DNA of 33,203 bases from positions 1 to 33,203 of IMG/VR virus record IMGVR_UViG_3300048927_000756; one strand, given 5' to 3'. Shown here piece by piece: positions 1-33,203 of this stretch (position 1 is its first letter; each line of letters starts with the position of its first letter). A program made the position numbers and the translations under genes. This DNA comes from a virus. The notes under the pieces are model-generated. The model made no database searches and was not told where the DNA came from. It was given only the letters and a program-made list of their open reading frames with translations.

Positions 1-1281
1 TCAAACAGCATCATTTGGCCTTTCGATCATTCCCTCGTTTTGCGCAAACCAAGCAAGCAATTCATCCAACTTTTCATATGCGAGAAGAGAATCAGCGGTT
101 ATTAATGACTTACCATGAGCCAATTTGTTTCTTTCGTTTCTAATTAATTTATAGTCTTCAGCAAATGTTGGAGGTAGCTTATCCACAACTCCACCGATCG
201 CCTTAATTTTATTATCTATTCTAGGACTATAAATAACATTCATCTTATTAAGATGAGAAATTAACTCCTCAAATTTTTGGAAGAAGGAAAGATGAAAGTC
301 ACTTTTCTTCCTCAATGATTTAAGACTGAAAGTACTGTTATCTTGTTTAGCTAATAGACTCATAACCTCTGGATAGTCATCTAGAATTTGACTAATAACA
401 CCTTCAACAATAGGTGTTTCTTGATTCAAATCTGGTATGATTTTTTCTAAAATAGCCTTTACTTTATCTGGATTATTTTCACCAACCTTCTTCAACATAT
501 CAAATAAAATATTCACCCTTCCAATATTTGACAAATCCGGGCTATCTAATTGTTGGTCTTTTGCTACAGCTTGATAAATATCAATTAGTGACGCAGCAAG
601 TTCATACTGGTTTCTATAAGGTTTGTTGCCTTGAGATGTTCTTACCACCTCTGCATGCTTTAGTCGTTCTAAAGCAATTTCCCCTGATAAAACCAATCCA
701 TTAATTTCATCAAGGATCGCATATTCTTCTGAAGAAAGTTGACCACTAAGAGGCTTATAAACCAGATCATGTTCAACTTCTGACCAAGCATGCATCAAAA
801 CTGATGCAACTTGAATTTCAACATTTGCGTCTTGATATATTGTTCTTTCTCCCGCTTTATCTTTTAAATTAACGCGATAATGCACCGCCACATATCCAGG
901 AAATCTATTTACTCTGTTTCCAGTTTTCCTGACGGCATCTTTTTTTGGGAACTTTATCTCTTCCCTAACTAAAACAAATGAATCCTTTATTATCCTATCA
1001 ACCTCAAGATTTGTGTCAGGGAAGTAAAGGGCTACCCTAACCCCAGCCAAATCTGCAATGTCATTATAAATGCTTTCAACGGAATCATAGTTTTTTTCCG
1101 CTTGTCGTTGTAATAGCTTATCTCTCAGCCTGGAGGGAGATTTAGCACGGGAGGTTACGATTGCTCTTATGCCAGCCTCTCGTAAAAGCTCGTCTAATAA
1201 CCTCTCGGTTTTTCTGCAAACTTTATCATAAAAATCAAATTCCCTTTCGTATCTCGAAATAAAAGCTTCTATTAGCTCCAT
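1..1281 (-). CDS. RelA/SpoT-domain protein with HEPN-like C-terminus (accessory gene)
   Basis: Protein of 426 aa. Residues about 25-190 form a (p)ppGpp-synthetase-type nucleotidyltransferase domain: a basic R45-A-K47-S-P-S50 stretch, D77-L-A-G-V-R82 (metal Asp), G129-Y130 with H134, and E155-I-Q157 followed by H164-A-W166 and E168-x2-H171. All the usual catalytic residues look intact. No HD hydrolase, TGS or ACT domain is present, so this is a synthetase-only protein, not a housekeeping RelA/SpoT. The remaining ~230 residues are an unrecognised helical region ending in R381-N-E-R384-N-K-L-A-H389, an R-x4-H motif like that of HEPN RNases. The start has a good RBS (AAGGAAAT). It begins 15 nt after the ogr stop, on the same strand, and is visibly more AT-rich than the phage genes, which suggests a cargo gene. 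Family knowledge: phage-borne small synthetases can act as toxins or abortive-infection proteins (toxSAS/CapRel). That role here is inference. The stop codon is at the window edge. Confidence 0.85.
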   Translation of the reverse strand: MELIEAFISRYEREFDFYDKVCRKTERLLDELLREAGIRAIVTSRAKSPSRLRDKLLQRQAEKNYDSVESIYNDIADLAGVRVALYFPDTNLEVDRIIKDSFVLVREEIKFPKKDAVRKTGNRVNRFPGYVAVHYRVNLKDKAGERTIYQDANVEIQVASVLMHAWSEVEHDLVYKPLSGQLSSEEYAILDEINGLVLSGEIALERLKHAEVVRTSQGNKPYRNQYELAASLIDIYQAVAKDQQLDSPDLSNIGRVNILFDMLKKVGENNPDKVKAILEKIIPDLNQETPIVEGVISQILDDYPEVMSLLAKQDNSTFSLKSLRKKSDFHLSFFQKFEELISHLNKMNVIYSPRIDNKIKAIGGVVDKLPPTFAEDYKLIRNERNKLAHGKSLITADSLLAYEKLDELLAWFAQNEGMIERPNDAV

Positions 1282-1296
1282 GTTATTTCCTTAAAT

Positions 1297-1536
1297 TTAA
1301 AGTAAACTCAATTGCTGCTCACCATAGTTTGATTTCGGAAAAACACCTGTAGGAATAATGTGCGCCTTGGCGGCAGGGGTCACATTGTTTAGGTAATTTT
1401 CTACTGACTCCAGAGTAGTAAATGACTGCCCGCACAGCATGTTCGTGCACTGATGATAGCTGCGACGTGTTTCTTTGCTGAGCATCAGGCTGGTACGGGT
1501 TCTTGCGGCGGCGTTACACTTTGGGCAGGTGAACAT
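1297..1536 (-). CDS. ogr: Ogr/Delta-family late gene transcription activator
   Basis: Protein of 79 aa (P2 Ogr is 72 aa) with the family's single zinc finger: C4-x2-C7 and C30-x4-C35, followed by the typical aromatic/hydrophobic segment. In P2 and 186, Ogr or B binds TGT-N12-ACA sites centred near -55 of the late promoters and contacts the alpha subunit of RNA polymerase. Two such sites are visible in this window (2767-2784 and 19504-19521). The gene lies downstream of D on the same strand with a 60-nt gap, as in P2, so it can be expressed by read-through from D or from its own promoter. I could not place convincing promoter hexamers in the gap. Confidence 0.95.
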   Translation of the reverse strand: MFTCPKCNAAARTRTSLMLSKETRRSYHQCTNMLCGQSFTTLESVENYLNNVTPAAKAHIIPTGVFPKSNYGEQQLSLL

Positions 1537-1596
1537 AAGACCTCACCACTACTGATTAAACTCGTTGCATAGTTTAAGAGATGTCTGATTTATAAT

Positions 1597-2709
1597 CTAT
1601 TCCGAATCATCACCAATTTCTTCCGCATCCCAATCCGTAATCCTGACTTCCAGCTCCAGCCCGGTTATAAAGCCATTTTCATCAATCGTGTTATTCACCT
1701 GCTTAATCACCCAATCCGCCGCGTCTATTGTGGGCTTGAAGCCTGACACGTTCGCGTGAAGCTCGGGAAACAAATCTGCCCTGCCGCGTGCCAGGGTGAT
1801 ATTAAACTCTGCGGCACCACGCTGAAGCTGATTCCATTTAGCCGCAGCGGCGCGGCGGGCAGCGCGTTCCGTCTTAAACGTCTGGCGCATTACAAATACG
1901 TTCCCTTCAGCGCCTTCAACGTAATCACCCTCCTTTTTGCTTGATGCGGGCTCAACGTTTATCTTTTTCTCTTTCCGCCGGCGTTTGACGGTGGTGGGCT
2001 TTTTCTTACCAAAATTAAGATCCAGCCAGTAGGCCTGAACGCCGGTGTAGGCATCACGGTCAGCCACCCTGAACGAATGGCTGTCACCACTTTCGCGTGT
2101 GATGGTCACAGCCGGCAGCACCCGACCGCTCGCTGATACACCCTTACCCGGCACAATAAAGAGCAGTGAACCGTTTTTCACTGTGGCAACAGCGCCCAGC
2201 ATCTGCGCCATACGCGTGAGAAAACTGATATCTGACTCGCAGGTCTGGTCAGCATGATCGATGCCGATATCCTTAAGAGAAACACTCACCGCCGGTTTCA
2301 GCTTGTAGCGTCCGGCTATCGCGGACACCACGTCCCCCACTGTCACGTTGTGCCAGCTGTATTCTCGCTTGACGTTGAAATTATCCCTGAAATCCGCGCT
2401 GCTTGCCGTCACGATGAGCCGGTCCGGTGGCCCCTGATGAGATACCTCATCAACGACAAATATCCCTTTGCTTACCAGCGCTTCTCCCTGCCATCCGATG
2501 GCGACACTGACCTTCGCCCCGCGCGCCGGCATTGAGACCAGCCCGTCTGAATCATCAATAGTCAGCTCAAGGCGGTCAGCCTCAAAGCCGCGGTTATCGG
2601 TATGAGTCAGTGACATGAGGCGCGCATCCAGATTTGCCGATACGGTGCCGTCAATCGTCAGCCTGAAAGCCGGGCGCGGTGTTAAGTCGTTATCAAGAAT
2701 GTTCAGCAT
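1597..2709 (-). CDS. D: Tail protein D (late control protein D, baseplate hub)
   Basis: Protein of 370 aa (P2 D is 387 aa), family gpD/phage late control D, which forms the hub at the base of the contractile tail above the spike. I chose ATG at 2709 (N-terminus MLNILDNDLTP) because it has a strong AGGGGG ribosome site just upstream. A longer in-frame ORF reaching 2832 would add 41 unlike, low-complexity residues and run over the Ogr site. In P2, D is the last gene of the FI-FII-E-E'-T-U-D operon. Here it is separated from U and transcribed divergently from FI, so it needs its own promoter (see 2767-2784). Confidence 0.93.
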   Translation of the reverse strand: MLNILDNDLTPRPAFRLTIDGTVSANLDARLMSLTHTDNRGFEADRLELTIDDSDGLVSMPARGAKVSVAIGWQGEALVSKGIFVVDEVSHQGPPDRLIVTASSADFRDNFNVKREYSWHNVTVGDVVSAIAGRYKLKPAVSVSLKDIGIDHADQTCESDISFLTRMAQMLGAVATVKNGSLLFIVPGKGVSASGRVLPAVTITRESGDSHSFRVADRDAYTGVQAYWLDLNFGKKKPTTVKRRRKEKKINVEPASSKKEGDYVEGAEGNVFVMRQTFKTERAARRAAAAKWNQLQRGAAEFNITLARGRADLFPELHANVSGFKPTIDAADWVIKQVNNTIDENGFITGLELEVRITDWDAEEIGDDSE

Positions 2710-2766
2710 AGTTTCCCCCTGTCGCATCCTCCCGCGTGCGCGAGAGTTACGCCAGCCACAGGCGGT

Positions 2767-2784
2767 TGTAAGCCGCTTCTGACA
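2767..2784. promoter_or_regulatory. Ogr-binding site between D and FI
   Basis: An exact TGT-N12-ACA element (TGTAAGCCGCTTCTGACA) lies in the 147-nt divergent gap. Its centre is about 66 nt from the D start and about 81 nt from the FI start. With the known -55 spacing for Ogr/Delta, a rightward start near 2830 (27-nt leader for FI) or a leftward start near 2720 (about 11-nt leader for D) would be possible. The motif is symmetric, so one site could serve either direction or both. It corresponds to the P2 P_F late promoter. Confidence 0.75.
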
Positions 2785-2856
2785 ACTGCCGGCGCGTGAA
2801 CTGAATGAGGTAACTGGTGATGATGGAACCACTCATCAACGAGAGGCAATACGACC

Positions 2857-4047
2857 ATGACCGACACATTTCATCACGGCGTGAAGACAACTGAGACCAC
2901 TCAGCTCAGCACGCTTATCCGTGATATTGACACATCAACGATTGGTGTTGTCTGTATCGCGGATGACGCGGACGCAGCAGCGTTTCCGCTTAATACGCCG
3001 GTGCTGATCACCCGCGTAAGCAGTGTGCTCGGCAAAGCCGGCAAAAAAGGCACGCTCTACACCACGTTAAAAGCCATTTCCGATCAGGCCAGCCCGAAGG
3101 TGATTGTCATCCGCGTGCAGGATGCATCTACCTACAAAAAAGCTGAGGGGGAAGTCGCACCCACGCAGGATCAGCTTGTCATCGGCGGAACTGGTGCAGA
3201 CGGACGCTATACCGGTCTGTTTGCACTGCTGTCTGCATCGGCCAGCACCGGTGAAACGCCTCGCGTTCTGGCCGTTCCGGGCCTGGACTCCGCTGCTGTG
3301 GCTGCACAGCTTGGCGTCATTGCTGAAAAGCTGCGCGCGTTTGCTTATATCGGCGCATACGGCTGCAAAACCATCGCAGAAGCCAAAGCCTATCGCGATA
3401 CCTTTGCGCAGCGCGAGCTGATGGTCATCTGGCCTGAGTTTATCGCCTACAACTCGGCCTCGGGTCAGAACGAAACCATCCCTGCCACCGCTTATGCCGT
3501 GGGTCTGCGCGCGAAAATTGATGCCGATCAGGGCTGGCATAAAACGCTGTCGAACGTTGTGGTCAGCAACGTGCTGGGCATTTCAGCTGATGTGTACTGG
3601 TCGCTTCAGGGCACCGATACGGACGCCGACGAGCTCAATAGCAAAGGCATTACCACGCTGATTAAGCGTGATGGCTTCCGCTTCTGGGGCTCCCGAACAT
3701 GCGATGCGGAAACCTATACCTTCGAAAGCTATACCCGCACCGCTCAGATTCTGGCAGACATGATTGCTGAGGCGCACTTCGGGTATATCGATAAGCCGCT
3801 TACGCCGTCGCTGGTTAAGGACATCGTGGACGGAATTAACCGCAAAGGCGCTTCGCTCGTTACGTCAAACCGCCTGCTGGGCTTCAGTTGCTGGTATGAC
3901 AAAAACGATAATGTCACGGGCGATTTGCGCGATGGAAAGCTGCGCATCCGCTACAAATACACGCCGGTTCCGCCGCTTGAACAGCTGGGACTGACGCAGG
4001 AATTCACCGACGAATACTTTGCCGTTTTCGATCAGCTTTCAGCGTAA
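2857..4047 (+). CDS. FI: Contractile tail sheath protein FI
   Basis: Protein of 396 aa, the same length as P2 FI. It has the typical sheath N-terminus (HHGVKTTE), the central insertion domain and the conserved C-terminal fold (GFSCWYDKNDN...). It is the major contractile outer tail protein, powered by rearrangement on injection. The ATG has a GAGAGG site upstream. It heads a + strand block FI-FII-E-E'-T-U, and FII starts 11 nt after its stop. The block points away from D and towards G/H, opposite to the P2 arrangement. Confidence 0.96.
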   Translation: MTDTFHHGVKTTETTQLSTLIRDIDTSTIGVVCIADDADAAAFPLNTPVLITRVSSVLGKAGKKGTLYTTLKAISDQASPKVIVIRVQDASTYKKAEGEVAPTQDQLVIGGTGADGRYTGLFALLSASASTGETPRVLAVPGLDSAAVAAQLGVIAEKLRAFAYIGAYGCKTIAEAKAYRDTFAQRELMVIWPEFIAYNSASGQNETIPATAYAVGLRAKIDADQGWHKTLSNVVVSNVLGISADVYWSLQGTDTDADELNSKGITTLIKRDGFRFWGSRTCDAETYTFESYTRTAQILADMIAEAHFGYIDKPLTPSLVKDIVDGINRKGASLVTSNRLLGFSCWYDKNDNVTGDLRDGKLRIRYKYTPVPPLEQLGLTQEFTDEYFAVFDQLSA

Positions 4048-4058
4048 CGGGGGAAGCA

Positions 4059-4571
4059 ATGTCATTACCTAAAAAGCTGTTTCTGTTTAATACCTTCCTC
4101 AACGGCGCGAGCTTTCTCGGTCAGGCGGAAGAACTCACCACGCCAAAGCTCACCCGTAAAACAGAGGATTATCAGGGCGCGGGCATGGTGGGCGCGGTAG
4201 CCGCTCACATGGGGTTTGAAGCAGGTGCGCTGGATATGGAGCTCACTATGGGCGGCCTGTCAGTGGAAATGCTTAAAACCTATGGCGCTAACATCGACGG
4301 TACGCAGCTGCGCTTTGCTGGTTCCTATTCCGACGATGCCACAGGCGAAGCTATAGCCTGTGAAATCCAGACGCGCGGCCGCGTGACTGAAATGGATTGG
4401 GGCTCGGCTAAGCAAGGGGATAACACGCAGCACAAGTACACGCTGAAAAATACCTACTGCAAGATCACTGTAGATGGCGATGAGCTGTTTGAAATCGACC
4501 TGCTCAACATGATCTGGAAGGTTGACGGTGTGGACATCCTTGAGAAACACCGCGCCAATATTGGCCTGTAA
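4059..4571 (+). CDS. FII: Major tail tube protein FII
   Basis: Protein of 170 aa (P2 FII is 172 aa), clearly the P2-type tail tube protein: N-terminus LPKKLFLFNTFLNGASFLGQAEE, a central GLSVEMLKTYGA segment and a C-terminal KYTLKNTYCKITVDG strand. It polymerises into the inner tube through which DNA passes. It follows FI by 11 nt with a GGGGGAAG ribosome site. A perfect hairpin (4593-4612) separates it from E. Confidence 0.95.
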   Translation: MSLPKKLFLFNTFLNGASFLGQAEELTTPKLTRKTEDYQGAGMVGAVAAHMGFEAGALDMELTMGGLSVEMLKTYGANIDGTQLRFAGSYSDDATGEAIACEIQTRGRVTEMDWGSAKQGDNTQHKYTLKNTYCKITVDGDELFEIDLLNMIWKVDGVDILEKHRANIGL

Positions 4572-4592
4572 TTAACCCGACTCAATCAATTC

Positions 4593-4612
4593 ACCGGCGG
4601 GCATCCGCCGGT
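4593..4612 (+). promoter_or_regulatory. Intercistronic hairpin between FII and E
   Basis: A perfect 8-bp GC stem (ACCGGCGG / CCGCCGGT) with a 4-nt loop, 22 nt after the FII stop. It is followed by AAAAGGAATAAAAAA, which supplies the E ribosome site rather than a U-tract, so it is not a classical terminator. It could protect the abundant FI-FII message from 3' decay or reduce E-T-U expression; that role is inference. Confidence 0.5.
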
Positions 4613-4629
4613 TCAAAAGGAATAAAAAA

Positions 4630-4929
4630 ATGCGTAAACCTATCGCCCTGGTAAAACCGGTCATCCGTAAAAACAGCGAGATCAAAGAAGTTACCGTCAC
4701 CGAAGCCATGCAGCAAACCGGCTCCCTGCGCGGACTGAAGCTGTATGACGTCATGACCAGCGACGTCGATTCACTGATTAGGCTGCTGCCACGCGTCACC
4801 AGTCCGGCTCTGACTGAAGCTGAAGTATCACTGCTGGACGTGCGCGACTTCGCAGAACTTTCTAAAGAAGTGGCTGATTTTTTGGCGCCGTCCTCCGTGA
4901 CCAGCACGACCGAAGCGGAAGACGCGTAA
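4630..4929 (+). CDS. E: Tail assembly chaperone E (zero-frame product)
   Basis: Protein of 99 aa (P2 E is 91 aa) of the gpE/phage_E tail-assembly family. It has a good AAAAGGAATAAAAAA site before ATG. Like the lambda G/GT pair, E and the frameshifted E+E' are chaperones for assembly of the tape measure with the tube. The shift site TTTTTTG lies at 4878-4884, 15 codons before the zero-frame stop. E is followed by T, with E' filling the gap in the -1 frame. Confidence 0.93.
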   Translation: MRKPIALVKPVIRKNSEIKEVTVTEAMQQTGSLRGLKLYDVMTSDVDSLIRLLPRVTSPALTEAEVSLLDVRDFAELSKEVADFLAPSSVTSTTEAEDA

Positions 4930-5078
4930 TACCGTGCCCGGCGGTTCTGACCGATGAACTGATCGCAGATATCGCCGTTATCTTTCACTGGCCGCCGTCC
5001 GCGTTTGATGACATGCCCGTGAATGAACTGATTGACTGGCATTCGCGCGCGGTAGCCCGTAGCGGAAGCGAAGAATGA
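4630..5078 (+). CDS. E': Tail assembly protein E+E' (programmed -1 frameshift fusion)
   Basis: Reading zero frame to the TTTTTTG heptamer (4878-4884) and then the -1 frame gives a fusion of about 149 aa (85 codons plus 64). The -1 part contains the conserved GpE signature (LIADIAVIFHWPPSAFDDM, then ELIDWHSRA) and ends at a TGA overlapping the T start codon (ATGA at 5075-5078). The E' segment has no start of its own with a clear RBS, which fits translation by frameshifting as in P2 and many Peduovirinae. Coordinates are for the join 4630..4884, 4884..5078. Annotation pipelines often report only a short GpE ORF at the 3' end of this span. Confidence 0.9.
4878..4884 (+). promoter_or_regulatory. 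-1 ribosomal frameshift slippery site
   Basis: TTTTTTG sits in the E frame as T TTT TTG, identical to the heptamer described for P2 E/E' and conserved in tail-assembly chaperones of myoviruses. The downstream -1 frame stays open to the T start codon. Confidence 0.9.
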
Positions 5079-8000
5079 CAGATCGCAATCTCAGTATCCG
5101 CGTCGCCTTCGACGCGGTTAATAAGCTCACCAGTCCTGCCAGCGCCGCGCAGAAAAGCGCCGCCGCGCTGGCCGCCCAAATCCGCGACACGCAGTCCTCA
5201 CTTAAAAGCATGGAGCGCAACGCCGCCAGTTTTGACCGGCTAACGCGCGCCTCGCAGAAAACCGCACAGCAGCTGAACGAAGCAAAGAACAAAGCGAAAG
5301 AGCTGCGTGACAGCTTTGGCCCGGCCAGTCAGCGCACCGAAGAACAAACCGCCGCGCTGAAGCGACAATCGGAAAGTATTCGTCAGCTGACCCGCGCCCA
5401 GAACGAGGAGCGCGCGAAACTTGGCGCGCTGAGTTCCTCCATGTTGCGCCACGGTATTGTGCTGCGTAATGGTTCAACGGCCACAGAACAAATCAGCCGC
5501 AGGACAGGCGAATACAATAGGCAACTGTCAGAACAGCAGCGAAGGCTGGCGGCGGTCAGTCGCGCTCAGGGTAATTACGACAGAGCAAAAGAGCGCCGCG
5601 ACAGCCTGACCGGCGGCGGGATGAAAGCCGTTGTAGCCGGTGCCGCTACGGTTGCGCCAGTCGTTAAATCTTTAACCAGCTACGCCAGCATGGAAGATGC
5701 CATGAAGGACGTCGCCAAGCAGGTTAATGACCTGCGCGACGCCAGTGGCAACCGCACAGCACAGTATTACGACCTGCAAAAGTCCATCAAAGCGGCCAGC
5801 GAAAACCTTCCTATGGAAAATGGCGCGCAGGATTATGCCGCACTCGTCGCCGGGGGCGCACGCATGGGTGTGTCAAACGGTGACGATCCCTGGGAAAAGC
5901 AAAAAGCCGATTTAATGAGCTTTGCCAATACTGCAGCAATGGCCGCTACCTCGTTCGACCTGCCCGCCGGCGAGCTGTCTGAAAGTCTGGGTAAAATCGC
6001 CGGCCTGTACAAAGTGCCTACGCAGAATATTGAGCAGCTCGGTGATGCACTTAACTACCTGGATGACAATGCAAAATCCAAGGGTGCAGACATTATCGAC
6101 GTGCTTCAGCGTGTAGGTGGTATTGCAGACAAGCTCGATTACCGTAAAGCGGCCGCGCTGGGCTCGACTTTCCTGACGTTAGGCGCTGCGCCAGAAATTG
6201 CCGCCAGCGCTACCAATGCGATGGTGCGTGAGCTCGCTATTGCCACCACACAGGGCCAGAACTTTACCGATGGCCTGAATTCGCTTGGCCTCAGCGCTGA
6301 AAAAATCCAGAAGGCGATGCCTACAGATGCAATGGGCACCATTATTACCGTGCTCGAGGCTGCGAAGAAACTCAGCCCTGATAAACAGACATCCGTTTTG
6401 ACGCAGATTTTTGGCAAAGAATTCGGTGATGACGCAGCCAAACTGGCAAACAACCTTCCCGAACTTTACCGGCAGTTACAGCTGGTCAATGGCGAAGCCT
6501 CAAAAGGCTCAATGCGCCGAGAGTCAGATATCAACAAAGACTCTGTGTCCGCGCAGTATCTGATTGCCAAAGCCGCTATGAATAACAGCTTCAGCAGCCT
6601 GGGCGAAACGCTGCGCGGCCCCGCCATGAGCGTCATTAAATACGTTACACAGATAACACAGCGTTTTCGGGCGTGGGCAGAAGCCAATCCGGCGGTAGTC
6701 GCTTCCCTCCTGAAGGTTGCCGCCGTCATTGGCGTAGCGCTTGCCATAATGGGATCGCTGGCGCTGGCCATCGGTGCGGTGCTTGTGCCATTGGGTGCCA
6801 TGCGACTCGGCATGACGCTGCTTGGCGGCGGGAGGGGCTTTGGCGGCGCACTCGCTTCACTGGCGGGCATGGCGGCGCGGTTCAAAAACATCATCCCGGC
6901 ATCCAGCTCAGCAGGTGAAGCATTTAGATCCTTCATCAGTTTGTTCTCAGGCAGCGAAGCCGCTGAAGGTGTCAGCTGGCTTGAGAGGATCAGGGAAGGT
7001 CTTGGCGCCCTGAAAGGCGGAGACAACGATGATGAGGGAGGCATCCTTAATTCATTCAAAGGCGGCGCGTTAAATGCCATAAAAGAGCAGGCAGAAAATG
7101 CCGGACAGGCGCTGGTATCGGCTTTCCGCAATCCCCTTCAGGCGCTGACATTGCTGCGGGCACAGATGTCAGCAATGGCCGCAACCACCTTTGCCACCTT
7201 TGCTGCCGGTGCCAGCAAGATTGGAACAACCCTGATGTGGGTGGCCACATCCCCCCTCGCGGCAATCAGATATGCGCTCATCGGTGTTTCATCCATTATT
7301 GGTTTTCTGCTGAGTCCTATCGGTCTGCTCGTTGCAGCTGTTGCAGCAGCAGCACTGCTTATCTGGAAATACTGGTCACCGATCAAAGCCTTCTTCAGTG
7401 GATTCTTTGACGGCTTAATCACAGGGCTTGCCCCTGTTCGCTCCGCGTTTTCAGGGCTGGTTCCGGTATTTGAAGGTATCGGCAACGCGGTTTCTGGCGT
7501 GTGGAACTGGTTTAAAAATCTCTTCGAACCGGTGAAAACATCTGCTGACTCCCTGAAGGAGTGCACGGAAGCCGGTCAGTCATTCGGGGTGATTGTAGGC
7601 AATGCGGTTTCCAGCGTGCTCAGCGTCATCATTAAAGTGGCTGAGGGTATTGGCTACCTGCTGAAAAAACTTGGCGCCATCCCTGAAGCGGCGAACGCTG
7701 CCAAAGAGGTCGCAAACGTCATGGACGCCGCGGCACCGTCTAAGCCGAAAGCGCCGGTCATGTACATCTGGGATGATAAGCAGAAAAAGATGGTCGCGCA
7801 GGCATGGAACCCTGTTCCGGCAACAACCGTTGCCGCAGCCGTTCAGAATGCACCACCCAAGCCGCCGGCATCACCGCCTGCCGCATCATCGTCCAGCGCT
7901 TCAGGCTTTGACGCACTCAAAGGTACCAACCCCGGCAAAAAGAAAAAGTCAGCCGCTGATAGCGCCAGCGATGTGAGCGCCGCCGCACGCGATCCTGACA

Positions 8001-8395
8001 AGCTCGGCGAAATTGTCTTTAAAGAACATCCGCCGGTAATGCCGGTTGTGGGTGACTGGCGGGAGCCAACAGTTGGCAATCCCGCATCGAGCATGGCCGG
8101 AATTACCCAGCGCATGGGGGACATGGTGCGCGGCATAGCGACATGGCCAACACGGGCACTTTCAGCCGCTATGCCCGTCCCCATCAAACCTGCAGGACGG
8201 TCAAACCCGGACGGCCTGACGACAGCCGCCATCAGCGCAGCTGCGGGCGGAGACATGATTAACCTGACAATTAATTTTTACGAAAGCGCAAAAATGGATG
8301 AGAAGAGCCTGGCTTCAGCGGTGCGCCGCGAGCTTGACGGGCTGCTGCGCGAACGTGATAACCGCCGCCGCTCCCAGCTGCGCGACAGAGAATAG
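5075..8395 (+). CDS. T: Tail tape measure protein T
   Basis: Protein of 1106 aa (P2 T is 815 aa), in the right place between E' and U and overlapping the E' stop by ATGA. Residues about 25-180 are a long charged coiled coil; residues about 200-520 resemble the TP901-type tape measure core. There are two strongly hydrophobic segments (about 543-576 and 736-764) of the kind that insert into the host membrane on injection. Near 880-960 there is a Pro/Ala/Ser-rich linker, then a basic C-terminal helix. Tape measure length sets tail length, so the extra ~290 aa predicts a tail longer than that of P2 (inference). Confidence 0.95.
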   Translation: MTDRNLSIRVAFDAVNKLTSPASAAQKSAAALAAQIRDTQSSLKSMERNAASFDRLTRASQKTAQQLNEAKNKAKELRDSFGPASQRTEEQTAALKRQSESIRQLTRAQNEERAKLGALSSSMLRHGIVLRNGSTATEQISRRTGEYNRQLSEQQRRLAAVSRAQGNYDRAKERRDSLTGGGMKAVVAGAATVAPVVKSLTSYASMEDAMKDVAKQVNDLRDASGNRTAQYYDLQKSIKAASENLPMENGAQDYAALVAGGARMGVSNGDDPWEKQKADLMSFANTAAMAATSFDLPAGELSESLGKIAGLYKVPTQNIEQLGDALNYLDDNAKSKGADIIDVLQRVGGIADKLDYRKAAALGSTFLTLGAAPEIAASATNAMVRELAIATTQGQNFTDGLNSLGLSAEKIQKAMPTDAMGTIITVLEAAKKLSPDKQTSVLTQIFGKEFGDDAAKLANNLPELYRQLQLVNGEASKGSMRRESDINKDSVSAQYLIAKAAMNNSFSSLGETLRGPAMSVIKYVTQITQRFRAWAEANPAVVASLLKVAAVIGVALAIMGSLALAIGAVLVPLGAMRLGMTLLGGGRGFGGALASLAGMAARFKNIIPASSSAGEAFRSFISLFSGSEAAEGVSWLERIREGLGALKGGDNDDEGGILNSFKGGALNAIKEQAENAGQALVSAFRNPLQALTLLRAQMSAMAATTFATFAAGASKIGTTLMWVATSPLAAIRYALIGVSSIIGFLLSPIGLLVAAVAAAALLIWKYWSPIKAFFSGFFDGLITGLAPVRSAFSGLVPVFEGIGNAVSGVWNWFKNLFEPVKTSADSLKECTEAGQSFGVIVGNAVSSVLSVIIKVAEGIGYLLKKLGAIPEAANAAKEVANVMDAAAPSKPKAPVMYIWDDKQKKMVAQAWNPVPATTVAAAVQNAPPKPPASPPAASSSSASGFDALKGTNPGKKKKSAADSASDVSAAARDPDKLGEIVFKEHPPVMPVVGDWREPTVGNPASSMAGITQRMGDMVRGIATWPTRALSAAMPVPIKPAGRSNPDGLTTAAISAAAGGDMINLTINFYESAKMDEKSLASAVRRELDGLLRERDNRRRSQLRDRE

Positions 8396-8403
8396 GTGAT
8401 TCT

Positions 8404-8841
8404 ATGATGATGATTTACGGCATGTTCGTTTTCATGCGCCAGACAGCGCCATATCAGTCGCTTGAGCAGCAAACAGAATTTCGCCACGTCAAAAACGACC
8501 GGGTAGGAAAATCGGCAAGGTGGCAGTACATCGGAGCGGGCGAAGATACGATCACACTTACCGGCACGCTATATCCTGAAATAACCGGTGGTGATGTGTC
8601 ACTGGCCGCGCTTCGTACGATGGCTTACGGCGGCAAAGCATGGCCCCTGATTGAAGGCACCGGCACGATTTACGGCATGTTTGCCATTACCAGTATCCGG
8701 GAGAATCGCACAGAGTTCATGCAGGACGGCAAGGCGCAGAAAATTGAGTTTACGCTTACGCTGAAAAAGCAGAGCGAGGATATTCGCGAAGGTTTAGGGA
8801 GCATAACAACGAGTGATGTGCTGTCGCTGGTAAATTTGTAA
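8404..8841 (+). CDS. U: Tail tube terminator/completion protein U
   Basis: Protein of 145 aa (P2 U is 159 aa). The N-terminus MMMIYGMFVFMRQTAPYQ and the segments LTGTLYPEITGG, AWPLIEGTG and IYGMF are the gpU signature. It caps or finishes the tail tube. It begins 8 nt after T. The C-terminus is shorter than in P2. It is the last gene of the + strand block and runs head-on into G, separated only by the hairpin at 8842-8872. Confidence 0.93.
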   Translation: MMMIYGMFVFMRQTAPYQSLEQQTEFRHVKNDRVGKSARWQYIGAGEDTITLTGTLYPEITGGDVSLAALRTMAYGGKAWPLIEGTGTIYGMFAITSIRENRTEFMQDGKAQKIEFTLTLKKQSEDIREGLGSITTSDVLSLVNL

Positions 8842-8872
8842 AAAATAAAGCCCGCTGTCTGCGGGCTTCCTA
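8842..8872. terminator. Bidirectional terminator between U and G
   Basis: A perfect 8-bp stem AAGCCCGC / GCGGGCTT with a 5-nt loop. The minus-strand transcript (end of the G operon) would end GCGGGCTTTATTTTTT, a strong intrinsic terminator. The plus-strand side has a weaker CTTCCTATT tail. It fills the whole gap between two converging late operons. Confidence 0.85.
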
Positions 8873-9472
8873 TTACTGCGGCCTCTCGGGCCAGTCAATA
8901 TCTGGTGCAGTTGATATATCCACCGCCTGCACAGCCTGAAGATATTTCATCCACGCAATAAGAGACGATCTGTCCTCATCAGTAATGATGCCCAGCGCCA
9001 GCTGCGTCTGCCATGCCTGGGTTACGCTGATCGCCTCGCTCACTCTGGCATTTTTTTCCGTCTGCGCGGCGTCAATGACCGCCTGACGCTGCGCTGCGGT
9101 ATCTGTTACCCATGCTGCACCGCCCCATTTGTCAAAGGCTGTTGCGGGTTTCAGCAACGTAGTCCCTGCTGGGTACTCACCCGGCAGTGTGACCGTGACA
9201 GCTTCGCCGGTCGCTATGCTGTAGACCGTTTCACCGCGATGATCCGCCACATGCTTCCACTGACCGTTTGTGAACAAGCAAACCTTTCCCGACACATTTG
9301 CCGGCGGGGCATAACTGGTTGAGTGAGCAGGAATGCCCAAACCCGGCACCAGATATTCCTGACTGCTTCCGGTGTACAAACCGGTTTCAGGCTCATAGTT
9401 GTAAACAGTAAAGCTGCCGGAAGAGGTTGCAAGTCCTTCTGCATCAAGCGTTACGTTTTTCTCAGAAGTCAT
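8873..9472 (-). CDS. G: Tail fibre assembly chaperone G
   Basis: Protein of 199 aa of the caudoviral tail fibre assembly family (P2 G, Tfa-like). The N-terminal half has a VYNYEPETGLYTGSS-type strand region; the C-terminal half has the family's AAQRQAVIDAAQTEK helix and LALGIITDEDRSSLIAWMKYLQAV segment, ending DIDWPERPQ. It helps fold or trimerise the fibre encoded by H just upstream, whose stop overlaps its start (TAATG). In P2 the Z/fun accessory slot follows G; here there is no cargo gene, only the terminator. Confidence 0.92.
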   Translation of the reverse strand: MTSEKNVTLDAEGLATSSGSFTVYNYEPETGLYTGSSQEYLVPGLGIPAHSTSYAPPANVSGKVCLFTNGQWKHVADHRGETVYSIATGEAVTVTLPGEYPAGTTLLKPATAFDKWGGAAWVTDTAAQRQAVIDAAQTEKNARVSEAISVTQAWQTQLALGIITDEDRSSLIAWMKYLQAVQAVDISTAPDIDWPERPQ

Positions 9473-10719
9473 TATGCTGCCCTCACGATGTAATTAAATG
9501 CAATGTTGCGAGGCCGCACCTTGCGATAAGTTGTTCCAAGCGATGATTGAGTGGTCTGAGCGGTATAAACTGCATAGCTGGGGTGCGACTTACCGACCTC
9601 AAAATCCTCAATATCAATTCCGTTATAACCACTGAACCCTCCGAGTGTGACGGCTACCCCCGTTGCCTCCTGAGAAGATAGGAGAGAACGGCCTGAGTCA
9701 ACCCCGCGCCCGTCATCCCAGCCACGAATAAACTCACCTCGTAAATCTGGCAATTTCAGAGTTGTGAAAAGCTTGGCAAGTTGGGGGTAATCTGCTGCGC
9801 CGAATGCTGCACCGTTGCATTTAAGCCAGCCAGTTGGTGGAGTTGCTGACGGCCACGGCACAGGAATTCCAACAGGCAAAGCCGAACCATCGCCCAGCCC
9901 CAGACTTTTAAGAAATGCCGATACGTCCGCAATATCGGTACCGTTTTTCGCGATGTCCATCTTCCCGGCCAGTTTATTGAGTACGGTTGTGGAGAAATTC
10001 GCATCCCCGCCCAATGCGTCAGCCAGCTCTTTGAGGGTGTCCAGCGCTGCGGGCGCACCGCCCGCCAGTGAGGCAAGCGCGGCGGCAACAAATTCTGTTG
10101 TCGCAATCTGAGTCGAACTGTTCCCGGCCGCCGCCGTAGGCGCTTTGGGAAGTCCTGTTAGAGTAGGACTGGCTTTCGGTGCATATTGCATGTGTGGGTC
10201 AGAGGCTTTCAGGTGCCCTGACAGCAAATTGTCAGCGTACTGGCGCACTTCCAGCACCTTCTCATCCGTATACTGACGCGTTGCCAATACTACAGACGGA
10301 TCAATTTTCAGCGTAATCGCATCGGTACTGCTGACGACGATGATCATCCGAAGGCGCTGCGTGCGGCCACTGCCCTCCTGCAATAGCGGCTTGTAAGTGT
10401 CAGCGGTGTTGCAGACCGCAATCAGCGTGCCATCCCCGTCAAACAGTCCCATTTCACGGATCCAGAAGCCGCCCTCGGTTTCCGGGATAATCTGCTCGGC
10501 AATAATCTGGCTGCTGTTGGCTGCATCAACCGTAAGCGAATTAAGCGCCGCGCGCCGGACTTCATTAACCAGCTTTGTCTGGCCGGCATTGGGCGTGGGC
10601 GATACACCCCCGCCATCGCCCACGGCCATATGGGTGATATTCAGCTTAGTACCGAGGGAAACGGCGTTAGCAATTTTGGCTGCGCCCAGATTCGTCACGA
10701 TTGCATAAAATTTGGTCAT
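9472..10719 (-). CDS. H: Tail fibre protein H
   Basis: Protein of 415 aa, much shorter than P2 H (669 aa). The N-terminal part (about 1-160, MTKFYAIVTNLGAAKIA...) is the P2-type fibre base that attaches to the baseplate. The middle has a short repeat-type shaft (SPTLTGLPKAPTAA...). The C-terminus carries a phage tail-collar domain (PVPWPSATPPTGWLKCNG, LPDLRGEFIRGWDDG) with a receptor-binding tip ending IAFNYIVRAA. It overlaps I by ATGA. The short shaft and different tip indicate a mosaic fibre with its own host range (inference). Confidence 0.92.
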   Translation of the reverse strand: MTKFYAIVTNLGAAKIANAVSLGTKLNITHMAVGDGGGVSPTPNAGQTKLVNEVRRAALNSLTVDAANSSQIIAEQIIPETEGGFWIREMGLFDGDGTLIAVCNTADTYKPLLQEGSGRTQRLRMIIVVSSTDAITLKIDPSVVLATRQYTDEKVLEVRQYADNLLSGHLKASDPHMQYAPKASPTLTGLPKAPTAAAGNSSTQIATTEFVAAALASLAGGAPAALDTLKELADALGGDANFSTTVLNKLAGKMDIAKNGTDIADVSAFLKSLGLGDGSALPVGIPVPWPSATPPTGWLKCNGAAFGAADYPQLAKLFTTLKLPDLRGEFIRGWDDGRGVDSGRSLLSSQEATGVAVTLGGFSGYNGIDIEDFEVGKSHPSYAVYTAQTTQSSLGTTYRKVRPRNIAFNYIVRAA

Positions 10720-11330
10720 GTTCTTACTTCCAGCGTGTCGATAACGTGAACCGCCGCGCCTGCATAAGCAGTGCCGCTGACGGAAATAATATCGGGGGTG
10801 TACGGATATACCGTCAGGTCGTCACCGTCATAGCTCGCCGCCCCGAAGAAGAGTTGCCCTGCGCTTTGCAGATTAATTGACATCCCCAGCAGGTGGCGGC
10901 TGCAAGGTTTTGCATCGCTGATGAGGCGCTCCAGTTCCTGATAGGTTTCCTCCGTGATGCCCTGTTCCTGCACACCGATATCGAGGCGAAACGTGCCAGG
11001 CTCTTCATCGGTCTGCCACCATTCAAGGACGCGGATGAGAAATCCGAACGGTTCGACCACACGCCGGATCGCGCTGATGGTTCCCTTGCGACGATGGATG
11101 TAAAACGCATCGATAACTACCTGACGCTTTACCGCCTCCGTCCAGTTCTCATCCCAGCGATCAACGGATCTTGACCACGCCAGATAGGGCAATAATGAGA
11201 CGTGGCATGTGTGAGGATTCCAGATATCTCGCAGCGGCACGTTCAGCGTGCTTAATCTGCTACGCGCTTCAGCCAGACGGATTTCTGTATCTGTGGCAGA
11301 TGGCGGCAGAAGGCTTTTTTTTATCGTCAT
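10716..11330 (-). CDS. I: Baseplate protein I
   Basis: Protein of 204 aa (P2 I is 176 aa), phage tail protein I family, part of the baseplate wedge near fibre attachment. It has the typical LPYLAWSRSVDRWDENWTEA segment followed by RKGTISAIRRVVEPFGF. Stop/start overlaps (ATGA) with J upstream and H downstream indicate translational coupling in the late operon. Confidence 0.93.
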   Translation of the reverse strand: MTIKKSLLPPSATDTEIRLAEARSRLSTLNVPLRDIWNPHTCHVSLLPYLAWSRSVDRWDENWTEAVKRQVVIDAFYIHRRKGTISAIRRVVEPFGFLIRVLEWWQTDEEPGTFRLDIGVQEQGITEETYQELERLISDAKPCSRHLLGMSINLQSAGQLFFGAASYDGDDLTVYPYTPDIISVSGTAYAGAAVHVIDTLEVRT

Positions 11331-12244
11331 GCAAGCACCTCATCGCTCGCCACCTCAACCGATACCGCCGTGCAGTATCCCGCCTGCGTGCGGTCAAAAA
11401 TCATATCCGCTGCGGGCTCATGAAGTTCTACCCAGTCCACCCCGGCCACGCGCAGCACGGCGCTGTAAGAATCGCGGCGCACGCTACGGCCCAGCTTTCG
11501 CTGTTCAGCAATGTAAGCCGCCATCGCTTTACTCGCGGCCGCCAGACAGGGCGCGCCCGCCACGTTGTCATACAGATGCAGCGTTGCTTTAACCTGATAA
11601 CTGCTGATAACTGCCGGCTGCACGGACAAACGATCAGCCACGGGGCGAACAGATTCACCGTTGAGCGCAACATTCACTGCATTCAGCAAATCCGCCGGCG
11701 GCGTGCCGTCGCCTTCCCGCGCCAGCACCGTCAGCACAACTACCGCCGGGCTTGGGCTCGTCGCCGAAACGTCGAGCACGCGGCCATCCACGCTGCGCGC
11801 GTGGGATTCATAGGCGGCGGTTGGCCCGGCAACTGACAGCCCTTCAAAGGCTGCCGGCACGCGCAGCCTCAGATCACTGTCATCTTCCATCACAGCATCC
11901 AGCGGCGGCACCGCAGAGGTGTCTGCCGGCGTAATGGTCAGGCGGGTGACGTTGTTGTTAGCAGCCAGATTGTCCAGATCCGTGCCGGTAGAAAATGCCA
12001 CCATGCCGGCTACCGCCGCCTCGTTGATGCGCTGGCACAGCAGGATTTCGCGATAGCATCCCTCCTGCAACAGCATTAGCGCCGGCTCAGACTCCAGCTC
12101 AAGCGTGCGCGCAATGGCCGCTTGCTGCGATGCCGGGAAAAGCGAAACGTAGTAGGCTTTTCGCGCAGCAAGTAATGCCTCATAGTCCGGCACCTCGACA
12201 ACCTGCGGCACCGGCAGCTGTGATAAGTCGATGACTCCGCTCAT
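11327..12244 (-). CDS. J: Baseplate assembly protein J
   Basis: Protein of 305 aa (P2 J is 302 aa), baseplate J-like family. It starts SGVIDLSQLPVPQVVEVPDYEALL, with the SLFPASQQAAIARTLELESEP helix and the FSTGTDLDNLAANNNV motif that mark this family. It forms the baseplate wedge with W and I. It overlaps W and I by ATGA. Confidence 0.95.
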   Translation of the reverse strand: MSGVIDLSQLPVPQVVEVPDYEALLAARKAYYVSLFPASQQAAIARTLELESEPALMLLQEGCYREILLCQRINEAAVAGMVAFSTGTDLDNLAANNNVTRLTITPADTSAVPPLDAVMEDDSDLRLRVPAAFEGLSVAGPTAAYESHARSVDGRVLDVSATSPSPAVVVLTVLAREGDGTPPADLLNAVNVALNGESVRPVADRLSVQPAVISSYQVKATLHLYDNVAGAPCLAAASKAMAAYIAEQRKLGRSVRRDSYSAVLRVAGVDWVELHEPAADMIFDRTQAGYCTAVSVEVASDEVLA

Positions 12245-12597
12245 TGGCCTTCCTTCAGAGTGATATCGGTTGTAATGGTTGAGGACCTATCGCTGCGGCG
12301 GGATTTGACCATCATCTGTACCGCCCCCTGTGCCGTCGTTTCCACCGTCACAGCTACCGGCGTCAGCCGTGGTTCCCAGCGCCAGAGTGCAATGCAGGCT
12401 GCTGACATCAGCTTCAGGCGTGTCACTGCATTGTCAGGCTGGTCAATCAGCGAGAAGATGGCCGAGCCGTAATCGCGACGCATCACCCGCGAGCCTGCCG
12501 GCGTCAGCAGAATGTTGTTCACTGACTGGTGCAGATGGGCCTCATCATCCAGTACAGCGCCGTCAGCGCTGTTCATTCCCTTCCAGCCGGTACTCAC
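12241..12597 (-). CDS. W: Baseplate protein W
   Basis: Protein of 118 aa (P2 W is 115 aa), GPW/gp25 family baseplate wedge protein, related to T4 gp25. It shows the family core HLHQSVNNILLTPAGSRVMRRDYGS and LKLMSAACIALWRWEPRL. It overlaps V and J by 4 nt on each side. Confidence 0.95.
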   Translation of the reverse strand: MSTGWKGMNSADGAVLDDEAHLHQSVNNILLTPAGSRVMRRDYGSAIFSLIDQPDNAVTRLKLMSAACIALWRWEPRLTPVAVTVETTAQGAVQMMVKSRRSDRSSTITTDITLKEGQ

Positions 12598-13157
12598 TGC
12601 GGCCCCCCTGACATATCGCCGCCAGACTTAACCTTGTCGTGCACGTGCGCGTCTGCAATCACACCGTTTGAGCTCATCTGGCCGCCGCCCTGAACCACTT
12701 CGCCGTTTATGATTGTTTTGCCGGCATTGATTACAAGACGGCCAACGTTCAGCGTCAGCGTTCCACTCATATCAATCAGGCCGGCTTTCATCGCCAGCAG
12801 ACTCAGAAGCCCGGCTGCCGGGTCATAACTTTTCATCGCCCCGTCCGGGTAGCGCGTCACATTTGTTTTTTTGCCGTTATCCGGCGGCAGCGCGTAATCG
12901 CTGTAGAGGCTGAACGCAATGAAGGCGTTTTCCAGCGCGCCACCGGGAGCCAGAATCACGACCTGCTCTCCAACGGATGGCGCCCACCACGTAACGGCAT
13001 CGCCGGCGCGGTCAGCACCCCAGCGGATCCAGTCAGTCTGAAGCCCGCCTGTCTGCACGCGCGCCACGGTCATGAGCAAATCCACCTCCGTTACGATGCC
13101 GACGCGGATCATGCTCATCAGCAGGCGGTTAAGCTCAGCCAGTGTTAAATCATTCAC
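12594..13157 (-). CDS. V: Baseplate spike protein V
   Basis: Protein of 187 aa (P2 V is 211 aa). It has the N-terminal OB-fold assembly region (VGIVTEVDLLMTVARVQTG, then WWAPSVGEQV) and a beta-helical C-terminal spike ending in the H171-V-H173 metal-binding motif that holds iron at the membrane-piercing tip of P2-type spikes. In P2 a separate late promoter P_V precedes V. Here V overlaps S by ATGA and I found no TGT-N12-ACA site in the roughly 150 nt upstream. Confidence 0.94.
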   Translation of the reverse strand: MNDLTLAELNRLLMSMIRVGIVTEVDLLMTVARVQTGGLQTDWIRWGADRAGDAVTWWAPSVGEQVVILAPGGALENAFIAFSLYSDYALPPDNGKKTNVTRYPDGAMKSYDPAAGLLSLLAMKAGLIDMSGTLTLNVGRLVINAGKTIINGEVVQGGGQMSSNGVIADAHVHDKVKSGGDMSGGPQ

Positions 13158-13795
13158 CTTGCCCCCTTAAGCGCATCAGTGATGGCATTTGCCACCGCAT
13201 CCAGATCCGTTTCAGTCAGCCCCAGCAGCTGACGCTGCGGATAGCGCGCGGTAGCGTTATGTGAAACTTTGTCGCTTAGCCCGTCCTGGTGCACGCGGGC
13301 AATTGCTGCAGCTCGGCCAGAAAAGCCCACGACAGCCGCATCCTGATAAGCATTCGCTTTGAGGAATCGCGCCTGACGCAACCGGCGGAACATCGGATCA
13401 GGCCGGGTCTTGGTTTTTTCACTGCGGCGCAGATCAATGCTGAGATAGTGCTCAATGTCATCACGCAGAAAAGAACGTATTGCGCCCCGCTCCTCATCGA
13501 ATCCGGTGATCATGCGATCACTATAGCGCCCTTTACTGTGCCGCCAGTTCCGCAGGCTGCGGGTCTCACCTTTGTAAATAAAACGGATGCCGCCCTGTGT
13601 GCCGATTTTCTTTTTACGACGCGCTTTATACGCAGAGCCGTCAGGGTTTTTTTGCCTGCTTATACGCTTCTGCTGACTGCGGCGGATATCACCTGCAATG
13701 CGGCGGGCCATACTGCGGCGCGTGGTAGGTTTGGTCACCCCCAGCACGTCACGGATAATGGCATCGAGTTCATGGAACAGCAGCACATCAGCCAT
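13154..13795 (-). CDS. S: Tail completion/virion morphogenesis protein S
   Basis: Protein of 213 aa (P2 S is 150 aa), phage virion morphogenesis family, needed for tail completion and head-tail joining. The Arg/Lys-rich region at about 25-65 and the FSGRAAAIARVHQDG motif near the C-terminus are characteristic. It is longer than P2 S because of a middle insertion (about 95-145). It overlaps R upstream by 8 nt and V downstream by 4 nt. Confidence 0.9.
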   Translation of the reverse strand: MADVLLFHELDAIIRDVLGVTKPTTRRSMARRIAGDIRRSQQKRISRQKNPDGSAYKARRKKKIGTQGGIRFIYKGETRSLRNWRHSKGRYSDRMITGFDEERGAIRSFLRDDIEHYLSIDLRRSEKTKTRPDPMFRRLRQARFLKANAYQDAAVVGFSGRAAAIARVHQDGLSDKVSHNATARYPQRQLLGLTETDLDAVANAITDALKGAR

Positions 13796-14264
13796 TTAAA
13801 CTGCCCTCCGTTTCATCGTTCGCCAGCAGTGACCACTGATCGCCCGGCGGGAACACATCGCCATTTACCGGCTCGTCGCGGTGCTTAGCTACCGGCTTAC
13901 CGTCAGTGCCGAAGGTGACAATCACCATTTCACTGGCCTTAATGGTGTAAAGCACGTCCGCCGTGTCGTTATCCAGAATTTCAGCTTCAAAACGTATCCC
14001 TTCACCCCGCAGATCCGGATTCAGCAGCAGCGCAGGCTGATGCCGGCGCGCCCATGCCAGCACCGGTAGCGTCAGGCTGTCGAGGTCATAGGGATAATCC
14101 ATTGCCAGTACGTTCAATTCATATTCATAGCGGTATGATGCTGACGCTGTGCCGCCTGCGTTTACCTTACCGCTGGTCGCGTAAACTTCGAGCCGGTCAG
14201 GGTTATCCCTGAACCACGGCTGATGCGCTACGATGAGCGCCCTGAGTAAATCCGCTTTCAGCAT
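13788..14264 (-). CDS. R: Tail completion protein R
   Basis: Protein of 158 aa (P2 R is 155 aa), P2 phage tail completion protein R family. It begins MLKADLLRALIVAHQPWFRDNPDRLEVYA and has the RYEYELNVLAMDYP segment. It acts with S in tail completion. It starts 1 nt after the lysC stop. Confidence 0.92.
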   Translation of the reverse strand: MLKADLLRALIVAHQPWFRDNPDRLEVYATSGKVNAGGTASASYRYEYELNVLAMDYPYDLDSLTLPVLAWARRHQPALLLNPDLRGEGIRFEAEILDNDTADVLYTIKASEMVIVTFGTDGKPVAKHRDEPVNGDVFPPGDQWSLLANDETEGSLNG

Positions 14265-14265
14265 G

Positions 14266-14565
14266 TCAGTCTCCTGCCCTGATGCCGTCGGCTTTCAGCA
14301 GCGAGGCTTTGTCTTTGTTGGCGCTATCCAGCGCATCAAGCAGCGCGTCATTCCACTCCAGCGATTCACCCCATGACAGTCGTGAGCCCGCCATGCGTGG
14401 CTCAGGCACCGCCGTTGCCTGCAACAGCTCCGCCGGCAGACGGGGACACTGCGCGGGCACGTATACGATCTGCTTTTTCACGCAGCCGGCGCTCAGCATC
14501 AGCAGGCACAGGCTCAGCAGCGCAGCGATCACCCGCAATGGCCTCACGCAGCGCGGCGCGGTCAT
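14266..14565 (-). CDS. lysC: Outer-membrane spanin lipoprotein (Rz1-like, LysC)
   Basis: Protein of 99 aa with a lipoprotein signal: basic N-terminus, hydrophobic core IAALLSLCLLML and lipobox S-A-G-C at about residue 28. It is embedded in another frame of lysB, the classic nested Rz/Rz1 arrangement, and is rich in Pro early in the mature part (VPAQCPRLP). It forms the outer half of the spanin that fuses the two membranes at lysis. I chose ATG 14565 because of its AGGGTGA site; an in-frame ATG at 14598 would add 11 residues and has a poorer site. Confidence 0.82.
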   Translation of the reverse strand: MTAPRCVRPLRVIAALLSLCLLMLSAGCVKKQIVYVPAQCPRLPAELLQATAVPEPRMAGSRLSWGESLEWNDALLDALDSANKDKASLLKADGIRAGD

Positions 14566-14806
14566 GCTCACCCTGCTGACGATCTGATTCTTTTTCATGG
14601 GCCCGCTCCGCTGAAATCTGATTAAAAATGGTCATGGTGCGCTGCACGTTTCCAATGACGGCCGCCGCGCTTTCAATCTCTTTCTGTGCCTGGCTAAGTT
14701 CGGTTCTGGCGTTACGGCTGCTCAGAAATCCCCATCCGGCAACCGCGATGGCCAGCACGGTCACTATCAGCAGGATCACAACCGGGCTTAACTTCAGCTG
14801 ATTCAT
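14402..14806 (-). CDS. lysB: Inner-membrane spanin (Rz-like, LysB)
   Basis: Protein of 134 aa. It starts MNQLKLSPVV, has one N-terminal transmembrane anchor (about 8-28, VVILLIVTVLAIAVAGWGF) and then a charged coiled-coil periplasmic domain, the build of a type II i-spanin. The start overlaps the K stop (ATGA). A longer in-frame ORF to 15007 lies inside K and is not needed. It partners lysC, which is nested in its 3' half. P2's LysA antiholin gene is absent between K and lysB. Confidence 0.87.
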   Translation of the reverse strand: MNQLKLSPVVILLIVTVLAIAVAGWGFLSSRNARTELSQAQKEIESAAAVIGNVQRTMTIFNQISAERAHEKESDRQQGEHDRAALREAIAGDRCAAEPVPADAERRLREKADRIRARAVSPSAGGAVAGNGGA

Positions 14807-15354
14807 AATCCCTCCGGCGTCAGGCAAAGCTTTGCCTCGGCATCGCGGCGCTTCACAAGACCTGCCAGCTTTACGCCGCCGGCGTTTACAAAGTCTCGCA
14901 GGCGTCCGCACATGGCACTCCACTGACGGGTTTGCGCATTGCGCCATAGCGTGGTTTTCAGCCGTTGCCCGTTTACCCTGTCCGTGTACCAGATGAGATT
15001 CAGGCACCCCATGTTGAATGCTGCTGAAGTCATGGCATCGAACTGGTTCTGATTCATCTCGCGCCCGTTAAAATTTCGGTTTACGCAGCGTTCCGCCGTC
15101 TTAACGTCTTCCGCCCACATCAGCGCAATCTCATCGTCGCTGTAAAAGTGATGCAGATTGATTGATGTGGTTGAGCCAATGCCTGCGGTCAGCTTGCCTG
15201 CCGGGCAGACGTAGGGATCGCGCCGGCATGACTCGGCATTGCCAATCAGCGCCAGCCCTTTTTCACTGGTACGGATTTCACCGGCATACTTCACGCCCAT
15301 GAGACCGATGATCACCGTCACGGCGCAGGTCACAGCCTTACGTTTAATGCTCAT
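14803..15354 (-). CDS. K: SAR endolysin (lysozyme, GH24-type)
   Basis: Protein of 183 aa of the phage lysozyme family; it cleaves peptidoglycan at lysis. The N-terminus (residues about 7-25, AVTCAVTVIIGLMGVKYAG) is a weakly hydrophobic, Ala/Gly-rich signal-arrest-release segment, so it would be exported by Sec, tethered, and freed when the holin collapses the membrane potential. The catalytic pattern is E41-x8-C50-x5-T56: the usual Asp is replaced by Cys, a variant known among SAR endolysins. Nearby Cys residues (10, 43, 50) could give disulfide control (inference). ATGA overlaps with the holin and lysB genes. Confidence 0.9.
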   Translation of the reverse strand: MSIKRKAVTCAVTVIIGLMGVKYAGEIRTSEKGLALIGNAESCRRDPYVCPAGKLTAGIGSTTSINLHHFYSDDEIALMWAEDVKTAERCVNRNFNGREMNQNQFDAMTSAAFNMGCLNLIWYTDRVNGQRLKTTLWRNAQTRQWSAMCGRLRDFVNAGGVKLAGLVKRRDAEAKLCLTPEGL

Positions 15355-15632
15355 ACGACTTTGCGCCTCGTTTCCTGCATTGCGATTTCCTGCATCGCGC
15401 AGGCCACTTCCGGCAGATCGTGCTGTGTCGCACGCTCGGCCATCTCTTTGAAAATGGCTGTACGCTTCTGCTCCTCGGCCTCAATGCGCTGTTTATGACG
15501 GCGGTTAAGCAGATAAGTCAGGATGCCCAGCACCACACCGATCAGCGTTGCCCACTGCGTCAGAGACAGCAGCCCCAGCGACGTCAGAAACGCCGAGGGA
15601 AGGTAGGAAAGAAACGACACAAGCCGGTCCAT
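15351..15632 (-). CDS. Phage holin (HP1-like)
   Basis: Protein of 93 aa from ATG 15632 (GGGA 8 nt upstream), with M92 of the longer frame (ATG 15644) as an alternative that adds 4 residues. It has a hydrophobic N-terminal half (about 10-42, LTSLGLLSLTQWATLIGVVLGILTYLL) and then a highly charged coiled-coil tail, matching HP1-family holins rather than P2 Y. It would form the inner-membrane lesion that triggers lysis and releases the SAR endolysin. It overlaps X by 3 nt upstream of the X stop and K by ATGA. The longer ORF to 15917 is frame shadow over X. Confidence 0.83.
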   Translation of the reverse strand: MDRLVSFLSYLPSAFLTSLGLLSLTQWATLIGVVLGILTYLLNRRHKQRIEAEEQKRTAIFKEMAERATQHDLPEVACAMQEIAMQETRRKVV

Positions 15633-15634
15633 GG

Positions 15635-15838
15635 TCAGTCCCATAGCTGCACTGTCTCCGCCTGTGGCGCCGGATCTATATCCGGCAGATAGATTTCCTG
15701 CCCCGCAGAGAGAAAAGGCCCTGATTCGCACAGACCCGGATTGGCATCCAGTACCGCCTCTGTGATATCGCGAGTGCGGCCGTAATAGCGCTGACAGACC
15801 AAATCCAGCGTATCGCCCTGTAGCGCCCGCACCTGCAT
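15635..15838 (-). CDS. X: Tail protein X (LysM-like)
   Basis: Protein of 67 aa, the same length as P2 X. It is a short LysM-like fold (MQVRALQGDTLDLVCQRYYG, then SAGQEIYLPDI) of the tail protein X family, thought to bind the tail or peptidoglycan during baseplate function. Its ATG overlaps the L stop (TGATG). Confidence 0.94.
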   Translation of the reverse strand: MQVRALQGDTLDLVCQRYYGRTRDITEAVLDANPGLCESGPFLSAGQEIYLPDIDPAPQAETVQLWD

Positions 15839-16332
15839 CAGACAAGCTCCGCCAGTCCGCGCCCGCTGCCCTGAATATCGCGAATTGCCCAGTTCGCATC
15901 GCGCCAGAGCGTATCAATCTGGGAGGTCAGCGCCGCCGCGTGTTTCTCTCCCTGCCCTGTCGTGTCAACGTCGCGATACCCTTCAGTCAGCAGCGCTTTG
16001 GCCGTACAGTACACGGCGCGCTGATAGCAGTAGACCAGCTCCGACTGCCCGTCTATCTCGTCTGCCGGCACGCGGGCCAGTGCAGTGAAGCCGCCCGCTT
16101 CCTGCCCGGCCTTCCAGTCAGCCAGCTGATGTGTGACGCTGCGTACCGCTTCACGGGTGTTGTGCTGAAGCCTGTCCGTTGTCACCAGACCGTTGAGGCG
16201 CATCGACTGGCGCAGATTTGCCAGGCTGATTTCAGGCCAGAAAGCGCCGGCTTTAACCGTTACGCCCCCGTCATTGATATCCGGTGCGTCACTCTCAATC
16301 GGGTTGATGTCTTTACGGGCTACGAAGCTCAT
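15838..16332 (-). CDS. L: Head completion/stabilisation protein L
   Basis: Protein of 164 aa (P2 L is 169 aa), phage head completion protein family. Typical features are FWPEISLANLRQSMRLNG, QLADWKAGQEAGG and WRDANWAIRDIQGSGR near the end. It joins the portal/head to the tail after packaging. It overlaps X by 1 nt. A 96-nt gap separates it from M. Confidence 0.94.
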   Translation of the reverse strand: MSFVARKDINPIESDAPDINDGGVTVKAGAFWPEISLANLRQSMRLNGLVTTDRLQHNTREAVRSVTHQLADWKAGQEAGGFTALARVPADEIDGQSELVYCYQRAVYCTAKALLTEGYRDVDTTGQGEKHAAALTSQIDTLWRDANWAIRDIQGSGRGLAELV

Positions 16333-16428
16333 GGCTCTTCTCTCAAAGTTCGGGCGGTGGACGGCTGAACTGATACTGCTGTGCAGCTCACCTCAACCGT
16401 GCCGCCCGGTGCGCGGGGGCACATTCGT

Positions 16429-17442
16429 TTACTGCGGCTTGCCGGCTTTTGCCGCTCCTGACCTGGCTTTTGAAGCACCGGACGTTTTCTTTGCCGCAGC
16501 TGCGCTGGTTTTTGTTTTACCCGCGGCTGTTGTTTTTCCTGCAGGACGGCCACGCTTAACCGGGGCTTTGGCTGCCGGCGCTGGCTTTTCACCGGCATCC
16601 ACATCGAGCACGGTCACTTCTGCCGGTGCGTTGCCTGATTCAGAGCTGAGCACCACCGGGCCACCGGCGAGCGGCACTGACTCACCGTCAACCACCGTCA
16701 TGGCGGTTACAGCAGAGCGCGGAATATCTGCGCCACTGTCGCCACCGCCGTTAATCTCTTCAGTGGTTTCAGGCACGTTCGACGCAGCCTTTTTCACCAG
16801 GCGATCAAGAATTTCAATGTCGCGCTTCACGCCGATCTCGCTGAACTCCGCAATGGCTTTGCGCAGATATTCCAGCGCCTCATCCAGCGTTTCCGGGTTG
16901 GTGCGCAAGGTGTAGCCGATGCACTTCCAGAGCTTCGCGCGAACCGCTTCAGGCACATCTTCATTCGCCGTCAGGCCGTCCAGCGCCTTCAGCAAATCCA
17001 CACTGACCGGCACATCTGACTGGCTGGCTTTGAAGTGGGCGAGCACCGGATCACAAATTTCATCCATCAGCACCACAGCCGCCGTTCGCTGGAAGTTGTC
17101 GCCCATAGACAGGTGATGACGGATAACGTATTCACCAATGCGCAGCGCCTCTGCGATACTGCCGGCATCAACGTGCCAGAGCATGACCGTGGTCAGCACC
17201 TCATCGGCCTGACCGCTGTCAGATGCCAGCACGCCATCTACCCAGCCCTGATAGTTCGGCAGGGCTTCGGCCTTGGTGTCCGCCTTGAGTTTGTTGTTCT
17301 GGATGCCACGAAAACGATTTTTATCGATGCGCAGGCGATGCAGCATCTGCTCATAGGCCGTCAGGTCTGCCATCGTGTTTGCGGCAGTGCCGCGATTCTG
17401 CGCCATTACCGATTCAAAATGGCGGCGTGCAGGTGTCAGCAT
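16429..17442 (-). CDS. M: Small terminase subunit M with AT-hook/H1-like tail
   Basis: Protein of 337 aa, while P2 M is 247 aa. Residues 1-~235 are the P2 terminase endonuclease subunit (SVMAQNRGTAANTMADLTAYE, KALPNYQGW-like region, GDNFQRTAAVVLMDEICDPVLAH). After an acidic linker (about 225-285) the last ~55 residues are almost only Ala, Lys, Ser, Thr, Gly and Pro, with K-R-G-R-P at about 296-300, an AT-hook core. The tail resembles histone H1 C-terminal tails. It could add nonspecific or minor-groove DNA binding at cos (inference). Start has a GGGGGT site. Confidence 0.93.
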   Translation of the reverse strand: MLTPARRHFESVMAQNRGTAANTMADLTAYEQMLHRLRIDKNRFRGIQNNKLKADTKAEALPNYQGWVDGVLASDSGQADEVLTTVMLWHVDAGSIAEALRIGEYVIRHHLSMGDNFQRTAAVVLMDEICDPVLAHFKASQSDVPVSVDLLKALDGLTANEDVPEAVRAKLWKCIGYTLRTNPETLDEALEYLRKAIAEFSEIGVKRDIEILDRLVKKAASNVPETTEEINGGGDSGADIPRSAVTAMTVVDGESVPLAGGPVVLSSESGNAPAEVTVLDVDAGEKPAPAAKAPVKRGRPAGKTTAAGKTKTSAAAAKKTSGASKARSGAAKAGKPQ

Positions 17443-17486
17443 GTTACCCCCAGTCCACCGGGGCTTGACCGGCGGCTCAAAATGAT

Positions 17487-18536
17487 TTACGCGCCACCTG
17501 CGGCAGCTTCTGCCCAGGTGATGTTTTCGATCAGGCAGCCAAAGCCGTAGTCTTCGATTACGTAGGCATCGTTCGATGACTCATAGGTCGAAATACGGTT
17601 GAACTCTGGCTCTTCTTTCAACATCCGGCGCTGCTTACCTTCCTGCCAGTAAATCGACAGGTTACGCAGCGAGGTCACGAGCATCGCGTGTTCAGGGAAG
17701 AACGGCGCGATCAGGGTTGGCAGGTTGTTAATCGACTTACGCGACACAATCAGCTGACCGGCCAGTGATTCACTGTTCGGGTTGTTGTCGCTGATGCCGT
17801 TAATCAGTGGGTACTCACGTGCGGTCATGATATTGCGACCTGTGATCACCACCAGATCAGGCGATGTCTTGTACCACTCGTCGAGCAGCGAGCTAGTTGC
17901 GTCATAGACCAGCGCATCAAGGTTGCTGTAGTCACCTTTTGCGGTAATTTTGTTTGATTCATCGCGGCTGGTCAGCGTGACGCCTGACATAACACGCTGC
18001 GGCGCATTCGCGCGGTATTTCTGAAGCCAGCCGATGTTCACATCCTGCAACAGCGGGTTAGCCGTCAGGTCTGACTTATCAGCATGACTGATACCGTTGA
18101 AGCCGACCATGATGCGATCCAGCGCACGGCGGTTAACCAGCTGATTGGTAATGCGTTGCTGGAAGTCGGGGAACTTGGCCCACATATCCAGCTGCGCATA
18201 AGTGATGAAGGTGTCAAAGTTGGTTTGCTCGCAGCGGAATTTATCGCTGTCCAGCGTATGTACTGAACGCGGATCACGTCGCGTGGTGCTGCTGGCGTTG
18301 GTACTTGCAACCGGGCCACCTACACCCAAGCCCAGCTTTTCGCCTTCCTGCTCAGTCACAGGGAAGATACCAATTTGCTTCAGGAACTCACTTGACTGCT
18401 GCACCTTGTCTTCCAGCGTCTGAGACACGCTCGGCGCAATCGCAAAGTGGGTGTTTACATGGTGAATCGGCACGCCGTTAAGCTCAGCCTGACGCTGGCT
18501 GTAGCCATCCCACAGCTTGCGGGTTTCTAATTTCAT
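17487..18536 (-). CDS. N: Major capsid protein N
   Basis: Protein of 349 aa (P2 N is 357 aa), P2 family major capsid. Many P2 segments are recognisable: SVSQTLEDKVQQSSEFL, FDTFITYAQLDMWAKFPDFQQRI, NPLLQDVNIGWLQKYR, DLVVITGRNI and the C-terminal YVIEDYGFGCLIENI. It has an AAGGAA ribosome site. In P2 the N-terminus is removed by the O protease during maturation. It lies between O and M in the minus-strand head operon. Confidence 0.96.
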   Translation of the reverse strand: MKLETRKLWDGYSQRQAELNGVPIHHVNTHFAIAPSVSQTLEDKVQQSSEFLKQIGIFPVTEQEGEKLGLGVGGPVASTNASSTTRRDPRSVHTLDSDKFRCEQTNFDTFITYAQLDMWAKFPDFQQRITNQLVNRRALDRIMVGFNGISHADKSDLTANPLLQDVNIGWLQKYRANAPQRVMSGVTLTSRDESNKITAKGDYSNLDALVYDATSSLLDEWYKTSPDLVVITGRNIMTAREYPLINGISDNNPNSESLAGQLIVSRKSINNLPTLIAPFFPEHAMLVTSLRNLSIYWQEGKQRRMLKEEPEFNRISTYESSNDAYVIEDYGFGCLIENITWAEAAAGGA

Positions 18537-18582
18537 CTCACTATTCCTTAATCGGTTTATTCGGGTTTACGTAGCTGCCGGA

Positions 18583-19419
18583 TTAGCAGTCAGCCAGCTG
18601 CGTTTTATCTACGCCGTTGCTGCCTGAAGACTGAGGACGCTGGCTGAATCCGCCATCCTGTGACGCCAGCTTCGTTTTCAGCTCGGCCAGCTCACTGGTG
18701 AGCTTCTCGACGTCTGCCGCCTTTGCCATGCCGTTCTGCTGCTGGCTCAGCGCTTCGACGCGGTCCAGCACCTGCCCCTGTGACTCAGCGACAATCTCCA
18801 CCGCTTCGCGGATCACGCCAGCTTCTGCCGAGAAACGGCGCTCACCACCGGTGATAAGGTCTTTGATTTTGGAGAAAAACTTCTTACCGCCGTCTGCCTG
18901 AGACTCTTCCACCTCAAACTCAATCGCGGTCTCAAACGCTTCACTAAAGAAGCAGTTTTCGTTGGTTTTACGGTGAGCCAGCGGGTTAACCGCAGCCTTT
19001 GAGGAGAACTGAAGCATTTCAGTGCCCAGGCTTGCCGGGCTGTCAGTGAAGGCCAACCCCATCAGGTAGGCTTTGCCGGTTTTGGCAAAATTCGGGTCAA
19101 ACTCAATGCTGCTGTAGACCTTCTGACGTGACTTGTTGAGGGTGACCAGATCATCAGTCCCATCAATCAATGCATACAGGCCGAGCTTACCGGCGAGCGG
19201 TCCCTCTTTGATTTCGATGGCCTGCACGCTATCGACATCACCGTAAATGCGGAAAGTGCTTTCAGGGCTGAGGCTCTTCAGGTGCTCCAGATTGATTCGC
19301 GCACCGTAGACCTGCGGGTTATAGCTGTCTGCGATTTCCTGAATATGCTGGCGCTCCAACTGGCGGCCGTCGCAGGTCGCACCCTCGACGGCCACGCGGA
19401 ATAATTTCGACTTCGGCAT
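18583..19419 (-). CDS. O: Capsid scaffold and maturation protease O
   Basis: Protein of 278 aa (P2 O is 284 aa), GPO capsid scaffold family. The N-terminal half is a serine protease resembling herpesvirus assemblins. D17, H46 and S103/S104 in VYSSIEF occupy the places of the P2 catalytic D19, H48 and S107. The C-terminal half (about 165-250) is a long helix-rich scaffold domain. It has a GGAGCAAATA site. It is the first gene of the minus-strand head operon, divergent from P, with an Ogr site between them. Confidence 0.95.
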   Translation of the reverse strand: MPKSKLFRVAVEGATCDGRQLERQHIQEIADSYNPQVYGARINLEHLKSLSPESTFRIYGDVDSVQAIEIKEGPLAGKLGLYALIDGTDDLVTLNKSRQKVYSSIEFDPNFAKTGKAYLMGLAFTDSPASLGTEMLQFSSKAAVNPLAHRKTNENCFFSEAFETAIEFEVEESQADGGKKFFSKIKDLITGGERRFSAEAGVIREAVEIVAESQGQVLDRVEALSQQQNGMAKAADVEKLTSELAELKTKLASQDGGFSQRPQSSGSNGVDKTQLADC

Positions 19420-19503
19420 TCTATTTGCTCCGGTTGATTAAGGTGCTTTCACCCTGTGCCCCTATCTTCCGAAACCGGGCTAAGCCGCGCCACATAAGGG
19501 AAT

Positions 19504-19521
19504 TGTGAGGTGCCTGTGACA
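19504..19521. promoter_or_regulatory. Ogr-binding site between O and P
   Basis: A second exact TGT-N12-ACA element (TGTGAGGTGCCTGTGACA). Leftward, a start 55 nt away (near 19457) gives O a 38-nt leader, a good fit. Rightward, the same spacing would put the start near 19568, at the P start codon itself, so either P uses a different spacing or site, or its message is nearly leaderless. P2 has overlapping divergent late promoters here. Confidence 0.75.
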
Positions 19522-19567
19522 ACAGCCGGCGATATTCCACCTCGCGCGGGCGCGATAGCCTGTACCC

Positions 19568-21280
19568 ATGAAAACAGCACTCGATCCCCGCACAGAAGCC
19601 AAAGCCCTCTACTGGCAGGCATACAGCATCCCGCAAATCGCCCAGCGACTCGGGGTGAAGGCGAACACGCTTTATTCCTGGCGCCGCCGCGACGAATGGG
19701 ACAAATCAACGCCCATCCAGCGGGCGCTTGAGCGCACCGATGTCCGCTATCTGCGGCTGATTGAGAAAGAGGATTTATCTGCCCACGACTTCAAGACGAT
19801 TGACCTGCTCGGGCGACAGCTGGCACGTCTCGCAAGGGATGAAAGGAAAGAGCAGGACAAAGAGCAGAAGAAGAAGACGCCGAAGAACCATTTCACGGCG
19901 GAGCAGATCACAGAGCTGCGCACACTGGTGCTGGAGTCGCTGTTTGAGCATCAGAAACGCTGGTACAAACAGCGCAACCTGCGTAACCGTTTCATTCTGA
20001 AAAGCCGCCAGATTGGCGCAAGCTGGTACTTTGCCCGCGAAGCGCTATTGCGTGCGCTGGAAACTGGCACTAACCAGATATTCCTGTCTGCATCACGTGC
20101 GCAGGCGTTCCAGTTCAAGAAATTCATTATTTTTCTGGCACGCAGCATCGGCGTTGAGCTGAAGGGCGGCGATGCGATCATTCTCTCAAACGGCGCAACG
20201 CTTTATTTTCTCGGCACCTCTGCGGCAACCGCGCAGTCATACACGGGTGACCTGTATTTCGATGAGGCGTTCTGGGTCGCTAACTTCCTGAACCTGCGTA
20301 AAGTCGCCGCCGGTATGGCAACGCAGGTAGGCCTGCGCCGCACCTATTTTTCCACCCCGTCAGGAGAAGAGCACGAAGCCTATAAATTCTGGAACGGCGA
20401 CCTGTACAACAAGGGCAAACCGAAGAGCAAGCAGGCGCAGATAGACCTGTCACACAAGGCGCTGAAGAACGGCGTACTGTGCGGTGACTACATCTGGCGT
20501 CAGATTGTCACCGTGCAGGACGTTATCGATCAGGGCTTCCCGCTCATCGACCTGGAAGAGATCCGCAGCGAAAACAGCGATGAGGATTTCGACAACCTCT
20601 ACATGTGTAAATTCGTCGTGGCCGGCGAACGCGCGTTTAACTACAACGCCCTGATTGGCTGTGGCGTAGATGGTTACAGCGGAATCTGGCCGGACTGGAA
20701 CCCTTACGCCCCGCGCCCACTCGCCAGCCGCCCGGTCTGGATTGGGTACGATCCCAACGGCAGCAGTGATAAAGGCGACAGCGCCGGCCTCGTCGTGCTC
20801 TCGCCACCACTGGTGCCCGGCGGCAAATTCCGCGTCATTGAACGTCACCAGCTGCGCGGCATGGAATTTGAAGAGCAGGCGAAATTTATTGAGCGCCTCA
20901 CCCGCATGTACAACGTGCAGCACATCGACATCGACGGCACCGGCATAGGCGCGGCAGTGCATCAACTGGTGCTGAAATTCTTCCCGGCAGCGCAAATGCA
21001 CCTTTACACCCCTGCGGTTAAACGCCAGCTGGTACTCAAGGCGCAGATGGTGATTCGCGCCGGCCGCTTCGAATACGACGCCGGCATGATGGATATCGTC
21101 AGCAGCTTTATGACCATCCGTAAATTCGTCACGCAGAGCGGCCAGACCTCTTACGCATCAGACCGTACACGCGGCAGCAGCCACGGTGACTTAGCCTGGG
21201 CAACGATGCACGCACTTATGAATGAACCGCTGGGCAATGATGCCGGCAGCGGCACAGAAAGCTTTGTTGAGGAATTTTGA
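19568..21280 (+). CDS. P: Terminase large subunit P (packaging ATPase)
   Basis: Protein of 570 aa (P2 P is 590 aa). Order: N-terminal helix-turn-helix (about 15-45, IPQIAQRLGVKANTLYSWRR), Walker A-like S-R-Q-I-G-A-S (146-152), Walker B L-Y-F-D-E (229-233), and a C-terminal RNase H-like nuclease region (I-G-Y-D-P-N at 392-397; IDIDGTGIGAA near 455). It drives DNA into the prohead. There is no convincing Shine-Dalgarno before ATG 19568 and an in-frame TAG 12 nt upstream rules out an earlier start. Q follows after 2 nt. Confidence 0.95.
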   Translation: MKTALDPRTEAKALYWQAYSIPQIAQRLGVKANTLYSWRRRDEWDKSTPIQRALERTDVRYLRLIEKEDLSAHDFKTIDLLGRQLARLARDERKEQDKEQKKKTPKNHFTAEQITELRTLVLESLFEHQKRWYKQRNLRNRFILKSRQIGASWYFAREALLRALETGTNQIFLSASRAQAFQFKKFIIFLARSIGVELKGGDAIILSNGATLYFLGTSAATAQSYTGDLYFDEAFWVANFLNLRKVAAGMATQVGLRRTYFSTPSGEEHEAYKFWNGDLYNKGKPKSKQAQIDLSHKALKNGVLCGDYIWRQIVTVQDVIDQGFPLIDLEEIRSENSDEDFDNLYMCKFVVAGERAFNYNALIGCGVDGYSGIWPDWNPYAPRPLASRPVWIGYDPNGSSDKGDSAGLVVLSPPLVPGGKFRVIERHQLRGMEFEEQAKFIERLTRMYNVQHIDIDGTGIGAAVHQLVLKFFPAAQMHLYTPAVKRQLVLKAQMVIRAGRFEYDAGMMDIVSSFMTIRKFVTQSGQTSYASDRTRGSSHGDLAWATMHALMNEPLGNDAGSGTESFVEEF

Positions 21281-21282
21281 CC

Positions 21283-22347
21283 ATGAGCCGCAGGAATAAA
21301 AAGACGTTCAGTAAACCCGCCATGCCAGCAAACAGCCAGTCTGCCGCAAAGATGGTCGAACCGGTTGAGGGGCTGGAATCGTTCAGCTTTGGTGAGCCCA
21401 CTGCCATCATGGATCAGCGTGACCTGCAAGACTGTATGGAGTGCGCCAACAATGGTCGCTGGTATGAACCGCCGATCAGTACCTACGGACTTGCCCGACT
21501 ACTGGCCGGCGCAGTGCACCATGAGTCGCCACTGGTCTTTAAACGCAATGTGATCATGTCATGCTTTAAACCGCACCCGATGCTTTCACGTCAGGATGCC
21601 AGCGCATTCGTGATGGATTACCTGGTGTTTGGTGATGCCTATCTTGAGCGGCGCGATAACCGCCTAGGTGAACCGCTGAAGCTTAAGCACTCGCTGGCGA
21701 AATACACGCGCCGTGGCGTAGACCTCGATCAGTACTGGTTTGTGACTTACTACCAGGAGGATTACGCTTTTGAGCCCGGCAAGGTGTTCCACCTGCGAAA
21801 CGCCAGCATCCACCAAGAGATTTACGGCGCGCCAGAATACATGTCCGCACTCCAGTCCATCATGTTGAACGGTGAGGCCACGCTGTTCCGCCGTAATTAC
21901 TACATCAACGGCAGTCACGCCGGGGTTATCGTTTACCTCACCGATCCCGTGGCAAATTCTGCAGACGTGGAAAAGCTGAAGCGATCACTGAAAGATGCGC
22001 GCGGTGGCGGCGCGTTTAAAAACCTGTTTGTGTATGCCGCAGGCGGTAAGAAGGACGGCTTACAAATCCTGCCGTTCAGTCAGATAGCGGCAAAAGATGA
22101 GTTCACAGGCATCAAAGACGCCACGCGTGATGACATGCTGGCCATCCACCGCGTACCGCCTCAGCTGATGGGCGTCATGCCCAACAATACCAGCGGCCTC
22201 GGTGACATTGTGAAGGCTGCCAGGGTGTTTGCGATCAACGAACTCTACCCGATCATGGAATCGCTGAAGGCAGTCAACGACTGGTTAGGCGTTGAGGTGT
22301 TCCAGTTCAACCCATATACCCTGGCTGAAGAGAAAGCCGGCGACTAA
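21283..22347 (+). CDS. Q: Portal protein Q
   Basis: Protein of 354 aa (P2 Q is 344 aa), PBSX/P2-type portal family: FKRNVIMSCFKPHPMLSR, FVMDYLVFGDAYLERRDN, VFHLRNASIHQEIYGAPEY and VPPQLMGVMPNNTSGLGD are typical. It forms the dodecameric vertex ring. I chose ATG 21283 (GAGGAATTTTGACC upstream); a TTG two codons earlier is possible but less likely. Co-transcribed with P. Confidence 0.96.
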   Translation: MSRRNKKTFSKPAMPANSQSAAKMVEPVEGLESFSFGEPTAIMDQRDLQDCMECANNGRWYEPPISTYGLARLLAGAVHHESPLVFKRNVIMSCFKPHPMLSRQDASAFVMDYLVFGDAYLERRDNRLGEPLKLKHSLAKYTRRGVDLDQYWFVTYYQEDYAFEPGKVFHLRNASIHQEIYGAPEYMSALQSIMLNGEATLFRRNYYINGSHAGVIVYLTDPVANSADVEKLKRSLKDARGGGAFKNLFVYAAGGKKDGLQILPFSQIAAKDEFTGIKDATRDDMLAIHRVPPQLMGVMPNNTSGLGDIVKAARVFAINELYPIMESLKAVNDWLGVEVFQFNPYTLAEEKAGD

Positions 22348-22386
22348 CGCCCGATCCCTACACCGCCGATCACACCCCTTCTCACC

Positions 22387-22425
22387 AGAGCCCCTCAGCG
22401 CCACGCTGCGGGGCTCTCTGCTTTT
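22387..22425 (+). terminator. Terminator after Q
   Basis: A long stem: AGAGCCCC pairs with GGGGCTCT, and inside it CAGCG pairs with CGCTG around a CCA loop, with one internal mismatch. It is followed by CTGCTTTT. It ends the P-Q operon before cos. Confidence 0.8.
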
Positions 22426-22527
22426 CCCCCGTAACGCTAGGCCGCACGCCTGAACGCTCCAGGGCGCGGCATTTTTGCGCCCATTTTCAGCGAATTAAAG
22501 GGGCATACCTACCCCCAGAAGAGCGCG

Positions 22528-22546
22528 ACTGCTCCCCCGCCTCGCC
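22528..22546 (-). other. cos cohesive-end site
   Basis: On the minus strand this reads GGCGAGGCGGGGGAGCAGT. From memory the P2 cohesive end is GGCGAGGCGGGGAAAGCAC, so the first 12 bases match exactly and the rest differ by a small change. It lies downstream of Q, where P2 cos is. The nick positions are inferred. Confidence 0.8.
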
Positions 22547-22691
22547 CGCGCACAAAAATAGTGCCTTTTTTTGCACTTTTGCAGTGAACCGGAAACCGCG
22601 CCAGTGCTGGCCTAGAGCGGTATTTTCTAACGACAAATTATTGTTCAAATAAATTCATTTTATTGCAGTGATTTTATCACCCAACAATCCG

Positions 22692-24167
22692 TCAAGGATT
22701 GGGTTTATCAGCTTCAGGATTTGCTTTAGTTTTTACGCTTGTTTTCATTGCTTCAAGCATTTCTTTAAGCATCTCTGTCTGGACACCCTTGAGAAGTTTT
22801 ACCTCCTCATTTAGATTTTTGCGCTCAAGTGAATCCAATGGCGGCTTGTGCAATTCCTGAAGAACAGCAGAAACAAAAGAATCAACGCCATTAGGAGAGC
22901 TATTTTTTATTTCATTCCTGAAACTCACCATCGATAACGCCAACACTCTTTTATAGGCGTAATCCTCAATAATATGCTTTTGCTTAATATACTGTGTCGC
23001 ACAAAACCATAAACCACCCAGCAGAAGAGGAACTACGCTAAGTCTAGAGAAAATATAAATCATCTCCCCGCTTGAGTCATAACCTATTAACGCCCACATG
23101 CATACAACTACCGCAGCCAGTAATAATACACCACATGAGAATAGCCACCCCTTTACAGAGCCCTTTGATGAATTGTACTGATCATCATAAAACTTGCCCA
23201 ACGAAACAGTCCCGGAGAGGTTTAAAACAGTATTAGCCTGATTTATAAGTGCATTAGCCTCGGTAAGTTTTGAATCAAGAAACTCCTTAGCTTCAGATGC
23301 TTCTTTATTATTTGCTTCTGATATTTTCAGAAGTCTATCCAATTGCTTTCTGCTCAATTCAGCATCACTGGCTTCGGCTTCAGCTTTGTTCACAGCTATA
23401 GTCGCTTGGCTTTCCATGATGTGCATATGCTGAATGCGTTCTTCCCAATCATCAATTTTTTCTTGCAGCTTGCTGAGCTCCTCATTCACGACATTAGTAT
23501 CTTCTTGTATGGTTGCTTTCTGCTTATCAACCTCAGTTTTCAATGTAGTGATTTCACCCAGTATGTTACCAGCAGCTTCTTTCAAGACCTCAATTGAGTT
23601 TTTGAATTTTTTTGACTCGTCTAAGTTGCTGATAAAGTCAGATTGCAACCTCTCAATATAATGCAGGTTTTCATTTAATTTTTTATAGGCATCCCCACGA
23701 GCTTCGGACCCCTTATAAGCAAACGGGCGGAATAGTGGCTTTAGAAAATCCAACTGATCAGGAACTTCCTGCAAAGGCAAATCAACGTAAGGTCTCATTT
23801 GCTTTTCACGGACATTGATTGTTTGATTAGGATAACTAAATACAGATGAAACCTGTAAATCCTCTTTGACCCAAACATCGCTGTTATCCTCATCACTCAA
23901 AATACTGAGTGTCTTTTGATACAAATCCTCAATATTGTTTAAAGCTAGAGCAATGCTATCAATTTCACTCTCTGTAAAAAATGAAGTAAGTACAAAACTC
24001 CGACGATTAAAAGACAGAAATGTTGACTTCAATAACACTTGCGTCTCTTGCAGTGCCATTTTAATACTATATGAAGATGCTTCTTTATCTAAATCGAAAC
24101 CACATTTAATTAAATAACTTTGAACATTATCTTTTAAATTAAGTATATTTTGGATTGTCTCTTCCAT
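22692..24167 (-). CDS. Coiled-coil membrane protein in the tin/old slot (unknown, possible defence)
   Basis: Protein of 491 aa, not recognised. Residues 1-~160 are a helical soluble domain; about 165-315 is a long coiled coil; two transmembrane helices lie at about 340-362 and 369-392; the rest is a soluble helical tail. ATG 24167 follows GGTGGG; a longer frame to 24254 would cross the promoter. It is AT-rich compared with neighbours and has its own promoter (TATAAT at 24183-24188) overlapped by a palindrome. It lies between cos/Q and A, the slot where P2 carries tin and old and relatives carry other phage-exclusion genes. A role in superinfection exclusion or abortive infection is inference from place and build. 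Confidence 0.8.
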   Translation of the reverse strand: MEETIQNILNLKDNVQSYLIKCGFDLDKEASSYSIKMALQETQVLLKSTFLSFNRRSFVLTSFFTESEIDSIALALNNIEDLYQKTLSILSDEDNSDVWVKEDLQVSSVFSYPNQTINVREKQMRPYVDLPLQEVPDQLDFLKPLFRPFAYKGSEARGDAYKKLNENLHYIERLQSDFISNLDESKKFKNSIEVLKEAAGNILGEITTLKTEVDKQKATIQEDTNVVNEELSKLQEKIDDWEERIQHMHIMESQATIAVNKAEAEASDAELSRKQLDRLLKISEANNKEASEAKEFLDSKLTEANALINQANTVLNLSGTVSLGKFYDDQYNSSKGSVKGWLFSCGVLLLAAVVVCMWALIGYDSSGEMIYIFSRLSVVPLLLGGLWFCATQYIKQKHIIEDYAYKRVLALSMVSFRNEIKNSSPNGVDSFVSAVLQELHKPPLDSLERKNLNEEVKLLKGVQTEMLKEMLEAMKTSVKTKANPEADKPNP

Positions 24168-24182
24168 AAACCCACCAAACAA

Positions 24183-24188
24183 ATTATA
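24183..24188 (-). promoter_or_regulatory. -10 box for the coiled-coil membrane protein gene
   Basis: A perfect TATAAT on the minus strand, giving a start near 24176 and a leader of about 9 nt that contains the GGTGGG ribosome site. The -35 region, 17-18 nt upstream, is not TTGACA-like and lies inside the palindrome 24197-24218, so transcription may depend on or be blocked by a protein bound there. Confidence 0.55.
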
Positions 24189-24196
24189 AAAGCAGC

Positions 24197-24218
24197 GTAT
24201 TAGGATTAATCCTAATAC
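24197..24218. promoter_or_regulatory. Perfect 22-bp palindrome (operator candidate)
   Basis: GTATTAGGATT followed directly by AATCCTAATAC: a perfect inverted repeat of 11 bp with no loop, the shape of a dimer-binding operator. It overlaps the -35 position of the promoter. A near copy of its core (TTAGGAATAATCCT) is at 24671-24684. Confidence 0.6.
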
Positions 24219-24269
24219 ACTACAACAATAACAATTAGCATGGAAGAACAACAATAACCGGATGTTAAC

Positions 24270-24578
24270 TCAATGATATCTATATGTATTCGATTTCTTT
24301 TCAGATGATCGTTGGCTGAGGCTAGGCATTCCATCACCGGGGGAGAGAGGGGCTATTTGAATCAAAACAGTTTCTGGCTCATCACAACACTCAGATACTT
24401 TATTGATGCAAACTGTGTACACATCTTGTGTAACTCCTTTGAAAGTACAACTAATACGTAGATGATCGCCAGTTTCTGGCATCATGTAACCTTCAAAATT
24501 CAGGAACATCTCGGTAATCAGACCCATACGTATGCGCCCGAAAGTATCAGGCCCGTAATTCGTATCGTAGATTTTCAT
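24270..24578 (-). CDS. Hypothetical protein, 102 aa
   Basis: Not recognised. The N-terminal ~75 residues look like a small beta-rich domain (MKIYDTNYGPDTFGRIRMGL, DHLRISCTF, DVYTVCINKV, ETVLIQIAPL), then a polar Ser/Lys/His tail. Cys residues at about 44, 57, 64 and 65 are not in a clear zinc pattern. It has no signal or membrane segment. The ribosome site before ATG is weak, but a sigma70-like promoter (24616-24644) lies just upstream, which supports expression. A run of seven C on the coding strand lies about 13 nt before the start. It shares the slot and the palindrome motif with the downstream membrane protein gene, so the two may be a module. Confidence 0.55.
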   Translation of the reverse strand: MKIYDTNYGPDTFGRIRMGLITEMFLNFEGYMMPETGDHLRISCTFKGVTQDVYTVCINKVSECCDEPETVLIQIAPLSPGDGMPSLSQRSSEKKSNTYRYH

Positions 24579-24615
24579 CGGAATGTCGCCGGGGGGGCGG
24601 GTTGGACTCAGCTAC

Positions 24616-24644
24616 GGTATAGCGGGGAAATTGAAAACGTTCAA
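24616..24644 (-). promoter_or_regulatory. Sigma70-like promoter upstream of the 102-aa gene
   Basis: On the minus strand: TTGAAC, exactly 17 nt, then TATACC. A start near 24609 would give a leader of about 30 nt to the ATG at 24578. Confidence 0.55.
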
Positions 24645-24670
24645 CCTTACCGCATTCTAAGCGAACCCAT

Positions 24671-24684
24671 TTAGGAATAATCCT
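24671..24684. promoter_or_regulatory. Near copy of the palindromic operator core
   Basis: TTAGGAATAATCCT matches the core TTAGGATTAATCCT of the palindrome at 24200-24213 with one change. It is about 27 nt upstream of the -35 box of the 102-aa gene promoter. The shared motif suggests the two accessory genes answer to one regulator (inference). Confidence 0.45.
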
Positions 24685-24724
24685 CAAAGATTAGCGCCAT
24701 CCGCACTAGCATTCATCCGCCGTT

Positions 24725-24790
24725 CTCTTCCGCTTACTCGCCCGACAGACTCGCGTTGCTCGCTAATCGGCGCTGCGTGGAGCGGTTTCA
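24725..24790. other. Sequence resembling the DNA beside ColE1-type plasmid origins
   Basis: In the noncoding gap 24579-24869, this stretch starts CTCTTCCGCTTACTCGC, continues through GACTCGC and ends GGAGCGGTTTCA. From memory it aligns along its whole length with the CTCTTCCGCTTCCTCGC... GCGAGCGGTATCA segment upstream of pBR322/ColE1 origins, with scattered substitutions. An 8-bp inverted repeat, GATTAGCG (24689-24696) and CGCTAATC (24761-24768), overlaps it. A role in lagging-strand priming or transfer is speculation. I see no gene in this gap. Confidence 0.4.
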
Positions 24791-24869
24791 CTTTATGAAA
24801 ATTTTAATCACGCCAAAACTGTACATAGAAACAGTCATTTTAGAGTTAAAGCGGAGATTAGGAATGAGA

Positions 24870-25340
24870 TCATTCAGATGATTTTCTTTGCTGTAAAACC
24901 TCCCAAAAAAGTGACACTAACTCTTCCTGGCTAATAGCCACATGCTCACCATTGTCGTACTGCTCAATAAGCTCATAAATACGCTCAGATGGCACGCCCT
25001 CTAAATTCGACTCAACAGGCTTAGACTGGGACACCGCAGAGGCTTCAGATTGATTTTCTGAATGCCATTTGTCCTCGGCCAGCTTCGTCAACCTAAGCCA
25101 CTCCGCATAGCGTTCCGATTGCCGCTGGCCCGCGAATTCATCTGTCTTATCAATATGATTCTGAGATGGCTCCCTCTCACTTGGAATCAGCGATTCAACG
25201 CCCTTACACTTGCAGCACACCCGGTCTGAAAAGTGAAATTTCTCCATGTAATCCAACTCATTGCCACATTGCCGACAACGTTTAATTTTATTGCTTATAA
25301 AGTAATCTGATTGCTGCTCTCTGCGCTCTTTGTCAAACAT
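24870..25340 (-). CDS. Zinc-ribbon protein downstream of A
   Basis: Protein of 156 aa, not recognised by name. An N-terminal zinc ribbon is clear: C-R-Q-C at about residues 21-24 and C-C-K-C-K at about 41-45, separated by an aromatic segment. The middle is polar and probably disordered; the C-terminus (about 125-150) is helical and acidic. ATG 25340 has an AGGTAAGAG ribosome site that includes the A stop codon; the longer frame to 25454 overlaps A and is not needed. It starts 4 nt after the A stop, in the place of P2 orf91, and is probably translated from the same early message. Confidence 0.75.
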   Translation of the reverse strand: MFDKERREQQSDYFISNKIKRCRQCGNELDYMEKFHFSDRVCCKCKGVESLIPSEREPSQNHIDKTDEFAGQRQSERYAEWLRLTKLAEDKWHSENQSEASAVSQSKPVESNLEGVPSERIYELIEQYDNGEHVAISQEELVSLFWEVLQQRKSSE

Positions 25341-25344
25341 GCTC

Positions 25345-27813
25345 TTACCTCTGCATACCTTCACCGAATAGCCTTTCCCATGCAGATGGGTCAACCTGCT
25401 GAAGCATCTTCGCATAATTTCCGACAGGGTCATGCCTAATACTGGCACTATCAATATTGTGCACAGATTTCATATGGCTCCATAAACCATTGGCTTTACT
25501 ACCATCACTATCATCTTCTCTGCATCTTAATTCACAGTTATGAGTGGCAGAGACAATTTTTCCATCAATCCGCATTTCTCCCCCGGATAGCAGAACATGC
25601 AACTGCCCATTACTCAAATCCAACCCAACTGATTTGGCAAAATCCCCTAGTTGCCGAACCTTCGGATCAACCTCTACCAAGCCTAAAGGTGTGGCGCGGC
25701 GTTCTCTATCATCATTTTTTTCATCTCGAACCTGTGCTGTCAGCCTGCGATTTATTTCTCTCCGATCTTTGCGGCTCAGTGTCTCAAAGTTTATAGCCAC
25801 CACGTCACTTACTGGCGCATTAACCAACTCATTCGTGCCCACCTGATCTTGAAAAACCACCCTTGAAATAGGCGATTTTTCTTCCTGTAACGGCTCCCGC
25901 GTACAGTTATTGACAGAACTCCGAGGGGCGGCGATGCCGCCTGAAATGTCAAAAGCCTCATCCGAGTCGGTCTTTTGTTTGGGCACTATTTTGTAATCAG
26001 TGGTGCGGGTGTAAATGGTTGAATTAAGAGAAAACGGAGAGTAAACGCCGCTGATACGGCTGACGGTGTCTCCATAGTCATTACCATTTTCTGTCATTTC
26101 ATAGCTGAGACGCACGCGAAGGAGATCACGCGGAACTAATGGCCCACCCTGCGCCTGCGTATATCCAAACCAGTCATATCCGCCCGCAGCTTCCTGAGCA
26201 GGTTTTATCTCCGGATGCAGAACAAGATCGCGATCACGCAAACGGCCAAGCTCACGATAAACTGTCACCGGAGCACCGCCGATCTGCTGAAATTGGCGGA
26301 TACGCCAGCGCGACGCCCAGGCACACACGCGCTTCGCCATATCCTTCAACTCTTCGCCGGTTTCGTCATCCTTTTCACCATCAAGTGCATAGCCATCGAT
26401 ATTTTTGGAGATGTATTTAGCGATGTATCCAGTTGCAGAACCAAACTCTTCGTCCATAGGCTTAACTTTAAAACGTGCTTCTGCCGCCCCTTTTTCGTGA
26501 CCATCAACCTTAAGTGCATATTTACGGAAAATGGCGCGAGCCTGCTCAATATGTTCGGGCATGAAAAACAGCAGCAGGTGCCAGTGAGGCGTAGCATCGT
26601 GATGAGGCTCAGTAACCCTAAAGCCAAAAGTGCGAATACCTTTACGAGCCCATGCAGCGCGAACCTTTGACCATACTTTGCATAGATAACGCTGGGTTTC
26701 GCGCGGATTAGCAGACTGATATTTATTATTGCGCTTACCGCTTACCTGCATTGCGTGATATCTGGAGGGTGCAGTCAGCGTGTAGAAATCACCAACCATG
26801 CCCTGAGCTTTTGCCAAATCCTCAAAGCCGCGCATTCTGACCATCAGCTCAGCGCGACGTACAGCAGGATTAGCAACGCTACCGTCTACCTTATCAGCCA
26901 GTGATGTACGATCCCCCGTTGCCTGATCCTCCAACTCCATGGCATTCAGGAATTCACGATTCGCGCGTTTTTGGGCTACCCACTCGTTGAGCACCTGCCC
27001 ACTGCAATATGGTGCCGCTTTCTTATGCACATAACCTGACGCGATCATCAAATGCTCACGCCACTGGTCATGTAACTTGCGCAGGCGGCGCATCCACCAT
27101 GATGATGATTCAATACGCGCGGCGGCTGATAATGCCTCTTCTGCGGTAAGCTCTTCGGCGCAGTAACGCTGCCAGCCTGGCGCAGTCATTTTCAAATGAG
27201 AGATCAGCCAGGCCGCACGACCGTAACCGGACAAAATAGAAAATTCGGCATCACCGTGTTTTTCCATTTGCAGGTTGGTTTCATTTATCAGCTCGTTAGT
27301 TAATTTATCGGCCAGCAGATATGAGAGTTTTTTCAGCTCTCGCTTTCCCGCCCAAGGAATACGGTAAAAATCACTGCGGAACTCAATGAGCGCAGGGGGC
27401 ATTTCGCCGTCAGGCTGATACTGCTGGTTAACGGCATCTACACGAGGAAGAACAAAGCGGCCAAACGAGCTTTTAAGCCAATGAGCCGCTTTTTTCTTAC
27501 CCTGTTTTTCTTCGATCTCAGTGAGCTTTTGCGCATAAAAGCGCCGAATATATTGCGGAAGCGCTTGCAGGCGACGTCGTAAAACACGCTCTTCCTGATC
27601 GCGCTCAGGGCGCTGACCGAAAAGGTCAAAAAGCTCAACCGATCGTGACTCACCATCATGCCGATAACGAATTACACCCGGAGTTCGGTCAACGGCAAAA
27701 TCTTCAGAATCTCTGGATGCATTCCATGCATAAGCCCCGGCAGGCTCTGGCGCTTTGCCGGGGTAAGGAGGTGGCGGTGTTGGGGCAATTCTGCCGCGAT
27801 TTATTTCTGTCAT
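25345..27813 (-). CDS. A: Replication initiation endonuclease A
   Basis: Protein of 822 aa (P2 A is 761 aa), phage replication protein gpA family, which nicks the phage origin in its own gene and stays bound to the 5' end for rolling-circle replication. It shows the HUH motif with H404-H405 and P-H410-W-H412-L-L-L-F, and the two-tyrosine motif Y463-I-A-K-Y467, with the same 4-residue spacing as the P2 active tyrosines 450 and 454. The N-terminus has a Pro-rich stretch. It acts on its own DNA (cis) in P2. It overlaps the 57-aa gene upstream by ATGA. Confidence 0.95.
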   Translation of the reverse strand: MTEINRGRIAPTPPPPYPGKAPEPAGAYAWNASRDSEDFAVDRTPGVIRYRHDGESRSVELFDLFGQRPERDQEERVLRRRLQALPQYIRRFYAQKLTEIEEKQGKKKAAHWLKSSFGRFVLPRVDAVNQQYQPDGEMPPALIEFRSDFYRIPWAGKRELKKLSYLLADKLTNELINETNLQMEKHGDAEFSILSGYGRAAWLISHLKMTAPGWQRYCAEELTAEEALSAAARIESSSWWMRRLRKLHDQWREHLMIASGYVHKKAAPYCSGQVLNEWVAQKRANREFLNAMELEDQATGDRTSLADKVDGSVANPAVRRAELMVRMRGFEDLAKAQGMVGDFYTLTAPSRYHAMQVSGKRNNKYQSANPRETQRYLCKVWSKVRAAWARKGIRTFGFRVTEPHHDATPHWHLLLFFMPEHIEQARAIFRKYALKVDGHEKGAAEARFKVKPMDEEFGSATGYIAKYISKNIDGYALDGEKDDETGEELKDMAKRVCAWASRWRIRQFQQIGGAPVTVYRELGRLRDRDLVLHPEIKPAQEAAGGYDWFGYTQAQGGPLVPRDLLRVRLSYEMTENGNDYGDTVSRISGVYSPFSLNSTIYTRTTDYKIVPKQKTDSDEAFDISGGIAAPRSSVNNCTREPLQEEKSPISRVVFQDQVGTNELVNAPVSDVVAINFETLSRKDRREINRRLTAQVRDEKNDDRERRATPLGLVEVDPKVRQLGDFAKSVGLDLSNGQLHVLLSGGEMRIDGKIVSATHNCELRCREDDSDGSKANGLWSHMKSVHNIDSASIRHDPVGNYAKMLQQVDPSAWERLFGEGMQR

Positions 27814-27983
27814 ACCGCGATGACATCACCCGGCTTGACGCTACGAGCCTGCTCTTCGGTGTCTCTGATTAGTTCAGTTTTGGTCAAACATCCGTAGGCA
27901 TTGGCTTCAACTTCAACCAACCAGAAATGACGATATGGTCTGACATCAATAATTCTGGTTATCACTGCGTCAACGAGATTCAT
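27810..27983 (-). CDS. Small early protein, 57 aa
   Basis: A complete ORF exactly filling the gap between dam and A with ATGA overlaps at both ends, strong evidence that it is a real coupled gene. Protein starts MNLVDAVITRIIDVRPYRHF and ends SVKPGDVIAV. It looks like a small beta-strand domain with a C-terminal KPGDVI turn. Function unknown; the place matches P2 orf83. Confidence 0.75.
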   Translation of the reverse strand: MNLVDAVITRIIDVRPYRHFWLVEVEANAYGCLTKTELIRDTEEQARSVKPGDVIAV

Positions 27984-28798
27984 GCTGCCACCGCGCCCGA
28001 CTTAGCTGGGCGGCTAACCGCAATTATTTCATTGGCCTTTTTACCTGTGCCAGCTGCGACACCGATACTGCGAGGGGCAGTAATGCTGTGACGTTCAAAA
28101 TCGCCATAAAGGCTCTGGATCAGAGACGTATTGCTATTAGAAGCAACAACTGGCACGCCAGCTGTCGCCAACTCATTCAGCCTCTGCGCCAACTGGCGCT
28201 GCTGAATTTCGGCAAATGTGTTGGTGTGATATTGGGTGAACGTGCCGTCATAGGGGGGATCGCAATAAACGACATCGCCGGCTTCAACCTGCGCCAGCGT
28301 TTCGGTGAAATCGGCACAGATGAAAGTTGCGCGCTTCGCCTTGATTGCAAACGCCTGTATTTCCTCAGTCGGGAAATAAGGCTTAGCCGTCTTCTCATAC
28401 GGTGCGTTAAAACCACCGCTCTGGTTGAAACGGCAAAGCCCGCGGTAAGCGTGGCGAGTCAGATACAGGAAGTATGCAGCGCGATAAATCAGAGGCATGC
28501 TGGCGTCATCGTTAAATGACTTGCGGATACTGTAATAACTCTCTTCATCGGCGTTCTGAGCAAATATGCTGGCGGCCAATGCGGTGAGCGGCTTTTGAAA
28601 CTCCTGAATCTGGCGATACAGGTTGATGAGATCAGGATTGATATCAGCAACGAGGTAAGCCGGATAATCCGTATTCATCATCACGGCGCACGATCCCGCA
28701 AACGGCTCAACCAGACGGTTACCAGCTGGCAGGTGCTTATTCAGCTCACCCATCACTTTGGCTTTACTGCCTGGCCATTTCAGAATGGTTTTATTCAT
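27980..28798 (-). CDS. dam: DNA adenine methyltransferase (Dam/D12 class)
   Basis: Protein of 272 aa of the D12 class N6-adenine methylases, the Dam family. Motifs in order: K7-W-P-G-S-K12 (binding of AdoMet, the FxGxK type), L29-V-E-P-F-A-G35 (motif I), A51-D-I-N-P (motif II-like) and D180-P-P-Y183 (motif IV, catalytic). It would methylate adenine, probably in GATC, in phage and host DNA, to avoid restriction or to influence packaging and replication. Many P2/186-like phages carry a dam in this position. It overlaps the TraR-like gene and the 57-aa gene by ATGA. Confidence 0.93.
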   Translation of the reverse strand: MNKTILKWPGSKAKVMGELNKHLPAGNRLVEPFAGSCAVMMNTDYPAYLVADINPDLINLYRQIQEFQKPLTALAASIFAQNADEESYYSIRKSFNDDASMPLIYRAAYFLYLTRHAYRGLCRFNQSGGFNAPYEKTAKPYFPTEEIQAFAIKAKRATFICADFTETLAQVEAGDVVYCDPPYDGTFTQYHTNTFAEIQQRQLAQRLNELATAGVPVVASNSNTSLIQSLYGDFERHSITAPRSIGVAAGTGKKANEIIAVSRPAKSGAVAA

Positions 28799-29034
28799 GA
28801 GCGGCCCCCCTGACGCATACCGGTGACCTTGGCGCGGTGTTCAATTACTTCCTGACAGGTAGCGCAGGTTGAAACGCCAATAACCGCACGGCGGCGTGCT
28901 TCCGGGATAGGCGCATCGCATGACTCACAGAAAGTGCTACTAACAGCGGCTGATTTTGGCCTTGCTGCAGCAATCTGAAGCGCCAGCATTTCTGCAGCGT
29001 GCTCTTGGGCGATATCGATAATGTCCGGCATCAC
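28795..29034 (-). CDS. TraR/DksA-type zinc finger protein
   Basis: Protein of 79 aa. C36-x2-C39 and C57-x2-C60 with the surrounding CESCDAPIPEARRRAVIGVSTC form the TraR/DksA C4 zinc finger, as in P2 orf82. Plasmid TraR binds the secondary channel of RNA polymerase and mimics DksA plus ppGpp. A similar role for the phage protein is possible but shown only by family. It is coupled by 4-nt overlaps to its neighbours. Confidence 0.9.
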   Translation of the reverse strand: MMPDIIDIAQEHAAEMLALQIAAARPKSAAVSSTFCESCDAPIPEARRRAVIGVSTCATCQEVIEHRAKVTGMRQGGRS

Positions 29035-29258
29035 AAACCCCCTACTGCTTGCGCTTCATATCTCGCGGCTTCTTTCATCAGAAGTTCGGAAGTAGCAGCG
29101 GGGCTGAGTTGGTTTTTAACGATGATGATCGCCAGCGCATTGAGGCGAATTGATACGGAGTAGGCCTTATCCTGCTGGCCCTCCTGATTGGCTTGGGAAA
29201 GCATGGCGAGCATGACGTTTTCACAGTTCGTCACTTTCGCCCGAGGTATTGATTGCAT
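29031..29258 (-). CDS. DUF2732-like small early protein
   Basis: Protein of 75 aa, helical, with the middle VSIRLNALAIIIVKNQLSPAATSELLMKEAARYEAQ. It resembles the DUF2732 proteins of P2-like phages in length and position between replication genes and the TraR-like finger. Function unknown. It has a good AAAGGTGAC site. It overlaps the next gene by 4 nt. Confidence 0.75.
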   Translation of the reverse strand: MQSIPRAKVTNCENVMLAMLSQANQEGQQDKAYSVSIRLNALAIIIVKNQLSPAATSELLMKEAARYEAQAVGGL

Positions 29259-29332
29259 GTAGTCACCTTTTTTCAGGTTGCACGAAGCCCGGCGAGTTAT
29301 TCGCCTAATAAAAAAATGAGTGGTTATTTAAT

Positions 29333-29794
29333 TCAGAAGCCGAGAACGTTCAGATGTATATCCGGCGGTTCAGTAACGTTGGTAACACAGGAAATCGGCG
29401 CCTCTTCGGGCTCTTCTCCTTCGCTGCCGTCATGCTCCGTAAGCCTTGCGGCACCTTCTTCACCGGGCCGGCTATATGGAATCTTGTCGGACAATTCTTT
29501 TAGGGATTTCATGCCGGAAATGAGCGTTAACTTTTCCGGCTCTGAAAACTGGCTGTATTCAAATGCAATCTGGTTATGTCCCAGCTTCGCCATTTTTCCC
29601 GGCCATATTTCCGCTTTGGCATTTCCAAGCACAAATACCGCCTTTTTCTCTGGTGCTGACAACTTATTAAAAGCTCGCTCTAGAGGCGTTCCCGCGCATT
29701 TCTCAACTCTCGTTTTATGAAACTTGCGGAGGTATGGGGCAGCTATCGCGGCATAAGGGTTTACCGCCCCTTCTCCATTTTCGATATAAGCCAT
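29333..29794 (-). CDS. Hypothetical early protein, 153 aa (position of P2 B/orf80)
   Basis: ATG 29794 has a strong GAGGTGAG ribosome site; the longer frame to 29833 lies in a conserved stem-loop and is not needed. The N-terminal ~110 residues are helical and mixed charged (YLRKFHKTRVEKCAGTP, LERAFNKLSAPEKKAVF), then an acidic, Glu-rich linker and a short tail. I do not recognise it. By place it could be the phage replication helper equivalent to P2 B, which loads DnaB helicase, but there is no motif support. It is preceded by one of two related stem-loops (29812-29849). Confidence 0.75.
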   Translation of the reverse strand: MAYIENGEGAVNPYAAIAAPYLRKFHKTRVEKCAGTPLERAFNKLSAPEKKAVFVLGNAKAEIWPGKMAKLGHNQIAFEYSQFSEPEKLTLISGMKSLKELSDKIPYSRPGEEGAARLTEHDGSEGEEPEEAPISCVTNVTEPPDIHLNVLGF

Positions 29795-29811
29795 ACTCAC
29801 CTCACTGAGAC

Positions 29812-29849
29812 TTATCAGGCGCACCGCTCGCAAGCGATGCCTCGGATAA
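29812..29849. repeat. Conserved 38-nt stem-loop, copy A
   Basis: Outer arms TTATC/GATAA, inner arms GCACCG/CGATGC and loop CTCGCAAG. It matches copy B (30336-30373) at about 31 of 38 positions with the same spacing. On the minus strand it sits 17 nt before the ATG of the 153-aa gene, just ahead of its ribosome site. Confidence 0.65.
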
Positions 29850-29954
29850 ACACCGGCTTTTTAACCATGCCCGGCTCATGGCGTGTTATCTTCGTTTCGC
29901 TCGCTTTAATGCCTGACCGCACGGCGAACTAACGAATCAACACAAGGAATTCAA

Positions 29955-30230
29955 ATGGATCAGAACATTCAAAAGTTATTCGACTACATATCCGCTGTGA
30001 ATGAAGCGGGTGAATCATGCAGACACGATGTTTATGCCTTGTCCGTTTTTACTGTCGCCGTTTTTTCAGTCCTAGAACCAAAGCAGAAACAGAAAATCAT
30101 CGAAACTCTTCACGCTCAGCTAAATTCTTATCGTCAGGGCTCAGATGAATATCAGAAGACTGAAGCGAAAACTCAGTCAGCCTTGCTAAATATCCTTCGT
30201 GCAATTGGCGCTGAACCAAAATCTCAGTAA
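29955..30230 (+). CDS. Hypothetical protein, 91 aa, on the opposite strand to the early operon
   Basis: ATG has a good AAGGAATTCAA site. The protein is amphipathic-helical (MDQNIQKLFDYISAVNEAGE, then FTVAVFSVLEPKQKQKIIETL) with few rare codons, and looks like a real small protein. It is not recognised. It runs against the early operon and overlaps the minus-strand ORF 30097-30324 in antisense by 134 nt, so only one of them may be real. There is no clear promoter or terminator. Confidence 0.5.
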   Translation: MDQNIQKLFDYISAVNEAGESCRHDVYALSVFTVAVFSVLEPKQKQKIIETLHAQLNSYRQGSDEYQKTEAKTQSALLNILRAIGAEPKSQ

Positions 30231-30324
30231 TTTTTTTATTAACTTTCCTCTCTAAATCCGATTTAGCCATGCCATTAGCATGGCTCCTTCCTCTAATTCT
30301 TTGATTGAGAACGTTTCGATTCAT
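30097..30324 (-). CDS. Hypothetical early protein, 75 aa
   Basis: ATG 30324 has an AGAGG site and sits 11 nt after stem-loop copy B, the same arrangement as the 153-aa gene. The protein is basic at the N-terminus and charged-helical in the middle (AKSDLERKVNKKITEILVQRQ), with many rare Arg codons. It is not recognised. The early-operon orientation favours it, but it overlaps the + strand ORF 29955-30230. An inner ATG (residue 19) is another possible start. Confidence 0.42.
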   Translation of the reverse strand: MNRNVLNQRIRGRSHANGMAKSDLERKVNKKITEILVQRQLHEGYLARLTEFSLQSSDIHLSPDDKNLAEREEFR

Positions 30325-30335
30325 ACAATTACCTC

Positions 30336-30373
30336 TTATCAGCCGCATCACTCGCAAATGATGCCCCTGATAA
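30336..30373. repeat. Conserved 38-nt stem-loop, copy B
   Basis: Perfect outer arms TTATCAG/CTGATAA, a 2x2 internal loop, perfect inner arms GCATCA/TGATGC and an 8-nt loop CTCGCAAA. Related to copy A at 29812-29849. It sits directly before the ribosome site of the minus-strand 75-aa ORF. Confidence 0.7.
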
Positions 30374-30375
30374 GC

Positions 30376-30392
30376 CCGGCGCACCGCGCCGG
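30376..30392 (-). promoter_or_regulatory. GC-rich hairpin after the 86-aa gene
   Basis: A perfect 7-bp stem CCGGCGC/GCGCCGG with a 3-nt loop, a few bases after the minus-strand stop at 30397 and immediately before stem-loop B. There is no U-tract, so it is more likely a processing or pausing element than a full terminator. Confidence 0.4.
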
Positions 30393-30396
30393 ATTA

Positions 30397-30657
30397 TTAC
30401 GCAATGGCCGGCAGTGGAATTTCACCGCGGCTGCACTGAGCAACAACCTGTTCCAGCTCATCAGCAGATTCCGCATCACCCGAGGCGTTTGCGACAGTCA
30501 CAAGACCTTCCAGACCGATACTCAGGCGGAAAGCGTGATCAGCGATGGAGTTCTCACGCACTTGTGGCGCAACGGCGGTGGCAGCTTTGAGCACCATCAC
30601 TTTGTTGTGGTAAGAATTGAGAAGGTTGTTTTTTAATACCTGGTATTCATTACGCAT
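30397..30657 (-). CDS. Hypothetical early protein, 86 aa
   Basis: Protein starts MRNEYQVLKNNLLNSYHNKV, is helical with no Cys zinc pattern apart from one Cys, and ends CSRGEIPLPAIA. It has a GGGAATCAAAGCAA ribosome region. The small membrane protein upstream ends 3 nt inside the start area (its stop at 30650-30652 overlaps this gene's second codons), so the two are coupled. Function unknown; similar small ORFs follow cox in P2-like phages. Confidence 0.7.
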   Translation of the reverse strand: MRNEYQVLKNNLLNSYHNKVMVLKAATAVAPQVRENSIADHAFRLSIGLEGLVTVANASGDAESADELEQVVAQCSRGEIPLPAIA

Positions 30658-30805
30658 TTGCTTTGATTCCCTTTTTGCTTGCCTTGTAACGCTTTGCCCG
30701 TTTTCGCCGGCAGATGTCCTGGATGATCAGCTGCATCGACTCAATTAATCCCCACGCCAGAATCGTGAGGTAAACCGCTAATTGCCATTCATCGGCTCTG
30801 AACAA
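30650..30805 (-). CDS. Small membrane protein, 51 aa, TTG start
   Basis: An ORF using TTG at 30803-30805, with GAGGTG 6-7 nt upstream. The protein would be MFRADEWQLAVYLTILAWGL then IESMQLIIQDICRRK, a single N-terminal transmembrane segment (about 8-27) followed by a very basic cytoplasmic tail (RRKRAKRYKASKKG). It fills the gap between the 91-aa and 86-aa genes with short overlaps at both ends, which supports it. Function unknown. Confidence 0.6.
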   Translation of the reverse strand: MFRADEWQLAVYLTILAWGLIESMQLIIQDICRRKRAKRYKASKKGIKANA

Positions 30806-31053
30806 TTCGTCACCTCGCCAACAACTACCGAAACCCCGAGGCGCTCACACCAGACATCATGATCATGATGCAGGCCATCAATGGTGCGTATCGCTTCAGC
30901 CTGGGCGAACTCTTGCCCGTAATACATCCCGTCCTTTGTCACCTGATAACGGTGATTCTTATCAACCGCGCTGCGTGGCAAACGCTGAATTGTGAAACCG
31001 CGATACAGGCTGACGTGCTTGTTTACTTCAACTACCTGATGCGCCGCTGACAT
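30778..31053 (-). CDS. Hypothetical early protein after cox, 91 aa
   Basis: Protein of 91 aa: VNKHVSLYRGFTIQRLP, then VDKNHRYQVTKDGMYYGQEFAQAEAIRTIDGLHHDHD. It has the look of a small beta-beta-alpha domain with a conserved-looking YGQEF...AIRTIDG segment. Not recognised. Its ATG directly follows the cox stop (TAAATG), so it is translationally coupled to cox; in P2 orf78 holds this place. Confidence 0.72.
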   Translation of the reverse strand: MSAAHQVVEVNKHVSLYRGFTIQRLPRSAVDKNHRYQVTKDGMYYGQEFAQAEAIRTIDGLHHDHDVWCERLGVSVVVGEVTNCSEPMNGN

Positions 31054-31332
31054 TTACAGGCCCAGCCATAGCAACCAGGCATCGCGTTGTTCTACCGGTC
31101 GGGAGTAATATGCATCGCGCATAGCACGATTAAATTCAGGCAGATACACCATTTTTTCACCAGCTCGGCCGGTAGGGTTTTCCGGGTTACGCCATTCAAT
31201 CAGCGGCAGCTTATTGTTCTCAGCCATCGCCTTAATTGCGCTGACCGGCTTCCCGATCATCTCGCCAAATTTCTGGTACGTAACTGCGTCAGCGAGGCTT
31301 TTAACCTCTAAACCATCACTCATTGTGCTCAT
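31054..31332 (-). CDS. cox: Cox: excisionase and repressor of lysogeny
   Basis: Protein of 92 aa (P2 Cox is 91 aa). The match to P2 Cox is clear: VTYQKFGEMIGKPVSAIKAMAENNKLP, then PTGRAGEKMVYLPEFNRAM and SRPVEQRDAWLLWLGL. Cox is a winged-helix protein that binds direct repeats, represses the C promoter and directs excision. ATG 31332 has a strong AGGAGATTATC site; the longer frame to 31359 is less likely. It is first in the leftward early operon, facing C. Confidence 0.95.
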   Translation of the reverse strand: MSTMSDGLEVKSLADAVTYQKFGEMIGKPVSAIKAMAENNKLPLIEWRNPENPTGRAGEKMVYLPEFNRAMRDAYYSRPVEQRDAWLLWLGL

Positions 31333-31347
31333 GTGATAATCTCCTGT

Positions 31348-31397
31348 TTTAGGTTCCAACTGCTTCTAACTGCTTCCTACGGCTTCTAGTTGCTGTT
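31348..31397. repeat. 10-bp direct repeat array in front of cox (Cox-site candidate)
   Basis: Five units with an exact 10-bp period: TTTAGGTTCC, AACTGCTTCT, AACTGCTTCC, TACGGCTTCT, AGTTGCTGTT. Units 2 and 3 differ by one base; the outer units are more degenerate. One-turn spacing puts the copies on one DNA face, the way P2 Cox binds its repeats cooperatively. The motif itself is not the P2 Cox consensus, so this is inference. Confidence 0.55.
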
Positions 31398-31418
31398 GGG
31401 TTTATTGAAACTGTCATG

Positions 31419-31438
31419 GTCTGAGATGTGGAACCATG
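31419..31438. promoter_or_regulatory. C operator candidate O1
   Basis: GTCTGAGATGTGGAACCATG, repeated at 31450-31469 as GTCTGAGATCTGGAACGATG (18 of 20 identical), 31 bp apart. The left copy also forms part of an inverted repeat CATGGT-N12-ACCATG (31415-31438). It lies between cox and C, as the P2 C operators do. Confidence 0.6.
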
Positions 31439-31449
31439 GCGCTAATCTA

Positions 31450-31469
31450 GTCTGAGATCTGGAACGATG
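31450..31469. promoter_or_regulatory. C operator candidate O2
   Basis: Second copy of the 20-bp repeat; its last three bases are the C start codon (31467-31469), so bound repressor could also block the C transcript start or ribosome access. This leaves C with only a weak GGA site 4 nt before the ATG. Confidence 0.6.
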
Positions 31470-31757
31470 TCAACAGCGTATGGAAAGAAATTAAGATTAA
31501 TCCGTATTGCGGAGGGGCTAACCCAGATGCAACTTCGTGATTTAACAGGGATTGGACTCAGCACCATTAAAAACTACGAAACTGGGAGAGAGGTAGGCTT
31601 AAGCATCATTGAAAAGATGTGCGCACACCCTCGGTTTCAAAAATACGTTTTATGGCTGATGACGGGTGAAACCGCGATACGTGCTGGACAAGTCGCCCCA
31701 AAAGGTGCTGAAGATTTAAACGACGAGGGCGATAACGCCGATGCTGCTAATCAGTAG
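31467..31757 (+). CDS. C: C-type repressor 1 (HTH, P2 C-like)
   Basis: Protein of 96 aa (P2 C is 99 aa). HTH of the XRE type at about 12-40 (TQMQLRDLTGIGLSTIKNYETGRE) followed by the P2 C-like dimer region FQKYVLWLMTGETAIRAGQVAP. It would repress the early promoter and keep lysogeny. Its start codon lies in operator repeat O2. It is followed after 35 nt by a second, related repressor and then int, as in the P2 C-int operon. Confidence 0.85.
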   Translation: MSTAYGKKLRLIRIAEGLTQMQLRDLTGIGLSTIKNYETGREVGLSIIEKMCAHPRFQKYVLWLMTGETAIRAGQVAPKGAEDLNDEGDNADAANQ

Positions 31758-31792
31758 CCTCGTTAATAAATCCGGTACTTTTGGGAGTTCAA

Positions 31793-32065
31793 ATGACTCA
31801 GGACTATGGAAATAAAATACGCGCCATCAGGATGGCCGAAGGGATCACACAAACCGCGATGGCTAAAGAGTGCAACATCGCTTTAAGTAGTCTGAGAAAC
31901 ATTGAATCAGGCGGTGATGGCGTCGGCCTTAAAACGATTGAGAGGATTGTTCGCACAGCAAGATTCGAGAAGTACACATTATGGATGATGATCGGCAAAA
32001 CCACTGAAGCAGCCGGCCAGATATCGCCGGCTCTCACACACAGTGGGCCAGAAAAAACAGAGTAA
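31793..32065 (+). CDS. C-type repressor 2 (HTH, P2 C-like)
   Basis: Protein of 90 aa from ATG 31793 (GGGAG upstream; the TTG at 31781 is a poorer start). HTH at about 10-38 (TQTAMAKECNIALSSLRNIESG), then FEKYTLWMMIGKTTEAAGQISPALTHSG, which is closer to the C-terminal part of P2 C (KYTLWFM, ESGQIAPALAH) than repressor 1 is. The two are similar in length and build and probably arose by duplication or by acquiring a second immunity gene. There is no separate promoter in the 35-nt gap. Confidence 0.85.
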   Translation: MTQDYGNKIRAIRMAEGITQTAMAKECNIALSSLRNIESGGDGVGLKTIERIVRTARFEKYTLWMMIGKTTEAAGQISPALTHSGPEKTE

Positions 32066-32171
32066 CGCCAATTAACAGGCATGGATGGTTAGCTGTACAT
32101 TCCGCCTGGCTGCTGAGCCACAACGGCCCGGCAAACGACGAAGCAACACCATCAATCAGGAGGGCTCAGCC

Positions 32172-33203
32172 ATGAGCATTAAACCAACTGATGATGGTCA
32201 ATGGATGGTGGACATCCGCCCTACCGGTAAAGCAGGAAAGCGATATCGGAAGAAATTCAGCAGGAAATCAGACGCGAAGGCGTATGAACTTTGGGTAATG
32301 AGCAAGGCCAGCGAGCCAGATGAATGGTCTAAGCAACCCTCAGACCGCCGGCGCATCTCTGAGCTACTGGCTAACTGGTGGGAAGTACACGGGATCACGC
32401 TGAAGAATGGAAAAATTGAGCGAATGCACCTGCTCAAAACCATTGGGCACATTGGTGATATGCCGGCTAACGCGCTCAGCAAAAAGAATCTGCTTCAGCT
32501 GAGAACATCCAGGCTCGCAGATGGGATTTCGCCAGCCACGATTAACCGTGATGTTTATCGCCTTTCGGGCATGTTTACGACTCTTATTAAGCTCGGTGAA
32601 TATCGCCAGCCTAATCCGGTTCAGAAGCTGCCCCCGTTAAAACAGGCAGACCCTGAAGTCATTTTCCTGATGCCGGATCAGATCACTGCACTGCTGGCCG
32701 TTCTTGAAGGTGATGAAAGAAAGGTCGCATTGGTCTGCCTGAGCACAGGTGCACGATGGAGTGAAGCGGCAGAACTGGATGCAATGCGCGTGCGTATGGG
32801 ACGCATCCACTTTTTCGCCACGAAGAACGGCAAAAACAGGGTGATCCCGATTTCTGACGAGCTGGAAAAACTTATTGACTCGAGTAAAAGCGGCAAGCTG
32901 TTCAAAGTGGATTACGAGAGTTTCAGGGAAAAGCTGAGAACCGCCGTACCGGAGTTACCACGTGGTCAGGCAACTCACGTTCTCAGACACACGTTCGCGA
33001 GTCATTTTATGATGAACGGTGGAAACATCATTACCCTGCGTGACATCCTCGGACATGCGAAAATTGAGCAGACGATGATTTACGCCCACTTTGCGCCAGA
33101 CTTCCTCCAGCACGCTGTGACGCTTAATCCGCTACGCGGGGGACTGGAGGCGATTGAGATAGGGAAAAGCCGTCAGGAAGCCGCTGAGCCGGCCATAAGT
33201 TGA
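32172..33203 (+). CDS. int: Site-specific tyrosine integrase
   Basis: Protein of 343 aa (P2 Int is 337 aa), phage integrase family. ATG 32172 has an ideal AGGAGGGCTCAGCC site; a longer frame from 32085 is less likely. An arm-type N-terminal domain (about 1-60) is followed by a SAM-like core-binding domain (about 60-145) and the catalytic domain with R195, K218, H269-x-x-R272, H295 and Y304. It integrates the phage at attB and, with Cox, excises it. It is in the same direction as C, consistent with a C-int operon. The stop is the last codon of the window, so att lies just outside. Confidence 0.96.
   Translation: MSIKPTDDGQWMVDIRPTGKAGKRYRKKFSRKSDAKAYELWVMSKASEPDEWSKQPSDRRRISELLANWWEVHGITLKNGKIERMHLLKTIGHIGDMPANALSKKNLLQLRTSRLADGISPATINRDVYRLSGMFTTLIKLGEYRQPNPVQKLPPLKQADPEVIFLMPDQITALLAVLEGDERKVALVCLSTGARWSEAAELDAMRVRMGRIHFFATKNGKNRVIPISDELEKLIDSSKSGKLFKVDYESFREKLRTAVPELPRGQATHVLRHTFASHFMMNGGNIITLRDILGHAKIEQTMIYAHFAPDFLQHAVTLNPLRGGLEAIEIGKSRQEAAEPAIS

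Follow-up and report, generated by a model that had tools for sequence, protein, structure and literature searches.

P2-like phages carry, beside cos and between replication gene A and portal gene Q, a slot whose single- or few-gene cargo is exchanged between related phages, and this position is shared by the P2 genes old and tin and by the A-Q hotspot systems. In E. coli, 1,650 gene arrangements have been counted in the A-Q slot and several of its systems have been proven (Rousset et al. 2022, PMC9122126), and four of the systems of Vassallo et al. (2022, PMC9519451) sit at the same position; both hotspot surveys covered E. coli. In the P2-like phage AC1, a TIR gene is combined with two membrane proteins (Rousset et al. 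2022). Among the defence-related proteins with a similar build, the Pfam families SLATT_1 and SLATT_5 lie in defence neighbourhoods and have a helical tail after a two-transmembrane (two-TM) hairpin, and Zorya ZorA, Druantia DruC, and JetC have a long coiled coil. Here, we analysed the whole of a virus record of 33203 bases from a P2-like phage (the window), which carries a gene for a 491-aa membrane protein in the A-Q slot. We found no sequence relation between this protein and Old, Tin, or the PADLOC hotspot systems. The likeness to the AC1 system is one of description, namely a membrane protein in the same slot; however, the window lacks a TIR gene in its slot, although a distant member of the family described below lies near a TIR-like gene.

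Two adjacent genes, of 491 and 102 aa, had been predicted on the minus strand of this slot, and both ORFs are present there (Table 1). The slot itself had been equated with the P2 tin/old phage-exclusion site, which agrees with its place between A and Q, the presence of the P2 cos core, and the published anti-phage hotspot. The ORF of the 491-aa gene runs upstream to a TTG; we took the ATG at 24167 as its start because a 42%-identical homologue (in genome G215) can be aligned with the protein from the first residue to the last. The gene had been called AT-rich relative to its surroundings, and its GC content is indeed 37.6%, against 52.6% for the window; that of the 102-aa gene is 41.1%. Both genes had also been credited with promoters of their own, and these stay putative, since promoter-like matches occurred at chance level (9 observed versus 6.7 +/- 3.0 in shuffled sequences). 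The palindrome just upstream of the 491-aa gene could be either an operator or a terminator stem. With up to three mismatches, TTAGGATTAATCCTAA was matched at three places (24194–24221, 24671–24686, and 31491–31506; 0.1 expected), and the sites upstream of the 491-aa and 102-aa genes may be operators for one regulator.

Table 1. Features of the A-Q slot of the window and segments of the 491-aa protein
Feature	Position	Strand	Basis or remark
Portal gene Q, slot anchor	21277..22347	+	98% amino-acid identity to L004 despite differing slot content
P2 cos core GGCGAGGCGGGG, Q-side slot border	22535..22546	-	Also in P2 and relatives
Exchanged cassette	22615..24354	.	No DNA similarity to sister phage L004
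491-aa gene, defence candidate: coiled-coil, two-TM membrane protein	22692..24167	-	Full-length 42%-identity homologue in the A-Q slot of another P2-like prophage
Residues 401–406, EDYAYK (near-invariant E-x-Y-x-x-K)	22950..22967	-	Family alignments
Residues 343–390, two-helix membrane hairpin with short acidic loop	22998..23141	-	Hydropathy; C-terminal domain model, mean pLDDT 82
Residues 157–340, long helix / coiled coil	23148..23699	-	Continuous helices in model, low confidence over 157–240
Residues 1–150, variable helical head	23718..24167	-	AlphaFold model of A5, pLDDT about 60–89 over residues 1–90; poorly conserved in family
Near-perfect 28-nt palindrome with TTAGGATTAATCCTAA core, just upstream of 491-aa gene, then TATAAT on minus strand	24194..24221	.	
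102-aa gene, conserved slot-border resident of this phage lineage	24270..24578	-	
Conserved non-coding stretch upstream of 102-aa gene, with AGGATTATTCCT-like palindrome near 24671–24686	24582..24790	.	
Replication gene A, slot anchor	25345..27813	-	

When the window was compared with its sister phage L004, DNA similarity was 95.7% up to position 22614, absent from there to 24354, and 76% over 24355–24790; L005 showed the same pattern with a left border at 22582. Because the similarity to L004 ends at 22614 and restarts at 24355, the swapped piece takes in the 491-aa gene but no more than the 3′ end of its 102-aa neighbour. The 491-aa gene accordingly has the properties of A-Q cargo, since it lies between A and Q, by cos, and is swapped among related phages. 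The slots of sister phages contain defence families known to PADLOC, namely KAP/PDC-S20 in L004 and L035, and PD-Lambda-2_C/beta with cll in L005; in one of these phages, the slot cargo is related to systems whose action has been proven.

Further genes of A-Q slots and of the window were also noted. The slot of L004 (L004:5619-6632) encodes a two-TM protein of 337 aa, whose C-terminal half may be nuclease-like and which has no Pfam or PADLOC match. Three Photorhabdus P2-like prophages (L012, L013, and L015) have in common an unrelated membrane protein of 264–272 aa in the A-Q slot, which, in the one member tested, has no Pfam or PADLOC match. Directly downstream of A in the window lies a 156-aa frame (24873-25340) with a CxxC...CxxC zinc-ribbon-like stretch and no Pfam match, and a short protein after A in the Photorhabdus prophage L013 resembles it. 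Two small HTH genes that resemble each other in sequence (31467-31757 and 31781-32065) stand in tandem before the integrase gene, where P2 has a single C repressor, and direct repeats of the form TCTGAGAT-N-TGGAAC lie just upstream of them.

The original prediction had treated the 491-aa and 102-aa genes as a two-gene module, and the two are adjacent, on the same strand, both AT-rich, and preceded by related palindromes. The 102-aa ORF is a true gene, as indicated by its dN of 0.19 and dS of about 2.8 relative to the L004 homologue. Its product matches no Pfam model, which rules out its identity with P2 orf91, a DUF3850 protein. L004, L005, and an Erwinia rhapontici prophage (L010) encode relatives of the protein, each in the A-Q slot of a P2-like phage; about 200 bases of similar DNA precede the gene in L004 and L005, with a AGGATTATTCCT-like palindrome that also occurs in L010. 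The cargo beside the gene differs in each of these four phages, the 491-aa gene of the window being replaced by a KAP NTPase gene in L004, by a Beta-family and cll-type pair in L005, and by a 247-aa gene in L010. Only 1 of 395 Enterobacterales species genomes (G001) was matched by the 102-aa profile, and it is not among the genomes with a 491-family member; conversely, the 102-aa gene is absent from G215, which carries the full-length 491-aa homologue. The two-gene module is contradicted by this varied cargo, by the cassette border that falls within the 102-aa gene near its 3′ end, and by the lack of any recurrence of the pair in the loci examined, and we now regard a system formed by the two proteins as extremely improbable. 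Judged from these comparisons, the 102-aa gene is resident at the slot border of this phage lineage and not a partner of the 491-aa gene. It had been argued beforehand that a defence system would be refuted if homologues of the 491-aa protein always occurred without the 102-aa gene in unrelated contexts. Half of this was observed, in that the family lacks the gene in every other locus examined and the gene is found with other cargo.

The predicted build of the 491-aa protein, a soluble head, a long coil, two TM helices, and a soluble tail, was borne out by both hydropathy and structure models. Hydrophobic helices at residues 343–361 and 372–390 are followed by the soluble tail, and the full-length model is all-helical, at low confidence (pLDDT 65). 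The loop of the hairpin is acidic and without K or R, whereas its flanks bear K/R, so that the head and tail are expected to point to the cytoplasm. From hydropathy and charge, the protein is probably an inner-membrane protein with its head, coil, and tail in the cytoplasm. No enzymatic domain or known fold match was found for it. Fold searches that included the PDB gave nothing significant for either the full model or the C-terminal domain (pLDDT 82), and VIA-align returned only helical hairpins and coils with Z of about 9–10, which is common for such shapes. Three viral models named SLATT appeared in the Foldseek list for the low-confidence full model, at E-values of 0.12–0.81.

The 491-aa protein belongs to a family that we define here by a TM hairpin, the motif E-x-Y-x-x-K, and a following proline, and that we call the EDYAYK family; the protein shows all of these features. 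A single-sequence search matched the C-terminal part to a Microcystis phage record (E-value 1e-9) and to Acinetobacter plasmids (E-value 2e-3), and a search of 395 Enterobacterales genomes yielded the full-length homologue in G215, with 42% identity, together with more distant ones. Alignments built from these homologues retrieved 18 viral loci. No relatives came from pattern scans that used only P0001, in contrast to the alignments and whole-genome searches. At an E-value of 1e-10, 26 of the 395 Enterobacterales genomes were matched, with the motif visible in about 21, and the family profile matched 6/398 genomes in a search of the whole phylum. For comparison, SLATT_1 and SLATT_5 were found within Enterobacterales in 3/149 and 1/149, respectively. 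In the 12-member and 18-member alignments (A4, A5, and A6), E401, Y403, K406, and P443 do not vary. The core can be aligned across 39 distinct sequences, with a few variants such as EEYTHK. Nearly all members also have the same build, and the order of elements in their common core is [AG]LA-x-aF near the first TM helix, the TM hairpin, QY, EDYAYK, and the later proline; the hairpin is present in nearly all members, and its loop is poor in K/R. Within the L043–L047 group, identity to the window protein is 33–41% in the core, compared with 22–26% overall, which indicates that the head and coil vary most. Weaker profile matches (L078, L080, and L085), in which the motif is absent and which may be coiled-coil noise, were left out of the counts.

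The original prediction had not recognised the protein, and searches of Pfam, NCBIfam, and PADLOC gave no family match for any member beyond weak, mostly coiled-coil, matches, and the family is unnamed in PHROGs. PHROG 34659 and PHROG 30912, both listed without function, were matched by 12 and 11 of the 18 members, respectively (best E-values of 7e-85 and 8e-98), although the window protein itself reaches neither. We also found no paper on the family in the literature searched, outside whose scope lie most subscription journals and bioRxiv preprints not in PMC, and none of the protein and PHROG identifiers tried there led to the family. Papers that matched the letters EDYAYK treat other subjects; in these, the letters are presumably an author's surname. 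The matches to JetC, DruC, ZorA, SMC, Rad50, and chemoreceptors are confined to the coil and were therefore rejected as homology; those to ZorA, DruC, and JetC are weak profile matches covering only residues 141–316, and the catalytic and MotA-type parts of these proteins are absent. Assignment to SLATT was likewise not supported by sequence: none of the 18 members matched a Pfam SLATT model at an E-value of 0.01, hhalign gave SLATT_1 a probability of 13% against a small four-sequence set, and the EDYAYK motif is absent from the SLATT sequences seen.

Neighbours had been proposed as a means of judging a defence role, and homologues were indeed found inside BREX operons and next to OLD/UvrD, type I RM, TIR-like, and KAP genes. 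We counted the neighbourhoods by hand, with no random genes as a control and with several neighbours named by eye, and because many loci were drawn from viral contigs, prophage settings are favoured by construction. Three P2-like prophages carry a member in the A-Q slot: the window, G215/L042, in which a KAP gene adjoins, and G558/L122, whose Q is 50% identical and whose member is distant (482 aa, with the variant REYAHK) and close to genes named by eye as TIR-like and DGQHR-type. In seven P2/186-like prophages, the member is linked to a repressor gene and is followed in several by an integrase gene; it lies on the same strand about 30–150 bp downstream of a CI or S24-type repressor in L045, L047, L048, L049, L057, and L040, and downstream on the same strand with one gene between in L043/L044. 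Other phage settings include the Providencia phage PSTCR8lys and a filamentous-phage region that contains a zot gene. Elsewhere, members lie between UvrD-type helicase and OLD-family nuclease genes (G698/L121), near type I RM genes and an integrase gene, the latter named by eye (G451/L120), and beside a MazEF-like pair, also by eye (L041), and a minority are in chromosomal places without evident defence genes. We dropped the idea that L003 and L121 have a helicase partner in common, since the alignment of their helicases did not rise above noise.

Two further associations recurred. In two prophages, one and the same pair of genes (L049:8699-10103 and L106:11716-13108), for a protein of about 350 aa and an ASCH-like protein of 123–124 aa, lies near the family gene, and distant members of the EEYTHK subfamily in two genomes (L098:9374-10942 and L100:9271-10830) adjoin a recD-like gene, named by eye.

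On 24 Acinetobacter plasmids (L006:5065-6435 and 23 others), the BREX type 1 operon also carries a family ORF, as an eighth, unnamed gene between pglX and pglZ. In the four regions read, the ORF overlaps each of these two genes by 4 bp; for most of the remaining plasmids, the match likewise overlaps an annotated pglX or pglZ. No such eighth ORF between the two genes appears in the BREX papers searched. As the ORF is an extra one on the Acinetobacter plasmids and no BREX gene is present in the slot of the window, the family is not a core BREX subunit. These overlaps, the place between UvrD-type helicase and OLD genes, and the adjoining KAP gene in G215 would all suit an accessory or scaffold subunit that aids such systems at the membrane and does not act alone. 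However, neither the window nor most of the prophages contain such a partner, and the seven-gene BREX of Acinetobacter 394 restricts phage without the ORF (PMC9122589), which makes this role quite unlikely.

Superinfection exclusion at entry, in which the protein would block genome injection or another membrane step and the host would not be killed, fits the membrane hairpin, the lysogen-type positions downstream of repressors, and the single-gene cargo. Known superinfection exclusion proteins are mostly small, whereas most of this protein is predicted to be cytoplasmic, with a long coil, and its presence in BREX operons fits an intracellular role better; we therefore consider entry exclusion unlikely. 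A lysogenic conversion gene with a membrane, stress, or host-fitness function in place of a defence role would be consistent with the lack of an enzymatic or known defence domain and with the members outside defence loci, and prophages carry such genes at these positions too. The BREX, OLD/UvrD, type I RM, and hotspot settings nevertheless occur in independent lineages, and we rate this explanation as very unlikely.

Taken together, a defence gene expressed in the lysogen is the best reading, given that members occur within BREX operons, next to genes of the OLD/UvrD, type I RM, TIR-like, and KAP kinds, and directly downstream of prophage repressors. A defence or exclusion role of some kind is quite probable for the 491-aa gene. 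The narrower proposal, that this cargo gene encodes a phage-defence protein which works by itself at the membrane, is slightly favoured on the basis of genomic context, and we present it as a candidate. Of the original prediction of an undescribed defence system, the undescribed family and the defence contexts are thus retained, and the pairing with the 102-aa gene is given up.

As for its action, the conserved hairpin core as opposed to the variable heads, the lysogen-type positions, and the repeated linkage to defence loci point to a membrane effector, a mechanism to which we give a little less than an even chance. The lysogen would make the 491-aa protein, in which the conserved hairpin, with the juxtamembrane helix containing EDYAYK, bears a variable head and coil. 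The head and coil may detect a cue of the infecting phage, after which oligomers would rearrange and the hairpin and EDYAYK helix would damage or depolarise the inner membrane, perhaps by forming a pore. The resulting abortive infection would spare neighbouring cells, and the 491-aa protein would act without the 102-aa protein. A broader proposal, which is possible but doubtful, is that the EDYAYK hairpin is an undescribed membrane effector module common to stand-alone prophage exclusion genes and to an accessory subunit of some BREX operons, so that swappable heads would set the sensing and BREX and prophages would use the same executor.

The EDYAYK family is undescribed, although it is not a categorically new kind of system. 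Among 5,426 E. coli genomes, the only DNA match to this region of the window was one 104-bp stretch on the cos side in 1 genome; these genomes yielded no DNA relative of the gene, and as E. coli was the basis of the hotspot surveys, this may explain why the family was missed. A nameless conserved membrane domain is present in about 5% of the sampled Enterobacterales species, mostly in prophages and defence loci. To our knowledge, the way in which BREX stops phages is still not settled, and the family raises the question of what role a membrane protein has inside a BREX operon. If it is protective, it would add a membrane-effector family to prophage immunity.
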